Virus record (IMG/VR): IMGVR_UViG_3300043425_001673 | Span: 1-64,000 of that record | Direction: 5' to 3' (one strand) | Source: a virus | Length of the DNA: 64,000 bases | Shown: piece by piece, positions 1-64,000 of the stretch | How the letters are laid out: each line of letters begins with the position of its first letter | Numbering within the stretch: the first letter of the stretch is position 1 | Notes under the pieces: model-generated | What the model was told of the DNA's origin: nothing | The model's database searches: none | Seen by the model: only the letters and a program-made list of their open reading frames with translations | Program-made: the position numbers and the translations under genes

Positions 1-27
1 GGCTGCTGACAATATGTGAGGCTTGAT

Positions 28-912
28 ATGAGCGTTCTGATTCAAAGCTATCTTCACAAGGCCGGTCTTTATCAGTTCAACGGTCTTCATATCATAAAAG
101 AAATGTCAGACAAGGCTTTGGATCTTCTGGCTCCCGAGGATGGACTTGAAGTCGGCAAAAAATCCAAGGTCAAAGGCATGCTTCAGCCCGGTGACTGGTC
201 GCTTCAAAAGATTGAATATCTTGAGGGACCGCACGGTGAGGCTGAATATGAAACCTGCGAGAACTGCAAAAAAAATATTCGATACGTTTGCCATATCATG
301 GGTGATGATTCAAAAGTCGTAGGTCCCGATTGTGCTCTGACTTTGCTTCCCCCTGGAAGTGAAGATGCAAAGGCGGTTGAGGACTATGTTGGCAAGAGAA
401 TCAAAAAGAACAAGTTTGTCAAAAATGCGATCAAGCTTTTTGAACTGAGTTCTGAAGTCACTCCCGAGGAAAAGGAATCCTTTGAGAGACTGAAAAAATA
501 TTATGACGGGAATGGATGGAAGGATATCAAAGGCGGTTCTGATGTCACTCCACTTTCTCAGTTCAAAGCTTTGAATTTTGCGAAGAACGGCAAATGGCTG
601 ACTGAACTTCTTTACAATGGATATAAGGCCGAGGCTTTCAAGTCGGGTATGTCTGGACTTCAGTTTCCAGCTGGCAGACTTGAAAAGGATGCCAAAAACA
701 TTTCGACCTATGCTGTTCGCAAATGGTTTGAGAAAATCCTGAATGATCAGGCGTCCCTCAAGGCTTTATCGCAGTCCTTTGAAAAGGTCTGGGAGGAACA
801 GGTGAGCCTTCGGAACAAAAAATATTTCCTTGATGAATCAGGCCGTGGTTTTGTATCGGAGTTTCTTGAAGAGTTCAAAGACCAGCTTGGTGGAACGGAG
901 TCTGTGTTTTGA
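28..912 (+). CDS. Unknown protein with zinc-ribbon-like cysteines
   Basis: Roughly 294 residues from ATG 28; an in-frame GTG at 16 is an alternative start. The N-terminal third contains a CxxC pair (CENC, near residue 75) followed by a further Cys/His cluster ending in GPDC, which looks like a treble-clef or zinc-ribbon knuckle. The rest is charged and helical with no recognisable enzyme motif. It is the first gene of a short plus-strand run of small genes that ends at the tail chaperone gene. Function not recognised. Confidence 0.75.
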   Translation: MSVLIQSYLHKAGLYQFNGLHIIKEMSDKALDLLAPEDGLEVGKKSKVKGMLQPGDWSLQKIEYLEGPHGEAEYETCENCKKNIRYVCHIMGDDSKVVGPDCALTLLPPGSEDAKAVEDYVGKRIKKNKFVKNAIKLFELSSEVTPEEKESFERLKKYYDGNGWKDIKGGSDVTPLSQFKALNFAKNGKWLTELLYNGYKAEAFKSGMSGLQFPAGRLEKDAKNISTYAVRKWFEKILNDQASLKALSQSFEKVWEEQVSLRNKKYFLDESGRGFVSEFLEEFKDQLGGTESVF

Positions 913-1352
913 ATGAAGACATCAAAAAAATATGGAATGACGCAAGACAGATGAGCGAAAGCATCGGTGATAATACCGTTGATAACATTGTCGCTGAACT
1001 TGCCCGCTGCACTGCGATTGAGATTGACTTGTTCGTCGTCGATCTTCTGAACAAGATGGTTCGGGATTTCGTGCGGAACTATCATCTGCCTTTTTATGAA
1101 GACTTTCGAGTCGCTTTCAACCTTGTCCTCAACCGTTATCAGCTGATGAACGGTGATGAGGAAGGGGACCTGTTCAAAAAAATCGAGAATTTTTTTCTCA
1201 ACATTTTTTCCGAACGCTTCAACTCAGCCGGTCATGAAGTCAGCGATGTGATTGCGCGGAAGTTTGCGGCTCAGATGGTTCAGTTCCTAAAAGCGAACAA
1301 GGTCCAGGCCAACGTTGACTTGGCTGTGGATAAAAACAAGGTCTATTATTGA
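909..1352 (+). CDS. Unknown helical protein, TTG start
   Basis: 147 residues, no recognised family. It overlaps the end of the previous gene by four bases. A purine-rich GGAACGGAG lies about seven bases before TTG 909, which supports this non-ATG start; the next in-frame ATG is at 951 and lacks such a site. The sequence is mostly amphipathic helix without cysteines or a signal peptide. Tight coupling to the neighbours suggests co-translation. Confidence 0.7.
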   Translation: MNEDIKKIWNDARQMSESIGDNTVDNIVAELARCTAIEIDLFVVDLLNKMVRDFVRNYHLPFYEDFRVAFNLVLNRYQLMNGDEEGDLFKKIENFFLNIFSERFNSAGHEVSDVIARKFAAQMVQFLKANKVQANVDLAVDKNKVYY

Positions 1353-1364
1353 CGGGTAAACCCT

Positions 1365-1526
1365 ATGGATCTTGATTTTCAAAATGTCATACAGGTGATT
1401 ATCGTAGGCTTTCTGGCTGGCCTTCTTGTGTTTCTCATTTCGTTTTTTGGCTATCTTGGATACAGGGCTGGCGAGAGTCTTATAAGTTCGATCTTCGGGG
1501 AACCAACAGAAATTTTTGAGGACTGA
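1365..1526 (+). CDS. Small single-pass membrane protein
   Basis: 53 residues starting at ATG 1365. One hydrophobic stretch (about residues 9-33, rich in V, I, L, F and G) is followed by a short polar tail ending in EIFED. It sits in a 160-bp gap between two genes and ends two bases before the ATG of the next gene, as in the rest of this compact run. The membrane segment and tight packing are the only support; function unknown, possibly a holin-like or membrane-targeting peptide. Confidence 0.55.
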   Translation: MDLDFQNVIQVIIVGFLAGLLVFLISFFGYLGYRAGESLISSIFGEPTEIFED

Positions 1527-1527
1527 C

Positions 1528-1908
1528 ATGAAATACAAACACCTTGGAACAGACCACTTCTATCGTGAAACCATCGAACTTGCAAGGCTCGTAATGGAAA
1601 AGCATCCATCCGATGCCATTGGCACGCATGGTCTTTCAAAATACAAAAAGCCTGCAAAAAGACTTTCCGAGAATGCCGAGAATTATCTGAAGCAGCTGTG
1701 CGGTGAATTCATGTCCCATGAGTTTGACGGCATCGACTGGCCTGAAATCAACTTTGCCATGATGCACCGCACTGATGATGTTTACGATGATTGGATTGAG
1801 TTTGCGAAGATGAAGGGACTCAACTCGGTCGATCTTCAGGCGGCGGGTTGGGAAATGATCTTTGGCGGTGAGTTCAACTACGTTCCAGCCCTTCAAAAGT
1901 TTTACTGA
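1528..1908 (+). CDS. Unknown phage protein
   Basis: About 126 residues from ATG 1528; an upstream TTG at 1516 falls inside the preceding small gene and is less likely. The protein is soluble, acidic in its centre (HRTDDVYDDW) and has no cysteine cluster or nucleotide-binding motif. It is the last gene before an intergenic space that carries the first of five palindromic sites. Function not recognised. Confidence 0.7.
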   Translation: MKYKHLGTDHFYRETIELARLVMEKHPSDAIGTHGLSKYKKPAKRLSENAENYLKQLCGEFMSHEFDGIDWPEINFAMMHRTDDVYDDWIEFAKMKGLNSVDLQAAGWEMIFGGEFNYVPALQKFY

Positions 1909-1914
1909 TCCGAC

Positions 1915-1928
1915 TGAATTCAAGTTCA
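1915..1928. promoter_or_regulatory. Palindromic site 1 (TGAATTCAAGTTCA)
   Basis: A 14-bp near-palindrome 64 bp before the GTG start of the gene at 1992. The same pattern recurs at 16572, 21075, 39644 and 52796, each in the short gap before a gene. Looks like an operator or phage-specific control site; the binding factor is unknown. Confidence 0.5.
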
Positions 1929-1950
1929 CTTGAAATTGAGCGAAAATGGC

Positions 1951-1985
1951 TCCATACTTGTGTAGGTTTTGCGCAAATATGGAGT
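1951..1985 (+). promoter_or_regulatory. Leader hairpin before the gene at 1992
   Basis: Inverted arms CTCCATA and TATGGAG, seven base pairs with a 21-base loop, end seven bases before the GTG start at 1992. The 3' arm contains the only GGAG near that start, so folding could hide the ribosome site. This reading is inference from position. Confidence 0.3.
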
Positions 1986-1991
1986 CCTTCC

Positions 1992-2216
1992 GTGTCCGAC
2001 GACTCACCTTTGGATTTCGATGAACAGCTTGAAAATGAGCCAGTTCAGCCTACGGAACTCTTGAACCAAAAGAGAGTCCGCATCAATATATCCGTCAAAC
2101 CCAGCGTCTATACGGAACTCATGCAGATTGCCCAGGCAGAGGACATGACGCTCAGGGCTTTGGCGCGTATTGCCCTTCAGCAATGGATCAAGAACTACAA
2201 AATAAATGGATTGTGA
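1992..2216 (+). CDS. Small ribbon-helix-helix-like protein
   Basis: 74 residues from GTG 1992. The acidic N-terminal 25 residues are followed by a segment RVRINISVKPSVYTEL and then two helices. This resembles the strand-helix-helix layout of CopG/Arc-type DNA-binding proteins. It follows one of the palindromic sites and a leader hairpin, so autoregulation is possible but not shown. The end overlaps the start of the next gene by eleven bases. Family assignment is moderate because such short proteins are easily over-read. Confidence 0.6.
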   Translation: MSDDSPLDFDEQLENEPVQPTELLNQKRVRINISVKPSVYTELMQIAQAEDMTLRALARIALQQWIKNYKINGL

Positions 2217-3060
2217 GGATTTCGGGATGGTGTCTTTGGATAAACTGGAACTGGTTCAAAAGGATTTGCCTCAAGCGGCTGACATGAAGATCGGGATGCA
2301 GCCATTGGCTGAAGCCGGAAAATCGTCCACAGCGGTTTTATATCTGCCGAGCGGCTATCTCGATGATGAAGGGAAAATTCACACCGAAATCGTGATCCGT
2401 GAGATGGACGGTCGGGATGAAGACCTTCTGGCAAACCAGAAAATTCCTGTCTCAAATAGACTGAGCAAAATGGTCGAGAACTGCATCATTTCGATCGGTC
2501 CCTATAATCAGAAATCTGAAGGCTGGTCCGATATCGTGAAAGCGCTTCCGGTTGTCGATCGGGTGTGGATTCTGCTTCAGATTCGCGTGCTCACGGTCGG
2601 TCCCATCTATGCAGCCAAGGTCCAGTGCCCTAATCCTGAGTGCGGTAAATACAGTCAGCAGAATGCGGACCTGAACGAATTCAAGGTGAGCGGAATCACC
2701 GAGCCTGAGAAGCGTTCCTATAGTGGAATTTTGCCAAAGAGCAAAAAAGCCTATGTCTGCAAGGTCATGACGGGCGCTGATGAAGCGAAGCTTTCAAAAC
2801 TCGCACAGAAAAATTCCGAGGATCTTATCTCGCTCATGATTTCAGCCCGTCTTCTTTCGCTTGACGGCAAACCTGCACCTTCCCTTCAGGAACTGAAATC
2901 GCTCTCCCTTATGGATCGCCAGCATCTTCGCAATGAATTCAAAAAGCATGAAGGTGAAATCGAGCGAACCCTGGAATGCACATGCCCGCACTGTGACACT
3001 GAGTTCCAGCAGGAAATCGAGTTTGATCATCAAAGTTTTTTCTTCCCTTCGGAAACGTGA
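2206..3060 (+). CDS. T4 gp26-like baseplate/tail assembly protein
   Basis: 284 residues. The C-terminal part has the pattern of the T4 baseplate hub chaperone family: a helix with LSLMDRQHLRNEF, then a CxCPxC zinc-type knuckle, then an aromatic end. A first Cys pair lies near residue 143 (CPNPEC). In T4-like and related myoviruses this protein helps assemble the baseplate hub and usually lies just upstream of the tape measure gene, as it does here after two intervening genes. In-frame starts exist at 2206 and at ATG 2227. Confidence moderate because the match is by pattern only. Confidence 0.6.
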   Translation: MDCEDFGMVSLDKLELVQKDLPQAADMKIGMQPLAEAGKSSTAVLYLPSGYLDDEGKIHTEIVIREMDGRDEDLLANQKIPVSNRLSKMVENCIISIGPYNQKSEGWSDIVKALPVVDRVWILLQIRVLTVGPIYAAKVQCPNPECGKYSQQNADLNEFKVSGITEPEKRSYSGILPKSKKAYVCKVMTGADEAKLSKLAQKNSEDLISLMISARLLSLDGKPAPSLQELKSLSLMDRQHLRNEFKKHEGEIERTLECTCPHCDTEFQQEIEFDHQSFFFPSET

Positions 3061-3215
3061 AGGCTTTGGAGGATCATGTATTTTTTCTCGGCAATAACCT
3101 TCACTGGCAGCCCGATGAAGTCATGAGACTCCCCGTTTCCCGAAGGTATCGGTTTGTCGTCATTCTTTCGAGACAGATTGAGGAACATAATTCCAAGATG
3201 AAGAAGGGAAAATAA
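3057..3215 (+). CDS. Small protein coupled to the gp26-like gene
   Basis: 52 residues from GTG 3057, with the GTGA overlap typical of translational coupling to the upstream gene. It contains an FFLGNNLHW segment, a MRLPVSRRYRF segment and a lysine-rich end. Short peptides of this layout commonly follow tail assembly chaperone genes in myoviruses, comparable to the small GpE-type chaperone partners. Its stop overlaps the ATG of the rmlA-like gene (TAATG). Role inferred from position and layout. Confidence 0.55.
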   Translation: MKALEDHVFFLGNNLHWQPDEVMRLPVSRRYRFVVILSRQIEEHNSKMKKGK

Positions 3216-4084
3216 TGAAAGGAATCATTCTCGCGGGTGGAAGTGGAACAAGGCTCTATCCACTCACCATGGCAGTCAGCAAGCAGCTGCTTCCCGTTTA
3301 CGATAAGCCCATGATCTACTATCCCCTATCAACACTCATGGCAGGGGATATCAGGGATATTCTGATTATCTCGACACCAAACGATATTTCGATGTTCAAA
3401 AGACTTTTGAGGGATGGAAGTCAGTTTGGGATCAATATTCAGTATGCGATGCAGCCTTCACCGCGAGGCATTGCTGAAGCGTTTTTGATCGGTGAGAGTT
3501 TTATCGGCTGGAACAACGTCACACTCATTTTGGGTGACAATATATTTCATACGCCTTCGCTCAATCTTAAGGACAACGACAGCAAACTGAAAAATGGCTT
3601 TGCTGTCAACTATGCCTATCAGGTGAAAGATCCTGAACGCTATGGTGTTGTGAGTTTTGATTCAGATTGCAAACCAAAGACAATCGAGGAAAAACCCAAA
3701 AACCCGGCAAGTAATTTTGCAGTCACAGGTCTTTACTCTTATAATTGTGATGTGATTTCAATTGCCCGACACTTAAAGCCTTCAGCGAGAGGCGAACTTG
3801 AAATCACTGATATCAACCGAAGATATCTCGAAAGCGGAAATCTTGAGGTTAATATCATCCCGCGCGGCTCGGCTTGGCTCGATACCGGAACGATTGACGC
3901 TTTGATTGAAGCTTCAGCTTACGTTCAGGCGATCGAGCATAGGCAAGGACAAAAGATTGCCTGTCCCGAGGAAATAGCTTTCAAAAAAGGCTGGATCAGC
4001 CTTTCTGAACTCGAAAGACAGGCAGAGCATCTGGCGAAAACTGAATACGGGAATTATCTTTATCGAATGATAAGCAATCTTTGA
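3215..4084 (+). CDS. rfbA: Glucose-1-phosphate thymidylyltransferase (RmlA/RfbA)
   Basis: 289 residues, the normal length for the family. It makes dTDP-glucose from glucose-1-phosphate and dTTP, the first step of dTDP-sugar synthesis. The N-terminal nucleotide-binding signature GGSGTRLYPLT (residues 8-18), the SKQLLPVYDKPMIYYPL segment and the LILGDNIFH metal-binding segment are all intact. It is embedded in a tail operon and lies 12.5 kb from the next enzyme of the pathway (4,6-dehydratase at 16600). It probably supplies a sugar for the phage's own glycosyltransferases near 53-57 kb. Identification is secure; the final sugar is unknown. Confidence 0.95.
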   Translation: MKGIILAGGSGTRLYPLTMAVSKQLLPVYDKPMIYYPLSTLMAGDIRDILIISTPNDISMFKRLLRDGSQFGINIQYAMQPSPRGIAEAFLIGESFIGWNNVTLILGDNIFHTPSLNLKDNDSKLKNGFAVNYAYQVKDPERYGVVSFDSDCKPKTIEEKPKNPASNFAVTGLYSYNCDVISIARHLKPSARGELEITDINRRYLESGNLEVNIIPRGSAWLDTGTIDALIEASAYVQAIEHRQGQKIACPEEIAFKKGWISLSELERQAEHLAKTEYGNYLYRMISNL

Positions 4085-4086
4085 AG

Positions 4087-4659
4087 TCACCATTCAAAAT
4101 CGTTTTTCTTGTCTTTGGTTTTTTGAGTATCCATTTCTCCTGTTGGCCAATCGGTTTTTTTATCCTCTACTGATTTGTCCCATTTCGTTTCGGTCGGAAG
4201 TTTACGGGCGACACCTTCTGGTGCTTCGCTCGGAATTTTCTTTTCCTCATCATAGTTGTAAGCCTTTTCCTTTTCAGCTTTTGGTTCCACTTTTGCCTGC
4301 ACAGGTTTTGGTTCAGCCTTCGGCTTTGGCTTTTTTCTTTTTGAGTCGGACATATCAAGGTTTTCAAGTTCCCGCCAAATATCTTCGTCGATTTTTGTAT
4401 CACTCACGGATGGAACATACTTAAATGGCTGTGAGGCTGGTTCCTGCACCTGGAATAGCCGTGCGCATTCAATGAATTTAAGATCAGCATCAAACTCCTT
4501 GAACGACTTGTTGTGGCATTCCACAATGTCAGTGAAGCATTTCAGATATTCAGACTTGTTGCTTGTCACCTTGTCGCAAAACTTGAAAGCCAAGTCATCG
4601 ACTCTTGCCTTGGGTGTGCAGGACATAAATAAAGCCATGGAAAGAAGAACTTTTTTCAT
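4087..4659 (-). CDS. Putative lipoprotein, minus strand
   Basis: 190 residues with a short signal peptide and lipobox (LFMSC, cysteine at about residue 14). The N-terminal half has several cysteines (FCDKV, CFTDIVEC, IECARLF). The C-terminal half is low-complexity, rich in Lys, Glu and Pro (KPKAEPKPVQAKVEPKAE), like a periplasmic spacer. It is the only minus-strand gene among tail genes, which is how moron genes usually sit. Likely expressed in the host envelope, for example during lysogeny; function unknown. Confidence 0.75.
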   Translation of the reverse strand: MKKVLLSMALFMSCTPKARVDDLAFKFCDKVTSNKSEYLKCFTDIVECHNKSFKEFDADLKFIECARLFQVQEPASQPFKYVPSVSDTKIDEDIWRELENLDMSDSKRKKPKPKAEPKPVQAKVEPKAEKEKAYNYDEEKKIPSEAPEGVARKLPTETKWDKSVEDKKTDWPTGEMDTQKTKDKKNDFEW

Positions 4660-4711
4660 AACAAGGGCTCCGGGTTAAAATAAGGTCATAACCGTAAAGG
4701 GGAAAAGCACT

Positions 4712-7093
4712 GTGAAAGAGTATCTGGGTTTGGGAGTGGTCTTTTCCGCGATCGACAAAGGTTTGGCCAAGAGCCTTAAGTTGACTTCGCAAGGTCTGGG
4801 TGAAGTCGATGAAAAAATGAAGAAAACAGAAAAAACTGCAGACAATGCAGGCAAAAAGGGTGGAATTTTAAATGGCTTATACGATGGACTCAAACTTCTA
4901 TCCCTTAGTCAAATTGGCTCAACACTCAATGATATGCAGGAAGCAATGTCGGGTGTCGGCGGCGGTATCGAAGATACATTCAAAAAATTGGACACTTTAT
5001 CTACCAAAGTCGCACTGACATTTGACGGCAAGCAAGCACAAAATCTAAACAATGCGCTTTTGACAACCATGCGGACCATGGGACTCACCGGGGATGAAAC
5101 TGAAATCTTCGCTCAGTCCTTTATGGAATTCGGTCGATCCGTTGATGAAGCGACTGCAAGCCTTCCGATGATGGGGAAACTCGTTGGCACATTGGGACTT
5201 GATGCGCAAAAGGTCGCTCAGATGTATGGCCAGGGACTCGCAACGTTAAGAGCGACACCTGATGCCCTGACAGGCGTGATGAAGGAAGTTGTGGCCATTC
5301 AAAAGGCTTACAAACTTACCGATCAGGTTTCCCAGCTTCCAGAAATCTTTGAAGCTGTTACTAAAAACAGCGCAATGTTTGGAAAGGTGAATGCTCAAAC
5401 CGCTTTGAATACTGTGCGGTCCATCTCTGGGCTGAGTGCAGTTTTCCAAAAAGTTGGCATGAGTCAGCAAGGTGCCTTGGCTGCAGCAACAGGTTTTGGC
5501 GATAAGCTTTCCAGCCTCAAACGCTCTGTGGCTGATATGCGTGCCGGTCTTGAGCCGCTTGACAATGATCTATTCGATGCTGCTCAGGCATTGACACTTA
5601 TGGGTTTCAGTGGTGAAGATGCTTTCCAAAAAATCTTTGAAGGTGCCGACAATCCCTTGAAGTTGGCTGAAGAACTCAATGGCCAGTTTGCGAAACTATC
5701 CCAGGATCAGCAGAATATTGTGTCGGCTCGATTCAGGCGTATCTTCGGTGATGAAGCGACAAATCTTTTGTCCGCTTATGGGGATGAAGCCAAAAAGGCT
5801 TTCGATATTGGCAAGGGACCTGAAGTCAAAAAAGCGCCGGATAAGATTTTCGATGAATATACGAAGGGCTTGACAAATACTGTTGCCGTTCAGGAAAAAC
5901 TTACTGAATCAAGCAAAGCCTATTTTGAAATCATGACAAGCTTTGTCAACAAGGACAAAACGATTGAAGTTCTTCAGGCGCAAAGAAAAGCCTGGGATGG
6001 TTTGACAAGTGCGGTGACTGATGCCGATTCAATCTTTGGGAAGTTTCTTGCCAAACTTGATCTATTCAAGAAGACCGGACTTGGTGGATTCATTACGGAA
6101 CTCGCACCACTCGGGGTTGTGGCTGGACTTCTTGGTGGACTTATATTTCCTCTGGCCAATCTCGTTGGTCTTTTGAAAATTTTTGGGAAGCTTCCACTGA
6201 AAATCATTGGTGGATTCTTCAAAGGTTTGTCGGCAACACTTGGAACGACTGGTCTTGGATTCAAAGCGCTGCTGAAACCTGTCATGCTTTTCAAAACAAT
6301 TGCAGAACATCTTTATGTCTCAATTGGCGTCCGAATGATTGATGCCTTTGCAAAGCTGCAAAAAGGTCTGGCACTTCTGATGAGAATCGGTATCGGTCCC
6401 CTTATGACAGCTTTCCGAACATTGGCTGTAGTAATTTCCTTGACGCCGGTTGGTTGGCTTACCGCTGCAATCATCGGACTGGGAGCAGCCCTGGCAGGCA
6501 TTATCTATTATTGGGACGACATTAAAAAAGCCGCCACAGATCTTTTCAATTACCTTGGTCCGAAGATCATGGAAATGGCTGATGGTCTTGCCTCATGGCT
6601 TGGACTTGATGAAGTCTGGAACAAAATGAAAACAGGCTTCGCTGATGTGATCAAATATTTCAGCGAACTTTGGAGCGGCTTTACCAAGTGGGTTTCCGAA
6701 TCCTTGAGCCTTGGCGGTATTGGGAAAGGTCTTGCCAAATTCCTTGGGTTTGGTTCGGATGATAAGAAAACCGAAACGGCTCCAACTCCTGCTTCCATGG
6801 CTTCAACAGAGCAGGCGAGTGTGATTCCGATCAAACAGCAGCCGGGTGTCGCAGCGCTTCCAACCTATACAAGTTTTGCTGATCAAAAAACCGAACAGGT
6901 TAACGATCCAAACATTCAGGCGCTGTTGAATGAGATTTCAAAGCTTGGCCAGTTTATAGCTCAGATGGGACAGGCACTTTCCGAGCGTCCTGTTCAGGTG
7001 TCGATTGAAGGCGATGTTAAAAAATTCTTTAAAGCTGTCAATCAAGAACAAAAAAATCAGGTCGGTCAACGCATGGCCGGGGGAGCCTTTTAA
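4712..7093 (+). CDS. Tail tape measure protein
   Basis: 793 residues from GTG 4712, preceded by AAAGGGGAAAA. Long alpha-helical protein with a helical N-terminal half, and two glycine-rich hydrophobic zones at about residues 455-500 (a GVVAGLLGGLIFPLANLVGLL-like run) and 565-610, as in tape measure proteins that span the tail lumen and reach the host membrane. It stands between the tail chaperone genes and the baseplate hub genes, the standard position. No lysozyme or peptidase domain is visible. Length is modest, suggesting a fairly short tail, although length scaling differs between families. Confidence 0.85.
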   Translation: MKEYLGLGVVFSAIDKGLAKSLKLTSQGLGEVDEKMKKTEKTADNAGKKGGILNGLYDGLKLLSLSQIGSTLNDMQEAMSGVGGGIEDTFKKLDTLSTKVALTFDGKQAQNLNNALLTTMRTMGLTGDETEIFAQSFMEFGRSVDEATASLPMMGKLVGTLGLDAQKVAQMYGQGLATLRATPDALTGVMKEVVAIQKAYKLTDQVSQLPEIFEAVTKNSAMFGKVNAQTALNTVRSISGLSAVFQKVGMSQQGALAAATGFGDKLSSLKRSVADMRAGLEPLDNDLFDAAQALTLMGFSGEDAFQKIFEGADNPLKLAEELNGQFAKLSQDQQNIVSARFRRIFGDEATNLLSAYGDEAKKAFDIGKGPEVKKAPDKIFDEYTKGLTNTVAVQEKLTESSKAYFEIMTSFVNKDKTIEVLQAQRKAWDGLTSAVTDADSIFGKFLAKLDLFKKTGLGGFITELAPLGVVAGLLGGLIFPLANLVGLLKIFGKLPLKIIGGFFKGLSATLGTTGLGFKALLKPVMLFKTIAEHLYVSIGVRMIDAFAKLQKGLALLMRIGIGPLMTAFRTLAVVISLTPVGWLTAAIIGLGAALAGIIYYWDDIKKAATDLFNYLGPKIMEMADGLASWLGLDEVWNKMKTGFADVIKYFSELWSGFTKWVSESLSLGGIGKGLAKFLGFGSDDKKTETAPTPASMASTEQASVIPIKQQPGVAALPTYTSFADQKTEQVNDPNIQALLNEISKLGQFIAQMGQALSERPVQVSIEGDVKKFFKAVNQEQKNQVGQRMAGGAF

Positions 7094-7096
7094 GTC

Positions 7097-7435
7097 ATGG
7101 CATTTGAAATCACAAAAAACAGCTGGCTCAATGTCACCGATCTTTTGATTGCCGAGGATGATTCGGTATCGGGGAGTGTGACATTCTGGGAAACTCCTGA
7201 TTTTTCTGAAGTCATTCCAAAGTCCGATGATCTTCTGGTTGAAATAGATCAAAGGTATCTTGGAAGACTTGATCTACTGGCTTATGACGTTTATGGGGAC
7301 TCTGATCTTTGGTGGATCATTGCATTGGCCAATAATATTGAACTCATTCCAACCGATGTCCGGCTTGGAATGACAGTTCGCGTTCCACCAAAAAACTATG
7401 TCGATGCTTTCATTGCAGCGGGTGGACAGAAATGA
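7097..7435 (+). CDS. gp53/LysM-like baseplate protein
   Basis: 112 residues. The second half has the layout of small LysM-like baseplate wedge proteins such as T4 gp53: a tryptophan-rich DLWWIIALANNI segment, then IPTDVRLGMTVRVPP. These proteins clamp adjacent wedge parts in contractile baseplates. It is four bases after the tape measure gene and its stop overlaps the ATG of the hub gene (ATGA). Identification rests on pattern and synteny. Confidence 0.75.
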   Translation: MAFEITKNSWLNVTDLLIAEDDSVSGSVTFWETPDFSEVIPKSDDLLVEIDQRYLGRLDLLAYDVYGDSDLWWIIALANNIELIPTDVRLGMTVRVPPKNYVDAFIAAGGQK

Positions 7436-8886
7436 CGATTGATTTCAATGGCGGTATTCATGAAGTTGTGCTGTTCAAGGATGGAAGACGTTATGACAAG
7501 AGTAATTTTCCAATCCTTTTCAACAGCATTTCCTCAGCTTCAGTCAAGTTTGGAAATGAAAATCTAGGGACCATGGAAGTTCAGATTACTCCATCGCTTG
7601 AGGATGGTTTCAAAATCCTTGAGTCAGGTCTTCTTGGTATTGGCCTGACTCAAAAAGGACAGGCACCTGAACTTTTGTCTCAGGATGGCAATACTTCAAG
7701 AAGCATCATACCAAAAACAACTGACAGTATTGTCTCTTCACCAAAACCAAATCCACCGGATACCGGAAGTGGAAGTGTCTATCCTGTCCTGGCCATAAGG
7801 TTTCTATATCAGGATCAGCTTGATAACGATGGAACAGAGGCTTCGACACCTTGGTATGTTGGCATTTGCAATGTTCCCGATCTTTCCTTGAATGCAACAG
7901 AAATGATCATAACAATGAAAGCTGCAAGCCAGGGTATTCAAGCCAGTAAATTCATTGCGACAGCAAGCTTTGAAAACGAAAGTGTTTATAATGCAATTCT
8001 TAAAGTCCTTGATCCATTTGGCATTGAGATAACTTTTGATGATGATGATACCAGGACAGAGGAACTTCTTAAGAACAAAACCTATACAGGCATCAGCGCT
8101 GAGCCGCCGCTTCTCACTGTCAAAAACATTCTTATGACTGTTGACTGTTACTTCAGTCTTATCAGTGGTGACGGCAAAAATCCGAAGGATGAAATCAGAA
8201 TCAAATCAAGGCAGTCAGTCAACGAAGGGAAAATTGATTTTACTTTTGTTCTATATAGACAGATTGATCCAGCAAACAACGTGATTCCAATTTACGATTT
8301 CAGCCTTCAAAGCAACGGCGCTCTTTTTCTTTCAGGTGGTGCCTTTGGATCAGCGCAAACAGGTATAGATTCCGAAACCAAAGAGAAGATCACGCTTGAG
8401 GTTGATGATCAAAGCAATCGAACAAAAGCGCTTTCGGGTAATCAGGCAGGTGCATTCAAGGTCCCCGAGGGGAAAGGGAAGACTTTTGGCGTATCAAATG
8501 GGATCAATCCCAGGAGCGATGTCACCATTTCCGGGGATAATATTCCCGTTACGCAATCAGGAACCCTTTCAAACAGGCCGGAAATCGAAGCCAAGGCACT
8601 TTCTGATGGGAGCCTTGGTCTTTCCTATCAGATTACCGTTCCAGGGCTTCCACGGCTCAGAGCGATGCGATTGGCTCAGGTGATTATCGGTGATAACATC
8701 AAGGGTATAAGTGGGCCTGGACAAATTTACACAGTTACGCACCGCACCGGCAGTGACGGTTGGGTGAGTGAAATCGACTTTAGGCGACAGCCTGGACTTG
8801 TTGACGGTGCATCGGTTGACCTGAGAAAGACCGAGCCGACTCCAAGACCGGCGCAAACCAACAGCAAAAAACCGATAGGGATTTAA
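7432..8886 (+). CDS. Baseplate hub protein (gp27/late-control-D-like)
   Basis: 484 residues, beta-rich. It lies between the LysM-like wedge protein and the gp5-like spike protein, the place of the gp27-type hub in myovirus and contractile-injection gene orders. The N-terminal domain (IHEVVLFKDGRRYDKSNFPILFNSI) and a mid-protein segment with successive short strands fit a double tube-like fold. A Pro/Ser-rich spacer lies near residues 95-115, and the last residues are rich in Thr, Pro and Arg. No catalytic motif. Assignment depends mainly on synteny. Confidence 0.65.
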   Translation: MTIDFNGGIHEVVLFKDGRRYDKSNFPILFNSISSASVKFGNENLGTMEVQITPSLEDGFKILESGLLGIGLTQKGQAPELLSQDGNTSRSIIPKTTDSIVSSPKPNPPDTGSGSVYPVLAIRFLYQDQLDNDGTEASTPWYVGICNVPDLSLNATEMIITMKAASQGIQASKFIATASFENESVYNAILKVLDPFGIEITFDDDDTRTEELLKNKTYTGISAEPPLLTVKNILMTVDCYFSLISGDGKNPKDEIRIKSRQSVNEGKIDFTFVLYRQIDPANNVIPIYDFSLQSNGALFLSGGAFGSAQTGIDSETKEKITLEVDDQSNRTKALSGNQAGAFKVPEGKGKTFGVSNGINPRSDVTISGDNIPVTQSGTLSNRPEIEAKALSDGSLGLSYQITVPGLPRLRAMRLAQVIIGDNIKGISGPGQIYTVTHRTGSDGWVSEIDFRRQPGLVDGASVDLRKTEPTPRPAQTNSKKPIGI

Positions 8887-8887
8887 C

Positions 8888-8977
8888 ATGATCATCGCAG
8901 GCATTCTTTTTGTCTTGTTTTTGACAACTGTAATGCCTGCTTTTTATCTTGCGTATAAAGAGATGAATGATGAGTGA
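8888..8977 (+). CDS. Micro-ORF, predicted membrane peptide
   Basis: 29 residues from ATG 8888, almost entirely hydrophobic (IIAGILFVLFLTTVMPAFYLAY) with an acidic end. It fills the gap between the hub and spike genes and overlaps the next start by about eight bases. No ribosome site stands out. It may be a real small membrane peptide or a chance ORF. Confidence 0.35.
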   Translation: MIIAGILFVLFLTTVMPAFYLAYKEMNDE

Positions 8978-9980
8978 ATTGATCGAACAGCTGATGCATA
9001 ACGTTCGGACCTTCGGCTTTGAAAAGGTCTTCAAAAGATATTATGGAATCTATCGGGCTCGCGTCACCGACAACAAGGATGAGCAGGAGCGGGGAAGGAT
9101 TCAGGTTGTTGTGCCTTCTCTTTTTGGGGACAACAACAAACTTCCCGAGTGGGCAATACCAAAGGATTTTCGTGCTGCTTCAAAGGGCAAGGGAGAATTT
9201 TATGTTCCTGATGTCGATGATTTTGTCTATATCGAGTTTGAAGCAGGTGATCCAAGGTTTCCCGTCTATTCAGGCGGCTGGTATGGACGTGATGAGGTTG
9301 ACGCTGACTTTGCCTATCAGGATGGTGAGCCAACCATCAAAGGGTTAAAGACAAAATACGGTCACAGTCTTCGCTTTGATGAGACGGCTGGCAAGGAAAA
9401 GATCATCCTGAATACCAAGGCCGGTCATTATCTGATTCTGGATGATACGGCTGACAAGGAAAGTTTTTATCTCATTCATAAAAGCGGCTCCCAACTTCAG
9501 ATTGATGAAAAGGGAAATGCCAAGATGTTTGTAACAGGCGGCGGTTTTTTAAACCTGTCAGCTGAAACCGGGGAAGTGACATGCACGAGTAAGGACGGCG
9601 CATTGGTATCGGTGGAAAAGGGTGTAAAACTTTTTGATTCCACTGGGCAGAACTTTGCGACGATAGATGAGAAGGGTATATTGCTAAACACATCCAAGGA
9701 CTGTCTTATTCAAGGCAACACTCTAAGCGCAAGTGTTGGAACTGTATCATTGAAGGATACAGCCCAGGCAGGCTTGATTATCAAGAACGGCCAAATAGCT
9801 TTAGGAAATTCTGTAGTGGAAGTGTTGGATCAAATTGTGAAAATTTGTGATGCTTTAACCAGTGGTTCGCCGCTAGTAACAACTGGCGTAGGACCGTCTA
9901 GCCCTTTACTTCCACCAGCTTTGACGCAGTTAATTTTGGTTAAAACACTAATTACAAGTTTAAAGACAACAATTTCTTGA
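8967..9980 (+). CDS. gp5-like baseplate spike protein
   Basis: 337 residues, tandem ATG codons at 8967 and 8970. After a short helical lead, residues 28-105 form the gp5/VgrG OB-fold signature (YRARVTDNKDEQERGRIQVVVPSLFG, then FYVPDVDDFVYIEFEAGDPRFPVYSGGWYG). Residues 115-260 are short repeats of the type seen in triple-stranded beta-helix spikes. No lysozyme domain is inserted, unlike T4 gp5. The protein would form the membrane-piercing tip together with the hub. The last 60 residues become AT-rich in the DNA and low in charge. Confidence 0.85.
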   Translation: MMSELIEQLMHNVRTFGFEKVFKRYYGIYRARVTDNKDEQERGRIQVVVPSLFGDNNKLPEWAIPKDFRAASKGKGEFYVPDVDDFVYIEFEAGDPRFPVYSGGWYGRDEVDADFAYQDGEPTIKGLKTKYGHSLRFDETAGKEKIILNTKAGHYLILDDTADKESFYLIHKSGSQLQIDEKGNAKMFVTGGGFLNLSAETGEVTCTSKDGALVSVEKGVKLFDSTGQNFATIDEKGILLNTSKDCLIQGNTLSASVGTVSLKDTAQAGLIIKNGQIALGNSVVEVLDQIVKICDALTSGSPLVTTGVGPSSPLLPPALTQLILVKTLITSLKTTIS

Positions 9981-9985
9981 CTTGT

Positions 9986-10095
9986 ATGCGTGCAAATTGT
10001 AGTCCAATTGACTTCAGTAAAGTGCGCTACTGTTGCGTCCTGTTTTGTTTGTTTATTGTACTGTAGAGTCCTGTGTTGTTTTCTGTTGTGTTGTA
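9986..10095. repeat. T/G-rich degenerate repeat
   Basis: Between the spike gene and the terminator is a T/G-rich stretch with two imperfect copies of about 28 bp, each starting GTCCTGT (near 10038 and 10068) and running into TTTTGTTTG-like or TTGTTTTCTG-like sequence. No coding potential seen. It may be a degenerate leader or an unpaired RNA segment. Confidence 0.3.
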
Positions 10096-10099
10096 ATGG

Positions 10100-10140
10100 A
10101 GCCGATCAACCAGTAATGGTTGGATCGGCTTACTATTTTT
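10100..10140 (+). terminator. Rho-independent terminator after the baseplate spike gene
   Basis: Stem AGCCGATC/GATCGGCT extended by AACCA/TGGTT across a one-base bulge, loop GTAA, then a T-rich tail. It closes the first tail operon and separates it from the accessory gene at 10162. Confidence 0.8.
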
Positions 10141-10161
10141 GTAATTAAATAAGGTAAAGCA

Positions 10162-10761
10162 ATGAAGATGTTTAAAGTAAAAATAAGAGGATTGACACCA
10201 CTTCTTCAACACAGAATGCCTGATGAAACTTTGATGTCTCTTTTACTGGGAACAACTGCAAAAAAGAAAACCGCAGTGCAAAAAGAAATTACGCCGCGAG
10301 AAATAGCGGAAAAGCATGTTTATCAAACAGAAGATGGTTTATTTTATTTTCCAAGTGCTTATATAACAGGCGCATTTATTTCTGTGGCGTCTGATTACAA
10401 ACAGAAGCATTCATCACGCAAGAGCATTAAAAGCATCGCTGGTGGAGTTTTTCGACCTTCAAATGAAATTTGTGTATTGATTGATTCAAAATCAAAACCC
10501 ATGAAAAAGTGGGAAGTTGATATCAAGAAGGGCACAAATCACCAAGCCGGTGCTGTAGCGATTTGTCGGCCACGTTTTGACAATTGGTATTCGGAGTTTG
10601 ACGTATATGTTGATGACAGTATAATTGAGCCAGAAATAGCGCACCAGATTTTGGAAGACGCAGGAAGACGTGCGGGTATAGGAAGTTTCAGAGTTAATAA
10701 GGGCGGGTATTATGGCCAGTTTGAAATCATTTTGTGGAAGGATATTTCCGAAAACAAATAA
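10162..10761 (+). CDS. Unknown conserved phage-type protein, possible RAMP-like fold
   Basis: 199 residues; ATG codons at 10162 and 10168, with AAGG upstream. It begins with an IRGLTPLLQHR segment and ends with a glycine-rich loop AGRRAGIGSFRVNKGGYYGQF. A beta-start, a central helical part and a late Gly-rich loop resemble RAMP/Cas7-type ferredoxin folds, and proteins of this shape occur in many prophages without known function. No catalytic residues are obvious. It stands alone after a terminator with its own leader, followed by a small zinc protein. The RAMP suggestion is tentative. Confidence 0.6.
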   Translation: MKMFKVKIRGLTPLLQHRMPDETLMSLLLGTTAKKKTAVQKEITPREIAEKHVYQTEDGLFYFPSAYITGAFISVASDYKQKHSSRKSIKSIAGGVFRPSNEICVLIDSKSKPMKKWEVDIKKGTNHQAGAVAICRPRFDNWYSEFDVYVDDSIIEPEIAHQILEDAGRRAGIGSFRVNKGGYYGQFEIILWKDISENK

Positions 10762-10773
10762 AGCGGATTTAAT

Positions 10774-11001
10774 ATGAAGGAATTTGTCTGGACCTGTGAT
10801 TACTGTGAAAAGAAAATTTCGGGAACTGAGATTCCAAGAAACTTTTATCAGGTTGAATGCAAGATCAAAACAAGGGAAAAATCCCATGCGTTTGACCTTG
10901 CGATGTGCTCTGATTGCTGGGACAAGACGATTGATACGAGTCCGAAGGGCTTATGGAAGAGATTTCTCAAAAAGCTTCATTCAATCCAAAACCTCACATG
11001 A
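10774..11001 (+). CDS. Small zinc-ribbon protein
   Basis: 75 residues with two CxxC knuckles (CDYC near residue 8 and CSDC near residue 46), the spacing of a treble-clef or zinc-ribbon fold. The C-terminal tail is basic (KGLWKRFLKKLH). It follows the 10162 gene by twelve bases, so both are probably co-transcribed. Its 3' end overlaps a small minus-strand ORF. A nucleic-acid-binding or adaptor role is likely but unproven. Confidence 0.65.
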   Translation: MKEFVWTCDYCEKKISGTEIPRNFYQVECKIKTREKSHAFDLAMCSDCWDKTIDTSPKGLWKRFLKKLHSIQNLT

Positions 11002-11142
11002 CACTTCAGCTATTATCCTGATCAGTTCGTTCTTTCCCCAGGAGTTTTTTGTTCCAATTCTTTCAAGAAGTCCTGTCAAAACTCTCTTTGTCAGGATTTT
11101 CTTTATTGCTTCCTCAGTGAGGATTTCGTTTTCAGTTTTCAC
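10981..11142 (-). CDS. Small unknown protein, convergent overlap
   Basis: 53 residues on the minus strand, GTG start at 11142, three bases after the stop of the Acb2-like gene. The predicted peptide is a charged two-helix protein (ILTEEAIKKILTKRVLTGLLERIG). Spacing and reading direction match the minus-strand operon. It overlaps the plus-strand zinc protein tail-to-tail by 21 bases, with no terminator between. Confidence 0.45.
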   Translation of the reverse strand: MKTENEILTEEAIKKILTKRVLTGLLERIGTKNSWGKNELIRIIAEVSCEVLD

Positions 11143-11145
11143 GCT

Positions 11146-11388
11146 TCAATCCCATGGATAGGCGGGAGCCAGCGCCACAGCTGCATTCGCCGTCATGACC
11201 GCTTCACGCACGCGCCTGAGTGCTGCTGTGCGGTCGGCGCAATCGGGGGTATTGTCGATAATGGCCTGAGCAAAATCCAGGGCTGATTTTCGGATTGCCT
11301 GATAATGGGGAACCCTGTTCTCATCGTCATGATAAGAAAATATATTCAAAAGATTTTCAGAAGTGACCTTGTTGCTGGGATGATTCAT
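11146..11388 (-). CDS. acb2: Acb2/Tad1-hairpin family anti-CBASS protein
   Basis: 80 residues from the ATG at 11388, chosen because GAGGAA lies seven bases upstream; a longer in-frame start at 11454 lacks this. The core matches the Acb2/Tad1 hairpin domain: an aromatic segment (NIFSYH), an IRKSALDFAQAIIDNTPDCADR helix, then REAVMTANAAVAL. Characterised Acb2 proteins form hexamers that sequester cyclic oligonucleotides from CBASS and related defence systems. It lies at the downstream end of a minus-strand block of short genes. Family call is confident by pattern; the ligand is not predictable from sequence alone. Confidence 0.8.
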   Translation of the reverse strand: MNHPSNKVTSENLLNIFSYHDDENRVPHYQAIRKSALDFAQAIIDNTPDCADRTAALRRVREAVMTANAAVALAPAYPWD

Positions 11389-11443
11389 CTGATATTCCTC
11401 ATATTTATATGGAACTTGACGATACATCAAAATCCTGGTTTTT

Positions 11444-11668
11444 TCATTCCTCATAACAAAGATTTTCCGCTATTCCCTTGCATATTTTTTCAGGTCGCCA
11501 AGCGCAAGGAAATATTGCTTCAGTTTTTTCGATTCTTCCCGACATCACCAGTTCCTTAATCATGTCGGCTTCTGGATCACTGGGAAAATACTTCGATGGA
11601 CAGTATTTGCAGTAGTGTTTGTGGACGGATTTTGGACGGTCCCTGACTATTGGCGTTTTGATTCTCAT
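11444..11668 (-). CDS. Small cysteine-rich protein
   Basis: 74 residues. CKYC near residue 20, then FPCAWRPEKICKG and a final Cys suggest a small zinc-binding fold. Short proteins with an FPCAWR-type motif are common in phage accessory regions. Its start overlaps the stop of the preceding gene, so it is translationally coupled. Function unknown. Confidence 0.6.
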   Translation of the reverse strand: MRIKTPIVRDRPKSVHKHYCKYCPSKYFPSDPEADMIKELVMSGRIEKTEAIFPCAWRPEKICKGIAENLCYEE

Positions 11669-11940
11669 ATCTCATCCAAAGCCTTCCGGGCTTCATCAAG
11701 CTTATTTACCGCTTCCACAAGTGAACCATCATCCTCAAGGTCTTCCCGCACATCCTGCGACCATAGTTCAAACCAGCGATCGTAAGCGTTCACAAAGTTA
11801 ATAAGCTTTTGAAGATCATCGGCGCGGACTGTGAGAATTTTATGCGGGGTTGTGCTGGTTAAAGTCGGGGAAATTTCGCGTGTGTTTACGCTCAAATCAA
11901 AACCCAATCGCTCCAAAACCAATCGCTCCAAAGTCTTCAT
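11665..11940 (-). CDS. Unknown protein with tandem LERL repeat
   Basis: 91 residues from the ATG at 11940, which overlaps the stop of the upstream gene; a longer frame to 11994 runs inside that gene. A near-perfect 15-bp direct repeat near 11905-11935 encodes two LERL units at the N-terminus. The rest is acidic and helical. Function unknown; the operon context is anti-defence or early accessory genes. Confidence 0.55.
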   Translation of the reverse strand: MKTLERLVLERLGFDLSVNTREISPTLTSTTPHKILTVRADDLQKLINFVNAYDRWFELWSQDVREDLEDDGSLVEAVNKLDEARKALDEI

Positions 11941-12197
11941 TCCTTGCCCTGCCTTTTTCTGATATCTGCCACAACTTTGCGAACAGGTTCCCAATTGCCT
12001 TTGGCTCTTGCCTCATCAAGTCCACAGCCAAGAACGATGAAGGCGATTTCATCATTGCCTGCGAGGATTTCCTTGACAGGTGGTCCAAGATCATCAGGAG
12101 CAAATCCAATTTCTGCAAGGGTTACAGAGATGGTGACGGCAATCTTTTCCCTTAAAAGTCCAATCAAATGATCCTGTTCATGCTGCTTATTTTGCAT
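11937..12197 (-). CDS. Unknown small protein
   Basis: 86 residues, ATG at 12197. It has a helical N-terminus, a central FAPDDLGPPVKEILAGNDEIAFIVLG segment and a basic end (VADIRKRQGKE). AAGGA in its own 3' end serves as ribosome site for the next gene. Overlaps both neighbours by a few bases, consistent with one polycistron. No family recognised. Confidence 0.55.
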   Translation of the reverse strand: MQNKQHEQDHLIGLLREKIAVTISVTLAEIGFAPDDLGPPVKEILAGNDEIAFIVLGCGLDEARAKGNWEPVRKVVADIRKRQGKE

Positions 12198-12510
12198 TCA
12201 TTACATCCTTCTGCGCTTTTTCAACAAGAGCTTCGGTCTTTTTCTTCAAATCATCAATATCGTTGGGATCAAAATATTCAATATATTTAGCAACACGCTT
12301 CACATTTTCGCAAAGCTGCTGGCCTTTATGGCAAAGGATATAGATCGGTTTATCCTTAAGTATGGCAAGTCCAAACTGCATGACAGCGACAGGATCTTTT
12401 TGGTATTCGCTTGTGTAAAGGCTTAAAAAAATGGCAGAGCTATCAATCGACTTTTGATTTCTATGCAGCGAGTCAGAGAGCCATTTCTTTTCTTCGTCAT
12501 TGAGTTCCAT
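12187..12510 (-). CDS. Possible TIR/SLOG-like small protein
   Basis: 107 residues from ATG 12510. The segment SAIFLSLYTSEYQKDPVAVMQFGLAILKDKPIYIL followed by CHKGQQLCENVKRVAKYIEYFD has the strand-helix-strand order of TIR- or SLOG-type nucleotide-related folds. The usual TIR glutamate cannot be placed with confidence. It is the first gene of the minus-strand block that ends with the Acb2-like sponge, so a role in nucleotide-signal defence or counter-defence is plausible. Assignment is tentative. Confidence 0.5.
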   Translation of the reverse strand: MELNDEEKKWLSDSLHRNQKSIDSSAIFLSLYTSEYQKDPVAVMQFGLAILKDKPIYILCHKGQQLCENVKRVAKYIEYFDPNDIDDLKKKTEALVEKAQKDVMNAK

Positions 12511-12619
12511 GCGTTGTCATTCCTATGGTTGTGTGTCCAACCAGAGTTAAAACAAATTCATGAAAAATGCTTCGATAAATTTTTTGTATGGAGAAAATTC
12601 AGGAGTGATGAAAAGGGGT

Positions 12620-12975
12620 TTGGTGGAGGGAGCCACCATAGTTTAGCATACTACCGCTCCCCCCGGTGTCGAAAGAAGAAATACCCATTCTTCCCCCGAG
12701 ATAGTTTTGTCAGCTTTGCTTCGGACTCTTTGAATAATAAGGATTGGCTGCTGAAATTCCCGCTTTGCCGTCTAAGCTACCAGCCCTCACAGAGTTTGAT
12801 CTTTGCAAACGCTCTGAGGGCCGGGCAGGAATCGAACCTGCGTCAAGAACCATAAATCCCTACATTCTCTGATTCATCCTTTTCACTGACTTCAGTCTGT
12901 GTCCTCAAAAAGCTGCATGCATCGGTTGGCACCTTTGCCTCAGACTCAATTTGAAACTGACACTGAAACTAGGAC
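12620..12975 (-). ncRNA. ssrA: Candidate circularly permuted tmRNA
   Basis: On the minus strand, a canonical T-arm (12825-12841, stem GCAGG/CCTGC, loop TTCGATT) is preceded by a GTAGGGATTT...TTGAC block resembling the tmRNA segment just before the T-arm. The 3' acceptor strand (12815-12824) pairs over 10 bp with TGAGGGCTGG lying downstream (12780-12789), with a further paired extension across the 25-nt spacer. A D-like arm (12762-12777, with TTAGACGG) follows, and a P2 helix of nine pairs plus seven of eight more joins 12737-12753 to 12844-12863. This arrangement is that of two-piece, permuted tmRNA. No CCA is encoded, the base pair at G3 is not G-U, and the tag frame is unclear. Ends are approximate. 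Confidence 0.6.
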
Positions 12976-12986
12976 AGGTTTATCTA

Positions 12987-13754
12987 TCAGGAACCCGGCT
13001 GCGATTCAACCGCGACTCCATCATTGAGGAATGAAAAAAGAGCATCAGCAAGCTGGACGTTTGGAACCTCAACCTCGTTGGCTTTCGATCTTGCTTTCTT
13101 GACAGCTGTGATCAAAACGTCGATCCGTTCAAGAAGGCGCGATTTTTCTGCAGGGCTCATCTTCCCGCTTGATTTTCTGACTGTCCAGCTACCGATTGTC
13201 TCGTCGATCATGATCATTTGCGTTTGAGCAGGGTGCTCGGGTGTCGCAGGATAAAGAACGATCGGCTTTGGAATCTTGGCCGTCTTCGTTGTGACCTGAT
13301 CATCAGAGATGAAGGTGTCAACGTTCTGCAAATCCTGGGACCACTTTTCATCTGGCTCAAGGGTTGGAATGGCCAGATACATCTGCTTTAGATGCTTGAG
13401 ACGTGATTCAAGGTTAAGGAGCATCGTTGCCGGAACATCGCGGGCAATCGTAATGCCGTTGATAACAAGATCATGTTTTGCAAGCTGGTTGGCTGCTTCT
13501 TTTTGATAGGTCAAATCAATAAGACGCTTCACATACGTCTCAGTGTGGATCAGCTTTTTTTTGACCGTGGTCACAAGCGGTTTATTTTCAGGTGGAAAGA
13601 CTTCTCCATCCTCGTTTTTTGGCCGATAGGTCCGCGACAGACCTTGGAAGTGCTCGGCTTTTTTTGAAAAGACGTTGATGGTTTCGTTCAGCACCGCTTC
13701 CGATGATGATTTGACATCCGGCTCGACTGCCAGAATCTCATGCAATTTACCCAT
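12987..13754 (-). CDS. DUF7873-like conserved protein
   Basis: 255 residues from ATG 13754, with GAGG ten bases upstream; an in-frame TTG two codons earlier is unlikely. The segments FQGLSRTYRPKNEDGEVFPPE, ITIARDVPATMLLNLE and KHLKQMYLAIPTLEP match a conserved protein family known from phages and actinobacterial gene clusters (DUF7873), function unknown. It heads the minus-strand unit and is followed after about 15 bp by the tmRNA candidate. No catalytic motif is visible. Family recall is from memory of the motif order. Confidence 0.6.
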   Translation of the reverse strand: MGKLHEILAVEPDVKSSSEAVLNETINVFSKKAEHFQGLSRTYRPKNEDGEVFPPENKPLVTTVKKKLIHTETYVKRLIDLTYQKEAANQLAKHDLVINGITIARDVPATMLLNLESRLKHLKQMYLAIPTLEPDEKWSQDLQNVDTFISDDQVTTKTAKIPKPIVLYPATPEHPAQTQMIMIDETIGSWTVRKSSGKMSPAEKSRLLERIDVLITAVKKARSKANEVEVPNVQLADALFSFLNDGVAVESQPGS

Positions 13755-14359
13755 AAGCAAAATACCTCAAGAGAATGAAACTGAAAATGAAGTGAGAAGT
13801 GTTTTCCCGGATGTGTTTTTGTCACGACTCGGGAGGGGTATGCAATCGAAACGATTCCGTTTCGTCCTCGGAAGAGTCAAAATGCTCGGCCAAAAGTTAG
13901 TGCTTTATAGTGTGTCATTGCTGCGAAAGCCTTGACCTATAAAGCATTGATAAATTTGGTTTTTTTTTGTTGAAGAGATAAGGCGGGGAATTTACTGTGA
14001 GTGGGTTGAATTGATGGTCGAATTAGCTTTCAAGTTTGGCGACTAGGGCTAACCCGACACTTTCAAAATCAACATCAGATACCTCGGGAACAGAAGAAAG
14101 AATTCAGAAACAACCACTAAACAGAAAGGAGAACAAAACTAAGCGGAGAACTCACCCTACATGACTTGTCCTTTGTAGTGCTTCGCACTTCAACGGACCG
14201 GGGTTCATTACGTTCGGGCTTTATGGTTTCGGTGATCAATCGAACCAGACTGCCAAAACAGAACCTTTGTCTTTAACAGCCTCGAAAAACTTCGAGGGGG
14301 TTCCTAGTTCATAAGTCCAAATTGGACTAGACCTTCATGACTTAGTTCGCCGTTCCTTT
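13755..14359. ncRNA. 605-bp hairpin-rich non-coding region before the primase-RT gene
   Basis: No credible ORF. Strong stems: 13826-13878, a compound hairpin with GACTC/GAGTC, GAGG/CCTC and CGAAACG/CGTTTCG arms; 13901-13946, ten-bp inverted repeat TGCTTTATAG/CTATAAAGCA, followed by a nine-T run near 13962; 14168-14198, 12 of 14 pairs around a TTC loop; 14280-14297, CCTCGAA/TTCGAGG; 14314-14328, AGTCCAA/TTGGACT. A direct repeat TTCGCCG is at 14346 and 14369. The region must contain divergent control for the flanking genes. It may also encode a structured RNA used by the reverse transcriptase, or a replication origin. Strand and ends of any RNA are unknown. Confidence 0.45.
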
Positions 14360-16549
14360 TTGACTGAGTTCGCCGAGATAACCGAACTGAGCCAAGCAGG
14401 AACTTCAAACCAACGAATTTTTTTTACGAGATCGGATTTGATAACGCAACAAAAAATGGACATGACACCAGAATTCCGCTTGAAAAAGTGGAACATCATG
14501 GACAATGGCATGCCAGAATTTTCACGGACAGCTGATGCAAGTCAGGCAATGTTCATCAGTACGTGCTCTTATGTCAACGGAAATGCTCATGATTGTGGCG
14601 TCATTTCGTTCGACATTGATTTTAAAGGCACCGATCCCAGGTTTATTGATGTGAAAAAAGGTCCCAGTGGAAAAAAACCGCGCGTCATTTCCAAGCTGGT
14701 CCTAAAAGGCATCAAGCGTCACTATCCCGAACTGCGTAATTATATCTCACACACCACAATGTCTCGCAATGACGGTCTGTCACTTGTGATTAAGTTTCCG
14801 CCGTTTTTGGTCGCTGATAAATTGATGTCTGATTGGTTCAAAGGTCTTCAGCAAAAGCTGGGCGACATGCTGATTGCCATTGGACTTGGAGTGGATAAGA
14901 ACGCTTATGGGATAGAGCGGGACATTCCAAACTTTATAAATCGTGATGCAAAAGCTTACACCAATCAACGCCGCCTTGAAAAACCTCGCATGATCCAAAG
15001 AAAAGACGGTGATGGAAATCCAATTAGAAACGTGCTCAAAGAGTTGTCTGCTATTGTGCAAAGATACAAGCATGTTTGGGATCGCGCAAAGAAAAAACAT
15101 CTTGATGAATATTTGTATCCCGACATGCGCGTGGAAAAAAAACTGGCGCATTATTATCTGAGCACTGAACTCAAATTCACTTACACAAGTCAAAAAGAAA
15201 TGGCCAAAGCATTCGGGGTAAGTATTAGCACCATTCGCAAGATGCTTAAAAATCCAGCTTTGAAAAAATGGTTGAATGTTGAGCATGACTTTAATGGCTA
15301 TCATGTGAGCCGCAGACACGATGCCAAGCTTTTTCAAAGAGCCAAAGCCATAGTGGAAGGTCGGGCTGATAATCCTTGGAGTCTCAAGGATGCCTCAGAG
15401 GTTATGGACGGTGAGCGGAATAACTATATTTATCGAGTAGCTGTCATTTTGCGGGACAACCTATTCAAAGAAAATCATGCGATCAGGTTGATAGGGCTTC
15501 TCTGTCAAAAGCTGGCAGGCAAGGAAACCTCCAAAAACGTGAGACGCATTCATGACATCGTAGGCTCCATCTACAAAAATCCCCGCCAAGGCAAAAAGAA
15601 ATCCACAGACCTGATTCCTGGTTTCCAGGAAGTCCAAAACGCCGCCGATAAAGCAGGTGTTACAATTTTGGGGAACGGTATATGGGGGCTTGAGGGGGGA
15701 GAAGCTGAAATTTCAATAAGAGCAGAATCTGAGAAATCTGAAAAATCCCAGAATGCTCAGATCATCAATCTTGATGATTATAAAACCTCAAAAAATTCTA
15801 ACTCTGTCAAAAACTCACAAACCTTGTCTGATCAAGTTTCCAAACCATCAAAACATCAAAATCAATTTTTTGGACCTGTCACTGACCAGCATTTTGAAAT
15901 GCTGAACCCAAAACCATTTAAATCATGGCATGAAGGCAAAAGATGCTTTAATGATGTTGCTGATTATCAGCAAAAAAAATTGGTCAAACACATTCATGAC
16001 AGCTTTTTAAAACCCTTGATTGACTCCATTACTCATGAAAGTTCGCATTGCTATATACAGGGAAAACATCAAACAACTGCTGATGCAGAAAAATCAAAGA
16101 ACGCTTCGCGTTACAATCACAGTCTGAGTTTTGACATTCAGGATTATTTCCCTTCAATTGATCAAACCATTCTTCAGGATCAACTTGAGTCAATACTGCC
16201 GAAGCAAAAGGCTCAAAAAATTATGGACTATGTAAAACAGGGATCAGTTATTAACGGGGAATTTTTTGAAAGATTGAATGGAATCCCCCAAGGATTCAGC
16301 TGGTCAAACAAACTTTCCACGCTTTACCTGATTGAGTTTGATAACCAGTTGACTAAAGAAGGTTGGGATTTTGTTCGCTTGTCGGATGACTACACTATCT
16401 ATGGTGATGATCAGGCGGCTCTGATTAAAAAATTCCGTGAAATCCAGACGTGGTTATGGAATAACCGTAAACTGAGGATCAAACGCAGCAAAACTGAATT
16501 TGACGGAAAACCAGTCAACGAAGCTTCCTTCTTTGTCAATTTTGACTGA
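14360..16549 (+). CDS. Primase-like domain fused to HTH and reverse transcriptase
   Basis: 729 residues if started at TTG 14360; ATG 14456 is a possible shorter start and no clear ribosome site decides. Residues 60-205 resemble an archaeo-eukaryotic primase: FDIDF (D85, D87), a SRNDGLSLVIKF strand that lacks the usual motif II histidine, and VDKNAYGIERDIPNFIN as motif III. A helix-turn-helix follows at about 277-300 (QKEMAKAFGVSISTIRKML). After a polar linker, residues 515-729 are a reverse transcriptase: motif A SFDIQDYFPSID (D592), motif B GIPQGFSWSN (about 641), motif C LSDDYTIY (D676, D677) and a KRSKTEF segment. No retron VTG signature, no DGR-type SQ motif and no maturase domain. Downstream is an unrelated sugar gene. 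Confidence 0.8.
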   Translation: MTEFAEITELSQAGTSNQRIFFTRSDLITQQKMDMTPEFRLKKWNIMDNGMPEFSRTADASQAMFISTCSYVNGNAHDCGVISFDIDFKGTDPRFIDVKKGPSGKKPRVISKLVLKGIKRHYPELRNYISHTTMSRNDGLSLVIKFPPFLVADKLMSDWFKGLQQKLGDMLIAIGLGVDKNAYGIERDIPNFINRDAKAYTNQRRLEKPRMIQRKDGDGNPIRNVLKELSAIVQRYKHVWDRAKKKHLDEYLYPDMRVEKKLAHYYLSTELKFTYTSQKEMAKAFGVSISTIRKMLKNPALKKWLNVEHDFNGYHVSRRHDAKLFQRAKAIVEGRADNPWSLKDASEVMDGERNNYIYRVAVILRDNLFKENHAIRLIGLLCQKLAGKETSKNVRRIHDIVGSIYKNPRQGKKKSTDLIPGFQEVQNAADKAGVTILGNGIWGLEGGEAEISIRAESEKSEKSQNAQIINLDDYKTSKNSNSVKNSQTLSDQVSKPSKHQNQFFGPVTDQHFEMLNPKPFKSWHEGKRCFNDVADYQQKKLVKHIHDSFLKPLIDSITHESSHCYIQGKHQTTADAEKSKNASRYNHSLSFDIQDYFPSIDQTILQDQLESILPKQKAQKIMDYVKQGSVINGEFFERLNGIPQGFSWSNKLSTLYLIEFDNQLTKEGWDFVRLSDDYTIYGDDQAALIKKFREIQTWLWNNRKLRIKRSKTEFDGKPVNEASFFVNFD

Positions 16550-16571
16550 ATTAAAGATTCTCAACATAAAG

Positions 16572-16585
16572 TGAACTTAAGTTCA
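16572..16585. promoter_or_regulatory. Palindromic site 2 (TGAACTTAAGTTCA)
   Basis: Perfect 14-bp palindrome in the 50-bp gap between the reverse-transcriptase gene and the dTDP-glucose dehydratase start at 16600. A member of the five-site family. Confidence 0.55.
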
Positions 16586-16599
16586 GTTGAGGGCTATTT

Positions 16600-17565
16600 A
16601 TGAAAGTTCTGGTAACAGGCGGCTATGGTTTTATCGGCTCTGCACTTGTAAGAACACTTTTGGCCGAAGGCCATGAGGTTCATGTTGTTGATAAACTCAC
16701 CTATGCAGCCGACCTTCATAATCTTCCGAGCGATCCCTTCATTAAACCGCACTACCTTGATATCTGTGATCACGATGAAATCATGAAGATCATGAAGCAT
16801 GAAAACATCATCCAGGTCTATCACCTTGCGGCTGAAAGCCATGTCGATCGCAGCATTGATTCCCCAAAAAAGTTTTTTGAGACAAACGTCATGGGAACAT
16901 TTTCCATGGCTGAAGCTTTTAGAAAGCACTATCCAACCTTGAGTCCTGATGATAAGAAAAAAGCAAATTTCATTCATGTCTCAACCGATGAAGTCTTTGG
17001 TGAGACTAGCGTTGATGGTCCCATGTTTGATGCTGACTCCCCATATAAACCAAGAAGTCCCTATGCTGCAAGCAAGGCTGGATCGGATCATTTGATTTCG
17101 AGCTACCGCACCACCTATGACCTTCCCATGGTGATTACAAACTCATGTAACAACTATGGTCCACGGCAAAATCCTGAAAAGCTTATTCCCAAAATCATCA
17201 CACTGACTATGGATCGTGAGCCTGTTCCCGTTTATGGCAATGGCCTTCAGGTGCGCCAATGGATTTATGTCGATGATCATGCTGATGCGCTTTTATGGAT
17301 TGGCAGCAATATGCGATCGGGGAACTTCATGATTGGCGGGGATTCGATACTGAGAAACCTTGATGTCATTACAGCCATAGCGGAAGCCTGGGACCGGCCA
17401 ATTGACTGGCAGTTTGTTGAGGACCGACCGGCTCATGACAAGTGCTATAAGGTTGACGATAGTCTCATTCGATCCTATGGTTGGAAGCCGCAGGTGTCGC
17501 TCGATGAAGGGCTGAAGAGAACTATTCACTTTTATGAGCAGAAAAAACTTTTGTCAGGATATTGA
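16600..17565 (+). CDS. rfbB: dTDP-glucose 4,6-dehydratase (RmlB/RfbB)
   Basis: 321 residues, close to the family length. Short-chain dehydrogenase fold with NAD-binding GGYGFIGSALV at residues 7-17, STDEVFGE around 128-135 and the YxxxK pair in PYAASKAGSDH around 155. It converts dTDP-glucose to dTDP-4-keto-6-deoxyglucose, the step after RmlA, whose gene is 12.5 kb upstream. Genes for RmlC and RmlD are not seen in the window, so the keto-sugar may feed another branch or use host enzymes. It starts 15 bp after a palindromic control site. Confidence 0.95.
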   Translation: MKVLVTGGYGFIGSALVRTLLAEGHEVHVVDKLTYAADLHNLPSDPFIKPHYLDICDHDEIMKIMKHENIIQVYHLAAESHVDRSIDSPKKFFETNVMGTFSMAEAFRKHYPTLSPDDKKKANFIHVSTDEVFGETSVDGPMFDADSPYKPRSPYAASKAGSDHLISSYRTTYDLPMVITNSCNNYGPRQNPEKLIPKIITLTMDREPVPVYGNGLQVRQWIYVDDHADALLWIGSNMRSGNFMIGGDSILRNLDVITAIAEAWDRPIDWQFVEDRPAHDKCYKVDDSLIRSYGWKPQVSLDEGLKRTIHFYEQKKLLSGY

Positions 17566-17567
17566 TC

Positions 17568-17990
17568 ATGGCTCGTTATGTAAAAAAGCCGATTGTGATT
17601 GATGCTGATCAATGGAATCCATCTGACATCTATTGTGTTGAACGAGCACTGATGATTCCTGGAACCAGTCTGTGTGGTGATCAGCTTTTGATTGAAACTC
17701 TTGAAGGGACAATGTCTGCATCGCCTGGGGACTGGATCATTCGGGGGACTTCAGGTGAATATTATCCCTGCAAGGATGATATCTTCAGACACATCTATAG
17801 TCCTTTTGAGGAAAATTCTTCTGATGAAAAAAGCTATATCGTTACTGAAGAGAAGTTGAGAAATTTGATCAGTAAATACGATCAGCTTACATCGTGTGCG
17901 AATGTCGTGAATTATATGGATGATAAAAAGGAATACGAAAAAGCTTATTGGGATTGCCGTGCGGTTGAATATATGGAAAAACCAACATGA
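17568..17990 (+). CDS. Conserved small phage protein (RYVKKPIVI/GDWII type)
   Basis: About 140 residues from ATG 17568, where AGGAT gives a ribosome site; the TTG at 17562 overlaps the previous stop. The signature ARYVKKPIVIDADQW, then LIETLEGTMSASPGDWIIRGTSGEYYPCKDDIF, is shared by a widespread family of small phage proteins of unknown function. The C-terminal 55 residues are an added charged helix. It follows the sugar dehydratase directly. Confidence 0.75.
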   Translation: MARYVKKPIVIDADQWNPSDIYCVERALMIPGTSLCGDQLLIETLEGTMSASPGDWIIRGTSGEYYPCKDDIFRHIYSPFEENSSDEKSYIVTEEKLRNLISKYDQLTSCANVVNYMDDKKEYEKAYWDCRAVEYMEKPT

Positions 17991-18358
17991 TGATCCTATC
18001 ACCTGAAATGTTTGAGCTATATTCGAGGGAAGTCATGAAGGATCTTGTTCCAATTCCAGATGGTCAACTGAGAGTAATGCATTATCCTCAAATTCCTTGT
18101 AAGGGTTTTGAGCTAAGGGTTACAACCATTGCAGATGCAAAGACTATCGCGGAAATCCTGGCGACTTATGATCTTTTTCTTTTGGATCAAAAACATCGTT
18201 CTGATTTTTACAATATGACAAGCATTCAGGTTTGGGATACTGATTGTCCTGATGATGATGGTTCATGCTGGATCGACCTTGATGAGTCTGAACAATTGGA
18301 AGTTCAAAAGTGCGGTGGTTATGCCGAATACAAAAAGCAGTACGGACATTCTTCGTGA
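17987..18358 (+). CDS. Unknown phage protein
   Basis: 123 residues, ATG codons at 17987 and 17990 overlapping the previous stop. Contains an acidic centre (VWDTDCPDDDGSCWIDLDESE). No family recognised. Overlapped at its 3' end by the next small gene, consistent with a tightly packed operon. Confidence 0.65.
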   Translation: MMILSPEMFELYSREVMKDLVPIPDGQLRVMHYPQIPCKGFELRVTTIADAKTIAEILATYDLFLLDQKHRSDFYNMTSIQVWDTDCPDDDGSCWIDLDESEQLEVQKCGGYAEYKKQYGHSS

Positions 18359-18560
18359 GATTCTTCCACTTCCCTATCGCATCGTTGTGGATGGTGAACC
18401 ATGTGTTGTCATAAGAAAATCAGAGTTTGATCTTTTGCTGACAGCCCTCGATGAAAAATTTTCATCGGCAGATTCCCTGGATAAGCTTTCCGGTATGATG
18501 CGGAAAGCTGTTTGCATCAGAAGAGTAAAGGCAAAAAAAGCATGGCCGCAAAAGCCGTAA
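18321..18560 (+). CDS. Unknown small protein
   Basis: 79 residues from ATG 18321, overlapping the preceding gene by 38 bases and the following gene by 19. It begins with a short polar helix, then a YRIVVDGEPCVVIRKSEFDLLLTAL segment that looks like a strand pair and helix, and ends in a basic tail. Longer in-frame starts lie deeper in the upstream gene. Function unknown. Confidence 0.5.
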   Translation: MPNTKSSTDILREILPLPYRIVVDGEPCVVIRKSEFDLLLTALDEKFSSADSLDKLSGMMRKAVCIRRVKAKKAWPQKP

Positions 18561-19096
18561 AATCCTGGATCGACACCTATGAGCCGGGAATTCAAAAGCA
18601 CTACGATAAGCTTGGTCAAGGTCTGCCTGACAAGATTGAGGACTTTTGGAAAAACTGGGTGAATGACAATGCCACAGGTCTTGAATGTCTTCCCCCTTTT
18701 GCAACAAAGGCCACACTCCTTGCAGATAATTTTCAGCTGTCGCTTCCCCCGACCGGAACGGCTCCTGTGATTGCCATGCTTATGGCCAATGCCTGGAAGG
18801 GGTATATGGAAAAAATTCAGTATCCTCCACCACCGCCTTCCCCGCCTTTTTCAGTCATAACCCTTGCAGCACCATCAAAGCTTGGTCTTGCGACTGCCTA
18901 TGCAGCGCTTTTATCAGGACTGATTGCAGAGATGAGCGTGATTCCACCTGATCCTGCGAGTGCCTTCAAGCTTAAGGCGACATCGTTTGGAACTCTTTTT
19001 TATACGGCAACAACCACAGTTGGAGTTGAGTTAACCGGGCTCTCTTTAAGCGTTCCCCCGGCACCGCTTTTTTTGCCATTGGTTCCGACCATTTAA
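18542..19096 (+). CDS. Putative structural protein with proline tract
   Basis: About 184 residues from ATG 18542 (an earlier in-frame ATG is at 18512). The N-terminal half is helical with several tryptophans. A run of prolines (YPPPPPSPPF) near the middle is followed by an Ala/Leu/Gly-rich hydrophobic half with more Pro-rich turns (LSVPPAPLFLPLVP). Length and location before the baseplate wedge suggest a minor virion part. Family not recognised. Confidence 0.6.
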   Translation: MAAKAVKSWIDTYEPGIQKHYDKLGQGLPDKIEDFWKNWVNDNATGLECLPPFATKATLLADNFQLSLPPTGTAPVIAMLMANAWKGYMEKIQYPPPPPSPPFSVITLAAPSKLGLATAYAALLSGLIAEMSVIPPDPASAFKLKATSFGTLFYTATTTVGVELTGLSLSVPPAPLFLPLVPTI

Positions 19097-19200
19097 AATT
19101 TACCATCATTTCAATTACTTACATGGCTTTTCTGGCTCAAGTTTTTTTGCTATAGTGCCGATGAAAGTCATGTCAGGCTTTTGATTGGCGGGGTAATCCT

Positions 19201-19629
19201 TTGAATTTAAAAACAAAAACTTACTTGGTTGAAATGGCCTTCGATCGCAACGGCTGGAAAAATCGCTTTTTGGAATATACGCATGGTGCGGCTTATGAAT
19301 ATTTTTTGGCAAGACTCTTTGAACTGAACGGTCAAACGAAATGGGTTGAGCATAAATTCAATGAAGTTGAAAGACTTCTCGATCAGATGCAAATCCACTT
19401 TAACGATGCCAAAATCAAAGGCAAATGGGACCGAGCGAAAGCAGCAAAGGAAGTCCTGAGTGATCTTTATCAGGCTCAGTCCGGTTATGGTCTTCGGGCA
19501 AATAATGCTTACAAGGGACGCTACTTTTCAGGTGCAAATTTTTCTGTGCCTTATGATGAAAAACTTTCGGCATTGGTTTGGAAGGAATTCAAGCAAAAGC
19601 TTGATGATGCTTTGGAGTTTGAGACATGA
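19201..19629 (+). CDS. Unknown helical protein, TTG start
   Basis: 142 residues from TTG 19201, with GGCGGGG about nine bases upstream. Mostly alpha-helical and basic, with an HFNDAKIKGKWDRAKAAKEVL segment. A possible promoter box TATAGT lies at 19152 in the 104-bp gap before it. The stop overlaps the ATG of the next gene (ATGA). Function unknown. Confidence 0.65.
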   Translation: MNLKTKTYLVEMAFDRNGWKNRFLEYTHGAAYEYFLARLFELNGQTKWVEHKFNEVERLLDQMQIHFNDAKIKGKWDRAKAAKEVLSDLYQAQSGYGLRANNAYKGRYFSGANFSVPYDEKLSALVWKEFKQKLDDALEFET

Positions 19630-20051
19630 GAGTCAAACGACATGAAGATGAACATGACTGGCTTGAAAGCACAGCGGAGTTTGTCAAAAATTTAAATCTA
19701 CCCGAACTTGCTGAAGCTGGGCTTTATGAATATTTGGTTGAAATGGGAAATTCAGAGCGCAAAGGTTTGGAATCGCAGGTAGTCAGACTTATCATGCATC
19801 TTTTGAAGTTTCGTTATCAACCAGCCATGGCAAGCAATTCATGGAAAATTTCATGTGTTAATGCCAGACAGGAAATTCGGCGAACTCTTAAACATTCACC
19901 ATCGCTGCAGCGATATCTTTTGGAACTGTTGTCGGATGATGATGTTTACGAGGATGCCAGGGAAGCGGCTGAAGAAGAGACTTCAGTTAAGATGCCTCGT
20001 TCAAATCCATTTAAACCCGAAGAGATAATGGATAAGAGTTTTTTTGGATAG
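19626..20051 (+). CDS. DUF29 family protein
   Basis: 141 residues. The order of motifs fits DUF29: an N-terminal tryptophan helix (DWLESTAEFVKNLN), EMGNSERKGLESQVVRLIMHLLKFRYQP, then SWKISCVNARQEIRRTLKHSPSL. DUF29 proteins are common in bacteria and mobile elements and have no settled function. Translationally coupled to the gene before it. The last 20 residues (PFKPEEIMDKSFFG) form an extra tail. Confidence 0.75.
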   Translation: MRVKRHEDEHDWLESTAEFVKNLNLPELAEAGLYEYLVEMGNSERKGLESQVVRLIMHLLKFRYQPAMASNSWKISCVNARQEIRRTLKHSPSLQRYLLELLSDDDVYEDAREAAEEETSVKMPRSNPFKPEEIMDKSFFG

Positions 20052-20104
20052 ACAGCATTTTTCAAGAGTAATAGGCTGGTTATTCACTATGAGTGAGTTG
20101 ACCA

Positions 20105-20599
20105 ATGCCAGCCCTGGTTGTGGAAATTATTGCCACTCAAAACGGCAATGAAGTGTTTACGCAGGAATATAGGGTTCCTTTACCTGAACTTTCTGTTCCC
20201 ATTCCATCGCTTCCCTCACTTCCCAGTCTTCCTTCGCTTCCAAGTCTGCCTGAACTATCAGCACCTGATATTCCGGCGTTCGCAGGCGGCGGGGGACCAT
20301 CGGCAGGCATAACCCTGCCTTCGCTCCCATCGCTTTCGATTTCCATTCCAAGTCCATCTCTTCCGGCTTTGCCGGAATTGCCGTCTCTTCCTAAGCTACC
20401 AAGCATATCGCTTCCTGATATTCCTGCTGTAGCCTCTGGACCGTCCGGTTCACTCGGTCTTCCCTCACTTCCTTCCCTTTCCATTTCTGTTCCTGTCCCA
20501 TCTCTGCCTTCACTTCCGAGCCTTCCCGAGCCGCCAGCCATTCCATTGCCGTCCTTTCCTTCCATCTATGATGTTTCGATTTCATCGCGGGTTGAGTAG
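20105..20599 (+). CDS. Leu-Pro-Ser repeat protein next to the baseplate wedge genes
   Basis: 164 residues from ATG 20105. After a 25-residue strand-rich start, most of the protein is repeats of the type PSLPSLP and PxLPELP in three blocks, separated by two Gly-rich breaks (AFAGGGGPSAG and AVASGPSG). The period of three residues favours an extended polyproline-like rod. The position just before the gp25-like wedge gene suggests a virion part such as a spike, spacer or tail appendage. No homologous family recognised. Confidence 0.65.
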   Translation: MPALVVEIIATQNGNEVFTQEYRVPLPELSVPIPSLPSLPSLPSLPSLPELSAPDIPAFAGGGGPSAGITLPSLPSLSISIPSPSLPALPELPSLPKLPSISLPDIPAVASGPSGSLGLPSLPSLSISVPVPSLPSLPSLPEPPAIPLPSFPSIYDVSISSRVE

Positions 20600-20659
20600 A
20601 TCTTGCGCTAAAATAGTGTTCATAGAGTGCAGAATCGGTCCATACCGGGGGAAATTTCT

Positions 20660-21070
20660 GTGGCGGCTGAGAGTAGACCGAGTAACCAGCGTCCATCCGA
20701 TCAGAAACTGATCGGCATTGCTTTCCCGTTTCAAAAAAAGAATGGGAAGTTTCCGTATACGCTTACCGATGCTCAGCTTGTCAAAAATGACATCATCATG
20801 CTGTTCAACACGCCGCTTGGATCGCGGGTGATGCGTCCCAACATTGGCTCCGATGCTGAAAGTTTTGTTTTTGAGTCGCAGGGGGATTTGCTGCAGGCTC
20901 AGCTAAGGCGCTCGATCCGGCAAACGATTTTAAACTCTGGCATTTCAGTCAACATTCTTTCCATCAGCTTTACTGAAAACGAAACCGAGTTGACGGCTGA
21001 TATCCAGTACGAAATTTATGGTGTCAGGGACAACCTTAGCGTCACTGTGGCGGAAAATACCGAATTTTGA
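20660..21070 (+). CDS. gp25-like baseplate wedge protein
   Basis: About 136 residues from GTG 20660, chosen because GGGGGAAA lies just upstream; an in-frame GTG at 20627 lacks a site. The fold matches T4 gp25/GPW: FPYTLTDAQLVKNDIIMLFNTPLGSRVMRPNIGSD, then a helix with LRRSIRQTIL. The conserved small-lysozyme-like wedge protein forms the inner baseplate together with gp6. Located immediately before the gp6-like gene, the standard order. Confidence 0.9.
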   Translation: MAAESRPSNQRPSDQKLIGIAFPFQKKNGKFPYTLTDAQLVKNDIIMLFNTPLGSRVMRPNIGSDAESFVFESQGDLLQAQLRRSIRQTILNSGISVNILSISFTENETELTADIQYEIYGVRDNLSVTVAENTEF

Positions 21071-21074
21071 AAAG

Positions 21075-21088
21075 TGAACTTGAATTCA
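21075..21088. promoter_or_regulatory. Palindromic site 3 (TGAACTTGAATTCA)
   Basis: Near-perfect 14-bp palindrome (16 bp with flanking G and C), 16 bp before the GTG of the gp6-like gene and 4 bp after the gp25-like stop. A member of the five-site family. Confidence 0.55.
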
Positions 21089-21104
21089 CTCGATAGGTGG
21101 AAGC

Positions 21105-23417
21105 GTGAGCAGTCTTAACAAAGTCAATTATGTTGATCAGGATTTTACAACCGCACTGACTCAGGTGCGAAATTATCTTGCAACAAACTATCCGAATGAA
21201 TATAACGATTATCTCGCTTCCAACCTCGGAACCGCTCTTTTAGATATCATCGCCTATGCTGAACAAAACCTTCTTTGGTATCTGAACCGAAAAGTCACCG
21301 ACCTATACTTTCCGACAGCTGTCACGCCAAAGTCCATATCCAAACTGGCAAGATTGCTGGGATACAAATCGCGCGGTGCGACCAGCGCTGAAGCTTCGGT
21401 GACTTTGAACTTCCCGGACGCTCCCTATACCTTTCCCGTTCAAATCAATCGCGGCTTTCAATGGCAGGGACCAAACAACACGGTCTGGGAATATCGAGGC
21501 AACGTCACACTCGTTCTGCAGCCGGGACAAACTTCGATCGGCAACGTGGTCCTCTCGCAAGGTGCGACCACGATCAATAACTTTGTGTCCGATGGAACGA
21601 ACAACCAGTTCTTTGAACTCCTGTCCGTTCCGCAGGGCAAGTTCGTCGATAAAAATTCCGTGGTTGTGACGATTGATGGTGAGGAATGGACTGAGCAGCC
21701 TGTCATTCCATTCTCAACTGAGAACAACTTTGAGACAAACCTTCTGGCCTTTCCACCTGTCGTGCGGTTTGGCGATGGTGTGCAGGGAAATATTCCTCCC
21801 GTTGGAGCGGGGATTCAGGTCACTTATGTCATCTCTGATGGATTTTTGGGAAGGATTACCAGTCAGAGCATTGGTGATCCCGTCGTTGGCCTTGTTGCAC
21901 AGTTTCAGGATATCCCTGTTACGGTGGATCAGCCGCTGCCAAGTGTTGGCGGTGAAGATCCCGAGGATATCCGAAGCATCACGGTCAACGCTCCCAAGTT
22001 CCAAAGGGTTCAGGATCGGGCAATCACGAAGGATGATTACGACTATCTTTCCAACGGCTTTGATAATGTTGCCAAAGCCGATGCTCAGATTGTGCGTGGC
22101 GTCTCAGGTGACTTTCAAACCCTTTTCTATCTCGACTCGATTTCATCCACTGTTCAAAGTGCCGTGACAGGTGCCTTCTCGTTGACTGAATCCTATGTCG
22201 ATGATTTGAACCTAGCCGTGTCGGGCATCGTTTCATCCACGCTTCAGTGCGGTGAAAGTTTGATCGTTGATCTTCTCCCGATCACATCGGCTATATCCGG
22301 CTCTGTCGATCAGATTGAAACGGATACGAATGATGCGATTGAAACGGCAAAAACCAATTCCGATGTCTTTTATGCGACCGTGGAATCCAAACTCTATGAT
22401 GTCGATGAAACATCGCTTCTTCTCATAGATGAAATCACAACGGTCTTTGATGTAAAAAATACCAGTATCGAAAGCTATCTGACTGCAATATCGGGAGCCG
22501 CAACAGGGACATCAGGAGCCTCAACCATTGCGGCCAACATTACCCTGATCCGAAACAAGCTGACCGACATGCGCTCGACTCTGCAGGCGACCGCCACAAC
22601 ATCCCAGGCAACAATTGATGGTTTGACTGATGAAACCATTACGGCGGTTGATGGAATCATGACCGAAATCACCTCCCTTTCCGGCGTGATTCAGGCGGCT
22701 GTGGCCAACGATCAAACCCAGATTGCCATTGATCTTGGACAAATCATTGATACCGTATCGGGAGCCGCTTCAGGCTTTTATGGAACCGTATCGGGATATC
22801 TTCAGACCATTGATGAATCGGTTTCCGGCATCAACCTTCTTTACTATCAGGCGACCAGCGGACTCTTTCAAAGTGTTGAGGCTGATGTTCAAGGTCTTTA
22901 TGCTCACCTTGACGAGCATCTTTCCGATTCCTGTATGGCCAACCTTGTTCAGGTCAAGGTTCTCGGCAAGGACAGCAACAGAAAATACGTGGCTCCCCTT
23001 CAGGATACGCTCGATGAACTCAAAGCCTATCTTGAAGCACGAAAGGACATCGTTCATACGATATCCTGTGTGGAAGGAACGGCTGATGTGATCAACGTCA
23101 ATATCACGATAGACGTAAAGGTCAATGAAAACGCGGTTGAGGATGATGTGCTTCAGTCGGTGCGTGATGCTCTTGAAAAATCTGATGTTCAGCCGTTTGG
23201 TATTCTGGTTGAACGTGCTTTCAACAAGCCGCTTTACATCTGGGAAATTGATGGAGCAATCCGTGATCGTGTAACGGAAGGTCATATTGATTATCTCAAC
23301 ATCAAGATCATTGGACCGGCTGAGTATCTTGATACGGCAGGGAACCTGATCAGTCCAAGTGGTTCCGTTCTTCAGGCAGGAACGATTACGGTGACGGCTC
23401 TGCCACGATTTGTTTAA
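21105..23417 (+). CDS. gp6/baseplate J-like wedge protein with coiled-coil insertion
   Basis: 770 residues from GTG 21105, preceded by AGGTGG. Residues 1-330 carry the gp6/J signature: LASNLGTALLDIIAYAEQNLLWYLNRK, a FPVQINRGFQW strand and FQRVQDRAITKDDYDYL. Residues 600-770 return to the usual C-terminal domain (VNITIDVKVNENAVEDDVLQSV). In between, about 350-600 is a long helical segment of heptad-like repeats with recurring SG dipeptides. Family members are commonly 400-650 residues, so the helical part is probably an insertion. It builds the iris around the baseplate hub. Confidence 0.85.
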   Translation: MSSLNKVNYVDQDFTTALTQVRNYLATNYPNEYNDYLASNLGTALLDIIAYAEQNLLWYLNRKVTDLYFPTAVTPKSISKLARLLGYKSRGATSAEASVTLNFPDAPYTFPVQINRGFQWQGPNNTVWEYRGNVTLVLQPGQTSIGNVVLSQGATTINNFVSDGTNNQFFELLSVPQGKFVDKNSVVVTIDGEEWTEQPVIPFSTENNFETNLLAFPPVVRFGDGVQGNIPPVGAGIQVTYVISDGFLGRITSQSIGDPVVGLVAQFQDIPVTVDQPLPSVGGEDPEDIRSITVNAPKFQRVQDRAITKDDYDYLSNGFDNVAKADAQIVRGVSGDFQTLFYLDSISSTVQSAVTGAFSLTESYVDDLNLAVSGIVSSTLQCGESLIVDLLPITSAISGSVDQIETDTNDAIETAKTNSDVFYATVESKLYDVDETSLLLIDEITTVFDVKNTSIESYLTAISGAATGTSGASTIAANITLIRNKLTDMRSTLQATATTSQATIDGLTDETITAVDGIMTEITSLSGVIQAAVANDQTQIAIDLGQIIDTVSGAASGFYGTVSGYLQTIDESVSGINLLYYQATSGLFQSVEADVQGLYAHLDEHLSDSCMANLVQVKVLGKDSNRKYVAPLQDTLDELKAYLEARKDIVHTISCVEGTADVINVNITIDVKVNENAVEDDVLQSVRDALEKSDVQPFGILVERAFNKPLYIWEIDGAIRDRVTEGHIDYLNIKIIGPAEYLDTAGNLISPSGSVLQAGTITVTALPRFV

Positions 23418-23434
23418 GGTGAAAAGGATTTCCA

Positions 23435-23893
23435 ATGAGTATCGTTACGGCTATCCCAACTCAGTTTTTGAAATTCCCAATCCCAGGTGAGGACAGCGAT
23501 CCCTACTATGATCAGTTTGTCGAATTGATGAGCGTGGTGGAGAACTGGTCCTATATGAATGCGCTGATCAGAAATATTTTTCTGAGTGGCGGGGGAACAT
23601 TCACATGGGATGGAGTGAATGGGATTTTGCAGTGGACCGATGATTTTGCGGTGCCAATCTTTTTTTGGGGAAAAAGACTTCTCCTTCGCTATGGACCTGA
23701 CAACGCTTCGAGAAATTTTCAGCTACAGAATGGACAGGCCGCAATCATTGAAATTCCGTATGTGATTGGAACCGATACGGTCCTGAATTTTTCAGTCGTC
23801 TCGCAGCTTGATCAGACAAAACCCAATCAGTGGGTTGTCGGCTGGCGTGATGGAAGTTCGCTTTGGCTTCATACTCTTGGTCAAATCACCTGA
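23435..23893 (+). CDS. Putative baseplate/tail structural protein
   Basis: 152 residues from ATG 23435. Beta-rich with several tryptophans and aromatic residues (FTWDGVNGILQWTDDF, PIFFWGKRLLLRYGP). Located between gp6-like and gpI-like genes, so likely part of the wedge or a fibre connector. No catalytic features. Family not recognised. Confidence 0.65.
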   Translation: MSIVTAIPTQFLKFPIPGEDSDPYYDQFVELMSVVENWSYMNALIRNIFLSGGGTFTWDGVNGILQWTDDFAVPIFFWGKRLLLRYGPDNASRNFQLQNGQAAIIEIPYVIGTDTVLNFSVVSQLDQTKPNQWVVGWRDGSSLWLHTLGQIT

Positions 23894-23904
23894 AAGAATT
23901 ATAA

Positions 23905-24780
23905 ATGGTCACAAGACGAACAGGCTCAGGCTTCGGGCATACTCCTTTCGGAAGACGTTTCGGCAAAACCAACTATGGCCAGGACGTTATTCGGAACAAT
24001 TTGCCTGAGTCGTATCTTCTTGATGAAGACGGAAATGAAAATCAGCTGATTGCCCACTATCTCATGACGATTGAGGATAGTGTTGATCGGGTAAAAGCAG
24101 AAATTGATATCCTGGATCAGCAGATTGATTTTACTCAGGTTCGCGCCGATCTTTTGGAATACCTTGGTTCAACCATTGATGTCACAATTGATGATTCCGA
24201 GCCGGAAGAGTTTCAAAGATCGCTCGTTGGAAATGCGATTCAGTATTATCAAATCAAGGGAACCGGGCAGGCTTATCAGATACGGGGAAAAATTTCCGGC
24301 TTCAATGTCACGGTTGATAACCTTTACAAGATTGCCGATGATCTTGTCTCAGCCTTCCCTTCCGATGAACTCTTTGAAGTTCCCCCTGGATCGGGCATCT
24401 ATTTCACTATCCTTCCCCCTGGAAGTGTATCGGGAACGCCGACCGAACTTTCCTGTGATTATTGCCTGACAGCCTTCATCAAGCTTAACTTTGAAGTGGT
24501 CAAGGCTCAGCCGCCAGCTGTTGTAGGTGAAGGAAACTTTTTTGATCGACTTACCTTCAAGCTGCGTGAAATCATTCCGATTCATGTCAGGGATGTGCTC
24601 TTTGAACTTACAAGCACAATCATCGTTGATAACAACGATCAGATTGTTCTTGTCTCGGCTGTTGAAACCAGTTTCAATCCTGTTCCCTTTTTCTATCGCT
24701 TTGATAACTTTTCTGCCGACTCTGTTCCCTGCGATTGGCACGGTGCGGTTTCCGGTTTGGTTCAAACTGAGTTGGTATAG
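23905..24780 (+). CDS. gpI-like tail protein
   Basis: 291 residues. Matches P2 gpI-type proteins that connect the baseplate wedge to the fibres: NLPESYLLDEDGN, DFTQVRADLLEYLGSTIDVTID, then RSLVGNAIQYYQIKGTGQAYQIRGKISGF. The C-terminal third has several strands. Follows the gp6-like gene and precedes the fibre array, as in many myoviruses. Confidence 0.75.
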   Translation: MVTRRTGSGFGHTPFGRRFGKTNYGQDVIRNNLPESYLLDEDGNENQLIAHYLMTIEDSVDRVKAEIDILDQQIDFTQVRADLLEYLGSTIDVTIDDSEPEEFQRSLVGNAIQYYQIKGTGQAYQIRGKISGFNVTVDNLYKIADDLVSAFPSDELFEVPPGSGIYFTILPPGSVSGTPTELSCDYCLTAFIKLNFEVVKAQPPAVVGEGNFFDRLTFKLREIIPIHVRDVLFELTSTIIVDNNDQIVLVSAVETSFNPVPFFYRFDNFSADSVPCDWHGAVSGLVQTELV

Positions 24781-24795
24781 AGGAATCCAAAAAAT

Positions 24796-25251
24796 ATGGC
24801 TGACGCAATACTCACAGGAATCATCACAAACAAAGGCAGGGAAACCTTTGCCAAGGCGTTTGGACGAATCGGAACAGGTGTCGAAAGTTATGCCTTCAAA
24901 TTCAAATATGGTGAGGGTGGATTCATTCAAACCATAAATGGCAAAATACCTAAAGATCCTTCCGATGGAGTTGACCTGCTCGATGTTGAAGCTGCTTCCG
25001 ATCCGAACCTTTTTGTTTACACAAAAAACTTCGTGGTCACTGATTTGACGTTTTTTGCACCGTCCACCATGCAGTGTCGATGTCGGCTTGTCGAACTTGA
25101 GGCCAACGATAATGGATTTGGGGATAATCCCGGATTTTTTGAACTCGGAATTTTTGACAACAATGATAACCTAATGGCCTATACAACTTTTGCGGAACAA
25201 ACAAAAACAAGTAACAAAATTATCACCAATTTTGTTCAAATCGTTTTCTAA
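24796..25251 (+). CDS. Tail-collar/fibre N-terminal-type protein
   Basis: 151 residues. Starts ADAILTGIITNKGRETFAKAF and contains FFELGIFDNNDNLMAYTTFAEQTKTSNKI, a pattern common in phage tail-collar fibre proteins whose N-terminus attaches to the baseplate. The protein stops after this domain. It may serve as an adaptor for the larger fibres downstream. Confidence 0.65.
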   Translation: MADAILTGIITNKGRETFAKAFGRIGTGVESYAFKFKYGEGGFIQTINGKIPKDPSDGVDLLDVEAASDPNLFVYTKNFVVTDLTFFAPSTMQCRCRLVELEANDNGFGDNPGFFELGIFDNNDNLMAYTTFAEQTKTSNKIITNFVQIVF

Positions 25252-25266
25252 AGCAGCAGGGAATAT

Positions 25267-26667
25267 ATGGCTAGCATAACAACACAAACTCTGCTTCCGT
25301 CCTTCGTCAAGATGAGGTGGAACGAGCCGTATGTCTCGGCTGGTTTAAACCGTAAAACGTTTAAGAATACTCCGCGCGGTGTTTATTCAGGTTTTGTTGT
25401 CAAACCCGGTCCCGGTGCTTTTGACATTACGATTGCGCACGATGATCCTGAAGGCTATGGCATCGTATCGGGGTTTGCGGGTGGAAATTTTGATACAGCC
25501 TCGGGCTGGTCTGTGGCTGTGCATGAAAGTCTGATCGGCTTCAATACCACGGTCGCAATCCTTTCAAGTGAAACCACCAATTTCACATTCGATCTTTCGG
25601 GTGTGAAGGGCCAAACGGTTTACGCTGCACTCCATGTCGATTACAAAAGTGGACTTGATACTGTTGCCTCAATTCAAATCATTGAGGCATCCGATCTTGA
25701 GGCTGATCCGACACTGATCAACCTTGCAAGAATTGATGTTCCACTGGTTGGCTCCATTTCGACAGCCAACATTGTCTATGATGATCCAAGCTATCCTCGC
25801 GTTCTGCCGTTTGCCACGCCGTATAAATTCGGCTTCATGGATAAGTTTCAGGCTCAGATTCTTGAGGAACTGCAGTCGGTATCGAGCGCACCTGCCTTTT
25901 TCTATGAAACGGTTGTAACAGTTGACGGTCCCCAGACCGTAAGTCTTCCCCCGCTTGCCATATACACGGTTGGAGCCGATGACCTATGGGTTCATCGCAA
26001 TGGCCGCCTTATGGGGGTTGGCCGTGACTATGATGAAGTCGATCGTGGCGATGGATATGGTGAGGAAGTCGATTTCATATCGAGCCTTGTGGCAGGCGAC
26101 ATCATCACCTTCCGCATTCAAAAGTATGCAGCAAGCCTGACATCAAAGACCAAGGTTTTGGATGAAGGCGCTTTGATCAGTGACAACGTGGTCTTCATGA
26201 ATTTTTCAGGTGCCGGGGTTTCCGTGCAGCCTGATGGACCTTCGCGTGTCAAGATTGTCATTCCCGGTGGTGGAGCCTCGGCAGGCATAAGAACCAAGAC
26301 GAACAATACGGGTTCATCGCTTGCCGTCTATCGTGCGGTCACTCTTTTGTCCGACAACACCATCAAATATTTTGATCCGACTGTTTCAGGTGAGTCACTT
26401 TATGGAGTCACCATCCAGACCATACCCGATGCCTCGCCTGGGGACGTGCAGGTTCTTGGAGTAATTGTCGGTGCAGCCGCAGGTGTCAGTGGTGCTATAA
26501 TTGGCCAGGATTGCTATGTGTCCCATGCAGGTGATGGATCGCTTACGACGATTCCCCCTGATCCTTTGTCCGGTCAGGTTGTGCGGCTTGGCATCTTTGA
26601 AGGTGACAACACCATCGTCACATCGACTGCGACCGATATCCTGATCGACAAAGAGAGGATAGCCTAA
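25267..26667 (+). CDS. Tail fibre/adhesin protein 1
   Basis: 466 residues. Beta-rich, Ser/Thr/Gly-rich. A mid segment with FFYETVVTVDGPQTVSLPPLAIYTVGADDLWVHRNGRLM is a strand domain of the kind seen in virion adhesins. The last 130 residues (VYRAVTLLSDNTIKYF, then a GVIVGAAAGVSG segment) form a module also seen in the proteins at 27393 and 28022. It overlaps the next start by one base. Confidence 0.65.
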   Translation: MASITTQTLLPSFVKMRWNEPYVSAGLNRKTFKNTPRGVYSGFVVKPGPGAFDITIAHDDPEGYGIVSGFAGGNFDTASGWSVAVHESLIGFNTTVAILSSETTNFTFDLSGVKGQTVYAALHVDYKSGLDTVASIQIIEASDLEADPTLINLARIDVPLVGSISTANIVYDDPSYPRVLPFATPYKFGFMDKFQAQILEELQSVSSAPAFFYETVVTVDGPQTVSLPPLAIYTVGADDLWVHRNGRLMGVGRDYDEVDRGDGYGEEVDFISSLVAGDIITFRIQKYAASLTSKTKVLDEGALISDNVVFMNFSGAGVSVQPDGPSRVKIVIPGGGASAGIRTKTNNTGSSLAVYRAVTLLSDNTIKYFDPTVSGESLYGVTIQTIPDASPGDVQVLGVIVGAAAGVSGAIIGQDCYVSHAGDGSLTTIPPDPLSGQVVRLGIFEGDNTIVTSTATDILIDKERIA

Positions 26668-27392
26668 TGAGTCAAAATCTTCTCAAACTTCAAATAGTCA
26701 ACGGTCGGGCTCGGACATCAGTCGTCGATGAGGACAACGATGGTTTTCGCTTCAAGGAAATAACCATCGGAAGCGTGACGCTTACCGAAGAGGTTGTTTC
26801 AGGTCTATCCTATGACTTGGTTCAGACCGTATCAGGTGATCTTCAGACTCAAATCGACAATCTTGCCCTGGATCAGCAGGGTGTATCGGGAAATCTTCAG
26901 CTGCAAATTGATCAGCTGTCGGGCGCTATCGACAGCATTCTCTCCAACAATCCCGATCAGTATATTGAAACCGTTGCTGAGGTTTCCGGTCAGACCATCT
27001 TCGATATTCCCTTCACCTTCGATCCTCTTTCAACCGTTCTCGATGTTGAAGTCTTCATCAATGGAAGACGTTATCCCCAGTGTACGGTTGGCGATTTTTC
27101 GACGGGAAATTTCCGCAAAAATTCATCGACTCAAATTGAACTCGATGCGACGATTCCCTACAACGCACAGTTTGTAATCTGGAAGCAAGGCACGGCAACA
27201 GGCGGCGGTGGTGGTGGAAGCACTGATCTTGATAACATCGACACCAATCCCAAACCCGCTGTGGCTGGCGGCTATAGCCTTGGAACGATATCAAGACCAT
27301 GGTCCGGTCTTTATCTGAAGGATACCGTGACAAGTCAGGTGTGGCTGCTTCAGGTTGTAAGCGGAGCCTTTGAAGTGATTGAGGTGCCGTAA
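26667..27392 (+). CDS. Tail fibre protein 2 with coiled-coil linker
   Basis: 241 residues. Residues 50-90 are a short coiled coil with the words VSGDLQTQIDNL and VSGNLQLQIDQLSGAI, typical of trimeric fibre shafts. A strand domain with VEVFINGRRYPQ follows, then a Gly-run (TGGGGGGS) and a small C-terminal domain with SLGTISRPWSGLYLKDTVT, a layout known in phage tail proteins that bind structural partners. Confidence 0.65.
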   Translation: MSQNLLKLQIVNGRARTSVVDEDNDGFRFKEITIGSVTLTEEVVSGLSYDLVQTVSGDLQTQIDNLALDQQGVSGNLQLQIDQLSGAIDSILSNNPDQYIETVAEVSGQTIFDIPFTFDPLSTVLDVEVFINGRRYPQCTVGDFSTGNFRKNSSTQIELDATIPYNAQFVIWKQGTATGGGGGGSTDLDNIDTNPKPAVAGGYSLGTISRPWSGLYLKDTVTSQVWLLQVVSGAFEVIEVP

Positions 27393-27947
27393 ATGGGCTA
27401 TGCAATCATCAAAACCAAAGCTGTTGAGTTTGAGCCGATCAATCCCAATGATGCAAGGCCAAACTCAATCTATGTTGATACCTTGAACGCCAATACCTTC
27501 AGTAATAAAAATGATGAAGGAACCAATCAGACTGTTGCTGCAGCGCCGGACAGTTTCGCCAAGCAGGCAAAGAACATGACAGGCGTTACGATTCCAGCCA
27601 TGACGCCAATCTCACGCGCGGGGGATGGAACGATTGTCCCGGCTGATTCGGATGCAGCCCAAGGCCAGCGTCCCATTGGTGTCACGATGGAAGCTATTTT
27701 GCACAACAGTTTTGGATTAATTGGGCTTGTCGGAAAAAACATCACAGGCGCACTGACTTCCTATTCCTTCTCGCCTGGACAGGATCTTTATGTGAGTGAG
27801 ACAGGCGGTTACACGGCTGATGGAAACTCATTTTCCGGTGACAACGATTCATTGATTCTCATCGGAATTGCCGATTGCGCTGATGGTGATGCTTCCGCTT
27901 CGGCTCCTGATCTTATTCTTTTGAGACAGATTCTGGTCAGACCATAG
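27393..27947 (+). CDS. Tail fibre module protein 3
   Basis: 184 residues, starting directly after the previous stop. After a 60-residue lead, the rest (KNMTGVTIPAMTPISRAGDGTIVPADSDAAQGQRPIG and on) is the same small beta module that ends the 25267 and 28022 proteins. Such modules are often swapped among adhesins. Role inferred from context. Confidence 0.6.
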   Translation: MGYAIIKTKAVEFEPINPNDARPNSIYVDTLNANTFSNKNDEGTNQTVAAAPDSFAKQAKNMTGVTIPAMTPISRAGDGTIVPADSDAAQGQRPIGVTMEAILHNSFGLIGLVGKNITGALTSYSFSPGQDLYVSETGGYTADGNSFSGDNDSLILIGIADCADGDASASAPDLILLRQILVRP

Positions 27948-28021
27948 TTTTTTGAATTTGGTATTTTTGAATTTTTGTTTTGAGCCGCAGTTTTTAGAAA
28001 CAAAAAATAGGAAAGCGAAAC

Positions 28022-29191
28022 ATGGCAAATTCAAGAAAGTATTTGGTCCTTGAAAATGGCCAGTATAAGGTTCGTGAGTCTTCAACCGACCAGATTATCT
28101 TTGATTCGGTGATGATTGGCGGCGTGTCCGGTGTTGAAATCACCGAGAACCTTGGCAATCTCGACTTTGAGGGAGCCATAATTCAAAACATCGGCGAGCC
28201 TTCCAGCGGTTCCGATGCTACAACCAAGTCCTATGTTGATGGACAGATTGAACTTGTTTCGGCTGGCTTTGATCCCAAAGCTTCGGTTGACTATGCAACG
28301 ACTGCTGCACTTCCTGCAGTAACCTATAACAACGGAACGGGTGGTGTTGGTGCAACGCTGACAGCTGATGCCAACGGCGCTCTCTCGGTCGATGGTGCAT
28401 CGCCTTCTGTTGGGCAGCGTATCCTTGTCAAAAATCAGGTCGCTGGTCTTCAAAACGGTATTTACGATGTGACCGCAGCAGGTGATGGAAGCAATCCCTT
28501 TGTCCTGACTCGTTCCTCGGACTTTGATAACTCCCCGGCTGGTGAAGTGACCAAAGGCGCAAGAACGCTTGTCACAACGGGCACAGCCAATGCTGGTTAT
28601 GCTTTCTTCCTTACAACAGCAGGCACAATCACAATCGGCACCACTGCACTTTCGTTTAGTCCTGCCGGTGCTTCGATCGTGACCGCAACAGCGGGCTCAG
28701 GCGGTGCAACGCAGGGTATCGTGACCGCCGATACGGATAAAGGTCTTGATATCATCGCTGGCGTGATGGAAGTCAAGGTCGATGATAATACGACTCAATT
28801 CGTTTCCGGTGATGTTGCTGTCAAGCATACCCTTGCCAAGACCAATGACAATGCAGGCAGTATCACCGTTCGTCAGCTGGTTTATATCAAAAGCAACGGC
28901 AACGTTGATCTTGCGACAGCAGCCAACGCAACATCGGCAGTGGAACTCGGCATCGTTTCCGATGCATCCATTGCCACAACCGCTTCCGGTCAAATCTATC
29001 TTCGCCGTGGCGCGATCGTGGGTGGATACACAGGGCTTACTCCTGGCCAGCATGTTTTCGTCCATCCATCGACTCCCGGTTCGTACACTCAGGATGCAAG
29101 CACCGTAACAACCGGGCATCTCTATTCGGTTGGTCGGGCACTCTCGGCAACACAGGTCGCTTACGATCCAAGGCATATAGCAGAATTGTGA
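28022..29191 (+). CDS. Tail fibre/adhesin protein 4
   Basis: 389 residues. Residues 45-210 match a widespread phage fibre domain: SDATTKSYVDGQIELVSAGFDPKASVDYATTAALP, LSVDGASPSVGQRILVKNQVAGLQNGIYDVTA, then a strand-rich block. The C-terminal 130 residues are the shared module (RQLVYIKSNGNVDLATAANAT). A clear terminator follows, so this gene probably ends a fibre transcript. Confidence 0.75.
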   Translation: MANSRKYLVLENGQYKVRESSTDQIIFDSVMIGGVSGVEITENLGNLDFEGAIIQNIGEPSSGSDATTKSYVDGQIELVSAGFDPKASVDYATTAALPAVTYNNGTGGVGATLTADANGALSVDGASPSVGQRILVKNQVAGLQNGIYDVTAAGDGSNPFVLTRSSDFDNSPAGEVTKGARTLVTTGTANAGYAFFLTTAGTITIGTTALSFSPAGASIVTATAGSGGATQGIVTADTDKGLDIIAGVMEVKVDDNTTQFVSGDVAVKHTLAKTNDNAGSITVRQLVYIKSNGNVDLATAANATSAVELGIVSDASIATTASGQIYLRRGAIVGGYTGLTPGQHVFVHPSTPGSYTQDASTVTTGHLYSVGRALSATQVAYDPRHIAEL

Positions 29192-29203
29192 TTTATGGGT
29201 TTT

Positions 29204-29233
29204 CCGGGGAATCTTAACGGTTCCCCGGTTTTT
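29204..29233 (+). terminator. Rho-independent terminator
   Basis: Perfect 8-bp stem CCGGGGAA/TTCCCCGG, nine-base loop, followed by five T. It separates fibre protein 4 from the next fibre gene. Confidence 0.85.
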
Positions 29234-29246
29234 AAGGGATTTTGTG

Positions 29247-29546
29247 ATGCTTAAGCCGCTTTATCTTGATACCCAGACTGGCGCTTACAAGGCTAGAAGT
29301 CCAACGGGTGATATTTTTGATTTCGATGTTTCAAGTGTTTCAGGACAGACAGATTTTCCGGTTGAAGCTGGACTTATGACTGCTGAAAGTTATGTGCAGG
29401 TTTTGGTAAACGGTCGGGAACATCGGGAAGGAGCGGTTTATGACTTCGAGCGTGATGTTCCAAATGATCAAATCGTTTTTAACTATGCTGTTCCACAAAA
29501 CGCATGGGTAAGAATAAAAATCTTCCCTCCATTCGGAGTTTCCTAA
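29247..29546 (+). CDS. Small fibre-associated protein
   Basis: About 99 residues from ATG 29247 with AAGGGA upstream. Contains SVSGQTDFPVEAGLMT and VLVNGREHREGAVYDFERD, a strand domain repeated in shape in other fibre proteins here (compare VEVFINGRRYPQ at 27050). Possibly a capping or adaptor domain encoded separately. Function inferred. Confidence 0.6.
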   Translation: MLKPLYLDTQTGAYKARSPTGDIFDFDVSSVSGQTDFPVEAGLMTAESYVQVLVNGREHREGAVYDFERDVPNDQIVFNYAVPQNAWVRIKIFPPFGVS

Positions 29547-29547
29547 T

Positions 29548-30450
29548 ATGGCAGAGATGAAAGGTCAAAACTGGCAGGATGTGCAGGAATCATCTCTGCC
29601 TGTCTTGGGCACACCAGAAAGAACTACAAATGAAGTTATTCTTTCGAGGGTGGACAGGTCATTTAATGAGCCGGTTCGCATTTATGCGGCTGTTGATCCC
29701 GACAGTAGACTTTACTTTGAAGCAAGTGAAGTCCTTTTGGGTGATGGTGCCGTTCGGAACCTGATGCCTGTTGAAGAGACGATTGTTGATTCAGTATCGG
29801 GCTCACTCAATTACCAGCTGATCACATCCATGGTCGATGGAATCACGCTCACAAGGGATGGAGCATCCTATACTCATCCCGTTGCAACGGCTTCAGGCAA
29901 ATTTATTGCCGGGGTTTTTTGCCGAAAGAAAAACGGAACGTTTGACAGCACCTATAGCGCTGAACAGAACACCTTGAATCAGGTTCTGGCGCTTGACCTT
30001 GGAACTCTTTTCGCTGATATAGGCGGTCTTCCAATAGGTTATATTTTCCTTGAGTCAACCGACAACGCCGGTCGCTGGAAAACAGCGGGCTCGGTGTCAG
30101 GTGTCATTGAAAACCGGGTTGGCAGTCAAAGCACGATAGGAAGGATTCATTGTCCGGTTGATCTTGATTATTTCAGGACACAAATCCTGTCGCTTCAAAC
30201 GCAAATTGATACAATAAATAATACCTATCCACAGGAGGAATATTATGAGGCAGTTTCTGCCGGTCATAGAGCCTTCTCGGTAAGTGGATTCACCTTCGAT
30301 CCAGACAATTCGCGCAAGGACATTCAGGTATTCAGGAACATGGGACGCCTTAAAAGTCCCAAGGATTTTTCCAAGACTTCATCAACTGCGATTCTTTTGA
30401 CGTTTGATCCGGCCATAGGCGATGAAATTCTGATCGACAAAAGACGTTAA
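29548..30450 (+). CDS. Tail fibre protein 5
   Basis: 300 residues. Residues 1-215 form a beta-rich segment also present at the start of the next protein (dual strands with ITLTRDGASYTHPV and IGYIFLESTDNAGRWKTAGSVSGVIENRV). The end carries the same strand domain as the 29247 protein (EAVSAGHRAFSVSGFTFDPDNSRKDIQVFRN). Role inferred from context. Confidence 0.6.
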   Translation: MAEMKGQNWQDVQESSLPVLGTPERTTNEVILSRVDRSFNEPVRIYAAVDPDSRLYFEASEVLLGDGAVRNLMPVEETIVDSVSGSLNYQLITSMVDGITLTRDGASYTHPVATASGKFIAGVFCRKKNGTFDSTYSAEQNTLNQVLALDLGTLFADIGGLPIGYIFLESTDNAGRWKTAGSVSGVIENRVGSQSTIGRIHCPVDLDYFRTQILSLQTQIDTINNTYPQEEYYEAVSAGHRAFSVSGFTFDPDNSRKDIQVFRNMGRLKSPKDFSKTSSTAILLTFDPAIGDEILIDKRR

Positions 30451-30468
30451 GCATAGGGATTTGAAAAT

Positions 30469-32427
30469 ATGACTTCACCACGTCCTGAAACTTTAAACCG
30501 TTTGACAGACATCGTCTTTGACAAGGTCATGCGTACTCTGAGGACGCCTGACAAGAACGCGCCGCTTTATGAACTCCTGTCGGAAATGATGTCGCGTCTT
30601 GATACGGAACTCGATCTTCCCTTGCGGCTCAGTGCCACAACACCAAGTTCCACCAAGCTTTTGATTCGTGCCAATCGCGTGTTGAGTGGTGACGGCGGCC
30701 AAAGGTCCCTTCCACCGGATGGTGTTGACTTTTTGTCCTTTCCCGACACGACGATTGATTTTGACAACGGCTCGGTATCCGGGGGAACCATCAAGCGTGA
30801 TGGTTTGGATTGGAGCGTTCCGCTTGTCACTGTCGGCCAATTTGTTCGGGTTGGCTTTGCCTATAATGCGGCTGAAAACTGGGTTGATACGACTTTCAGT
30901 TCGGCATCGGTTACGCTTGGTGCGCTCACCGATCCTGGGGTTCTCCTTGATGCTCTTACCGGAACCAAGATCGGTTACATTGACCTTGAGAGTGATGGAG
31001 TTTCCAGCTTCAAAACGCCGAATTCGGTGTCAGGTTACATCGAAAACGCTGTGTCGGGTGTTCCCTATATCTTCCGCTTTTTGAGCGGCGGTGGAACCGG
31101 GACGGGCACCGGGGATGCATCGACAATCAGAACGGCGCTGGAAAACCAGCTGCAGGAATCGACCTATGATCTTTTGACAGCTGTTGATTTTGCCATTGAT
31201 GAGGATGCCTTTGTTGACTTGGCATCGACAGGGATCTATTCCAATCGCAAGTTTGTTCTTGCCGTCTCAGGCGACACATTTGAATCCATCAATTTGTTTG
31301 ATGCTTCAGAATATTTGGCTGATCCGACCATTCCATCAAAGATCGACATCACAGCCTTCTGGGATGCGCTGGCGATAGACGCCGATGCCGTTTACGAAGT
31401 CAGCCGTGATGGTGGGGTTGATTGGCAGACTGTTTCCGGGATGGAGCGGGTTGGTGTTGCGACGAATGGTTTTGTCGGAACCCATATCTTTGATTACGGG
31501 ACCGATTCGACCTTCACATCCAACACAGCCGCGCAAACCAGCGGCTATGAGATGAACAGCACAAGCCAGACCACCTATCAGGACAGTTTCGCTGTTCTTG
31601 AGTCGTCGGTAATTCGCCGGGTTCAGCTTTTGAACTTTGTGAAGACGGGAAGTCCGGTTGGAAATCTGTATGTCGATATTTGTGCTGATAACGGCGGGAA
31701 TCCTGGCAACGTTCTGGCCACGTCCTCGGGTGTCGCGGTGTCCGGTCTTTCCTCGGGAACGGTGACGATTGATGTATCGGAAGCGGCTTTGGTGGATGGA
31801 ACCTACTGGGTTGTGGTGCGTACCGATGCCGTTTACAAATCCAGCTTCTCGGCAGGTGTTACGAGCGTCACGCTTTCCTTGAATGCCAACGGACTCAGAG
31901 GCAATTATCAGGGCTATGTGCTTGACCTTCGGCTTCGGATCACTTCAGCAAATCCGAATGTGAACCTGACTGGCTTCGGTGTCTTTTACATGCAGTCGAT
32001 CGGAACCGTGCAAGGCGGCTCGATCAAAAAGGATACGAAGATATTTAGAACGACTGAAAACCTCAATGAGTTCACGCTGAACTTCATCGCTGATCCTGAT
32101 CTTTTGAAGTGTTATCACATCGAAACCGGACAGGTTTATCACCATCCGGCTTTTGCGCTTTCCGGTTCGGATGTGACTTTCCCGGTCAACACCTTTCAAT
32201 CCATCTCTGATGAGCAGGTCACGCTTCTTTTCCTTCAGGTTGAAGGATCAAGCTTTGACAATAGCGACCTGAATGCAGCGCTTCTGGCTGCAAACTTCCT
32301 TGGATCAACGGATACTCTCGTGGATCGAAGTTCAAGCGGTCGCGGTATTTTCCTGAGAAGACCTGATGGGACCTTGAGGGAAATCACAATCGACAATAGC
32401 GACAACATAGCTGTCTATAGCGTTTAA
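30469..32427 (+). CDS. Large tail fibre protein 6
   Basis: 652 residues. The N-terminal 190 residues repeat the plan of the 29548 protein (FDNGSVSGGTIKRDGLDWSVPLV, KIGYIDLESDGVSSFKTPNSVSG). Residues 330-510 include a sandwich domain (VIRRVQLLNFVKTGSPVGNLYVDICADNGGNPGNVL) resembling host-surface-binding sandwich modules. The final 120 residues form a different strand domain. The DNA is noticeably richer in G and C than the following gene. Likely a receptor-binding or shaft component. Confidence 0.65.
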   Translation: MTSPRPETLNRLTDIVFDKVMRTLRTPDKNAPLYELLSEMMSRLDTELDLPLRLSATTPSSTKLLIRANRVLSGDGGQRSLPPDGVDFLSFPDTTIDFDNGSVSGGTIKRDGLDWSVPLVTVGQFVRVGFAYNAAENWVDTTFSSASVTLGALTDPGVLLDALTGTKIGYIDLESDGVSSFKTPNSVSGYIENAVSGVPYIFRFLSGGGTGTGTGDASTIRTALENQLQESTYDLLTAVDFAIDEDAFVDLASTGIYSNRKFVLAVSGDTFESINLFDASEYLADPTIPSKIDITAFWDALAIDADAVYEVSRDGGVDWQTVSGMERVGVATNGFVGTHIFDYGTDSTFTSNTAAQTSGYEMNSTSQTTYQDSFAVLESSVIRRVQLLNFVKTGSPVGNLYVDICADNGGNPGNVLATSSGVAVSGLSSGTVTIDVSEAALVDGTYWVVVRTDAVYKSSFSAGVTSVTLSLNANGLRGNYQGYVLDLRLRITSANPNVNLTGFGVFYMQSIGTVQGGSIKKDTKIFRTTENLNEFTLNFIADPDLLKCYHIETGQVYHHPAFALSGSDVTFPVNTFQSISDEQVTLLFLQVEGSSFDNSDLNAALLAANFLGSTDTLVDRSSSGRGIFLRRPDGTLREITIDNSDNIAVYSV

Positions 32428-32442
32428 TAGGAAAGCAAAAAT

Positions 32443-34761
32443 ATGGCAAGAGCACTTGTTGGAAATCTTGGTGAGACGGTTTCAAAGATCAGTGAATCAT
32501 TCACTGATCTTCCAAAGATAAATGTTCCACTTACGAATATTGTGAATCGGGGACAAATCACAGACTTTGCGAATGATGGTCTGCCAAAGTTTGCAATTGA
32601 AAGAGTAAATATTCAAACGATCGTTGAAGTTCATAATGAAAGCGGTCCTGCTGGGCAAAAAGTATGGAAAGCAGTTAATGATATTCATGATCAAATCCGC
32701 TTTTATGGACCTTGGACGAATCCTGTTGATGTAAACGGCCAAAGACCACAAGGCGCATCAGGTGCTGTATGTGAGATCACATTTTATGGAACTGGATTAA
32801 ATCTTCTTCGTTATAACGACAGTTCAAACAGAACTTTTAGTTATAGTGTTGATGGTGGTGCCTCAAACAACGTAACAGGCGCATGGTCTGATGCCATTCT
32901 TGCAAGAAGTTACAATCCCAACATAGTATTCAATCTGACTTCAAATCTTACTCTTGGCTGGCATACTGTTATACTTACCAGTTCCAGTAATGCTCTTGGT
33001 GTTTTTGGATTTGAAGTCATTAATTCAAGTGCAAATATATTTCTTCCGACTACCACAACTTATTCTGCTGGAAAAAAACTTTCAGCAGCATCAGGAACGA
33101 CTGCTTATAATTCAGGTTTTGAATCAGGAACACTCGGGACTCGTGGTGGTCATGTTTTAGTTTATCAAAAATCTGATGGAACAATTGCCAAAGCGGTAAC
33201 TCCAACAAACGCAAGTGCGGCTTATCTATCCAGTGCTGACCACACCAATGAGGAAATGATAAGAAGATTAAATCCAAGAGAATTTGGCGCTGGAAGATCC
33301 GATGATTTTTCGACTGTCACCATGAATGGAAGTGAAGTTCTTGCCTTCACTCTCGATGACGGAACTACAACGTTGATGTCATCAGGGGCATATTTTAACA
33401 GTTCTCATCAAGGTTATCTGGGTAACAACACGGTCGGGGTGTATTTTACTCTGACATTTGTTGGAACTGGTCTTGATATAACGCATTTCCCTTTTAATAC
33501 AACAGGCACTCAGACATGGTCTGTGACAATTGACGGCGTGGCTCAGGGAAGCTATGATGTCACAGCTGATTCAGGTTTGATTAAGAAATATAAAATTTGT
33601 TCCGGCCTTCCCTATGGCACTCATAATGTTCGCATCACAACAACAGCAAATCCTGCAGGCGCTCAACTATTTACGTATTTCGATATTTATGCTCCAAAAA
33701 CACCTACACTCCCATCCGGTGCTGTAGCTCTCTGTGATTATTTTATCATGGCGGATTTTGCTGCAAACAGCACGGCTGGTGTTGAGCGAATATCATCAGG
33801 TGTTTTGAGAAAAGTTTCCACGCGAGAATTCACTTATGTAAATGGCACGGGTGGAACAGTGGATTGGCAAGTTGGTGGATCACCTTTTACAAGTAATATT
33901 GGTGGTCCTCAGCTTGAGACAAACAGACAAAACGCATATTTTGAATATACGTTTTTTGGAACTGGTTTTGATTATAGGTTCCCTTCTATTTCCAGTGGCT
34001 CAGCAAATATTCAATTATCTTTGCAGAGTCTATCGACAGGTGGATCGCTTCAGAATTTGACCACCGCAAATTTCCCGACTATTTCTTCATCAGTTTATGG
34101 GACTGGCGCAGCTTTTAATGCAGCAACCGGCGTTATGGATCAGCTGGATGCTTCAAACACTGTTGGTTGTGGAATCGTAATATCAGGATTACCTTTAGGG
34201 TTATACAAAATAAGATTTTTGAATAATACTGCTAGTTCGTATATTGTTCCCAGTGTTCTTGATATTATCACGCCTATACATGCTCCGAAGGAAATTGGCC
34301 CTTCAAGATTGCAAAACATTTCTTTAATAGGATCTAATGCGATCCGTGATCTTAGAAATTTTTCCTCTTTGATAATAGCTAATCAAAGTTCTTTATGTCA
34401 GGCCATAGGGATTGTTTCAGCGCCAACTACTACATCTGGTTCTGAAGTTCCTTTAAAAGATTCATGTGTAGTATTGAAAACCACAGGAAAACCTGTTTTT
34501 GTAGTTTTTGATGGGATTTTCACAAATAATTCAGTTGGTCAAACAACTGATGTTCTCCTTTATGTAGACGGAATTGGTGTTGGAGCTACAAGACGCCAAG
34601 CGATGCCAGCAACAAGTGGTTATCGGTCTGTGGTATCTTTTTCATATATGCTTGAATTGTGTGCTGGAACTCATAAAATTGATGTTTATTGGGCAGTTTC
34701 AGGAGGAACGGGTACGGCTATTGGTGGCAATAGAACTTTGATTGCGAGAGAAGTTCAGTAA
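32443..34761 (+). CDS. Large tail fibre with three sandwich repeats
   Basis: 772 residues. Three copies of a beta-sandwich-like module start near residues 115, 340 and 504, each keyed by an F-x-GTG-hydrophobic motif (FYGTGLN, FVGTGLD, FFGTGFD). Each ends in a GxHxVxIT or GLYKIRF strand. The shape suggests galactose-binding or carbohydrate-binding modules. The C-terminus is a jelly-roll-like segment (FVVFDGIFTNNSVGQ, then GTHKIDVYWAVSGG). Codon use is more AT-rich than in the genes before it, a sign of separate origin. Confidence 0.65.
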   Translation: MARALVGNLGETVSKISESFTDLPKINVPLTNIVNRGQITDFANDGLPKFAIERVNIQTIVEVHNESGPAGQKVWKAVNDIHDQIRFYGPWTNPVDVNGQRPQGASGAVCEITFYGTGLNLLRYNDSSNRTFSYSVDGGASNNVTGAWSDAILARSYNPNIVFNLTSNLTLGWHTVILTSSSNALGVFGFEVINSSANIFLPTTTTYSAGKKLSAASGTTAYNSGFESGTLGTRGGHVLVYQKSDGTIAKAVTPTNASAAYLSSADHTNEEMIRRLNPREFGAGRSDDFSTVTMNGSEVLAFTLDDGTTTLMSSGAYFNSSHQGYLGNNTVGVYFTLTFVGTGLDITHFPFNTTGTQTWSVTIDGVAQGSYDVTADSGLIKKYKICSGLPYGTHNVRITTTANPAGAQLFTYFDIYAPKTPTLPSGAVALCDYFIMADFAANSTAGVERISSGVLRKVSTREFTYVNGTGGTVDWQVGGSPFTSNIGGPQLETNRQNAYFEYTFFGTGFDYRFPSISSGSANIQLSLQSLSTGGSLQNLTTANFPTISSSVYGTGAAFNAATGVMDQLDASNTVGCGIVISGLPLGLYKIRFLNNTASSYIVPSVLDIITPIHAPKEIGPSRLQNISLIGSNAIRDLRNFSSLIIANQSSLCQAIGIVSAPTTTSGSEVPLKDSCVVLKTTGKPVFVVFDGIFTNNSVGQTTDVLLYVDGIGVGATRRQAMPATSGYRSVVSFSYMLELCAGTHKIDVYWAVSGGTGTAIGGNRTLIAREVQ

Positions 34762-34788
34762 AAAAATTCCATTTTATGGAGCTATGAA

Positions 34789-35592
34789 ATGGGTCAAGTA
34801 TTAACAGCCGATAATATTCCCGATCTTGTTATTGCATCCACCACGACGATTACCATGGCAACGACATACCTTGGTAAATCGACACGAATCACGATCGGTG
34901 GTCAGCAATACAAATATTCTTCGCTCACGACATTGAATTTTGGGACGACTGGATTCAATGGCCTTGATACAGGTTCCATTGCATCCAACACTCTCTATTA
35001 TATCTATGCGGTTCAGTCGGCTGGAACGCCTGGACTTGTGGCCTCGCTTGCAGCACCAACGGTAGGACCGACTGGTTTTACAGCATGGAAGGAAGTTGCA
35101 AGGTGTAGAACGCTTTACACGGCAGCGACTCTTGCAGCTGTCGCCAATAGGGTTGGTGGTTCATCGCAGGCGTTAATTTCATCAAAAACATTTTTTACGC
35201 CTATTTTAGGTGGGACAAGTGGCAACGGATCAGGTCTTTCTCTTTCTCAGAATGGATCATTTTATACTCGAAGCGGTGAGTTGGCTGATGTTTGGATAGA
35301 ATTGGTAATGTCAGCAGTTTCTGTGGCTCCTACAGGATTTTTAACTTTAGGCATACCAAACGCGACTCCAAATCTGGTAACAGGTTCCAGTACAGTCCAT
35401 GTTGGATCAGGTTATTTTCAAGACAATAGCGGTGGGTTGAATTTAGGTGACTGCCCAATATATGGCGACAACACGCCTAGAGTTTACATTTCGCAAAACA
35501 ACAACACAGCCACACCTTCATTGGCGGCGAATGATATTGTTCGGATTTCTTATACAATACCTATTATTGAATGGTCTGGTCTTTACACCTAA
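34789..35592 (+). CDS. Tail fibre tip-type protein
   Basis: 267 residues. The first 130 residues (NTLYYIYAVQSAGTPGLVASLAAPTVGPTGF) are a strand domain common in phage fibres. The last 120 residues end with the pattern YTIPIIEWSGLYT, frequent at the ends of receptor-binding tips. Its 3' end is followed 23 bp later by the next fibre gene. Confidence 0.65.
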   Translation: MGQVLTADNIPDLVIASTTTITMATTYLGKSTRITIGGQQYKYSSLTTLNFGTTGFNGLDTGSIASNTLYYIYAVQSAGTPGLVASLAAPTVGPTGFTAWKEVARCRTLYTAATLAAVANRVGGSSQALISSKTFFTPILGGTSGNGSGLSLSQNGSFYTRSGELADVWIELVMSAVSVAPTGFLTLGIPNATPNLVTGSSTVHVGSGYFQDNSGGLNLGDCPIYGDNTPRVYISQNNNTATPSLAANDIVRISYTIPIIEWSGLYT

Positions 35593-35615
35593 AAAGAATT
35601 GGTAGGTTAAAAACT

Positions 35616-36944
35616 ATGTCGATAAACGCAAAATCCGTAAAATCCATTCGTAAAAAGGATTTGAGCACACAAAAGACTCCTTTTGTTGCATTCAAATCCT
35701 TCAGCTTTGCTCATGAAGCAACAGCTGGTCAAACAGTTATCAGTCTTACATCTCTGAGCACACCAAGCAGTCTTTCATCTCAAGGCTTTTTGCAGCCTTC
35801 AGCTTCTGATTTGGCAGCTGCAAATCTTCTCATGTATAAGCGAAATCTCAGACTCCAATCAAGTCTGAGGGGAACTCTTATCGAGTATGATTCCTATCGT
35901 ATCGTTGGTAGCAGCACGATTCAGCTGACTTTTGAAGCCGAGTCGGGGGAAATATTTGTTGGCGTTATCTCTGACATTGCGAAGTCCGGTCTTCAGGTTA
36001 TTGATGCCAATACGCTTGTTGCCACAGGAACACTCGCAGCAGGTCAGACTGATTTTGTGGTTGGTCAATCCTTTGCTCTGAATCAATATCCTTTGAAGCA
36101 GGTTGGCGATGTCCTGGTCTTTCTGGATGGTGTTCAACAATTCCGCAATGTCGGAAATGCAACAGCATCTGTGAGTGCTGATGGAAATTATCAGGAAGTT
36201 GATGGTGGACAGGGATTAAGCAATACGATCAGGTTCAATATCGTTGATCCTTTAAATGATCGCTCAATTCTTGTCGTAAGCAACGGAACTTTGGCTGAAA
36301 GACCTGAAGGAAGTATGCGGGCTGAGATTGAAAGCCTTGCTGCTCAGGTTGATTCGGTGATTGAAACGCTTGCCGTTGTCGCAGGAGTGCCTGAGTCTAA
36401 TTTTCAGAGTGCTCCGAATCAGGTCGATCTTCAGACGTTTGGTCAAAGGGTAATTAATCTTGAATCAAACCGGGCTCGGATCGACCAAACAAATACCTTT
36501 TCTGTTTTTCAGAATATCCCTGGAAGAACTGATGGATTAGCTGTTTCTGCTGGTTTTCCAGGGGAACATATAATTGCTGCTGTTACCAACGCAACAACTC
36601 CTGGAACAGGTTCTGGTTTTGCTAGTGTGGTATGCAGGACTTTGACTTTGAACAAAGGTGTTTATCTAATTTTGTCTCAATTCAATCCGTCTGGTTTTGG
36701 AGGTAATACTGGATTGACAGTAGTTTCGATTGCTGCTGGTGTTGGAAGTCCAACTTTGCTCGGCTGCACGTCATCGACAGCTTATAGTCCAGGCGCGGAT
36801 ATTACCAGGGCTTCTCATACAGCATTTTGTATTGTTAATACAGACAACTCAACTGTAACACAATCAGCCAGCGCATCAACGGGCTCTACTATTTCAGGGA
36901 CTGTGACTTTGGGTGGTGCTTTGGTAGCTGTCCGAATAGCATGA
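35616..36944 (+). CDS. Tail fibre/adhesin protein 7
   Basis: About 442 residues from ATG 35616; a longer in-frame start overlaps the previous gene. The first 200 residues include a strand domain with LKQVGDVLVFLDGVQQFRNVG, followed by a short helix pair (MRAEIESLAAQVDSVIETLAVV) and then a C1q-like trimer-type tip (GVYLILSQFNPSGFGGNTGLTVVS). The C-terminal third is AT-richer and probably exchanged. Confidence 0.65.
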   Translation: MSINAKSVKSIRKKDLSTQKTPFVAFKSFSFAHEATAGQTVISLTSLSTPSSLSSQGFLQPSASDLAAANLLMYKRNLRLQSSLRGTLIEYDSYRIVGSSTIQLTFEAESGEIFVGVISDIAKSGLQVIDANTLVATGTLAAGQTDFVVGQSFALNQYPLKQVGDVLVFLDGVQQFRNVGNATASVSADGNYQEVDGGQGLSNTIRFNIVDPLNDRSILVVSNGTLAERPEGSMRAEIESLAAQVDSVIETLAVVAGVPESNFQSAPNQVDLQTFGQRVINLESNRARIDQTNTFSVFQNIPGRTDGLAVSAGFPGEHIIAAVTNATTPGTGSGFASVVCRTLTLNKGVYLILSQFNPSGFGGNTGLTVVSIAAGVGSPTLLGCTSSTAYSPGADITRASHTAFCIVNTDNSTVTQSASASTGSTISGTVTLGGALVAVRIA

Positions 36945-36983
36945 AGAACCTAAAGGCAACATAATAAAAAATAAGGAACGAAT

Positions 36984-37583
36984 ATGGGTGAGCTTGTAAG
37001 AAAACCAGCTTCATCGACTGCATCGGGTGAACTAACTGCTGGCACGCAGACAATATATGGTGCAAAAAGTTTTTCAGGAGCCATAACACCATTAGGTGGA
37101 ATTATTGGCAAGACTGATGGTATTGCTGTTGATAGTCTTAAGGTTGGCGAACAGTTGACCGCCAGCCGCAATTCTTTTTATGGTTTGCCTTCTCCTGTTA
37201 TAAATACTTTGTATGATATTCCTTCTCTATCTATTTCTCTTACTGCTGGTGTTTGGGCTTTATCATTGAATGGTGGTGTGATTAGAGGTGCTGGAAGCAC
37301 CAATAACTTTACTGTCGCTGCTACTATCAGAGACGGCAGCAACAATGTTTTGGCCTGTATTGAATCGACTTCAAATGCAATTACAACAGCAAACTCTGTT
37401 TCTTTGTCGGGTTTAAATACTATCGTGACGACAGCCACAAATTTGACAGTAAAAATTTCAGGCGGGATTTTTCAGACTGGCGGTTCCCCTCCAACAGGTA
37501 TCAGTGGTGATTTTGTTCTAAACGCTGGTGGAATTTCTGCAATCATATCTGCAGTTGTGTTTCGAGCTACAAGACTTATCTGA
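36984..37583 (+). CDS. Tail fibre tip protein 8
   Basis: 199 residues. A 60-residue repeat-poor start (ASGELTAGTQTIYGAKSFSGAI, a common fibre shaft motif) leads to a C1q/TNF-like tip (SISLTAGVWALSLNGGVIRGAG, SAVVFRATRLI). Similar in plan to the tip of the gene before it, suggesting tandem alternatives for receptor binding. AT-rich codons. Confidence 0.65.
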   Translation: MGELVRKPASSTASGELTAGTQTIYGAKSFSGAITPLGGIIGKTDGIAVDSLKVGEQLTASRNSFYGLPSPVINTLYDIPSLSISLTAGVWALSLNGGVIRGAGSTNNFTVAATIRDGSNNVLACIESTSNAITTANSVSLSGLNTIVTTATNLTVKISGGIFQTGGSPPTGISGDFVLNAGGISAIISAVVFRATRLI

Positions 37584-37589
37584 GGGTAT

Positions 37590-37892
37590 ATGGCTTATCT
37601 TGAAGGTCCAAGAGATCCGAAAAACATCATGCAGGTCCAGCAATTCGTTGCTGAGCCTGATGTTGATATTTATATTGGATTGAATGATGTTATTCTTTTA
37701 ATGCCTATTTTCAAATGGGATGCAGAGAATCTTCATTACATAGATGCCACAGGTGATTATGATTTATGCATGAGCGAGGATGGTTTGAAGTATAAGTTCA
37801 TCAATCGTCGCAGTGAAACGATTCGCTTTGCCTATCGGTATTTGCCGGGTTATTGGCTTGCAAAACGCATAAACGTATCAGGAAGGCCATAA
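37590..37892 (+). CDS. Small structural protein
   Basis: 100 residues. No known family; a strand-rich domain with DVDIYIGLNDVILLMPIF and a basic, aromatic end (FAYRYLPGYWLAKRI). Lies between the fibres and the tube-initiator-like gene, with four bases to the latter. Probably a virion part. Confidence 0.55.
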   Translation: MAYLEGPRDPKNIMQVQQFVAEPDVDIYIGLNDVILLMPIFKWDAENLHYIDATGDYDLCMSEDGLKYKFINRRSETIRFAYRYLPGYWLAKRINVSGRP

Positions 37893-37895
37893 ATC

Positions 37896-38651
37896 ATGGG
37901 TGTGGCTCAATCCCTTGCCAGTGTTCTTGGTATCAGTGACTCAGTGGTTCCCGTTACTGCTGGGATAGCGGAACTTGATCGTAAATCGCAGCGTGAGGTT
38001 CCAGGAAGCATCCAGGCGTTTCAGTATTTTCCTGAAACGATATCGGATACCAAGGCTGCAGATTGGGTGAGAAAGAATGTTCCCGGTGGTTCGCATCCCA
38101 TTTTGAGTTTCATAAATGGTGGTGAGCGCACCTTATCTTTTACGGTTGTTTTCACGCAGGAAGAGAATCCCGAGGAAGTTTCGACAATCGCAAGCCTTTT
38201 GACAGGTAAGTTTGAGTTGTTCAAGGAAAGCAATCGTAAGGATACGGAAAAAAATCTTGCGGGAGCTATAGCATATTTGCGTGGTTTCACATATCCTGAT
38301 TATGTGCAGGGAGTCAGCAAGTCACCGCCGTTTGCGATCGTTTATCTGCCAAACAGTGGAATAACCTCACAGCAGGGTTTTGAGGATTCCATTGTCGGTG
38401 CCATGGTGCAGTGTGATGTGACTTATGAAAAATTTCATAGGAACGGTGCTCCGAGATATGTTGCCATGCAGCTAAGCTTTGTTGAAATTGTTCAGACTTC
38501 CGAGAACTGGAAGTTTATTGGCAGAAAAGACCTTAAGGCTCAGTATGAAGGCAGGCAATATAAAAGGGCTATGGTAGGTTTGAAGGCTGGGACCAGTAAT
38601 AATCCCGCTCAAAGCGCCTTGGATGCAGTTACAAAGGCATTTTCAAAATGA
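37896..38651 (+). CDS. Putative baseplate/tail-tube initiator-type protein
   Basis: 251 residues. The middle has IQAFQYFPETISDTKAADW and GGERTLSFTVVFTQEENP, which resembles the tube-cap proteins of contractile systems (gp48/54 or CIS tube-cap type): a strand domain that seats the first tube ring. A helical tail follows. Comes after the fibre array and ends the structural block. Assignment by shape and position only. Confidence 0.5.
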   Translation: MGVAQSLASVLGISDSVVPVTAGIAELDRKSQREVPGSIQAFQYFPETISDTKAADWVRKNVPGGSHPILSFINGGERTLSFTVVFTQEENPEEVSTIASLLTGKFELFKESNRKDTEKNLAGAIAYLRGFTYPDYVQGVSKSPPFAIVYLPNSGITSQQGFEDSIVGAMVQCDVTYEKFHRNGAPRYVAMQLSFVEIVQTSENWKFIGRKDLKAQYEGRQYKRAMVGLKAGTSNNPAQSALDAVTKAFSK

Positions 38652-38692
38652 TCGTGTTCGCGTGAACCAATAGATGGAGAAAGGGACAGAAG

Positions 38693-39010
38693 ATGATTTA
38701 CATCTACGCCGCCTTGTTCTCATTGATTCATGGTTCATTGGCTTTGGCTCAGGAAACAAGTGAAGCTGTTCAGCAGCAGGTTCAGCAGGTTGGTTTAGGT
38801 GAAATTCTGCTTCCTTTCTTGCCAGCTGGCACAGCAGAGACTTTGGCCATTGTGTTTGCGACTGTTGGCGCTTTGAATGCGACCTCCATTGTCCTTGAAA
38901 AGGTAGCAGCCAAAACTGCGACCAAGAAGGATGATAAGGCGGTAGCCAAATTAAAAAGTGGTATCGTCACCGTTCAAAAAGTTTTAAACTTTTTCATTGC
39001 CAAGAGATAA
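38693..39010 (+). CDS. Small membrane protein, holin candidate
   Basis: 105 residues from ATG 38693 with GGAGAAAGGG upstream. A signal-peptide-like start (IYIYAALFSLIHGSLALAQ), then a second hydrophobic segment (LAIVFATVGALNATSIVLEKV) and a lysine-rich tail (KKDDKAVAKLKSG). Two membrane passes and a charged end fit a holin, and a strong terminator follows. A lytic transglycosylase is encoded much later at 52238, so no lysis cassette is present here to confirm it. Confidence 0.5.
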   Translation: MIYIYAALFSLIHGSLALAQETSEAVQQQVQQVGLGEILLPFLPAGTAETLAIVFATVGALNATSIVLEKVAAKTATKKDDKAVAKLKSGIVTVQKVLNFFIAKR

Positions 39011-39044
39011 GACTTCGTTCTTGAAAAGTGTTAAGGGTGATAGG

Positions 39045-39072
39045 AACCACGTTTGTTAACGTGGTTTTTTTC
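39045..39072 (+). terminator. Strong Rho-independent terminator
   Basis: Stem AACCACGTT/AACGTGGTT (nine base pairs), loop TGTT, followed by a run of T. Closes the structural operon after the holin candidate. Confidence 0.9.
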
Positions 39073-39103
39073 TTTTCATTATTGAAATTTTAGGCCATAA
39101 CGT

Positions 39104-39301
39104 ATGCAAGATTTCGATTTCAACCAAAAAGATGGTTTGTTCCTTGTGGGTTTGCCTGATCAGCAGCTGGTTCTTTTGCAGGCTTTGTCAGAGAAGCTTG
39201 GGAGCGATATCCCGACGATTATGGCAAAGAGTTTCATCTTTCTTGCAAAGCATGTTTTGTCTGATCAGGAGCGACAGGAACTTCAAAAAAAGATGAGGTA
39301 A
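39104..39301 (+). CDS. Unknown small helical protein
   Basis: 65 residues, all helix: DQQLVLLQALSEKLGSDIP and a basic end. First gene after the terminator. Short leader with little spacing for a promoter, so start of transcription is not obvious. Function unknown. Confidence 0.6.
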   Translation: MQDFDFNQKDGLFLVGLPDQQLVLLQALSEKLGSDIPTIMAKSFIFLAKHVLSDQERQELQKKMR

Positions 39302-39305
39302 CGAA

Positions 39306-39638
39306 ATGGCAATTACAGGAACAGGCAAATGGACCAAAGGTGCAGTCACGACAAGTGTTGATGATCGTGATTATTTCAGTGGTATGCTCACCATATCGAA
39401 CACAACCTATACGACAGCGCAAACCTATGAGTTTGGTTTTTCCGCACCAGAGGTTCATGTTGTGAATACCTCGGCAACGCAATTGGTCTTTCAATGGCTC
39501 TCAAGATCAGGTCAGGCGGTTGACAGTGGTGTGGTTCCTGGCAACGGTTCCCTCATATTGAGAAATGCCAACAAGCAGGGAATCCGCCTTCGTGTGGAAG
39601 CAGGTTCAGCGACCTGTTACGTCATGGCTTGCGGCTGA
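39306..39638 (+). CDS. Putative small virion protein
   Basis: 110 residues, beta-rich and Thr/Ser/Gly-rich (GTGKWTKGAVTTSVDDRDYFSG, then VVNTSATQLVFQWLSRSG). Composition resembles head-decoration or fibre-associated proteins, but no family is recognised. It starts four bases after the previous gene. Confidence 0.55.
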   Translation: MAITGTGKWTKGAVTTSVDDRDYFSGMLTISNTTYTTAQTYEFGFSAPEVHVVNTSATQLVFQWLSRSGQAVDSGVVPGNGSLILRNANKQGIRLRVEAGSATCYVMACG

Positions 39639-39643
39639 AAAAC

Positions 39644-39657
39644 TGAACTTGAGTTCA
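39644..39657. promoter_or_regulatory. Palindromic site 4 (TGAACTTGAGTTCA)
   Basis: 14-bp near-palindrome three bases before the ATG at 39661 and five after the stop of the preceding gene. A member of the five-site family; so close to the ATG that a bound protein would block initiation. Confidence 0.55.
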
Positions 39658-39660
39658 CAC

Positions 39661-40059
39661 ATGATTTTGATAGGCCATAGGAAGTCAATTCCTGACGCTG
39701 TATGCCTTTCGGTTGAAGAGTATATCCAGCAAAAGCTGTCATATCCTGAGATGATCGCTCGTGGTGAGCCATTTATCTTTGGAGTCAATATTCCTTTGAT
39801 CTATGCTTTCGGACCTAGAACCTATTGGCGCGTCAAGGGTATTGATTTTGCGATTTATGGACAGGCTTGTGATCCCGAGGACTATGAGGAAATGGAAGAC
39901 ATCCTGGATATGAGACGCATCGGCAATATCTATGGCCGATGGTATTCGAGATATCAAAAGGATGGTGAAGCAGGTTATCAAATGTTCAATACAGTTGAAC
40001 AGATTGGTTATAACGAGTTTGCGAAAGCAATAGACCGATATGAGAAGGGTTATGATTAG
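39661..40059 (+). CDS. Unknown phage protein
   Basis: 132 residues from ATG 39661, immediately after a palindromic site; a long upstream extension in the same frame would run through that site and is rejected. Aromatic and acidic in the middle (DPEDYEEMEDILDMRRIGNIYGRW). Not recognised. Overlaps the next gene by 20 bases. Confidence 0.6.
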   Translation: MILIGHRKSIPDAVCLSVEEYIQQKLSYPEMIARGEPFIFGVNIPLIYAFGPRTYWRVKGIDFAIYGQACDPEDYEEMEDILDMRRIGNIYGRWYSRYQKDGEAGYQMFNTVEQIGYNEFAKAIDRYEKGYD

Positions 40060-41029
40060 TCAAGATTATTTGGCGATGCTTGAACAAAGAGAGTGTCGCG
40101 GCGGCTGTGGGCTCAAGTTCAAGGTTCTTCCGCAAAGCAAGCAGCAGTATGCTCGCAGCAATTGCGAGTCCTATTGCAAGGATTTCAGAAAGAAGGACTA
40201 TCATCCTGCAGATCCCATACCGAATACGACTCTTGAGCCTCAACTGAAAAAAGAATTAAGAATAGTCACTGAACAGGTGATTGAAGAAAAAACAGTGGTT
40301 AAGCCATTGCCTGATGAACAGCCAATGACTGAAACAAAGCCGCTGATCGAAAAGGAAAAAGTAATGCTTGCCAGGGAAACTCCAAAAGAAACCAAAGCCA
40401 TTAAAAAGCCTAAAATTGAAGTCGCTGAGCCTGTGGACCTGGATAGAAAAATGCCGGAAAAAAAACCAATTTCAGCATCTGTCACGGCTTCAAACAAGAG
40501 TGTTGTTTCCAAGGTTACAAAGGCAAGACAGGCCATTTGCAAAATTTGCATTGATGATGCAAAAAAACTTTCTGCAAATGTTCAATCGCTATCGTCAAAG
40601 ATGGAACTTGTCTATCTATACAATACCTATCGTGAGTTCAGTGAGGACGAAAAACCATTCCTTGAAGCTGTATCTTTAAAGGCTGAAGAGTTCAAGAAAT
40701 GGCAGCAGGTTTATTCGACGATTTACGAAAGACTCACAGTCAAAGAATGGGTTTTAAAATATCCTGTTGATGATCTTTATGGATTGTGTAATCAGATAGA
40801 TAAGGATCATTCTGAAGAAAAAATCAAAAGCATTGTAGAAGAAAAACTTTTTGGGAATTATAAGCTGGCGATTGATCATTCAGACAAGGCACTCAACAAT
40901 CTTTTGTCCTTCTATGAAAAGGTTTCCTTTGAACTTCTTGATGATCAGTCTCTTGACAGCACATATACTCTCGTCAAAAGGCTTTACAATCGCTTTAGAT
41001 CACAGATAGATAAAAAGAGGAAGAAGTAA
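40040..41029 (+). CDS. Unknown protein, zinc knuckle start and helical C-terminus
   Basis: 329 residues. A cysteine group near the N-terminus (CRGGCGLKF and later SNCESYC) suggests a small zinc knuckle. A charged Lys/Glu/Pro linker (residues 80-150) leads to a long helical domain. An alternative start is ATG 40052. No enzyme motif. It is packed with its neighbours on the plus strand. Function unknown. Confidence 0.6.
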   Translation: MRRVMISQDYLAMLEQRECRGGCGLKFKVLPQSKQQYARSNCESYCKDFRKKDYHPADPIPNTTLEPQLKKELRIVTEQVIEEKTVVKPLPDEQPMTETKPLIEKEKVMLARETPKETKAIKKPKIEVAEPVDLDRKMPEKKPISASVTASNKSVVSKVTKARQAICKICIDDAKKLSANVQSLSSKMELVYLYNTYREFSEDEKPFLEAVSLKAEEFKKWQQVYSTIYERLTVKEWVLKYPVDDLYGLCNQIDKDHSEEKIKSIVEEKLFGNYKLAIDHSDKALNNLLSFYEKVSFELLDDQSLDSTYTLVKRLYNRFRSQIDKKRKK

Positions 41030-41031
41030 AC

Positions 41032-41424
41032 ATGGCAACAGCGGAAAGCACGGCAGAGAGTCCAGTAACAAAAACAGCGGTAGCACCTCCCGCTCAACAA
41101 ACCGCACCACTTGTAAAGAAGACGCTTGATGTTTCCGATCCAGAATCGGCCAAATCAAAGATTCTGGACATTGTCACATTCGGTGATCCCAATCTTTGGC
41201 TGGTCCTGGCAAAGGCAAGCAGTGAGCGGGAAGGCTGGATGAAGTCCACCAAGGTTCTTCCTATTGATGGTGTGGGCTGTCTTGTTCAGGTATCGACTCA
41301 GCAGCGGAATCACGACGGAACAAATACCGTTGCAGAGGCGCTGCAGTTTCTTCCGGGAGTTAAGTTGATTGAGGAACGCGATTCGTCAGGTAATGTAATC
41401 GGGCGTAAATTGCGACATTTGTAA
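41032..41424 (+). CDS. Unknown protein
   Basis: 130 residues. A Thr/Ala/Pro-rich disordered N-terminus (about 35 residues) precedes a compact domain with PNLWLVLAKASSEREGWMKSTKVLPI and a GCLVQVSTQQ strand. No family recognised. Two bases after the previous stop. Confidence 0.6.
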   Translation: MATAESTAESPVTKTAVAPPAQQTAPLVKKTLDVSDPESAKSKILDIVTFGDPNLWLVLAKASSEREGWMKSTKVLPIDGVGCLVQVSTQQRNHDGTNTVAEALQFLPGVKLIEERDSSGNVIGRKLRHL

Positions 41425-41447
41425 TATTGGTTTTTGGAGTAAGAGAA

Positions 41448-41720
41448 ATGAAAGCAGAATTTCGTAATGATGGTCTTTTGGTAGTGCCTGAAACAGCTGA
41501 TGAACTTGCTCATTTTCAAAAGCTTTTTCCTGAGCAGTTTATGCGCAACAGTCGATATCTGAATGTTCGCCAGTTTGTCGATCCGTTTGGAAACCCGGAA
41601 CCCAATCGTCCTTATCTTTTGATCAACGGATATGATCCGAGCACTGAGGCGACCGCTGTTCGTCCACGTAAGAAAAAATTGATCGTTGAGAACGAATCTC
41701 AAACCGCTGCAAATCAATGA
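41448..41720 (+). CDS. Unknown small protein
   Basis: 90 residues from ATG 41448, with GGAG eight bases upstream (TTG 41427 is less likely). Contains ELAHFQKLFPEQFMRNSRY and a Lys/Arg-rich C-terminus. The stop overlaps the ATG of the Fpg-like gene (ATGA). Function unknown. Confidence 0.6.
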   Translation: MKAEFRNDGLLVVPETADELAHFQKLFPEQFMRNSRYLNVRQFVDPFGNPEPNRPYLLINGYDPSTEATAVRPRKKKLIVENESQTAANQ

Positions 41721-42730
41721 GAATCGAGACGCCTTATAAGTTATGGACATTGGCTGGCGAACTCAATACAGCCATAGTAGGCAGCACCATCGAGGAAGTT
41801 TATATTCCAAAGTGGAACCTTTCCAGATTTGATAAGGCCGTCAAAGTCAGGGCTGAAATTCATCCATCAGAACTTGTTGGATGGTATTTCAGTTCTGTTG
41901 AAACTCACGGCAAATCCCTTATTTTAAAGCTTGAAAACTTTGGGATAGGATCAAGATACATTGGCTGTAATCTTGGTCAGGGATGCTGGGTTGTTCGTCC
42001 TGAGTATTTCAATTCCGCTCCTTGGGATGCGTTCATTTATGTTCTATATCTTTTGAAGCATCCGACTGGTCAGGTGTTCCAGCTGATGTTTTATGATAAA
42101 AAACGTCATGGAAAACTTGAAATCAGAGAGAGGATTCATGAGGTTCAGCTTTTGAATCGCTATGGTCCAGCGATTGATTCCCCTCAATTCAGTCTTGAGT
42201 GGGTTTATTTCGTTTTCAGGTCGCAGCCGAAAAGAAATGAAAAGCAGGAAGGATCAGTTATAAAAAGGATTCTTCTGGAACAGAAGTATTTTGCTGGTCT
42301 TACGAACAAGATGGTCAGCGAAATTTTGTTTCTTGCCAATATTCATCCCATGACCAAGGTTCACAATTTAACGGATGAGCAGATAGACAAGATCTATATT
42401 TCTGTTCTTATCATCTTTTCAACTTTCGCAAAGAAACGTGGTTATCATGAATACATGATATCGGGACGTGTGAACTGTCCAGTCTGTGAGACAAGGGTTG
42501 AAACCAGCAAATACGCAAATCTGACAACATATTTTTGCCCAAAATGTCAATCCCCTGACTATCGAAAGCCTCTGCCTGTTAGCCGGGAGTACGTTGAAAA
42601 CATCCTGAAGATTACAGCGAATATGGAGTATGTCAAAAATGGAATTGAGCGATGGAACGAAAGAACACGATCAGTTTCGGGCGAGGGATTTTTACCTGTC
42701 GATGTCGAGCAAACCGAAAACATCAAGTAG
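41717..42730 (+). CDS. Fpg/Nei-like DNA glycosylase homologue, altered N-terminus
   Basis: 337 residues. The helix-two-turn-helix region (KRILLEQKYFAGLTNKMVSEILFLANIHPMTKV, then LTDEQIDKIY) and the C-terminal zinc finger (CPVC...CPKC near residues 254-277) match formamidopyrimidine/Nei glycosylases. The catalytic start of active enzymes (Met-Pro-Glu) is replaced by MRIETPYKLW, so base-excision chemistry by the usual proline nucleophile is unlikely. It may bind DNA lesions or modified bases without cleaving. The family call is firm; activity is inferred to be changed. Confidence 0.7.
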   Translation: MRIETPYKLWTLAGELNTAIVGSTIEEVYIPKWNLSRFDKAVKVRAEIHPSELVGWYFSSVETHGKSLILKLENFGIGSRYIGCNLGQGCWVVRPEYFNSAPWDAFIYVLYLLKHPTGQVFQLMFYDKKRHGKLEIRERIHEVQLLNRYGPAIDSPQFSLEWVYFVFRSQPKRNEKQEGSVIKRILLEQKYFAGLTNKMVSEILFLANIHPMTKVHNLTDEQIDKIYISVLIIFSTFAKKRGYHEYMISGRVNCPVCETRVETSKYANLTTYFCPKCQSPDYRKPLPVSREYVENILKITANMEYVKNGIERWNERTRSVSGEGFLPVDVEQTENIK

Positions 42731-42887
42731 AATTCTGTCGCTGTCAATTTTTGACAGCCTGACGAGAAAACAGCATCAGATTGACGTTACTCTCAGTCAT
42801 GTCGATTGCATCAGCAGGCCACGCGAGGAAATCGAAAATATTATTCGTGGGAAATTCGATGATCTTTTGAAGGCGGTCAACATTTGA
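42702..42887 (+). CDS. Unknown small protein
   Basis: 61 residues from ATG 42702, or 85 from an in-frame ATG at 42630; both overlap the Fpg-like gene. The predicted domain has ILSLSIFDSLTRKQHQIDVTLSHVD and an acidic helix. Function unknown. Confidence 0.45.
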   Translation: MSSKPKTSSRILSLSIFDSLTRKQHQIDVTLSHVDCISRPREEIENIIRGKFDDLLKAVNI

Positions 42888-42890
42888 GTG

Positions 42891-42906
42891 GGCTCCCGCA
42901 GGAGCC
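42891..42906. terminator. Hairpin between convergent genes
   Basis: GGCTCC/GGAGCC stem with CGCA loop, between the plus-strand small gene and the minus-strand gene at 42914. No T-run on either side, so termination is only suggested. Confidence 0.4.
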
Positions 42907-42913
42907 TGGGCAT

Positions 42914-43222
42914 TCAGTGTTTGGCTTTTTCGTGCAACATGAAGGCGCTGGAAATCAATTCCTTGACCTGCGAGATTGTAACTTTGTCTTCGCTTTGAAT
43001 TTGCAGAGATTTTTTTGCGGTTTTTAGTAATTCCGGCAAATGATTCATGACATCCACAATGAACTGCAGCCTTTCATCCCTGCCTTCCTGGTCCTCAAGA
43101 GATGCCTGATACATTACCCATTTTTGGGTGTCGTCCTCCAAACGCTTGTCTATTGTCTTCCACGGAGCCTTAGCATATTGCTCACAAAGTTCTTCAAGCT
43201 GGTTAATTTTTTCAAGATTCAT
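42914..43222 (-). CDS. Unknown phage early-type protein
   Basis: 102 residues, minus strand. The start QLEELCEQYAKAPWKTIDKR resembles a common short phage family that begins with a helix and a PWK motif. The rest is helical. Single minus-strand gene with a small intergenic space to the plus-strand gene at 43322. Function unknown. Confidence 0.6.
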   Translation of the reverse strand: MNLEKINQLEELCEQYAKAPWKTIDKRLEDDTQKWVMYQASLEDQEGRDERLQFIVDVMNHLPELLKTAKKSLQIQSEDKVTISQVKELISSAFMLHEKAKH

Positions 43223-43321
43223 TTTTTCATCCTTTGAAAAATTGTTGACCTTATTTCCTAAGCATACTAAACAAGCGGCTGATTAGGCATTTTTCAAATG
43301 CTACTGATTAGGGATAAATTT

Positions 43322-43522
43322 ATGATAGCTATGAGTAGCCGTCTTTTTGCGGTAGGTCCAGAGGATATTGGCAAGCCCGTTTACGTGCGCTCTGCCAATA
43401 GAAGTGGAATTATTGTTTGGTTTACGCCAGAGCGTGTTTGTGTGCTTTCATCTTCTGATAAAAAAGCCCACGAATACAAGTACGAAGATTGTATGTATCT
43501 CCGCAATTATATCCGGCACTAA
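43322..43522 (+). CDS. Unknown small protein
   Basis: 66 residues from ATG 43322, with AGGGAT eight bases upstream; the ATG at 43298 has no such site. SH3-like strand pattern (KPVYVRSANRSGIIVWFTPERVCVL). A CTGATTAGG direct repeat lies at about 43279 and 43305 in the leader. Function unknown. Confidence 0.5.
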   Translation: MIAMSSRLFAVGPEDIGKPVYVRSANRSGIIVWFTPERVCVLSSSDKKAHEYKYEDCMYLRNYIRH

Positions 43523-43682
43523 ACTTTGGACAGCATCAGCTGTCCATTTTTGCATGGCTCTCTTGTAATTTCCTGCCTTTTGAGACATACTGTCTAAAGC
43601 TTTCCTGAAAATTCTGTCCAATTCCCATGGTCTTTTTCGCCTTTGGTATCCTGGTTTTTGAAAAAAATCCGTGGAGAATCTC

Positions 43683-45389
43683 ATGTTGCTGAAGATCATC
43701 GTTCTCTTTTTTCTTATTGCCGGGTGCGCTCCTACCGCACCTAAGCAGCAGACAGAGCCGCCGCAGGTTCTGCCACAGTTTCCCGATGATAACGATCCCA
43801 GCTGTCTTCAGGGCAAGACTGTAGGATTTTCGGGACCTGTTGCGGAACTCCTGCAGGACAAATGTGCATCGTGTCATCCTTCTTATAATGATTATGAATC
43901 GGTGTCCTCTCCTGCCTACGGCAATCAAATTGTCAGTCGTGTATTTTTGCCTAGCAACGATGTACGCAGGATGCCAAAGTTTCCTGCAAATGAGTTGAGT
44001 TTTGCTGAGAAGAAGCTTTTGCGTGATTGGCAGACTGATGGTTTTCAACTTGAAGGAACCTGTAAAGATCCTGGCAATCTGAATGATCAGGCATGGCTCG
44101 ATCTGAATGCTATTGAGCGTTATATCCTGGCCGACCTTGACTCCATCGAGAGTGACAACGGACAGGCGAACGCTCGTTATCTTGTCATGACTCATCGCTC
44201 TGATGCCAATGTTGCGAAGGAAACTTTTGTAAACTGGGTGAAAGGTCTGAATAAGACTGTTAACACATTGAGCAGCAATCAAAATCTGGTTAAGGTTACT
44301 CCGATTGATCCAAGTGAGACGATCTATCGCTTTGAACTTGCTACTTATGGTCTGACTTCTGCTGACTGGAATCTTATTCTCGGCAAAGATGTCTATAAGT
44401 TTGAATCAAGAACAAGACGTGGTCTTGAGATTCAACGCAGGACCAGAACACAGTTTCCCTGGCTTCACGCTGATAACTTCAGCTTCATTTCTCTTGGTGA
44501 TCCGGCGGTATATAATCAGTTGACAAGGGTTCAATCCACTCTTGCTCAGGAGCAGGCTCGCTTTGGGGTCAACCAGTCTCAACAATTTGCCAACTTTGAG
44601 GCACGTTTGATTGGCTTTAACGGCAGTCCTATTTCTGAGAACAAAAACCGTCTTCTTCTTAGACTGTCGGCTGATAACAACGAAAGTTCTTTCTGGCAGA
44701 CATTTGATCCAAACTCTCAATTCTCGGCTCAAAAGAACCTTTTTGATTTTCCACTGGTGCAGGTCGGTGAAAGACGATTTGTTTTTGATGCCAGTGAAAC
44801 GATCGGCTTTCTGGATAATGGCATGATGATTTTTGGTCTTTGGAATTCACAAGGCCAACGTCAAACCGAGGCTCCGATTGATGTTGTGGTCAACAACAGA
44901 AGTCCATTCAGTGCGATTATCAAAAACGGTCTTGATTGTCTTCGCTGTCATAGCTCAGGTCTTTTGAATGCTGTCGATCAGGTGAAGGCTCAGGTCAACG
45001 CAAACGCAAGTGAGTTTGCAAGAAATGATGTTGATCTTGTGAATGCGTTTTACCGCAATGCAGCAACAAATTCAGCCTTGTTTATAAATGACAACAAGCG
45101 TTATCAGGATGGACTCAGAAAGCTTGGAATAGATCCACTTGGGGAAGATCCGGTCAATCAGTTTCTGGATGATTATCGTGCGGATTTGAGCCTTGTAAAG
45201 GCTGCAAGCTTTCTTTTCATGACGCCACAGGATTTTTGCGCTGCTTTGCAAGGCTCGGCACAGGGAAAGGCACAGATTGGTCAGCTTTGTACGACACCGC
45301 CTGGAACTGTGACTTTGGTGCAATGGCAAAATACGTTTCCAATCCTGAAGCGTGATTTCAGACTTGGGCTCGATCCCTTGGACAATTGA
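43683..45389 (+). CDS. Large lipoprotein with c-type haem motifs
   Basis: About 569 residues from ATG 43683, GGAG seven bases upstream. Signal peptide with lipobox (LIAGC near residue 15). CASCH near residue 63 and CLRCH near residue 420 are classical CxxCH haem c sites. The stretch between them is long and without a cytochrome-specific fold, so the protein may be a surface lipoprotein with two haem-binding ends, or the motifs may bind metal. The companion at 45437 also carries a haem-type motif. Likely acts in the host periplasm or outer membrane; unusual for a phage. Confidence 0.7.
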   Translation: MLLKIIVLFFLIAGCAPTAPKQQTEPPQVLPQFPDDNDPSCLQGKTVGFSGPVAELLQDKCASCHPSYNDYESVSSPAYGNQIVSRVFLPSNDVRRMPKFPANELSFAEKKLLRDWQTDGFQLEGTCKDPGNLNDQAWLDLNAIERYILADLDSIESDNGQANARYLVMTHRSDANVAKETFVNWVKGLNKTVNTLSSNQNLVKVTPIDPSETIYRFELATYGLTSADWNLILGKDVYKFESRTRRGLEIQRRTRTQFPWLHADNFSFISLGDPAVYNQLTRVQSTLAQEQARFGVNQSQQFANFEARLIGFNGSPISENKNRLLLRLSADNNESSFWQTFDPNSQFSAQKNLFDFPLVQVGERRFVFDASETIGFLDNGMMIFGLWNSQGQRQTEAPIDVVVNNRSPFSAIIKNGLDCLRCHSSGLLNAVDQVKAQVNANASEFARNDVDLVNAFYRNAATNSALFINDNKRYQDGLRKLGIDPLGEDPVNQFLDDYRADLSLVKAASFLFMTPQDFCAALQGSAQGKAQIGQLCTTPPGTVTLVQWQNTFPILKRDFRLGLDPLDN

Positions 45390-45390
45390 G

Positions 45391-45408
45391 TGATGTTTGA
45401 TAACATCA
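45391..45408. promoter_or_regulatory. Inverted repeat before the second haem lipoprotein
   Basis: TGATGTT/AACATCA, seven base pairs around TGAT, two bases after the stop of the large lipoprotein. No T-run follows, so it may be an operator or an RNA-stability hairpin. Confidence 0.35.
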
Positions 45409-45436
45409 GGGAAACATTTCTCTTGAGGTTATCGAC

Positions 45437-45829
45437 ATGATCAAGTTTCTTTTGCTTTTCATGATGGTTCTGTTTGGCCTGTCTTGTGGCAAGGAGAGCG
45501 GGGATGGTGGATACTCAAACCCTCCTGCTCCCCAGCCACAGCCTCAGCCGAGTCCCAATCCCAATCCCCAGCCAAACCCAACCGATCCGACGCAGGAATT
45601 TAATACGACTGTTAAACCGTTGCTGCAAAAAAATTGTGGCGGTGGTAATTGTCATACAAGCGGTGGTAGCAGGGATGCAGCGATACAAAGTGCTAATAAT
45701 TTTATTAAGGGCACTTCAGGTCAGCGTATTCAATCGGGTAATATGCCGCCTAGTGGAACCGCACAGGCAAATAATTTCAGTGCAGCCGATAAGAGCACGC
45801 TTCTGGGCTTTATCGCAAAATACAAATGA
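45437..45829 (+). CDS. Small lipoprotein with CX4CH haem-type motif
   Basis: 130 residues. Signal peptide with lipobox (LFGLSC near residue 17), a Pro/Gln/Asn-rich spacer (PAPQPQPQPSPNPNP) and a compact C-terminal domain with NCGGGNCHTSGG, a CX4CH variant known in some c-type cytochromes of deltaproteobacterial and planctomycete type. A MPPSGT segment further on fits the methionine axial-ligand loop of such proteins. Stands 45 bp after the larger haem lipoprotein; likely the same expression unit. Confidence 0.7.
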   Translation: MIKFLLLFMMVLFGLSCGKESGDGGYSNPPAPQPQPQPSPNPNPQPNPTDPTQEFNTTVKPLLQKNCGGGNCHTSGGSRDAAIQSANNFIKGTSGQRIQSGNMPPSGTAQANNFSAADKSTLLGFIAKYK

Positions 45830-45838
45830 GGACTGGCT

Positions 45839-46066
45839 ATGGTGAGATTGCCTCTGCGTATCATTGTTGTTTGCACTTTCCTGTCTGGATGTAACACCAC
45901 GATGGAAATTACATCAAGACAATGGGAGAACTGCCTTAAGCTTTGCGGAGGCAAGCTGGCCAAGGCCGGTATGGACTGGATGTCCACTGAAAAAACCTGT
46001 CTCTGTGAAAACAGGGTTCGGTTTCGATATGAAGGCAAGCAGACATCAGAAGAAGAAGTTGAATGA
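45839..46066 (+). CDS. Small cysteine-rich lipoprotein
   Basis: 75 residues from ATG 45839, GAGG six bases upstream. Lipobox FLSGC near residue 18, then three more cysteine pairs (CLKLCGG, CLC). Third consecutive secreted lipoprotein gene. The ATG of the exonuclease gene overlaps its stop (ATGA). Function unknown. Confidence 0.6.
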   Translation: MVRLPLRIIVVCTFLSGCNTTMEITSRQWENCLKLCGGKLAKAGMDWMSTEKTCLCENRVRFRYEGKQTSEEEVE

Positions 46067-46716
46067 AAGATTTGTTTATAGTTGATATTGAGACTACGGG
46101 TTTAAGTTATTCTGATATGACTCTTGAATTCGTGATTTTGCAGGTCATGAGGGAGCGAGGATTTTACAAACCCGGTCGATTTTATCGCCGGGTTTTTCAT
46201 TACTCACATCCACCTGAATCGACATTTGCCAAAGCCAATCATCAAAGTCTCTATGAAGAGGCAAGGCATGCAGAATCAGTTGCACCTTCGCTTGTCCATG
46301 CCGACCTTGATGAATTTTTTGAGTCCTGTGATTCAAAAGATTACAAAAATAGGATTATCGTCGGGAGCAGGCTTAGTTTGAAGCTTGAGATGCTGGATAG
46401 ATCCAGACTTTTTTTCAAGCCTCAAACGCTTGAACTGCAAAGCGGAAACAAGCAGGTTGGACATTATTTCGGAACCATTGATTTATATGGTGTTGAGGGC
46501 TTTGTTTCGGAACTTTTTGATGAACATAAATCAAAGGTTCGGGAGAAATTGACTTCCCTGAAGATGCAGCACAAAATGCCTCAAGGTCTGCGCAGACACA
46601 GAGCGCTTTATGATGCATTTTTGTATTTGAATCGGCTCAATGAATATAGGCTGTTTTTTCTGTCACCATGGGAATCGGGCAATGAAAAGTTTTTTGAAAA
46701 AAATTGCGTCCTTTAA
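46063..46716 (+). CDS. DEDDh-type 3'-5' exonuclease
   Basis: 217 residues. ExoI motif DIETTGL at residues 8-14 (D8, E10) at the very start, and the ExoIII-like ending RRHRALYDAFLYL (His and Asp near 183-188). The ExoII part is less clear (IVGSRLSLKLEML). This is the DnaQ/oligoribonuclease fold, used for proofreading or RNA/DNA end trimming. First gene of the replication block, coupled to the lipoprotein gene before it. Confidence 0.75.
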   Translation: MKDLFIVDIETTGLSYSDMTLEFVILQVMRERGFYKPGRFYRRVFHYSHPPESTFAKANHQSLYEEARHAESVAPSLVHADLDEFFESCDSKDYKNRIIVGSRLSLKLEMLDRSRLFFKPQTLELQSGNKQVGHYFGTIDLYGVEGFVSELFDEHKSKVREKLTSLKMQHKMPQGLRRHRALYDAFLYLNRLNEYRLFFLSPWESGNEKFFEKNCVL

Positions 46717-47110
46717 TAGCATCTATCGCCTTCCAGTCAATGACGTTCCGACATTGCCAACAATGGATGATTTGAAACGCTTCAGGTCCATTCTTCAGGA
46801 GGAACTTGAGGAAGTCGATCAAATCATCAATCAGCTTGAGTTGGGTGTTGCGGATAGGGATCATGAGATAAAGCTTCTGACTGAATTGGCTGACTGGCAT
46901 GGGGACATGATTGTTTACTGCCACACCAACGCTCATCGCTATGGACTTCCCATGGATGAGGTTTTGGATGTGATCATGGAAAGCAATATGTCCAAGCTTG
47001 ATGCCAATGGCCAGCCGATTTACGACGAACGAGGCAAGGTGATGAAAGGTCCAGGCTATTGGAAGCCTGAAGATCGGATTTCCGTCATTATCAGGGGGTA
47101 TTCCGCATGA
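46682..47110 (+). CDS. MazG-like / HisE-type NTP pyrophosphohydrolase
   Basis: About 142 residues from ATG 46682. The all-alpha MazG-fold pattern: a FRSILQEELEEVDQII metal-binding helix (ExxE), then LTELADWHGDMIVYC with an ExxxD-type pair, then GLPMDEVLDVIMESNMSKL and KGPGYWKPE. Similar proteins act on (d)NTPs or phosphoribosyl-ATP and are frequent in phages, where they may adjust nucleotide pools or signal nucleotides. Confidence 0.75.
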   Translation: MKSFLKKIASFNSIYRLPVNDVPTLPTMDDLKRFRSILQEELEEVDQIINQLELGVADRDHEIKLLTELADWHGDMIVYCHTNAHRYGLPMDEVLDVIMESNMSKLDANGQPIYDERGKVMKGPGYWKPEDRISVIIRGYSA

Positions 47111-47391
47111 AGACAAGAGAGGAAATACAGAGAAACTGGGAAACGTCCTGGTTCACTCCGCTTGCAGATTCCCAATCCCTCTCTTTTGAACAAAGAGCCA
47201 ACATCAAAACTGAACTTCGCAAGGAGGTTTTTTGGGTAGCGACCTTGCCGGGTGAAGTCGATTTACAGGAAGTTTTGAATATACGGCTTACCAAGATTCA
47301 GACAATACTCGATGCCAATGACGGGGATGCCAGTGCGTTTGATGTTTATTACCAATATAGACAGCAGTTTTTTACATGGTGTCTAGCCTGA
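47107..47391 (+). CDS. Unknown small protein
   Basis: 94 residues, start coupled to the MazG-like gene (ATGA). Helical, with GEVDLQEVLNIRLTKIQTIL. No recognised family. Overlaps the next gene by 16 bases. Likely part of the replication operon. Confidence 0.6.
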   Translation: MKTREEIQRNWETSWFTPLADSQSLSFEQRANIKTELRKEVFWVATLPGEVDLQEVLNIRLTKIQTILDANDGDASAFDVYYQYRQQFFTWCLA

Positions 47392-47801
47392 AATTTCTTT
47401 CAACAGAGCCACAGATACCGCACGATGAATACAGCCAATTGCTTGACACAGCGTTTGGTGTTTCAAGATTTGGAAGACGAATTTTTGCAAAACATGGTTT
47501 ATCTTCGAGTCTGAAAATTCTGTCCAGTTTTGTCTATCCGGTGCCGACCATTCAGGATTTTTTCTGGTTTTTAAGGCATACGAAACCAATTGGACTCAGT
47601 GACGGATTTGAGGTTATTTGTGTGGCAGAGAAGTTTGTTCTTGACGAATATACCAAATTTGATTGGATACGAGCGGAGCTAAGTCCTGCCGTGGTTCTGG
47701 CTCCCGATGTGATGGATGATTTATTGGGATATGTTGCGCATGTTACTTTTTATAAGTGTCTGCGCTATCAATGGGATAAGTTTGATCAGGATATGCCATG
47801 A
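47376..47801 (+). CDS. Unknown protein
   Basis: 141 residues. A mixed fold with several aromatic residues (IQDFFWFLRHTKPIGLSDGFEVICVAEKFVLDEY). Not recognised. Coupled to its neighbours by short overlaps on both sides. Replication-module context. Confidence 0.6.
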   Translation: MVSSLKFLSTEPQIPHDEYSQLLDTAFGVSRFGRRIFAKHGLSSSLKILSSFVYPVPTIQDFFWFLRHTKPIGLSDGFEVICVAEKFVLDEYTKFDWIRAELSPAVVLAPDVMDDLLGYVAHVTFYKCLRYQWDKFDQDMP

Positions 47802-48394
47802 AAACCAAGGTCAAAATACTATGGTCGAAAAAAACCGACCATCAGCCGAAATCAGCCGCAACAGAGTCAAACAGAGCCGTGCCAGTCAATCCGAAGGTCG
47901 ATGATTTTGACGGCACCTTGAAATTGGAAAGTTTGACTTTGTCAGAGATTGACACGCCAAACAAAAGCAAGCCAAGCAATCACACGGTCGCCTATCTCAG
48001 CAGTCTTGGTGCTCCCCCGGAAGGCATGAGCAAGAAGGAATGGGAGGACAAGATATGCTGCGAAAGGCTTGTGAAGCTTTTTCAGGAACGCATGCTGAAC
48101 CGCTATGGAGTGAATGTCAGCATCATTACGATTGCTGATCGCAGCTGCTTCAAAAATTTCTATCGTTATATGCAGGATCTTCGCCTCACCGAGGAACTGA
48201 TGTCCTATATCATCGAAGAGTGGTCCGGCATTAAGGCGAGATATCGACTGCCTTACAACACGCCTGTCCCGAGGACTTTTGCCAACTCTGATTTCATCAA
48301 GCAGATTGCGATAGAGTTTCACACCAAAAAGCATGTGATACAACACAATCCAGAATATACGAGGACGTATGAGTCAGACTGGGAATCCCTTTGA
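47798..48394 (+). CDS. Unknown replication-module protein
   Basis: 198 residues: a basic, disordered N-terminal 60 residues, then a helical domain with KKEWEDKICCERLVKLFQERMLNRYGVNV and DRSCFKNFYRYMQDLRLTEELMSYII. The two-part plan resembles helicase-loader adaptors (DnaT-like or Gp59-type), and the loader gene is two genes downstream. That reading is inference. Confidence 0.55.
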   Translation: MKTKVKILWSKKTDHQPKSAATESNRAVPVNPKVDDFDGTLKLESLTLSEIDTPNKSKPSNHTVAYLSSLGAPPEGMSKKEWEDKICCERLVKLFQERMLNRYGVNVSIITIADRSCFKNFYRYMQDLRLTEELMSYIIEEWSGIKARYRLPYNTPVPRTFANSDFIKQIAIEFHTKKHVIQHNPEYTRTYESDWESL

Positions 48395-48686
48395 ACGCAG
48401 CATGATGATGATTGAGATTGACAAAAGGGATGTTGAAATAGCGTCACTGAAAGAGCAGCTTGGTTTGTATGAATCATCGACGATGAGCATGGCAGAGGCT
48501 TTGAAAAGCATTTCCGAGCAGCTTTTCAGAGTCAGTAAATATGACGACAGGGATTGGAGTGAACTCAAGTTCATACTCGATAAATACGGTGTTGTTCTTG
48601 ATTCTTCAGTCATGACGTATCTTTCACTTGCCATACCTGAATTTGTAAGGTGGAAACTGGGACGCACCGATGAAAAGCCTGAATGA
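48369..48686 (+). CDS. Unknown helical protein
   Basis: 105 residues, acidic and helical (DVEIASLKEQLGLYESSTMSMAEALKSISEQL). Overlaps both neighbours, 25 and 16 bases. Likely a small partner of the loader encoded next. Function unknown. Confidence 0.55.
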   Translation: MSQTGNPFERSMMMIEIDKRDVEIASLKEQLGLYESSTMSMAEALKSISEQLFRVSKYDDRDWSELKFILDKYGVVLDSSVMTYLSLAIPEFVRWKLGRTDEKPE

Positions 48687-49257
48687 CAAGGATTACGTTC
48701 TCATGGGATTGCCGGAAAGATTCCGCAATGCCAACTGGGCTTTCATGCAAAAACATGGACTGGCATCCGATTTTGAAAAATATTTGCGAAACTTATCACT
48801 TGCCAAGGAGCAGGGAATAGGTTGTTTTATAGGTGGAATTCCATCTTCAGGAAAAAGTTACAGTGCTGCCGTGATTGCAAAGGCATTTCGGCAGAATTTT
48901 TTTTCTGTGCAATGGCTTGATGCAATTGAAGGCTATCAGCTTTTATCGTGGAATCGTGATTTTCCCGATGCTGAATATGGGACCTGGATGACAAGAGCGC
49001 TGGCAGTCGATCTTTTGATTGTGGATAACTTTGGTGCTGAGAAAGCAACGAATAGAACCAAAATCCTGCTTGATGTTGTGAAGAGAAGAGTTGATTTAAA
49101 ACTTCCAACTGTCCTCACAACAACACAAACACCAAATCAGCTTTCCGTTACTTATGATGGTGAGTCCATGGCCTGGATCAAGGATGCAATGAAGGTTGTC
49201 GAATTGAAAAAGAGAATCGAAAGTGAAAACAAAAAATTCATAGCGGATAATTTTTAA
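48670..49257 (+). CDS. DnaC-like helicase loader ATPase
   Basis: 195 residues. P-loop GGIPSSGKS near residues 55-63, Walker B LLIVDNFGAE near 114-123, and a sensor-type TTTQTPNQL after it, as in DnaC/IstB-type AAA+ loaders. The gene is directly before the DnaB-like helicase with two bases between, the expected order for a loader and its helicase. Confidence 0.8.
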   Translation: MKSLNDKDYVLMGLPERFRNANWAFMQKHGLASDFEKYLRNLSLAKEQGIGCFIGGIPSSGKSYSAAVIAKAFRQNFFSVQWLDAIEGYQLLSWNRDFPDAEYGTWMTRALAVDLLIVDNFGAEKATNRTKILLDVVKRRVDLKLPTVLTTTQTPNQLSVTYDGESMAWIKDAMKVVELKKRIESENKKFIADNF

Positions 49258-49258
49258 G

Positions 49259-50551
49259 ATGGATCTTGATCGCGGACTTCTTGCAGCGGTAATTCGGGAG
49301 CAGGATTTTTCGGCTTTTCAGAAGATCAGCCAGGAAATGATTCAGGGTGATTCGATAGCAGCCTATCGTTTCATTGAAGCCTACTATCTTCAGTATCAAA
49401 AAATTCCGAGCTATGACCTGATCCTGAATCAGACCAACATAGATTTGATTCAGGGGATAAATCTCAGGGAACCATCGGATTTTTTCGTTGATAAAATCAA
49501 GGAAAGGTATTTCTGGTTCAAGGCCAGGGATGGTGCGCAAAGCCTTGTGGCTGCTCTTGAAAGACAGGACAGCATTCAAAACATCAAGGCCATTCTAACG
49601 AGGATGCTTCATCAAGAACTTTATGATGCATCATCATCCGATAGTCTTCCGAGAAGTATTTTCAATAACGGCGATGAGATTCTGCGTGAGTATGAGAGAG
49701 CGAAACTTGAGGGTTTGACAGGTGTTCCAACTCCATGGCCAACAGTCAATCGCATGACCATGGGTTGGCAGCCTGAAGATTTTACTCTTTTTGTGAGTAG
49801 GCCAGGATCGGGTAAAACATTTTTGTTGATAGCCATTTTGCTGCATGCTTGGGAGTGTGGCTATAAAGTTATGCTTTTCAGTACGGAAATGAAGATTCTC
49901 GCTTTGAAGAGACGTGTCATGGCGCTTCTTACAAAACTTTCATATTCATTGATTAAAGCTGGAAGGCTTTCGCCAAGTGAATACGAAATATTTAAAGATA
50001 CTTTGCATAATTTTTCCGCTGATGATCGGTTCCTGGTTGTCGGCAACGACACCACTTTGAAGCGAAGCATCATCGAGCAGAACATAGCTATGGGAAAGCC
50101 GGATCTTGTCGGCATTGATGGTTATTACATGGTTGAAGATGATATGGAAAAGCATCAAAAGGATGATCGTGGCGCAATCTGGAAAGTCGGAAAAAAAATT
50201 GCTAAAAAATATCAGGTTCCTCTTCTCGTGACGCATCAGTTAAACCGAAAACCTCAACATGAAAAGCCGGGACAAAAACCCACTCTTGACAGGCTTGCTC
50301 ATTCCGATGCTGCGGGCATGTATGCGGACTTTGTCTTTTCCATCTGGCAGACAGAGGAAATGTTCAACGACAAAAGACTTGGCTTGAACCCAATGAAGAC
50401 TCGGGATTCGGAATTGAAGGATGCGATCGAAATAAGATGGGACCTTACCAATGGAAACTTCACGGAAATAGATCGCAACGCAGTAACCTCAGAAACCTCG
50501 CAGGTGGTGGACTACACGCAGCCTCAAGAAATTTCTGATATTCCTTTTTGA
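49259..50551 (+). CDS. DnaB-like replicative helicase
   Basis: 430 residues. N-terminal helical domain, then the RecA-like core: Walker A SRPGSGKT at about residues 180-187, STEMKILALKRRVMALLT, a walker B-like LVGIDGYYMVEDD near 282, and LLVTHQLNRKP near 323. This is the ring helicase that unwinds DNA at the fork. The extreme C-terminus is EISDIPF, the same kind of ending as bacterial SSB tails. Preceded by its loader and followed by the primase. Confidence 0.9.
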   Translation: MDLDRGLLAAVIREQDFSAFQKISQEMIQGDSIAAYRFIEAYYLQYQKIPSYDLILNQTNIDLIQGINLREPSDFFVDKIKERYFWFKARDGAQSLVAALERQDSIQNIKAILTRMLHQELYDASSSDSLPRSIFNNGDEILREYERAKLEGLTGVPTPWPTVNRMTMGWQPEDFTLFVSRPGSGKTFLLIAILLHAWECGYKVMLFSTEMKILALKRRVMALLTKLSYSLIKAGRLSPSEYEIFKDTLHNFSADDRFLVVGNDTTLKRSIIEQNIAMGKPDLVGIDGYYMVEDDMEKHQKDDRGAIWKVGKKIAKKYQVPLLVTHQLNRKPQHEKPGQKPTLDRLAHSDAAGMYADFVFSIWQTEEMFNDKRLGLNPMKTRDSELKDAIEIRWDLTNGNFTEIDRNAVTSETSQVVDYTQPQEISDIPF

Positions 50552-50558
50552 GAAAAAA

Positions 50559-51659
50559 ATGGACGCACAAGGCATCGAGCATATATTGCGTGAACTCGGT
50601 TCTGAGAAGATCAGAACCAAAAACAATACGGTTCATGCGACCTGTCCTTATGCGCCTTATGCGCATCAAAAAGGAAAGGACTCTCATCCGAGTTTCGGTG
50701 TTGAAATCAATAGTGCCGGGACATCCAAGTGGGGTTGTTTTGCCTGTGCGAACGGAGCCAACCAAACGTATTCGCTGATTTATCGCTTCAGGGATTATAC
50801 GGGGATATTCAGGCAGGATTTGATCGACTACATCAAGGAGCGCGAGGGGGAAAGCCTGAGCTATAAGCTTTCAAAAATGGAATGGCGTCCTGCAAAACGG
50901 GTTGAGAATCCTCAATACGTATCCTCGCGTGTGCCTGACTATGAGCCAAAATTCGATATCAAGGATTATGCAGAAGTCCTTTCCTATCTGCCGACCTATG
51001 CCATGGAAAGAGGAATCACACCGCAGCTGGCCATGCGCTGGAAACTGGGCTGGCTCAGGGCTGGCATGCAGCTGGCAGATGGTTATATCGCAAATTACGA
51101 CAGACTTTTTTTCACGATCATCGACCATGAGCAGAGGATGATAGGCTGGTCGGGACGCCTGATTCAATCCTTTCCGGCTGATTATGCCTATGCACCACCG
51201 AAGTATCATCATGCGCCTGAAATCAAAAAGGAGAAGTATCTTTACGGTGAAAACCTGATCGACACGAAGCTGAGGATTGGTTTCGTCGTCGAGAGTTTCA
51301 TGGACGTGTTGAATTTGGCTGGGTTTGGCTGGAAAAATGTCTTGGCGATTATGGGAGCAAATGCTAGCTTTACGCAATTATCAAAGCTGGCAAAATGGTT
51401 CGATCACGTTTATGTCCTAAGACATGCGGACCAAGCTGGTTTTGAAATGGCTGAAAGACTTAAAGCACAGTTAAAGACCATTGGTGTTCAATGTGAAGTT
51501 ATAGAGCCGTTGCCGGAAAGAAAAGATGCTGGCGAGTGGACAAGGCAGGAAGCCGATTGTGTACTTCAAAATCTAGGGATTGATTATGGTGTCAACGCAC
51601 AAGTTGAAGAAAAAAGCAGAGAGGGAGAAGGAAAAGCAGAAACTCATGCGAATGAGTGA
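50559..51659 (+). CDS. DnaG-like primase
   Basis: 366 residues. N-terminal zinc-ribbon: ATCPYAPYAHQKGKDSHPSF, then WGCFACANG. The Toprim core starts near residue 245 with GFVVESFMDVLNLAGF (catalytic Glu), followed by LRHADQAGFEMAERL, where the canonical DxD appears as HxD. A missing first Asp is unusual; the fold is still clear. It makes RNA primers for the lagging strand with the helicase encoded before it. Confidence 0.85.
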   Translation: MDAQGIEHILRELGSEKIRTKNNTVHATCPYAPYAHQKGKDSHPSFGVEINSAGTSKWGCFACANGANQTYSLIYRFRDYTGIFRQDLIDYIKEREGESLSYKLSKMEWRPAKRVENPQYVSSRVPDYEPKFDIKDYAEVLSYLPTYAMERGITPQLAMRWKLGWLRAGMQLADGYIANYDRLFFTIIDHEQRMIGWSGRLIQSFPADYAYAPPKYHHAPEIKKEKYLYGENLIDTKLRIGFVVESFMDVLNLAGFGWKNVLAIMGANASFTQLSKLAKWFDHVYVLRHADQAGFEMAERLKAQLKTIGVQCEVIEPLPERKDAGEWTRQEADCVLQNLGIDYGVNAQVEEKSREGEGKAETHANE

Positions 51660-52206
51660 GCAGCGTTTAAAGCAGGTAAACCCGCCGACTTTCAATTTTA
51701 AGGAAAGTGATCTTCTCGTTTTGCAGCAAACTGTCAAGCAGCTTGTTTCTGCAAACAACAATCATCATGATATAATCAAGGAAGTTGAGACATCGCTTAA
51801 GGAAAAAGTGATCCAGTCTCATATCATGTGTCAGGTGATTCTCAAAATTCTTGTCGATAAAGGTCTGACGACAGTCGAGGAAGTTGATGATCTTACCCGG
51901 CAGGCTCAGACCAAGGATTCCGGGTATGTGAAAAAGAAAGGTCCAGCGAAAAGCGGGGACCTTCTTTTAATTTCATTCATGCTCTATGATTCGGCAGGTG
52001 AACTGGTTGAGGATCGCTCAAAAGAGGTTCTTGCATACAATCTGGGCAGTGGAGGACTTCCATGTGATGCTCAGCTTGAGGGTATTGTTGAACGTGAAAC
52101 AAGGCATTTGACGGTGGTGTTTGGTGAAAACTTTACCCACAAACATCTAATTGGTCATGAGTTGATGCTGCATCTTACTTGTCATGATGTGCAGGTCAAA
52201 GCTTGA
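51586..52206 (+). CDS. Unknown protein with possible FKBP/SlyD-like end
   Basis: 206 residues from ATG 51586, overlapping the primase gene by 74 bases. First half is a charged helical region. The second half (SGDLLLISFMLYDSAGELVEDRSKEVLAYNLGSGGL and then HLIGHELMLHLTCHDVQ) follows the strand plan of FKBP-type peptidyl-prolyl isomerases (compare GD-strand-Y-DG-G and the LG-x-G turn). Key aromatic pocket residues cannot be placed, so the call is weak. Confidence 0.5.
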   Translation: MVSTHKLKKKAEREKEKQKLMRMSEQRLKQVNPPTFNFKESDLLVLQQTVKQLVSANNNHHDIIKEVETSLKEKVIQSHIMCQVILKILVDKGLTTVEEVDDLTRQAQTKDSGYVKKKGPAKSGDLLLISFMLYDSAGELVEDRSKEVLAYNLGSGGLPCDAQLEGIVERETRHLTVVFGENFTHKHLIGHELMLHLTCHDVQVKA

Positions 52207-52237
52207 CTTTTCCCACTCCAAAAAGGGGAAAAGCCGA

Positions 52238-52798
52238 ATGGGATTGAATGAATGTGCTTTTTTACTGATGTCGTGCATAAGCCTTGTGAAGCCCTTGAAA
52301 AAGGACCTTTCACATCTGGATAACCAGGAAATCAAAAGGTATAACCTCGCTATCAATGAAGCAGCACTGCGTTACAACATAAGTCCTTATCTTTTGCTGG
52401 CCATTTTCAAGGTTGAATCCAACTTTGGACGCAACATGGTTTCGCAGACCAATGATCACGGACCTATGCAAATCAATACGTGGTGGTTCAGGCGTCTTGG
52501 AATCAGCAAGAAAACGGTCCGCAGTCCAGAGGGAGCGATGGTGGTCGCAGCCAAGATTTTGGATTATGCGCGTGAAGACCAGGGAAAAAACCGCAGGTGC
52601 TGGTGGTCGGCATACCATAGTGTGACGCCTGAGTATCGAAGGATATATGAAGCCAGCATTTTAAAAGCTTTGCGAGATATGGGATTTCGTGCAAACTGTA
52701 GCTCAGAGTTTTTAAACAGTTATTTGTCTGCTCTTGAGGTTACTGCTCAGCTTCGCGTTGACGCAGGCGCAATTTTGGCATCACATAATCCCGAGTGA
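52238..52798 (+). CDS. Lytic transglycosylase (SLT domain)
   Basis: About 186 residues from ATG 52238, with AGGGG eleven bases upstream; an in-frame start at 52184 is less supported. Catalytic Glu E60 in IFKVESNFGRN, followed by NDHGPMQIN and a later AYHSVTPEYRRIY segment, is the soluble lytic transglycosylase signature. A short hydrophobic start (CAFLLMSCISLV) includes a lipobox-like SC. It cuts peptidoglycan glycan strands, for cell entry or lysis. Location among replication genes suggests lysis or a structural tail lysin. Confidence 0.8.
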   Translation: MGLNECAFLLMSCISLVKPLKKDLSHLDNQEIKRYNLAINEAALRYNISPYLLLAIFKVESNFGRNMVSQTNDHGPMQINTWWFRRLGISKKTVRSPEGAMVVAAKILDYAREDQGKNRRCWWSAYHSVTPEYRRIYEASILKALRDMGFRANCSSEFLNSYLSALEVTAQLRVDAGAILASHNPE

Positions 52799-52809
52799 AT
52801 TTGAGTTCA
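52796..52809. promoter_or_regulatory. Palindromic site 5 (TGAATTTGAGTTCA)
   Basis: 14-bp near-palindrome spanning the stop of the transglycosylase gene and ending five bases before the ATG of the glycosyltransferase at 52815. A member of the five-site family. Confidence 0.55.
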
Positions 52810-52814
52810 GTCAC

Positions 52815-55106
52815 ATGCGTATTTTGTTTTATGCTAAGAGTCCTGATGCGACAGAGGTTTATAGGGTTCAGATTCCAGGCAAGTATCTTGCGAGAAAGCC
52901 TGGGATCGAAGTCCGCATGACTTACGCTGAAAAGCATCCCAAGTTTCCTGATTCCGGTGTGAAAAATCATGACATTCAGTGGGCTGATGCGATCATCTTT
53001 CAAAGGCCAGCGACTGAACTTGTTCTGAACGTTCTGAAAATCATCAAAAATAACCATCCTGACAAAATCATCCTGCTCGACTACGACGACGACTATTACA
53101 GCGTTCCAACCTGGAATCCTGGATATACCTTCATTCGAGTCAATGAGAAGTTCTGGCCACAGTTTCCGGCTCTCGTCGATGGAGTTATCACATCGACCGA
53201 GCCTTTGGCTGATGTCTTCAGACAAAAAACGGACAAGCCGATAACGGTGATTCCGAACGGATTCGATTTTGAGGAATTTGATCAGATAGAGTCAGCGCCG
53301 GATCTTTTCATTGAAAACCCTGGCTACGACAAGAAGGCAAACAAGTCCTATCGAAACTACAGTCTGAACCTCAATGAGTTTCGAGCGGTCCAGGAAGGCA
53401 GGCATCTGATCACCTGGGCTGGTTCAAGATTTCACTTCATGGATCTTGAATACATTGCAGAGGACGTGAAAAAGATCATCAAGGAACGCAGTGATGTGAA
53501 CTTCATGTTTGTCAGTTATTTGCAGGCGAACGTGCTGAAGGATGCACCACCAAACAGAATTTACAGCACAGCCGGAATGAGTCCTGTGTCAAGATTCTAT
53601 GGCCTTTTGAAGGCGCTTGATTCGGACATCATGCTGGCACCGCTTGATCCTTGTCAGTTTAACCGGAGTAAGTGTGTTGTTGGGGGAACCAGAGTAGTCA
53701 CAAGAAATGGCATATTTGAAATTAAAGATTTGGTTCCCCATAGAATTAACGATGCCATTACACCTATTGAAACATCAGTATGGGTTGATCAGGATCAAAA
53801 TTGGAAAGCTGCTAAGGCTTCTTATTTTGCTCTGAATCAAGCAACAATTAAACTTCAGACATCATTTGGATATGAGATAGAAGGTACTGAAGATCATCGC
53901 ATTCAAAATAAGGACGGTGACTGGGTAAAGCTTTCTGATTTTCGACTAGGTGATGAGATTAAATTATCGCCATTTGAATTTCCTGAAGTTCCTTATCAAA
54001 TGACGCAATGGCCATTTATGACGAGCAGGGTTGAATTGAATTTCCCTGATTTTGAGGCATTGAATTGCGCCAAGTTGATTATAAACGAAGATTGGGGACG
54101 GCTATTAGGTTATATTCTTGGTGATGGTTATATGAATGGAGTCAATCGTGTTCAGATAAGTTGTACGAGTGATCATACTGATGTGATTGAAGATGTAGAG
54201 AGACTTTTTCATTCAATTGGTTTGCGATCATTTAGATCACAAAAAAAGCCGAAAAAAACAGCCAAAGGCGTGGATATAGTGGTAACAAGCACTCATCTTA
54301 TGCGATGGCTCAAACATCATAATTTGATAGGTCCAAAAGGGAAGGTTTTTAGAATTCCAGAATTTATAATGAAAAGTCCAAAGTCGGTTATCTGTGAGTT
54401 TTTGAGGGGATTGTTTGAGTCTGATGGTTATACTGTTGAGCATGATCAGTGTCTTGTTGGTCTGACAAGTAAAAGTAGAGAACTTTTACAGGATGTGCAA
54501 TTTTTGTTATTAGGCTTTGGTATCAAATCAAAGATTGTATCCAAGAAGATTAAACTTCAACAATGGTTAGAGCCAAGGCATTATTGGGAGTTACAACTTC
54601 GGTCTAAATCATCTCGAATTTTCCATGAGAAAATAAATTTTATTTCCTGTAAAAAGCGTGAAAAATTAGCTGTTCGGACTAAGTCAAAGCCAAGCAACAG
54701 AACTGATGATTGGGATTGGTCTGACAGTGTTGTATCCATACAAAAATCAGTGGCAGATGTTTTTGACATCACTGTTCCTGGTCCTAATTATTATCTTGCA
54801 AATGGTTTTGTGAGCCATAACAGCAATTTAAAAATTTTGGAAATGATGGCACTTAAGGCTTTCCCGGTTTGCAGCCGTTGGGATGCCTATGAGGATGATC
54901 TTGATCCAGAACTGAACGACGACACTACGCATGGACTTTTGGTCGGCTATGAGCGTGGTGATTGGTATCGCGCAATGAATGAAGCCTTGGAGCGATCCAG
55001 GGACAAATCCTTCAAGGCAGTCAATGACGCTTATGTGAGAGCAACGCACGATGCGAGTCTGCGTTCAGATTTATACATCTCATTCATCGAAAGTTTGAAA
55101 AAATGA
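52815..55106 (+). CDS. Glycosyltransferase interrupted by an intein
   Basis: 763 residues with an intein of 383 residues; the spliced protein is about 380 residues. Chosen start ATG 52815 because the longer frame runs through the palindromic site. The extein resembles GT4-type sugar transferases: MRILFYAKSPDATEVYRVQIPGKYLARK, DYDDDYYSVPTWNPGY, VITSTEPLADVFRQKT, IPNGFDFEEF. The intein splits the conserved late motif so that FNRSK joins SNLKILEMMALKAFPV. It probably transfers a sugar made with the phage's dTDP-sugar genes and works beside the GT2-GT9 protein downstream. Confidence 0.8.
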   Translation: MRILFYAKSPDATEVYRVQIPGKYLARKPGIEVRMTYAEKHPKFPDSGVKNHDIQWADAIIFQRPATELVLNVLKIIKNNHPDKIILLDYDDDYYSVPTWNPGYTFIRVNEKFWPQFPALVDGVITSTEPLADVFRQKTDKPITVIPNGFDFEEFDQIESAPDLFIENPGYDKKANKSYRNYSLNLNEFRAVQEGRHLITWAGSRFHFMDLEYIAEDVKKIIKERSDVNFMFVSYLQANVLKDAPPNRIYSTAGMSPVSRFYGLLKALDSDIMLAPLDPCQFNRSKCVVGGTRVVTRNGIFEIKDLVPHRINDAITPIETSVWVDQDQNWKAAKASYFALNQATIKLQTSFGYEIEGTEDHRIQNKDGDWVKLSDFRLGDEIKLSPFEFPEVPYQMTQWPFMTSRVELNFPDFEALNCAKLIINEDWGRLLGYILGDGYMNGVNRVQISCTSDHTDVIEDVERLFHSIGLRSFRSQKKPKKTAKGVDIVVTSTHLMRWLKHHNLIGPKGKVFRIPEFIMKSPKSVICEFLRGLFESDGYTVEHDQCLVGLTSKSRELLQDVQFLLLGFGIKSKIVSKKIKLQQWLEPRHYWELQLRSKSSRIFHEKINFISCKKREKLAVRTKSKPSNRTDDWDWSDSVVSIQKSVADVFDITVPGPNYYLANGFVSHNSNLKILEMMALKAFPVCSRWDAYEDDLDPELNDDTTHGLLVGYERGDWYRAMNEALERSRDKSFKAVNDAYVRATHDASLRSDLYISFIESLKK
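53673..54821 (+). mobile_element. Intein with LAGLIDADG endonuclease
   Basis: 383 residues, from Cys at 53673 to His-Asn ending at 54821, followed by Ser of the C-extein. Splicing blocks are intact: CVVGGTRVV start, EGTEDHRIQ (block B Thr-x-x-His), VFDITVPG and FVSHN ending. LAGLIDADG motifs appear as LLGYILGDGYM near intein residue 150 and FLRGLFESDGY near 245, each with an acidic residue. DNA is more AT-rich than the extein. It inserts at a conserved site, as homing inteins do. Confidence 0.9.
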
Positions 55107-57403
55107 AATACTCGCTCATTATTCCGACTGTAAAGCAGACAGAACTTGTGCGGTCCTGTATCGAGAAGATTAAAAAATTTGAAGTGAAGGACACCTATGA
55201 AATCATAGTTGTCGATGATGGTAGTGATTACAACACTCAGATTTGGCTGCGTGGTTATTGTCAAAAGCATGAAGTGAAATTCATTGCAAAAGAGGATAAC
55301 CGTGGTTTTGCGCACACGGTCAACACCGGGCTGCGTGAGGCCAAGGGTGAGTATCTGATTCTGGTCAATAACGACATCGAATGGCTGAAGCCGATTCTTT
55401 GGAAGTTTGATCAGATATTCCAGGCCAATTCCGCTATCGGTGTCATTGGTGCGAAGCTGATGTTTCCCCCTGGTGAAATCGTTCAGCATGCCGGGGTTTG
55501 TCGTGTTGGCAAGACCGCACATTTCGTTCATATCAACAAGCAAAGTCCGCGCAATCATCCAAGTGTCAATGTCAGTCGATACTTTGAAAGCGTGACTGGT
55601 GCGCTCTACGGCATCAGGCGTGAGGCTTTTGAGAAAATCGGTTACTGGAACGAGAACTATTTTTTAAGCTGCGAGGATACGGAATACTCCCTGAGAGCAT
55701 GGCAGGCTGGTTATCGGGTGTTCTATTCCCATGAGATTGAAGCCATTCATCATGAGGGATACACCAGGGGTAATACCGATCACACCAAAAAGGTGAAAGG
55801 TCTTGTCTGGTTTCAAAAGGAGCGTGAAACGCTTCCAAAGTTTTATGAGGATGTGAAGCGCTATAACCTGGACGCGATTTCCTCAACCGTTCATAGGCTG
55901 AACTCCGACACCAAAGCTGCAGCTGAAAATGTTCCGATTCAGCAGCCGCCACGAAAACCCAAAAAGCTGGAAGTCGGCTGTGGCAATTTCCCGCAGCCCG
56001 GTTACATTCATCTTGATGTGCGGAAATTTGATCACATTGATGTTGTCTGTGACTTTTCCAAGGAAAAGCTGCCGTTCCCTGATAATGACCTGGATGAAAT
56101 TCTATCGAATCATTCCATCGAGCATATCAGCTGGCGACTGCTTCCCCATGTTATCGGTGAATGGTTCAGAACGCTGCGTCCAGGCGGTCGCGTATTTTTC
56201 AGAACGCCGGATCTTGAGTTCATTTGCCGAACCTATCTTCAAAGCAAGACCACGCCAGAGCATCCCAACGATGAAGGCTGGGTGAGGGACCATTACGGTG
56301 CGGTGAGTCCTGCATGGTGGGCCAACATCAAGCTGTTTGCTGGTCAGGACTATCCCAGCAATTTTCATTTCCTGGCTTTTGATTTTGAAATGGCCAAGCT
56401 GGTTTTGGAAAAGCATGGCTTTGTGCGGGTGAAAAGACTTCAGATTGAGCCTGTCTTTAGTCCTGGGGAACTTCAGATTGAAGCCTATAAGCCTGACGGC
56501 TCTCTCGCTGTTCCTGAAATCAGCATCAATCGCATTCTGGTCAAAAGACGTGCTGCCATGGGTGATGTCGTTCTCACAACTCCGATCGTAAGACGCCTAA
56601 GGGAAATTCACGGACCTGATGCGATCATAGATGTGGCAAGCGACTGTGGCTCAGTCTATGTCGGCAATCCTTATGTCAATGGGGTTTACGGCAACAATCA
56701 TTCGCCGAATGGATACAGTCAGGTGATCGACCTGAACTTTGCCTACGAGAAAAAACCTGAGCAGCATGTCATAGAGAGTTATACGGAAGTCGCATTTCCG
56801 AATGGAGTCGATGGAACCTATGACAAACGTACTGAGATTTTTCCGACCGACCAGGACAGGGATATCATCCTTGAAAAGCTGAAGGCGAACGGACTTAATC
56901 CTGAACGCTGCATTGTGATGCATCCTGCTGTGAGTTGGAAAAATCGAACATGGCCAAAGGATCGCTGGCAGAAGACCGCTGAACTTCTGGCCAAGGAGGA
57001 TTACAAGATCATAGTCCTTGGAGCCGGTGCTGATCATAAATGGCAGGCACCAGGAGTCTTTGATTTAAGCGGTAAACTGACGATACAGCAGATTGCATAT
57101 CTGATCGGCATGTCGGCTTGTTTCGTGGGGAGCGATTCAGGTCTGCTTCATGTTGCGGGCACAACCAAAACGCCAATCGTCGGGATTTTCACCAGCGCAA
57201 AAGGTGAATGGCGGGTTCCTTTCAGAAATGGCGAATATGGGGGGGATTGCAGCATAGTCAAACCCTCCATTGAGTGCTATGGTTGTCTCGCAAAAGAGAA
57301 CCGGCCAGCGGTCTTCTGTGATTGCAGGCGCGGTGATTACGCTTGTTTGGCTCAGATTACTCCCGAGATGGTTGTGAAAGCCGTTAAGGAGTTTTTGGTA
57401 TGA
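55103..57403 (+). CDS. Three-domain glycan enzyme: GT2, methyltransferase, GT9
   Basis: 766 residues. Residues 1-260 are a GT2 glycosyltransferase (SLIIPTVKQTELVRSC, IIVVDDGSDY, YLILVNNDIEWL). Residues 290-455 form a class I SAM-methyltransferase-like domain (KLEVGCGNFPQPGYIHLDV, NHSIEHISW, RPGGRVFFRTPD). Residues 475-766 are a GT9 heptosyltransferase-type domain (RRAAMGDVVLTTPIVRRLRE, MHPAVSWKNRTWPKDRW, FVGSDSGLLHVAGTTKTPIVGIF). Fused enzymes would add and decorate sugars in one place. Acceptors may be DNA, virion or host surface; the sequence does not show which. Start overlaps the previous stop by four bases. Confidence 0.8.
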   Translation: MKYSLIIPTVKQTELVRSCIEKIKKFEVKDTYEIIVVDDGSDYNTQIWLRGYCQKHEVKFIAKEDNRGFAHTVNTGLREAKGEYLILVNNDIEWLKPILWKFDQIFQANSAIGVIGAKLMFPPGEIVQHAGVCRVGKTAHFVHINKQSPRNHPSVNVSRYFESVTGALYGIRREAFEKIGYWNENYFLSCEDTEYSLRAWQAGYRVFYSHEIEAIHHEGYTRGNTDHTKKVKGLVWFQKERETLPKFYEDVKRYNLDAISSTVHRLNSDTKAAAENVPIQQPPRKPKKLEVGCGNFPQPGYIHLDVRKFDHIDVVCDFSKEKLPFPDNDLDEILSNHSIEHISWRLLPHVIGEWFRTLRPGGRVFFRTPDLEFICRTYLQSKTTPEHPNDEGWVRDHYGAVSPAWWANIKLFAGQDYPSNFHFLAFDFEMAKLVLEKHGFVRVKRLQIEPVFSPGELQIEAYKPDGSLAVPEISINRILVKRRAAMGDVVLTTPIVRRLREIHGPDAIIDVASDCGSVYVGNPYVNGVYGNNHSPNGYSQVIDLNFAYEKKPEQHVIESYTEVAFPNGVDGTYDKRTEIFPTDQDRDIILEKLKANGLNPERCIVMHPAVSWKNRTWPKDRWQKTAELLAKEDYKIIVLGAGADHKWQAPGVFDLSGKLTIQQIAYLIGMSACFVGSDSGLLHVAGTTKTPIVGIFTSAKGEWRVPFRNGEYGGDCSIVKPSIECYGCLAKENRPAVFCDCRRGDYACLAQITPEMVVKAVKEFLV

Positions 57404-57591
57404 TGAACACTGAAGCGATGTATTATTTGCTTCTGGTTTTGGTTTTTTTTATAGGATTTATTCTTGGTGCGATTGTGGTGCTTTGGAATTTTGCAAAGGA
57501 CAAAAGCATTGCCCGTATTGGTGAAGATGATGTCATTGTAAAAAAATCAGAGTTGGAGCATTTTAAAAGACGTTACGTTGAACATGATTGA
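57400..57591 (+). CDS. Small single-pass membrane protein
   Basis: 63 residues, ATG 57400 coupled to the previous stop. One long transmembrane segment (AMYYLLLVLVFFIGFILGAI region) and a charged C-terminal tail. No signal motif. Could anchor the glycan enzyme or act as a small holin or antiholin; unproven. Confidence 0.55.
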   Translation: MMNTEAMYYLLLVLVFFIGFILGAIVVLWNFAKDKSIARIGEDDVIVKKSELEHFKRRYVEHD

Positions 57592-57602
57592 AAGGATTTG
57601 TA

Positions 57603-58571
57603 ATGTTTATCACTGGTTATGATAGTTTGCAGACTCAGGTTGATCGAAAACAAAAAGAATATGAAAGACGAAACAAGCCTTTTCGTTTCTATTTGCAAAG
57701 GCCGGGTGATCAGGCCGAAGTCACCTTTCTTGATGAACCGAAGCAGGCTGTTCATGAGCATAAGGTTTTCCAGGTGGGACAGCCTATGCAGATTTTCACC
57801 TGTCCCAAGTTGAATTTCAATCAGCCCTGTCCCTTTTGTGCTGCAGGGCTTCTGACAAGCTTTTCATTTTTCTTCACCGTGATTGATCATCGTCCCTATG
57901 AGGGCAAGGATCAGAAACGTCTTTTGATTGCCAATGAGGATTTGACGAAAAGCCTCATGATGATCAGTCAGCAGAACGGTGGACTTTTGAACAAGCGTCT
58001 TTTGATTATGCGTGGCCAGCAGCAAAAATCCAGCACATCTGGAAACAGCGCTCAGCTTGCCATGCGTGACATGAGGCCGCTTCAAACGGATTTCCAGATG
58101 TATCTGCGTCAACCGTATCCGCAGGATTTCCTGAAGCCATTTGACTATGTAAAAGTTTTTGATGTTGAAGATTTTGAGACGCTGGATTACTGGGCTAAGA
58201 TTGGTGTTCAGGCGCGTGATGCAGCGAAAAAGCAAAAGCGCGGACAAATACACGGACAAGGACAATCGTCCTATCAAGGTCAGGGCGGTTATTCGCAGCC
58301 GAGTTATCCTGTCCACAACGGACAGCCTTCAGGCCAGGGATTTGTTGTCCAGCCGAATGCTCATCAACCGCCGCCACAGATACAGCCTCAATATCCTCCA
58401 CAGGGATATCAGCAGCCGCCTCAACAGCCGTACTATCCACCGCAGCAGCAGCCGGTTCAGCCGCCTTATCCCCAATATGCTCAATCACCTGCTTTTGCCC
58501 AAGGTCCGGTTACTGGCGTTCCGCTTCACGGTCAACAGAATGAAGAAAATTTGCCTGACATTCCATTCTAG
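57603..58571 (+). CDS. gp32-like ssDNA-binding protein
   Basis: About 322 residues from ATG 57603 (AAAGGA seven bases upstream). N-terminal basic region, then an OB-type domain with a zinc knuckle (CPKL...CPFCAAGL), and aromatic DNA-binding strands (SFSFFFTVIDHRPYEG). A long Gln/Pro/Tyr/Gly-rich low-complexity region follows (residues 220-310), ending in an acidic tail NLPDIPF like bacterial SSB. It coats ssDNA and recruits partners through the tail. A second SSB is encoded at 63765. Confidence 0.85.
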   Translation: MFITGYDSLQTQVDRKQKEYERRNKPFRFYLQRPGDQAEVTFLDEPKQAVHEHKVFQVGQPMQIFTCPKLNFNQPCPFCAAGLLTSFSFFFTVIDHRPYEGKDQKRLLIANEDLTKSLMMISQQNGGLLNKRLLIMRGQQQKSSTSGNSAQLAMRDMRPLQTDFQMYLRQPYPQDFLKPFDYVKVFDVEDFETLDYWAKIGVQARDAAKKQKRGQIHGQGQSSYQGQGGYSQPSYPVHNGQPSGQGFVVQPNAHQPPPQIQPQYPPQGYQQPPQQPYYPPQQQPVQPPYPQYAQSPAFAQGPVTGVPLHGQQNEENLPDIPF

Positions 58572-58602
58572 GCAAGTGGTTTACGAGTTATTATAATTTG
58601 GT

Positions 58603-58642
58603 GTGTTGCCCGGCTCGGGCAACACCTTCCTTCCATTTTTTT
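58603..58642 (+). terminator. Terminator after the gp32-like gene
   Basis: Perfect nine-bp stem GTGTTGCCC/GGGCAACAC, loop GGCTC, followed eleven bases later by seven T. Separates the gp32-like gene from the TnpB gene. Confidence 0.7.
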
Positions 58643-58659
58643 AGTTATGATTAAATCTT

Positions 58660-59706
58660 GTGGCAATAAAGACGATCAAAATTCGCATCAAAGATTCAAC
58701 GAGCGCTAGACACCTAAAAAAAATGGCGAATTCGGTGAATTGTGTATGGAATTTTTGTAATGAAACGTCGCTTTATGCAATTCGCTATAACAATGAATGG
58801 CTATCTGGTTTTGATCTTCAAAAGCTAACAAAAGGAGTTAGCAAAGACCTTGGCATCAATTCCACTACAGTCCAGGAAGTCTGTTCAGAATATGCCTTAC
58901 GCAGAAAGATTGCAAAAAAGCGAAAGCTGCGTTGGCGTGGTCAAAAATCTCTTGGATGGATTCCATTTAAGAATACCGGCATATCATTTAAATATGGGAA
59001 CGTTTACTATGCAGGGCATGAACTAAAGTTGTTTCAGCCTGAACGTTTGCCTTTGAATGGTGAGTATGGATCAGGCGAATTCTGTGAGGATTCGCGTGGC
59101 CGTTGGTATCTTTGTATCTCAATCCAATATGAAGTCAAAACACCAGAAGTTTATGCTGCAGTTGGTATAGACCTTGGCTTTAAATCAACAGCTACACTTT
59201 CAAATGGTCAAAAAGTCTCTAATGGTCGCTACTATCGCATGATGGAGCGAAAGTTGGTTAAGGCTCAGCAGGGCAATAAAAAGCGTCAAGTCAAAGGCAT
59301 TCACGCCAAGATCAAAAACAAGCGAATGGATGATTTGCATAAGGCGTCAACCAAGATTGTTGAAGAGAACAAGGTCATAGTTGTAGGTGATCTGCCAGCA
59401 AAAAATCTAGCAAAAACGAAAATGGCAAAATCGGTCAATGATGCTGCTACGACTATGTTTAAAACAATGCTGAAATATAAAGCGAGTGCGCATCAGCGTT
59501 GGTATGTGGAAGTCAATGAGGCTAACACAACGAGAACCTGTTCTGTCTGTCTAGCAATACCAGACAGCGCTCCGAAAGGAATGAAGGGACTCTCGATAAG
59601 AGAATGGGTGTGCTGCGATTGTGGAACTATTCATGATAGAGACATCAATGCAGCACTGAACATTCTCCGTATCGGGTGCGATACGCTAGCGTCTGAAGTG
59701 CGCTAG
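58660..59706 (+). CDS. tnpB: TnpB RNA-guided nuclease, rearranged RuvC-II
   Basis: 348 residues from GTG 58660. RuvC-I aspartate D171 (VGIDLGFKS). At the usual RuvC-II position the sequence is VVGDL (residue 243 Gly instead of Glu); a Glu is found at residue 287 (EVNEANTTRTC), as in TnpB groups described with a rearranged catalytic glutamate. Zinc finger Cys294, Cys297, Cys319, Cys321; RuvC-III HDRDINAA with D328. TnpB cleaves DNA guided by RNA from the element's right end. Likely still active if the shifted Glu substitutes. Confidence 0.85.
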   Translation: MAIKTIKIRIKDSTSARHLKKMANSVNCVWNFCNETSLYAIRYNNEWLSGFDLQKLTKGVSKDLGINSTTVQEVCSEYALRRKIAKKRKLRWRGQKSLGWIPFKNTGISFKYGNVYYAGHELKLFQPERLPLNGEYGSGEFCEDSRGRWYLCISIQYEVKTPEVYAAVGIDLGFKSTATLSNGQKVSNGRYYRMMERKLVKAQQGNKKRQVKGIHAKIKNKRMDDLHKASTKIVEENKVIVVGDLPAKNLAKTKMAKSVNDAATTMFKTMLKYKASAHQRWYVEVNEANTTRTCSVCLAIPDSAPKGMKGLSIREWVCCDCGTIHDRDINAALNILRIGCDTLASEVR

Positions 59707-59745
59707 GAATCTCCTGGCTTGAGCCATGGGAGGGCATCAAGAGTT
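59620..59745 (+). ncRNA. omega-RNA scaffold and right end of the TnpB element
   Basis: Just after the stop at 59706, a GGAATCTCCTGGC/GCCATGGGAG hairpin (loop TTGA, about 59707-59733) ends in GGCATCAAGAG. This pattern is typical of IS605-family right ends that act as omega-RNA scaffolds; the RNA normally begins inside the tnpB 3' end. The guide would be the flanking phage sequence after about 59740. Exact ends are not provable from sequence alone. Confidence 0.6.
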
Positions 59746-59799
59746 TTTTTCTTGAGATTATTGTCCCTAAAAAGGCAATTTGATTATGGATGAACAGCA

Positions 59800-61302
59800 A
59801 TGATGAAGCCGAAGGTCAAGAAAAAAGTTGTAATCAGTAACATGGCATGGATCGACAAATCCACGATAAGTCCTGTCGAGATTTTTCAGTTCAAAAAAAT
59901 CCTCAGCATCATTCCAAAAGTCATGAGTGACGAAGGTTCCCAGTCGATAGAGATGTTTCGTGAGACTCCTGAATGGTTTGGAATTCCCAGAAATTACTTC
60001 AGGCAGTTCGTTGAATCGAGCGGCTACAACATCAGCTATGACATTTGCCTTGGACGGAGTATTCCACCGCCAAAGGAAAGTCGAATCGAACTCAGAAAAG
60101 AGGATCAGGAGCCTTTTGTAAGGCAAATGCTTGCTTCGCTGACGTGCGGTAACTGGGGTTGTGGTATCGGTGAGGCATACACTGGTTTTGGAAAAAGTGT
60201 CATTGGCGTGAAAATCGCTCAGGAACTTGGCGTCAATGCCTTGATACTTGTTCATAACGAAGAGATACGCGATGTCTGGATCAATGCGTTGAAAAAATTT
60301 TACCCGGAAGCCAGCGTTGGGATCATTCAGGGTGATGAATGCGATTATCAAAAGGACTTCGTCGTTGGTATGTGTCAGTCGCTGATGAATGATAATGGCA
60401 AATACCCGAAGGAAATTTATCGGACATTCGGTCTTGTGTTCGTGGATGAAGTGCATCGCTTTGGTTCCAGAGCATTTGGGAGTGTTGCGCCGAAATTTAA
60501 CAGCCGATATGTGTTTGGCCTGAGTGGAACTGTCAGGCGACAGGACAACTGTGAGGATGTTTTTCATTGGACGATTGGCAACATTGTTGCCTGGGCTGAG
60601 CCTTTGAATCGAGTGATGCCTATTGTATGGTTCAGAAAAACAGATGTTGAGATTCCGGTGAAGTATGAGAGCTATACCGATCTACTGGGACAGAAACGAA
60701 CAAGACAGGTTGTGGATAATAGCGTTCGGTGGACAAGGCCGCATCTTTTGAGGTTTCTCGGCAAGAGTAAAAAGCGTCACAGACAGATTGCAAGGGATGT
60801 TGTGGCGACTCTTAAGAAGAACAGAAATCCACTTTTGGTCAGTGAGAGGAAGGAACCGCTCTATGAAATTTCCGAGGAAATAAAAAGAATCATCGAGTCG
60901 GATGATTTTTTCAAGGACAAGGAAATCACTCATGGTTTTTATTTTGGTGGAACCGATGATAAGGAATCATCAAGAGCAAGGCTTGATGCTGCTGCCCGAT
61001 GTTCAATAGTGTATGCAACACTTCAAAAGGCGAAAGAAGGTGTGGATATCGTAAGACTTGATACACTTTTTCTTGTCACTCCGAACACGGATACCGAACA
61101 GGTTTGCGGAAGGGTTTGCAGACCAATCGTGAAAAAAGTTGACGGTCAAATGGTGAATCAGGCCAGAATGCAGCCTATCGTCTTTGATTACGTTGACACT
61201 GTTTTTTCAGCCTGTAAAAGTTCATTTCATCATCGTCTTGAACTTTATGGAAGGCTTGGCTGGAAAATACTTGATCTTCATAAAATTGATTTCGGAGATT
61301 GA
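59800..61302 (+). CDS. UvsW-like SF2 DNA helicase
   Basis: 500 residues; tandem ATG at 59800. SF2 motifs: motif I EAYTGFGKSVIG (about 125-135), motif Ia ALILVHNEEIRDVW, motif II VFVDEVHRFG (DEVH, about 214), motif III FGLSGTVRRQD, and later VCGRVCRPI with the arginine finger-type motif VI. T4 UvsW-type helicases migrate branches and process recombination intermediates. Located between the SSB and RecA genes, which fits recombination-dependent replication. Confidence 0.85.
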   Translation: MMKPKVKKKVVISNMAWIDKSTISPVEIFQFKKILSIIPKVMSDEGSQSIEMFRETPEWFGIPRNYFRQFVESSGYNISYDICLGRSIPPPKESRIELRKEDQEPFVRQMLASLTCGNWGCGIGEAYTGFGKSVIGVKIAQELGVNALILVHNEEIRDVWINALKKFYPEASVGIIQGDECDYQKDFVVGMCQSLMNDNGKYPKEIYRTFGLVFVDEVHRFGSRAFGSVAPKFNSRYVFGLSGTVRRQDNCEDVFHWTIGNIVAWAEPLNRVMPIVWFRKTDVEIPVKYESYTDLLGQKRTRQVVDNSVRWTRPHLLRFLGKSKKRHRQIARDVVATLKKNRNPLLVSERKEPLYEISEEIKRIIESDDFFKDKEITHGFYFGGTDDKESSRARLDAAARCSIVYATLQKAKEGVDIVRLDTLFLVTPNTDTEQVCGRVCRPIVKKVDGQMVNQARMQPIVFDYVDTVFSACKSSFHHRLELYGRLGWKILDLHKIDFGD

Positions 61303-61304
61303 CA

Positions 61305-61595
61305 ATGGATAACGAGCAAATAGAATCAAACCATATCGTAACCAAACAAACCGACGAAACGGATTCGAGGGTAAGCATCTCACTCAGCATGCAGCGGAAC
61401 CTTGGAAACTATGAGCATTGTCATTTCTCCATTCGTTACGAGCAGGCGTGCAGGTCTGATGATAGAGCCATGATAACTGAAATTTTGGACAAGGAGGCTT
61501 CGCAATGGATTGCGAGGAGAAGCCATAAAATAGATCAATTCTTAAGGAAGAGAGATGAAGACAAAGGTCAAGGTCAAAACAACCAAGGAACCTAA
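61305..61595 (+). CDS. Unknown phage protein of the NYEx type
   Basis: About 96 residues from ATG 61305 with GGAG upstream. The centre SRVSISLSMQRNLGNYEHCHFSIRYEQA is a conserved pattern of short phage proteins with a ferredoxin-like beta-alpha plan. Acidic tail. Sits between helicase and RecA genes and overlaps the latter by 41 bases; a recombination helper role is possible but unsupported. Confidence 0.6.
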   Translation: MDNEQIESNHIVTKQTDETDSRVSISLSMQRNLGNYEHCHFSIRYEQACRSDDRAMITEILDKEASQWIARRSHKIDQFLRKRDEDKGQGQNNQGT

Positions 61596-62829
61596 AAAAC
61601 TCGAAAAAACAAGCAGCGCGGATATTGTGAAAAATAGATCCGAGCGGGAAAAAATCCTGATCGGTGATATTGAAAAGAAGTTTGGCCAGGGTTTGATCGG
61701 TCGGGCGGGCGATATTGGATATCGCTCCATACCAAGACTATCGACAGGTGTTTTTGCTTTGGATGTTGCGCTTGGCGGCGGCTGGGCAAAAGGTCGAGTG
61801 AACCTTGTCTGGGGACCGCAATCAAGCTGTAAAACCTACCTTATGCTTAAGATGATTGCCTCTGCACAGCAGCACGATTTTTATACCAACCTCCCGCTCA
61901 GTCATGTTGAGGATGGAAAGCCATACAAGATCGCCTATATAGATGTTGAAGGCGCACTGGATTTTGACTGGGCACAAAAGCTTGGTGTTGACCTGTCAGA
62001 ACTTTATTATGTCCGACCTGAACACGCAGAGCAGGCGGCTGATATTGTGGAAAGCCTTATGGCCAGCGGCGTCTTTGATATCATTGTTTTGGATTCACTT
62101 GCAGCCATGACGCCTGAAAAGGAAATGGAAGGGGACATGGGGGATCAGACTGTTGGAACCCATGCAAGAATCAACAACAAGATGTTCCGCAAAATCCAAA
62201 GCGTGATGAACAAGATCAGCAACGAGGATGGACATCTCACTCCGAGCCTTTTTGTTATCAATCAGGAGCGTGAAAAAATCGGCGTCATGTTTGGCAGCAA
62301 CAAGATCAAGCCGGGTGGAAGAGGCCAGGACTTTTATACGACGATGGAAGTCCATACTCATTCACACAAGATGGAATATTTCGATACCGAAAAAACGCTT
62401 CCCAAACATGCGCACTTCAGCTTCAAGGTTGAAAAGAACAAGGCTGCTCCACCAAAGATTGAAGGTCAATTCATATTGGCCGTTGCTGATGATCCAGAAG
62501 GAACATTTGAAGCGGGTGATGTGATGGAGGACGTGACGATTCACAACTACTCGGAGCGGCTTGGTCTTTTCAAAAAGATCGACAGTACAACCTGGGAAAT
62601 GTGTGGAAAGATCTATAAAAGAAAAGGTGATCTTCTCGCTGAGTGGTATCAGGATCATGGCAATCGTGATCGTTTGAAAAGACAGATGCTTCAAATCCTT
62701 TTTCCAAAGGTCTTTGCGCATGTTCAAGAAAAAAGAGCCGAAGGAAGATCCGTTGAAGGCGTGGAGAACAAGGCCGAGGAACAACCAGCCGCCACAGAAA
62801 TCGGATCACAAGACAGTCAGTCAGCATGA
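61555..62829 (+). CDS. UvsX/RecA-like recombinase
   Basis: 424 residues. RecA core: Walker A GPQSSCKT near residues 86-93, where Cys replaces the second invariant Gly; AYIDVEGALDFDWAQKLGVD; Walker B IIVLDSLAAMTPEKEME; LFVINQEREKIGVMFGSNK (motif near the L2 loop). The substituted P-loop is not unprecedented (T4 UvsX deviates here). Catalyses strand exchange with the UvsW-like helicase and SSB. The C-terminal 100 residues are charged. Confidence 0.9.
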   Translation: MKTKVKVKTTKEPKKLEKTSSADIVKNRSEREKILIGDIEKKFGQGLIGRAGDIGYRSIPRLSTGVFALDVALGGGWAKGRVNLVWGPQSSCKTYLMLKMIASAQQHDFYTNLPLSHVEDGKPYKIAYIDVEGALDFDWAQKLGVDLSELYYVRPEHAEQAADIVESLMASGVFDIIVLDSLAAMTPEKEMEGDMGDQTVGTHARINNKMFRKIQSVMNKISNEDGHLTPSLFVINQEREKIGVMFGSNKIKPGGRGQDFYTTMEVHTHSHKMEYFDTEKTLPKHAHFSFKVEKNKAAPPKIEGQFILAVADDPEGTFEAGDVMEDVTIHNYSERLGLFKKIDSTTWEMCGKIYKRKGDLLAEWYQDHGNRDRLKRQMLQILFPKVFAHVQEKRAEGRSVEGVENKAEEQPAATEIGSQDSQSA

Positions 62830-63124
62830 ATCGCAAATATCGAGAGCGCTCGGTGGACAGGAGCACATAGGTTCGGGACGACTCACCGGATGGAAATCCG
62901 ATGGAAGCAGTGAGTGGTATCAGATTGAGTGCAAACAAACTGAGAAGGCGTCGATCGGTATAAAGGTGGAATGGCTTGATAAGATAACAGAAGAAGCCAT
63001 GCCTTGCGGAAAAATTGGTATTGTAGCCATACGCTTTTTAAATGTTGAGAATCAGTTGACGCCACAGGATTGGATCTTGTGTCCTGCTTCAGAATTTTTT
63101 AGATTGCAGGCACTTCAGACTTGA
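62720..63124 (+). CDS. Putative PD-(D/E)XK-like nuclease
   Basis: About 134 residues from ATG 62720, overlapping the RecA gene by 110 bases. A basic N-terminal linker, then SGRLTGWKSDGSSEWYQIECKQTEKASIGIKVEWLDKI, with an ExK pair (IECK) after a strand and a preceding Asp, the plan of a small PD-(D/E)XK fold such as a Holliday junction or phage resolvase nuclease. Context of recombination genes supports it. No further catalytic check possible here. Confidence 0.5.
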   Translation: MFKKKEPKEDPLKAWRTRPRNNQPPQKSDHKTVSQHESQISRALGGQEHIGSGRLTGWKSDGSSEWYQIECKQTEKASIGIKVEWLDKITEEAMPCGKIGIVAIRFLNVENQLTPQDWILCPASEFFRLQALQT

Positions 63125-63142
63125 CCGCCGAAGTGAAGTCGT

Positions 63143-63165
63143 GATTCCATCCCATTCATGGAATC
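63143..63165. other. Eight-bp inverted repeat
   Basis: GATTCCAT/ATGGAATC around CCCATTC in the 93-bp gap between the nuclease-like and RuvC-like genes. No T-run on either strand, so it is more likely an operator or RNA hairpin than a terminator. Confidence 0.4.
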
Positions 63166-63217
63166 CATATTGATAAACAAATCGTGTGTTGCCAGGGATT
63201 GGTGACAAGGGTTTTTT

Positions 63218-63760
63218 GTGGCTGTTTCAGTTGGTTTGGATCTATCGCTTCGCCAGACTGGTGTTGCTGTTATCACCGATACTGCCAAGGCTGAATACTT
63301 CAGTTTCGGTCGTGCCTTGTCGCAGGATGCAGGCAATTACGATAAGATCAAGCGATACATAGATTTGACACAGGGAATTTTAAAGGTGCTGAAAAACTAT
63401 CCAGACGCCTTTATCTCGATGGAGAACTATGGTTTTGGCGGTCCTGGGCTTGCTGTGCAGTGTGAGTTTGGTGGAATCGTAAAATCCCAGATATGGCTTG
63501 CCTATAAAAAGGTTCCGGTGACGCTTCCTTCCACCGTCATACGAAAGCTGCTTCTGGGAACGGATAAGACAGCGGGCACAATCAAGGAGCGTGTTGCCGA
63601 CCGACTGAAGCTTCTGGGTTATCCGAAAGCCAAAAATTATGATGAAACGGATGCACTGGCTGTGGCGCATGTCGTCAGACAGCTTTTCACCGAAGCCAAA
63701 ACGCCTTACGAAAATGAAATCCTTGGACGACTGATGCAGCAAATGAGTCGAGGGAGCTAA
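63218..63760 (+). CDS. ruvC: RuvC-like crossover junction endonuclease
   Basis: 180 residues from GTG 63218. RNase H-like fold: SVGLDLSLRQTGVAV (first Asp, D8), FISMENYGFGGPG (Glu near 69) and a final DETDALAVAHV with two acidic residues. Resolves Holliday junctions during recombination-dependent replication or packaging. Followed four bases later by an SSB gene. Confidence 0.8.
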   Translation: MAVSVGLDLSLRQTGVAVITDTAKAEYFSFGRALSQDAGNYDKIKRYIDLTQGILKVLKNYPDAFISMENYGFGGPGLAVQCEFGGIVKSQIWLAYKKVPVTLPSTVIRKLLLGTDKTAGTIKERVADRLKLLGYPKAKNYDETDALAVAHVVRQLFTEAKTPYENEILGRLMQQMSRGS

Positions 63761-63764
63761 GCCG

Positions 63765-64000
63765 GTGCAAGAAGTCAACTTAACGTTGCTATCTGGAAAT
63801 GTAAGCAAAATTGACTATAGCAAAACCATAAAAGTGCAGGATGAAGTCGCGTCATTCACGTTATGTGTTGACCGTGACGGCCAAAATACTACACTGGTCA
63901 GAGTCAATGCGTATGGTTCTCTTGTGCCGCGACTCAGGGATTTCGCCGTGCAGCCGGGGGATTTTCTCATCGTGCAGGGTGAACTGATGAATCGTTATCT
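63765..64000 (+). CDS. ssb: SSB-type OB-fold protein (cut by window end)
   Basis: Starts at GTG 63765, five bases after the RuvC stop; only the first 78 residues are inside the window. Strand order LTLLSGNVSKIDYSKTIKV, then VRVNAYGSLVPRLRDFAVQPGDFLIVQGEL, is the bacterial SSB OB-fold plan (compare the GDxxxVxG turn). The C-terminal tail is not visible. It would be the second ssDNA-binding protein in this region. Confidence 0.75.
   Translation, partial: MQEVNLTLLSGNVSKIDYSKTIKVQDEVASFTLCVDRDGQNTTLVRVNAYGSLVPRLRDFAVQPGDFLIVQGELMNRY

What the first reader, a model, noticed from the sequence alone, without database searches (positions are those of the whole stretch)
14360..16549. Protein joining a primase-like domain, an HTH and a reverse transcriptase
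A 729-residue frame combines an archaeo-eukaryotic-primase-like domain (D85/D87, but no motif II histidine), a helix-turn-helix and a complete reverse transcriptase (D592, D676/D677). Motif B is QGxxxSN, the end lacks a retron VTG signature, and there is no DGR or maturase part. Primase-RT fusions are known in some CRISPR-linked proteins, but no Cas gene or CRISPR array is here. Its place in a phage, next to an anti-defence block, could mean a primer-independent cDNA system, a defence or counter-defence system, or a plasmid-like replication unit. What it uses as template is unknown.
Basis: partly seen in the sequence, partly recalled or inferred. Interest (0 to 1): 0.88.

Follow-up and report, generated by a model that had tools for sequence, protein, structure and literature searches.

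The report
Phage plasmid-initiator fused to thumbless reverse transcriptase
A phage gene joins a plasmid-style replication-initiator protein, whose primase active site looks altered, to a short reverse transcriptase that lacks its usual 'thumb'; this domain order was found nowhere else in the collections searched, and it may be an enzyme that starts DNA strands without a primer.

Summary
One open frame (14360-16549, 729 aa) joins two unrelated modules. The C-terminal part is a real RT palm (Pfam 8.6e-13; confident model; best PDB match GsI-IIC RT), but it is not complete: it stops right after motif E and has no thumb. The N-terminal part was an orphan in every family library. A tblastn search linked it over its whole length to hypothetical proteins of two Pigmentibacter ruber plasmids (hhalign 96.8%, E 3e-10; controls at most 1.3%). 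One lies near parA, the other on a phage-plasmid. These look like AEP-HTH-PriCT replication initiators. They keep the motif II His; the phage protein has Ser there but keeps all three acidic residues. Each of the three family members carries a different C-terminal part: RT here, an IS21-transposase-like domain, and an unassigned one. DRT7/UG10, CRISPR-linked CART-CAPP, DGR and group II intron tests were not met. Best guess: the Rep part binds DNA and the thumbless RT does primer-independent DNA synthesis, as shown for the fingers-palm RT of CaCART-CAPP. The gene sits in a conflict-gene island. Role inferred; template and product unknown. A new variant of the RT-primase fusion, in reverse order.

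The parts
14360..16549 (+). Whole fusion gene, 729 aa (AEP-like / HTH / PriCT-like / linker / thumbless RT); TTG start, ATG at 14456 possible
   Evidence: open frame, no stops
14537..15079 (+). AEP-like domain, about residues 60-240: D85/D87 (motif I), S141 in place of motif II His, D179 (motif III)
   Evidence: plasmid homologues keep DxD, GxGxH, GxD
15137..15259 (+). Helix-turn-helix, about residues 260-300
   Evidence: Pfam HTH_6 0.0026; pLDDT 69-80 at residues 271-310
15377..15589 (+). PriCT-like helical stretch, about residues 340-410 (DGERN...SIYKN)
   Evidence: aligned to Pigmentibacter proteins; PriCT assignment by motif only, no Pfam match
15641..15889 (+). S/K/N/Q-rich linker, about residues 428-510
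   Evidence: composition
15890..16546 (+). Group-II/CART-like RT fingers and palm: PK...GKR 517-528, D592, PQGFSWSN 643-650, D676/D677, ends at motif E FFVNF (724-728); no thumb
14332..14375 (+). Two tandem 21-nt repeats, 18/21 identical, 23 nt apart, at the gene start (iteron- or operator-like)
   Evidence: 1 of 300 shuffles has such a pair, only 2 in 64 kb; function inferred
13831..13975 (+). Strong hairpins, the last followed by T9: candidate short structured RNA in the 600-nt gap before the gene
   Evidence: z -4.5, 0 of 200 shuffles; no Rfam match on this stretch; single sequence, no covariation test
11146..11454 (-). Neighbour: Acb2/Tad1 hairpin-domain protein (cyclic-nucleotide sponge family)
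   Evidence: PF24729 34.4 bits, cut-off 27
12987..13760 (-). Neighbour, divergent: DUF7873 protein, common in phages
   Evidence: PF25283 4.1e-82; 73 phage records
16600..17565 (+). Neighbour downstream: NAD-dependent sugar epimerase/dehydratase
   Evidence: PF16363 3.9e-70; phrog_540
17987..18358 (+). Neighbour: gp17-like superinfection exclusion protein
   Evidence: PF17420 52.5 bits, cut-off 25; phrog_1510

Best explanation
The gene encodes a DNA-synthesis protein built from a plasmid replication-initiator module (AEP-like, HTH, PriCT-like) and a thumbless group-II/CART-type RT. Shown by sequence: the two modules, the shared ancestry of the first with plasmid and phage-plasmid proteins, intact acidic RT catalytic residues, missing thumb, and Ser at motif II. 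Inferred: the HTH/PriCT part places the protein on DNA, perhaps at the tandem repeats at the gene start; the AEP site is weakened or changed; and the RT has taken over primer synthesis, starting and briefly extending DNA on RNA or DNA without a primer. It is accessory, because the phage has its own DnaG and DnaB. It most likely acts in conflict with other elements (exclusion or defence), which fits its island.
For: RT: RVT_1 8.6e-13; group_II_RT_mat 84 bits against retron_St85 50; PDB sequence matches to GsI-IIC RT, Cas6-RT-Cas1 and CaCART-CAPP RT; confident palm model; Foldseek 6ar1 E 2.8e-11, and 8bgj (CaCART-CAPP RT) with TMt 0.73, the highest in the table. N-terminus: tblastn to a Pigmentibacter plasmid protein, residues 38-410, E 1e-3; hhalign 96.8%, E 3.1e-10, 324 columns, against at most 1.3% for 24 other phage proteins, the protein's own C-terminal part and 3 shuffles; hmmsearch 3.7e-12 with the next ORF at 0.47. 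Plasmid context: ParA nearby and a phage-plasmid with terL. Mechanism by analogy: CaCART-CAPP RT, aa 1-204 (fingers and palm only), extends and primes on DNA and RNA, while its Prim-Pol domain alone was inactive (PMC10415136). The phage has its own DnaG-like and DnaB-like genes. Conflict island.
Against: No direct evidence of activity. The AEP fold is not confirmed: pLDDT 36, no profile match to known AEPs and no hhalign link to pRN1 or pTN2 primases. PolpTN2-type AEPs are active without the motif II His (PMC5862659), so the AEP site may still work. The GFRP of motif 2 in group II RTs is CYIQ here. Only one copy is known, so purifying selection cannot be measured. The conflict role rests on neighbourhood alone.
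Confidence: 0.4

Rival explanations
1. It is a DRT7-like single-gene defence or exclusion enzyme: RT and primase together make unusual DNA after infection by another phage, which stops that phage or the cell.
For: RT-primase fusion is the DRT7/UG10 layout in kind (PMC8934634, PMC13213688); the island holds Acb2/Tad1-like and gp17-like genes; a structured upstream stretch could be an RNA partner.
Against: No match to RT_UG10_small or RT_UG10_large profiles even at E 10; domain order reversed; no C-terminal helical repeat domain; no effector gene next to it; best RT scores are group II and CRISPR types.
Confidence: 0.25
2. It is a working replication initiator or primase of the phage or of a past plasmid state: it binds repeats at 14332-14375 and starts DNA synthesis there.
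For: Homologous to proteins of plasmids and a phage-plasmid; tandem repeats at the gene start.
Against: The phage has its own DnaG, DnaB and DNA polymerase exonuclease genes; no ParA was seen among the phage proteins that I annotated; two repeats only; the gene lies among tail genes, not replication genes.
Confidence: 0.15
3. It is a decaying or repurposed protein without polymerase activity: the AEP lacks its His, the RT lacks its thumb, and only DNA binding remains (a repressor or a decoy Rep against incoming plasmids).
For: S141 at motif II; no thumb; altered motif 2.
Against: A 729-codon open frame; the acidic catalytic residues of both modules are kept; a thumbless RT is active in CaCART-CAPP (PMC10415136).
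Confidence: 0.15
4. It is a DGR, retron or group II intron RT by-product.
For: Its RT best resembles group II RTs; some best phage and plasmid hits are DGR RTs; it groups with two retron-like phage RTs in a limited tree (95% support, long branches).
Against: No TR/VR in either orientation; motif B is not GxxxSQ; no Rfam intron or retron match; no X/thumb or maturase; fused N-terminal module.
Confidence: 0.05

Closest known systems
CART-CAPP (CRISPR-associated RT fused to Prim-Pol, e.g. Caloramator australicus CCJ33120; PDB 8bgj)
   Same: RT and AEP-type domain in one protein; RT active as fingers and palm only; RT relatives by sequence (9.7e-6) and fold (TMt 0.73)
   Different: There the RT is N-terminal and sits in CRISPR operons; here the RT is C-terminal, with no Cas1 or array; the AEP part belongs to another family
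DRT7 / UG10 (RT-primase-polymerase defence protein)
   Same: RT plus primase fusion, single gene
   Different: No UG10 profile match; reverse order (the RT-first order of UG10 is from the review's naming and my own knowledge); no thumb
Pigmentibacter ruber plasmid proteins BFD33519.1 and BFD33751.1 (putative AEP-HTH-PriCT initiators)
   Same: Full-length homology to residues 81-424 of the phage protein
   Different: They keep the motif II His; C-terminal parts are not RT (IS21 IstA-like in BFD33751.1, unassigned in BFD33519.1)
GsI-IIC group II intron RT (6ar1)
   Same: Best PDB sequence and fold match of the palm
   Different: No thumb/X domain, no intron RNA
PolpTN2-type AEPs (PrimPol-PV1)
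   Same: AEP without motif II His, plasmid or virus encoded, with C-terminal helical domains
   Different: Gln rather than Ser at motif II; no detectable sequence link in my tests

Membership tests
AEP superfamily | Motif I DxD/DxE and motif III D | tested here: met
   D85, D87, D179 invariant with both plasmid homologues
AEP superfamily | Motif II sxH histidine | tested here: not met
   S141 in the phage protein; H in both plasmid homologues. Relaxed in PrimPol-PV1 families (PMC5862659)
AEP superfamily | Fold or profile match to a known AEP | tested here: inconclusive
   pLDDT 36; no Pfam, PDB or pRN1/pTN2 match
Pigmentibacter AEP-HTH-PriCT family (putative Rep) | Full-length N-terminal homology | tested here: met
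   hhalign 96.8%, E 3.1e-10, with controls
Pigmentibacter AEP-HTH-PriCT family (putative Rep) | Replication initiation at iterons | not testable with these tools
   Tandem repeats seen, no functional test
DRT7 / UG10 | RT_UG10 profile | tested here: not met
   No match at E 10, small and large models
DRT7 / UG10 | Anti-phage activity with DNA product | not testable with these tools
   Needs experiment
CART-CAPP | RT N-terminal to the Prim-Pol domain | tested here: not met
   RT at 511-729, AEP-like part at 60-240
CART-CAPP | Linkage to Cas1/Cas2 or CRISPR array | tested here: not met
   No Cas1 in the 94.8-kb record; no CRISPR-like repeats
Diversity-generating retroelement | TR/VR pair and GxxxSQ motif B | tested here: not met
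Retron | Thumb with VTG and msr-msd RNA | tested here: not met
   The region that holds VTG is absent; no Rfam retron match, but the upstream RNA stays open
Group II intron RT | X/thumb maturase domain and intron RNA (domain V) | tested here: not met
   Protein ends at motif E; no Rfam match; TIGR04416 84 bits against cut-off 300

The most novel reading that the evidence does not exclude
A plasmid-type replication initiator in which a reverse transcriptase has replaced the primase active site, so that strand initiation, perhaps on an RNA template at its own locus, is done by an RT: an RT-driven initiator carried by a phage as a stand-alone conflict weapon.
Probability: 0.15. Interest if true: 0.87.

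Novelty: new variant of a known kind. Interest (0 to 1): 0.63.

Why it matters
It would be an independent joining of an AEP-type module and an RT, in the opposite order to CART-CAPP, and outside CRISPR and UG10. The missing thumb and the Ser at AEP motif II make a clear, testable prediction: the RT, not the primase, starts the strand. It also defines a small family of plasmid and phage initiators that swap their C-terminal domains.

Tried and rejected
Exact 8-mer scans with the whole protein, RT core and AEP core, and with alignments, of 2.9 million viral contigs (8 scans, one of them with a baseplate protein) and 85k genomes (2 scans): no fusion relative. L013 was a chance match in a baseplate wedge protein. 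A5 gave 80 RT loci, mostly DGR and group II; none carries the AEP-like module. Single-sequence AlphaFold of the N-terminus is useless. Direct AEP proof against pRN1 and pTN2 failed. TR/VR scan negative in both orientations. The RT tree puts the RT with two retron-like phage RTs at 95%, but on long branches and without CRISPR, UG or known retron references; I do not rely on it beyond 'not inside the DGR clade'. Ro60/TROVE, Cas1 and UG10 absent. Genomes of a bacterial phylum could not be searched because no genome handle could be obtained.

Full report
1. The observation. The frame 14360-16549 encodes 729 aa without a stop; the window lies in a 94,771-bp virus record. The reported residues are at the stated places: D85/D87, D592, D676/D677, motif B GIPQGFSWSN at 641-650. 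The start is unsure: TTG 14360, or ATG 14456 (M33).

2. RT half. Pfam RVT_1 matches 543-714 (8.6e-13). The best curated family is the group II RT/maturase (84 bits, far under its 300-bit cut-off), above retron St85 (50 bits) and the DRT families (27-35 bits); PADLOC gives the generic RT model first. In the PDB the sequence matches GsI-IIC RT (1.4e-10), Cas6-RT-Cas1 and the CaCART-CAPP RT. AlphaFold with 43 viral RT relatives gives a confident palm. Foldseek returns GsI-IIC RT first (E 2.8e-11), and CaCART-CAPP RT 8bgj with the highest target-normalised TM-score in the table, 0.73. The protein ends at motif E (FFVNF at 724-728), while the RT relatives run on for about 60 or more residues past the match unless cut by a contig end. 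Acidic catalytic residues and the PK...GKR of motif 1 are present; the GFRP of motif 2 is CYIQ.

3. N-terminal half. It had no match in Pfam, NCBIfam, PHROGs or PDB beyond weak HTH hits. A permissive tblastn against plasmids found a Pigmentibacter ruber protein aligning to 38-410 (E 1e-3). A second plasmid of the same strain has a homologue of that protein. A profile of these two finds the phage protein at hhalign 96.8%, E 3.1e-10 over 324 columns. The same test on 24 other proteins of this phage, on its own RT half and on 3 shuffles gives at most 1.3%, and hmmsearch gives 3.7e-12 against 0.47 for the next ORF. The alignment runs through DxD, GxGxH, GxD, the HTH and DGERN...SIYKN. The plasmid proteins keep the motif II His; the phage protein has S141. 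One homologue lies near a ParA gene, the other on a 44.8-kb phage-plasmid with terL. I read the module as AEP-HTH-PriCT, a replication initiator type. That reading is by motif, spacing and context: no profile or fold links it to a known AEP.

4. Domain swapping. The third part differs in each member: RT in the phage; an IS21 IstA-like C-terminal part in BFD33751.1 (E 5e-14 to a Bdellovibrio IstA-like protein next to istB; Mu-transpos_C_2 5e-5); unassigned in BFD33519.1.

5. Surroundings. The gene lies between tail genes in an accessory stretch: an Acb2/Tad1-like protein, a gp17-like exclusion protein, a weak ThsB-TIR-like protein, DUF7873 and a sugar epimerase. The phage has DnaB-like and DnaG-like proteins, RecA, a polymerase exonuclease, portal and terminase, so the fusion is not its main primase. 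The 600-nt gap before the gene folds better than chance (z -3.6), most at 13831-13975 (z -4.5), where a long hairpin is followed by T9. Two tandem 21-nt repeats at 14332-14375 are unlikely by chance (1 of 300 shuffles). Both are candidates only.

6. What it is not. No TR/VR in either orientation; no Cas1 and no CRISPR-like repeats; no UG10 match; no intron RNA or retron in Rfam. Among 80 RT loci from viral contigs none has the N-terminal module.

7. How it may work. CaCART-CAPP is the closest tested analogue. Its fingers-palm RT (aa 1-204) extends and primes on DNA and RNA, while its Prim-Pol domain alone was inactive (PMC10415136). By analogy the thumbless RT here can start DNA, with the Rep-like part for DNA binding. 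The Ser at motif II may mean that the RT has taken over priming, but AEPs without that His can be active (PMC5862659). The conflict role is inferred from the island. Template and product are unknown.

8. Novelty. RT-AEP fusions are known (CART-CAPP; UG10/DRT7: PMC8211822, PMC8934634, PMC13213688). New here are the reverse order, the plasmid-initiator type of N-terminal module, the thumbless C-terminal RT and the phage setting. Searches were limited: close-relative scans only, and no metagenome scan.

Noticed in passing
window 12734-12863 (-): A YrlA-like (bacterial Y RNA, tRNA-mimic) RNA: Rfam RF02553 34.2 bits, E 1.3e-4, below the 69-bit gathering score; a tRNA-like T-arm followed by a D-arm. 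No Ro60/TROVE protein in the record.
   Followed up: partly
window 11146-11454 (-): Acb2/Tad1 hairpin-domain protein, a family of cyclic-nucleotide sponges against CBASS and Thoeris.
   Followed up: no
window 10162-10761 (+): Weak ThsB-TIR-like match (19.1 bits, cut-off 21.2) in a phrog_4652 protein of unknown function.
   Followed up: no
L025 2350-5297 and L069 2959-5771: Two different phage contigs share a gene order: a ~460-480-aa protein, a JAB/MPN-like protein, a ThiF/E1-like protein, then a retron-like RT (family names by eye). A possible RT module with ubiquitin-like chemistry.
   Followed up: no
L014 3423-5450 (P. ruber phage-plasmid): An AEP-HTH-PriCT protein with an IS21 IstA/Mu-transpos_C_2-like C-terminal part.
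   Followed up: partly
window 58660-59706 (+): TnpB-like protein (PF07282 1.6e-20, PF01385 1.2e-13) in the phage.
   Followed up: no
window 16600-17565 and 52734-57403: Sugar epimerase and two ~770-790-aa glycosyltransferase-like proteins, perhaps for capsule or DNA-sugar changes.
   Followed up: no
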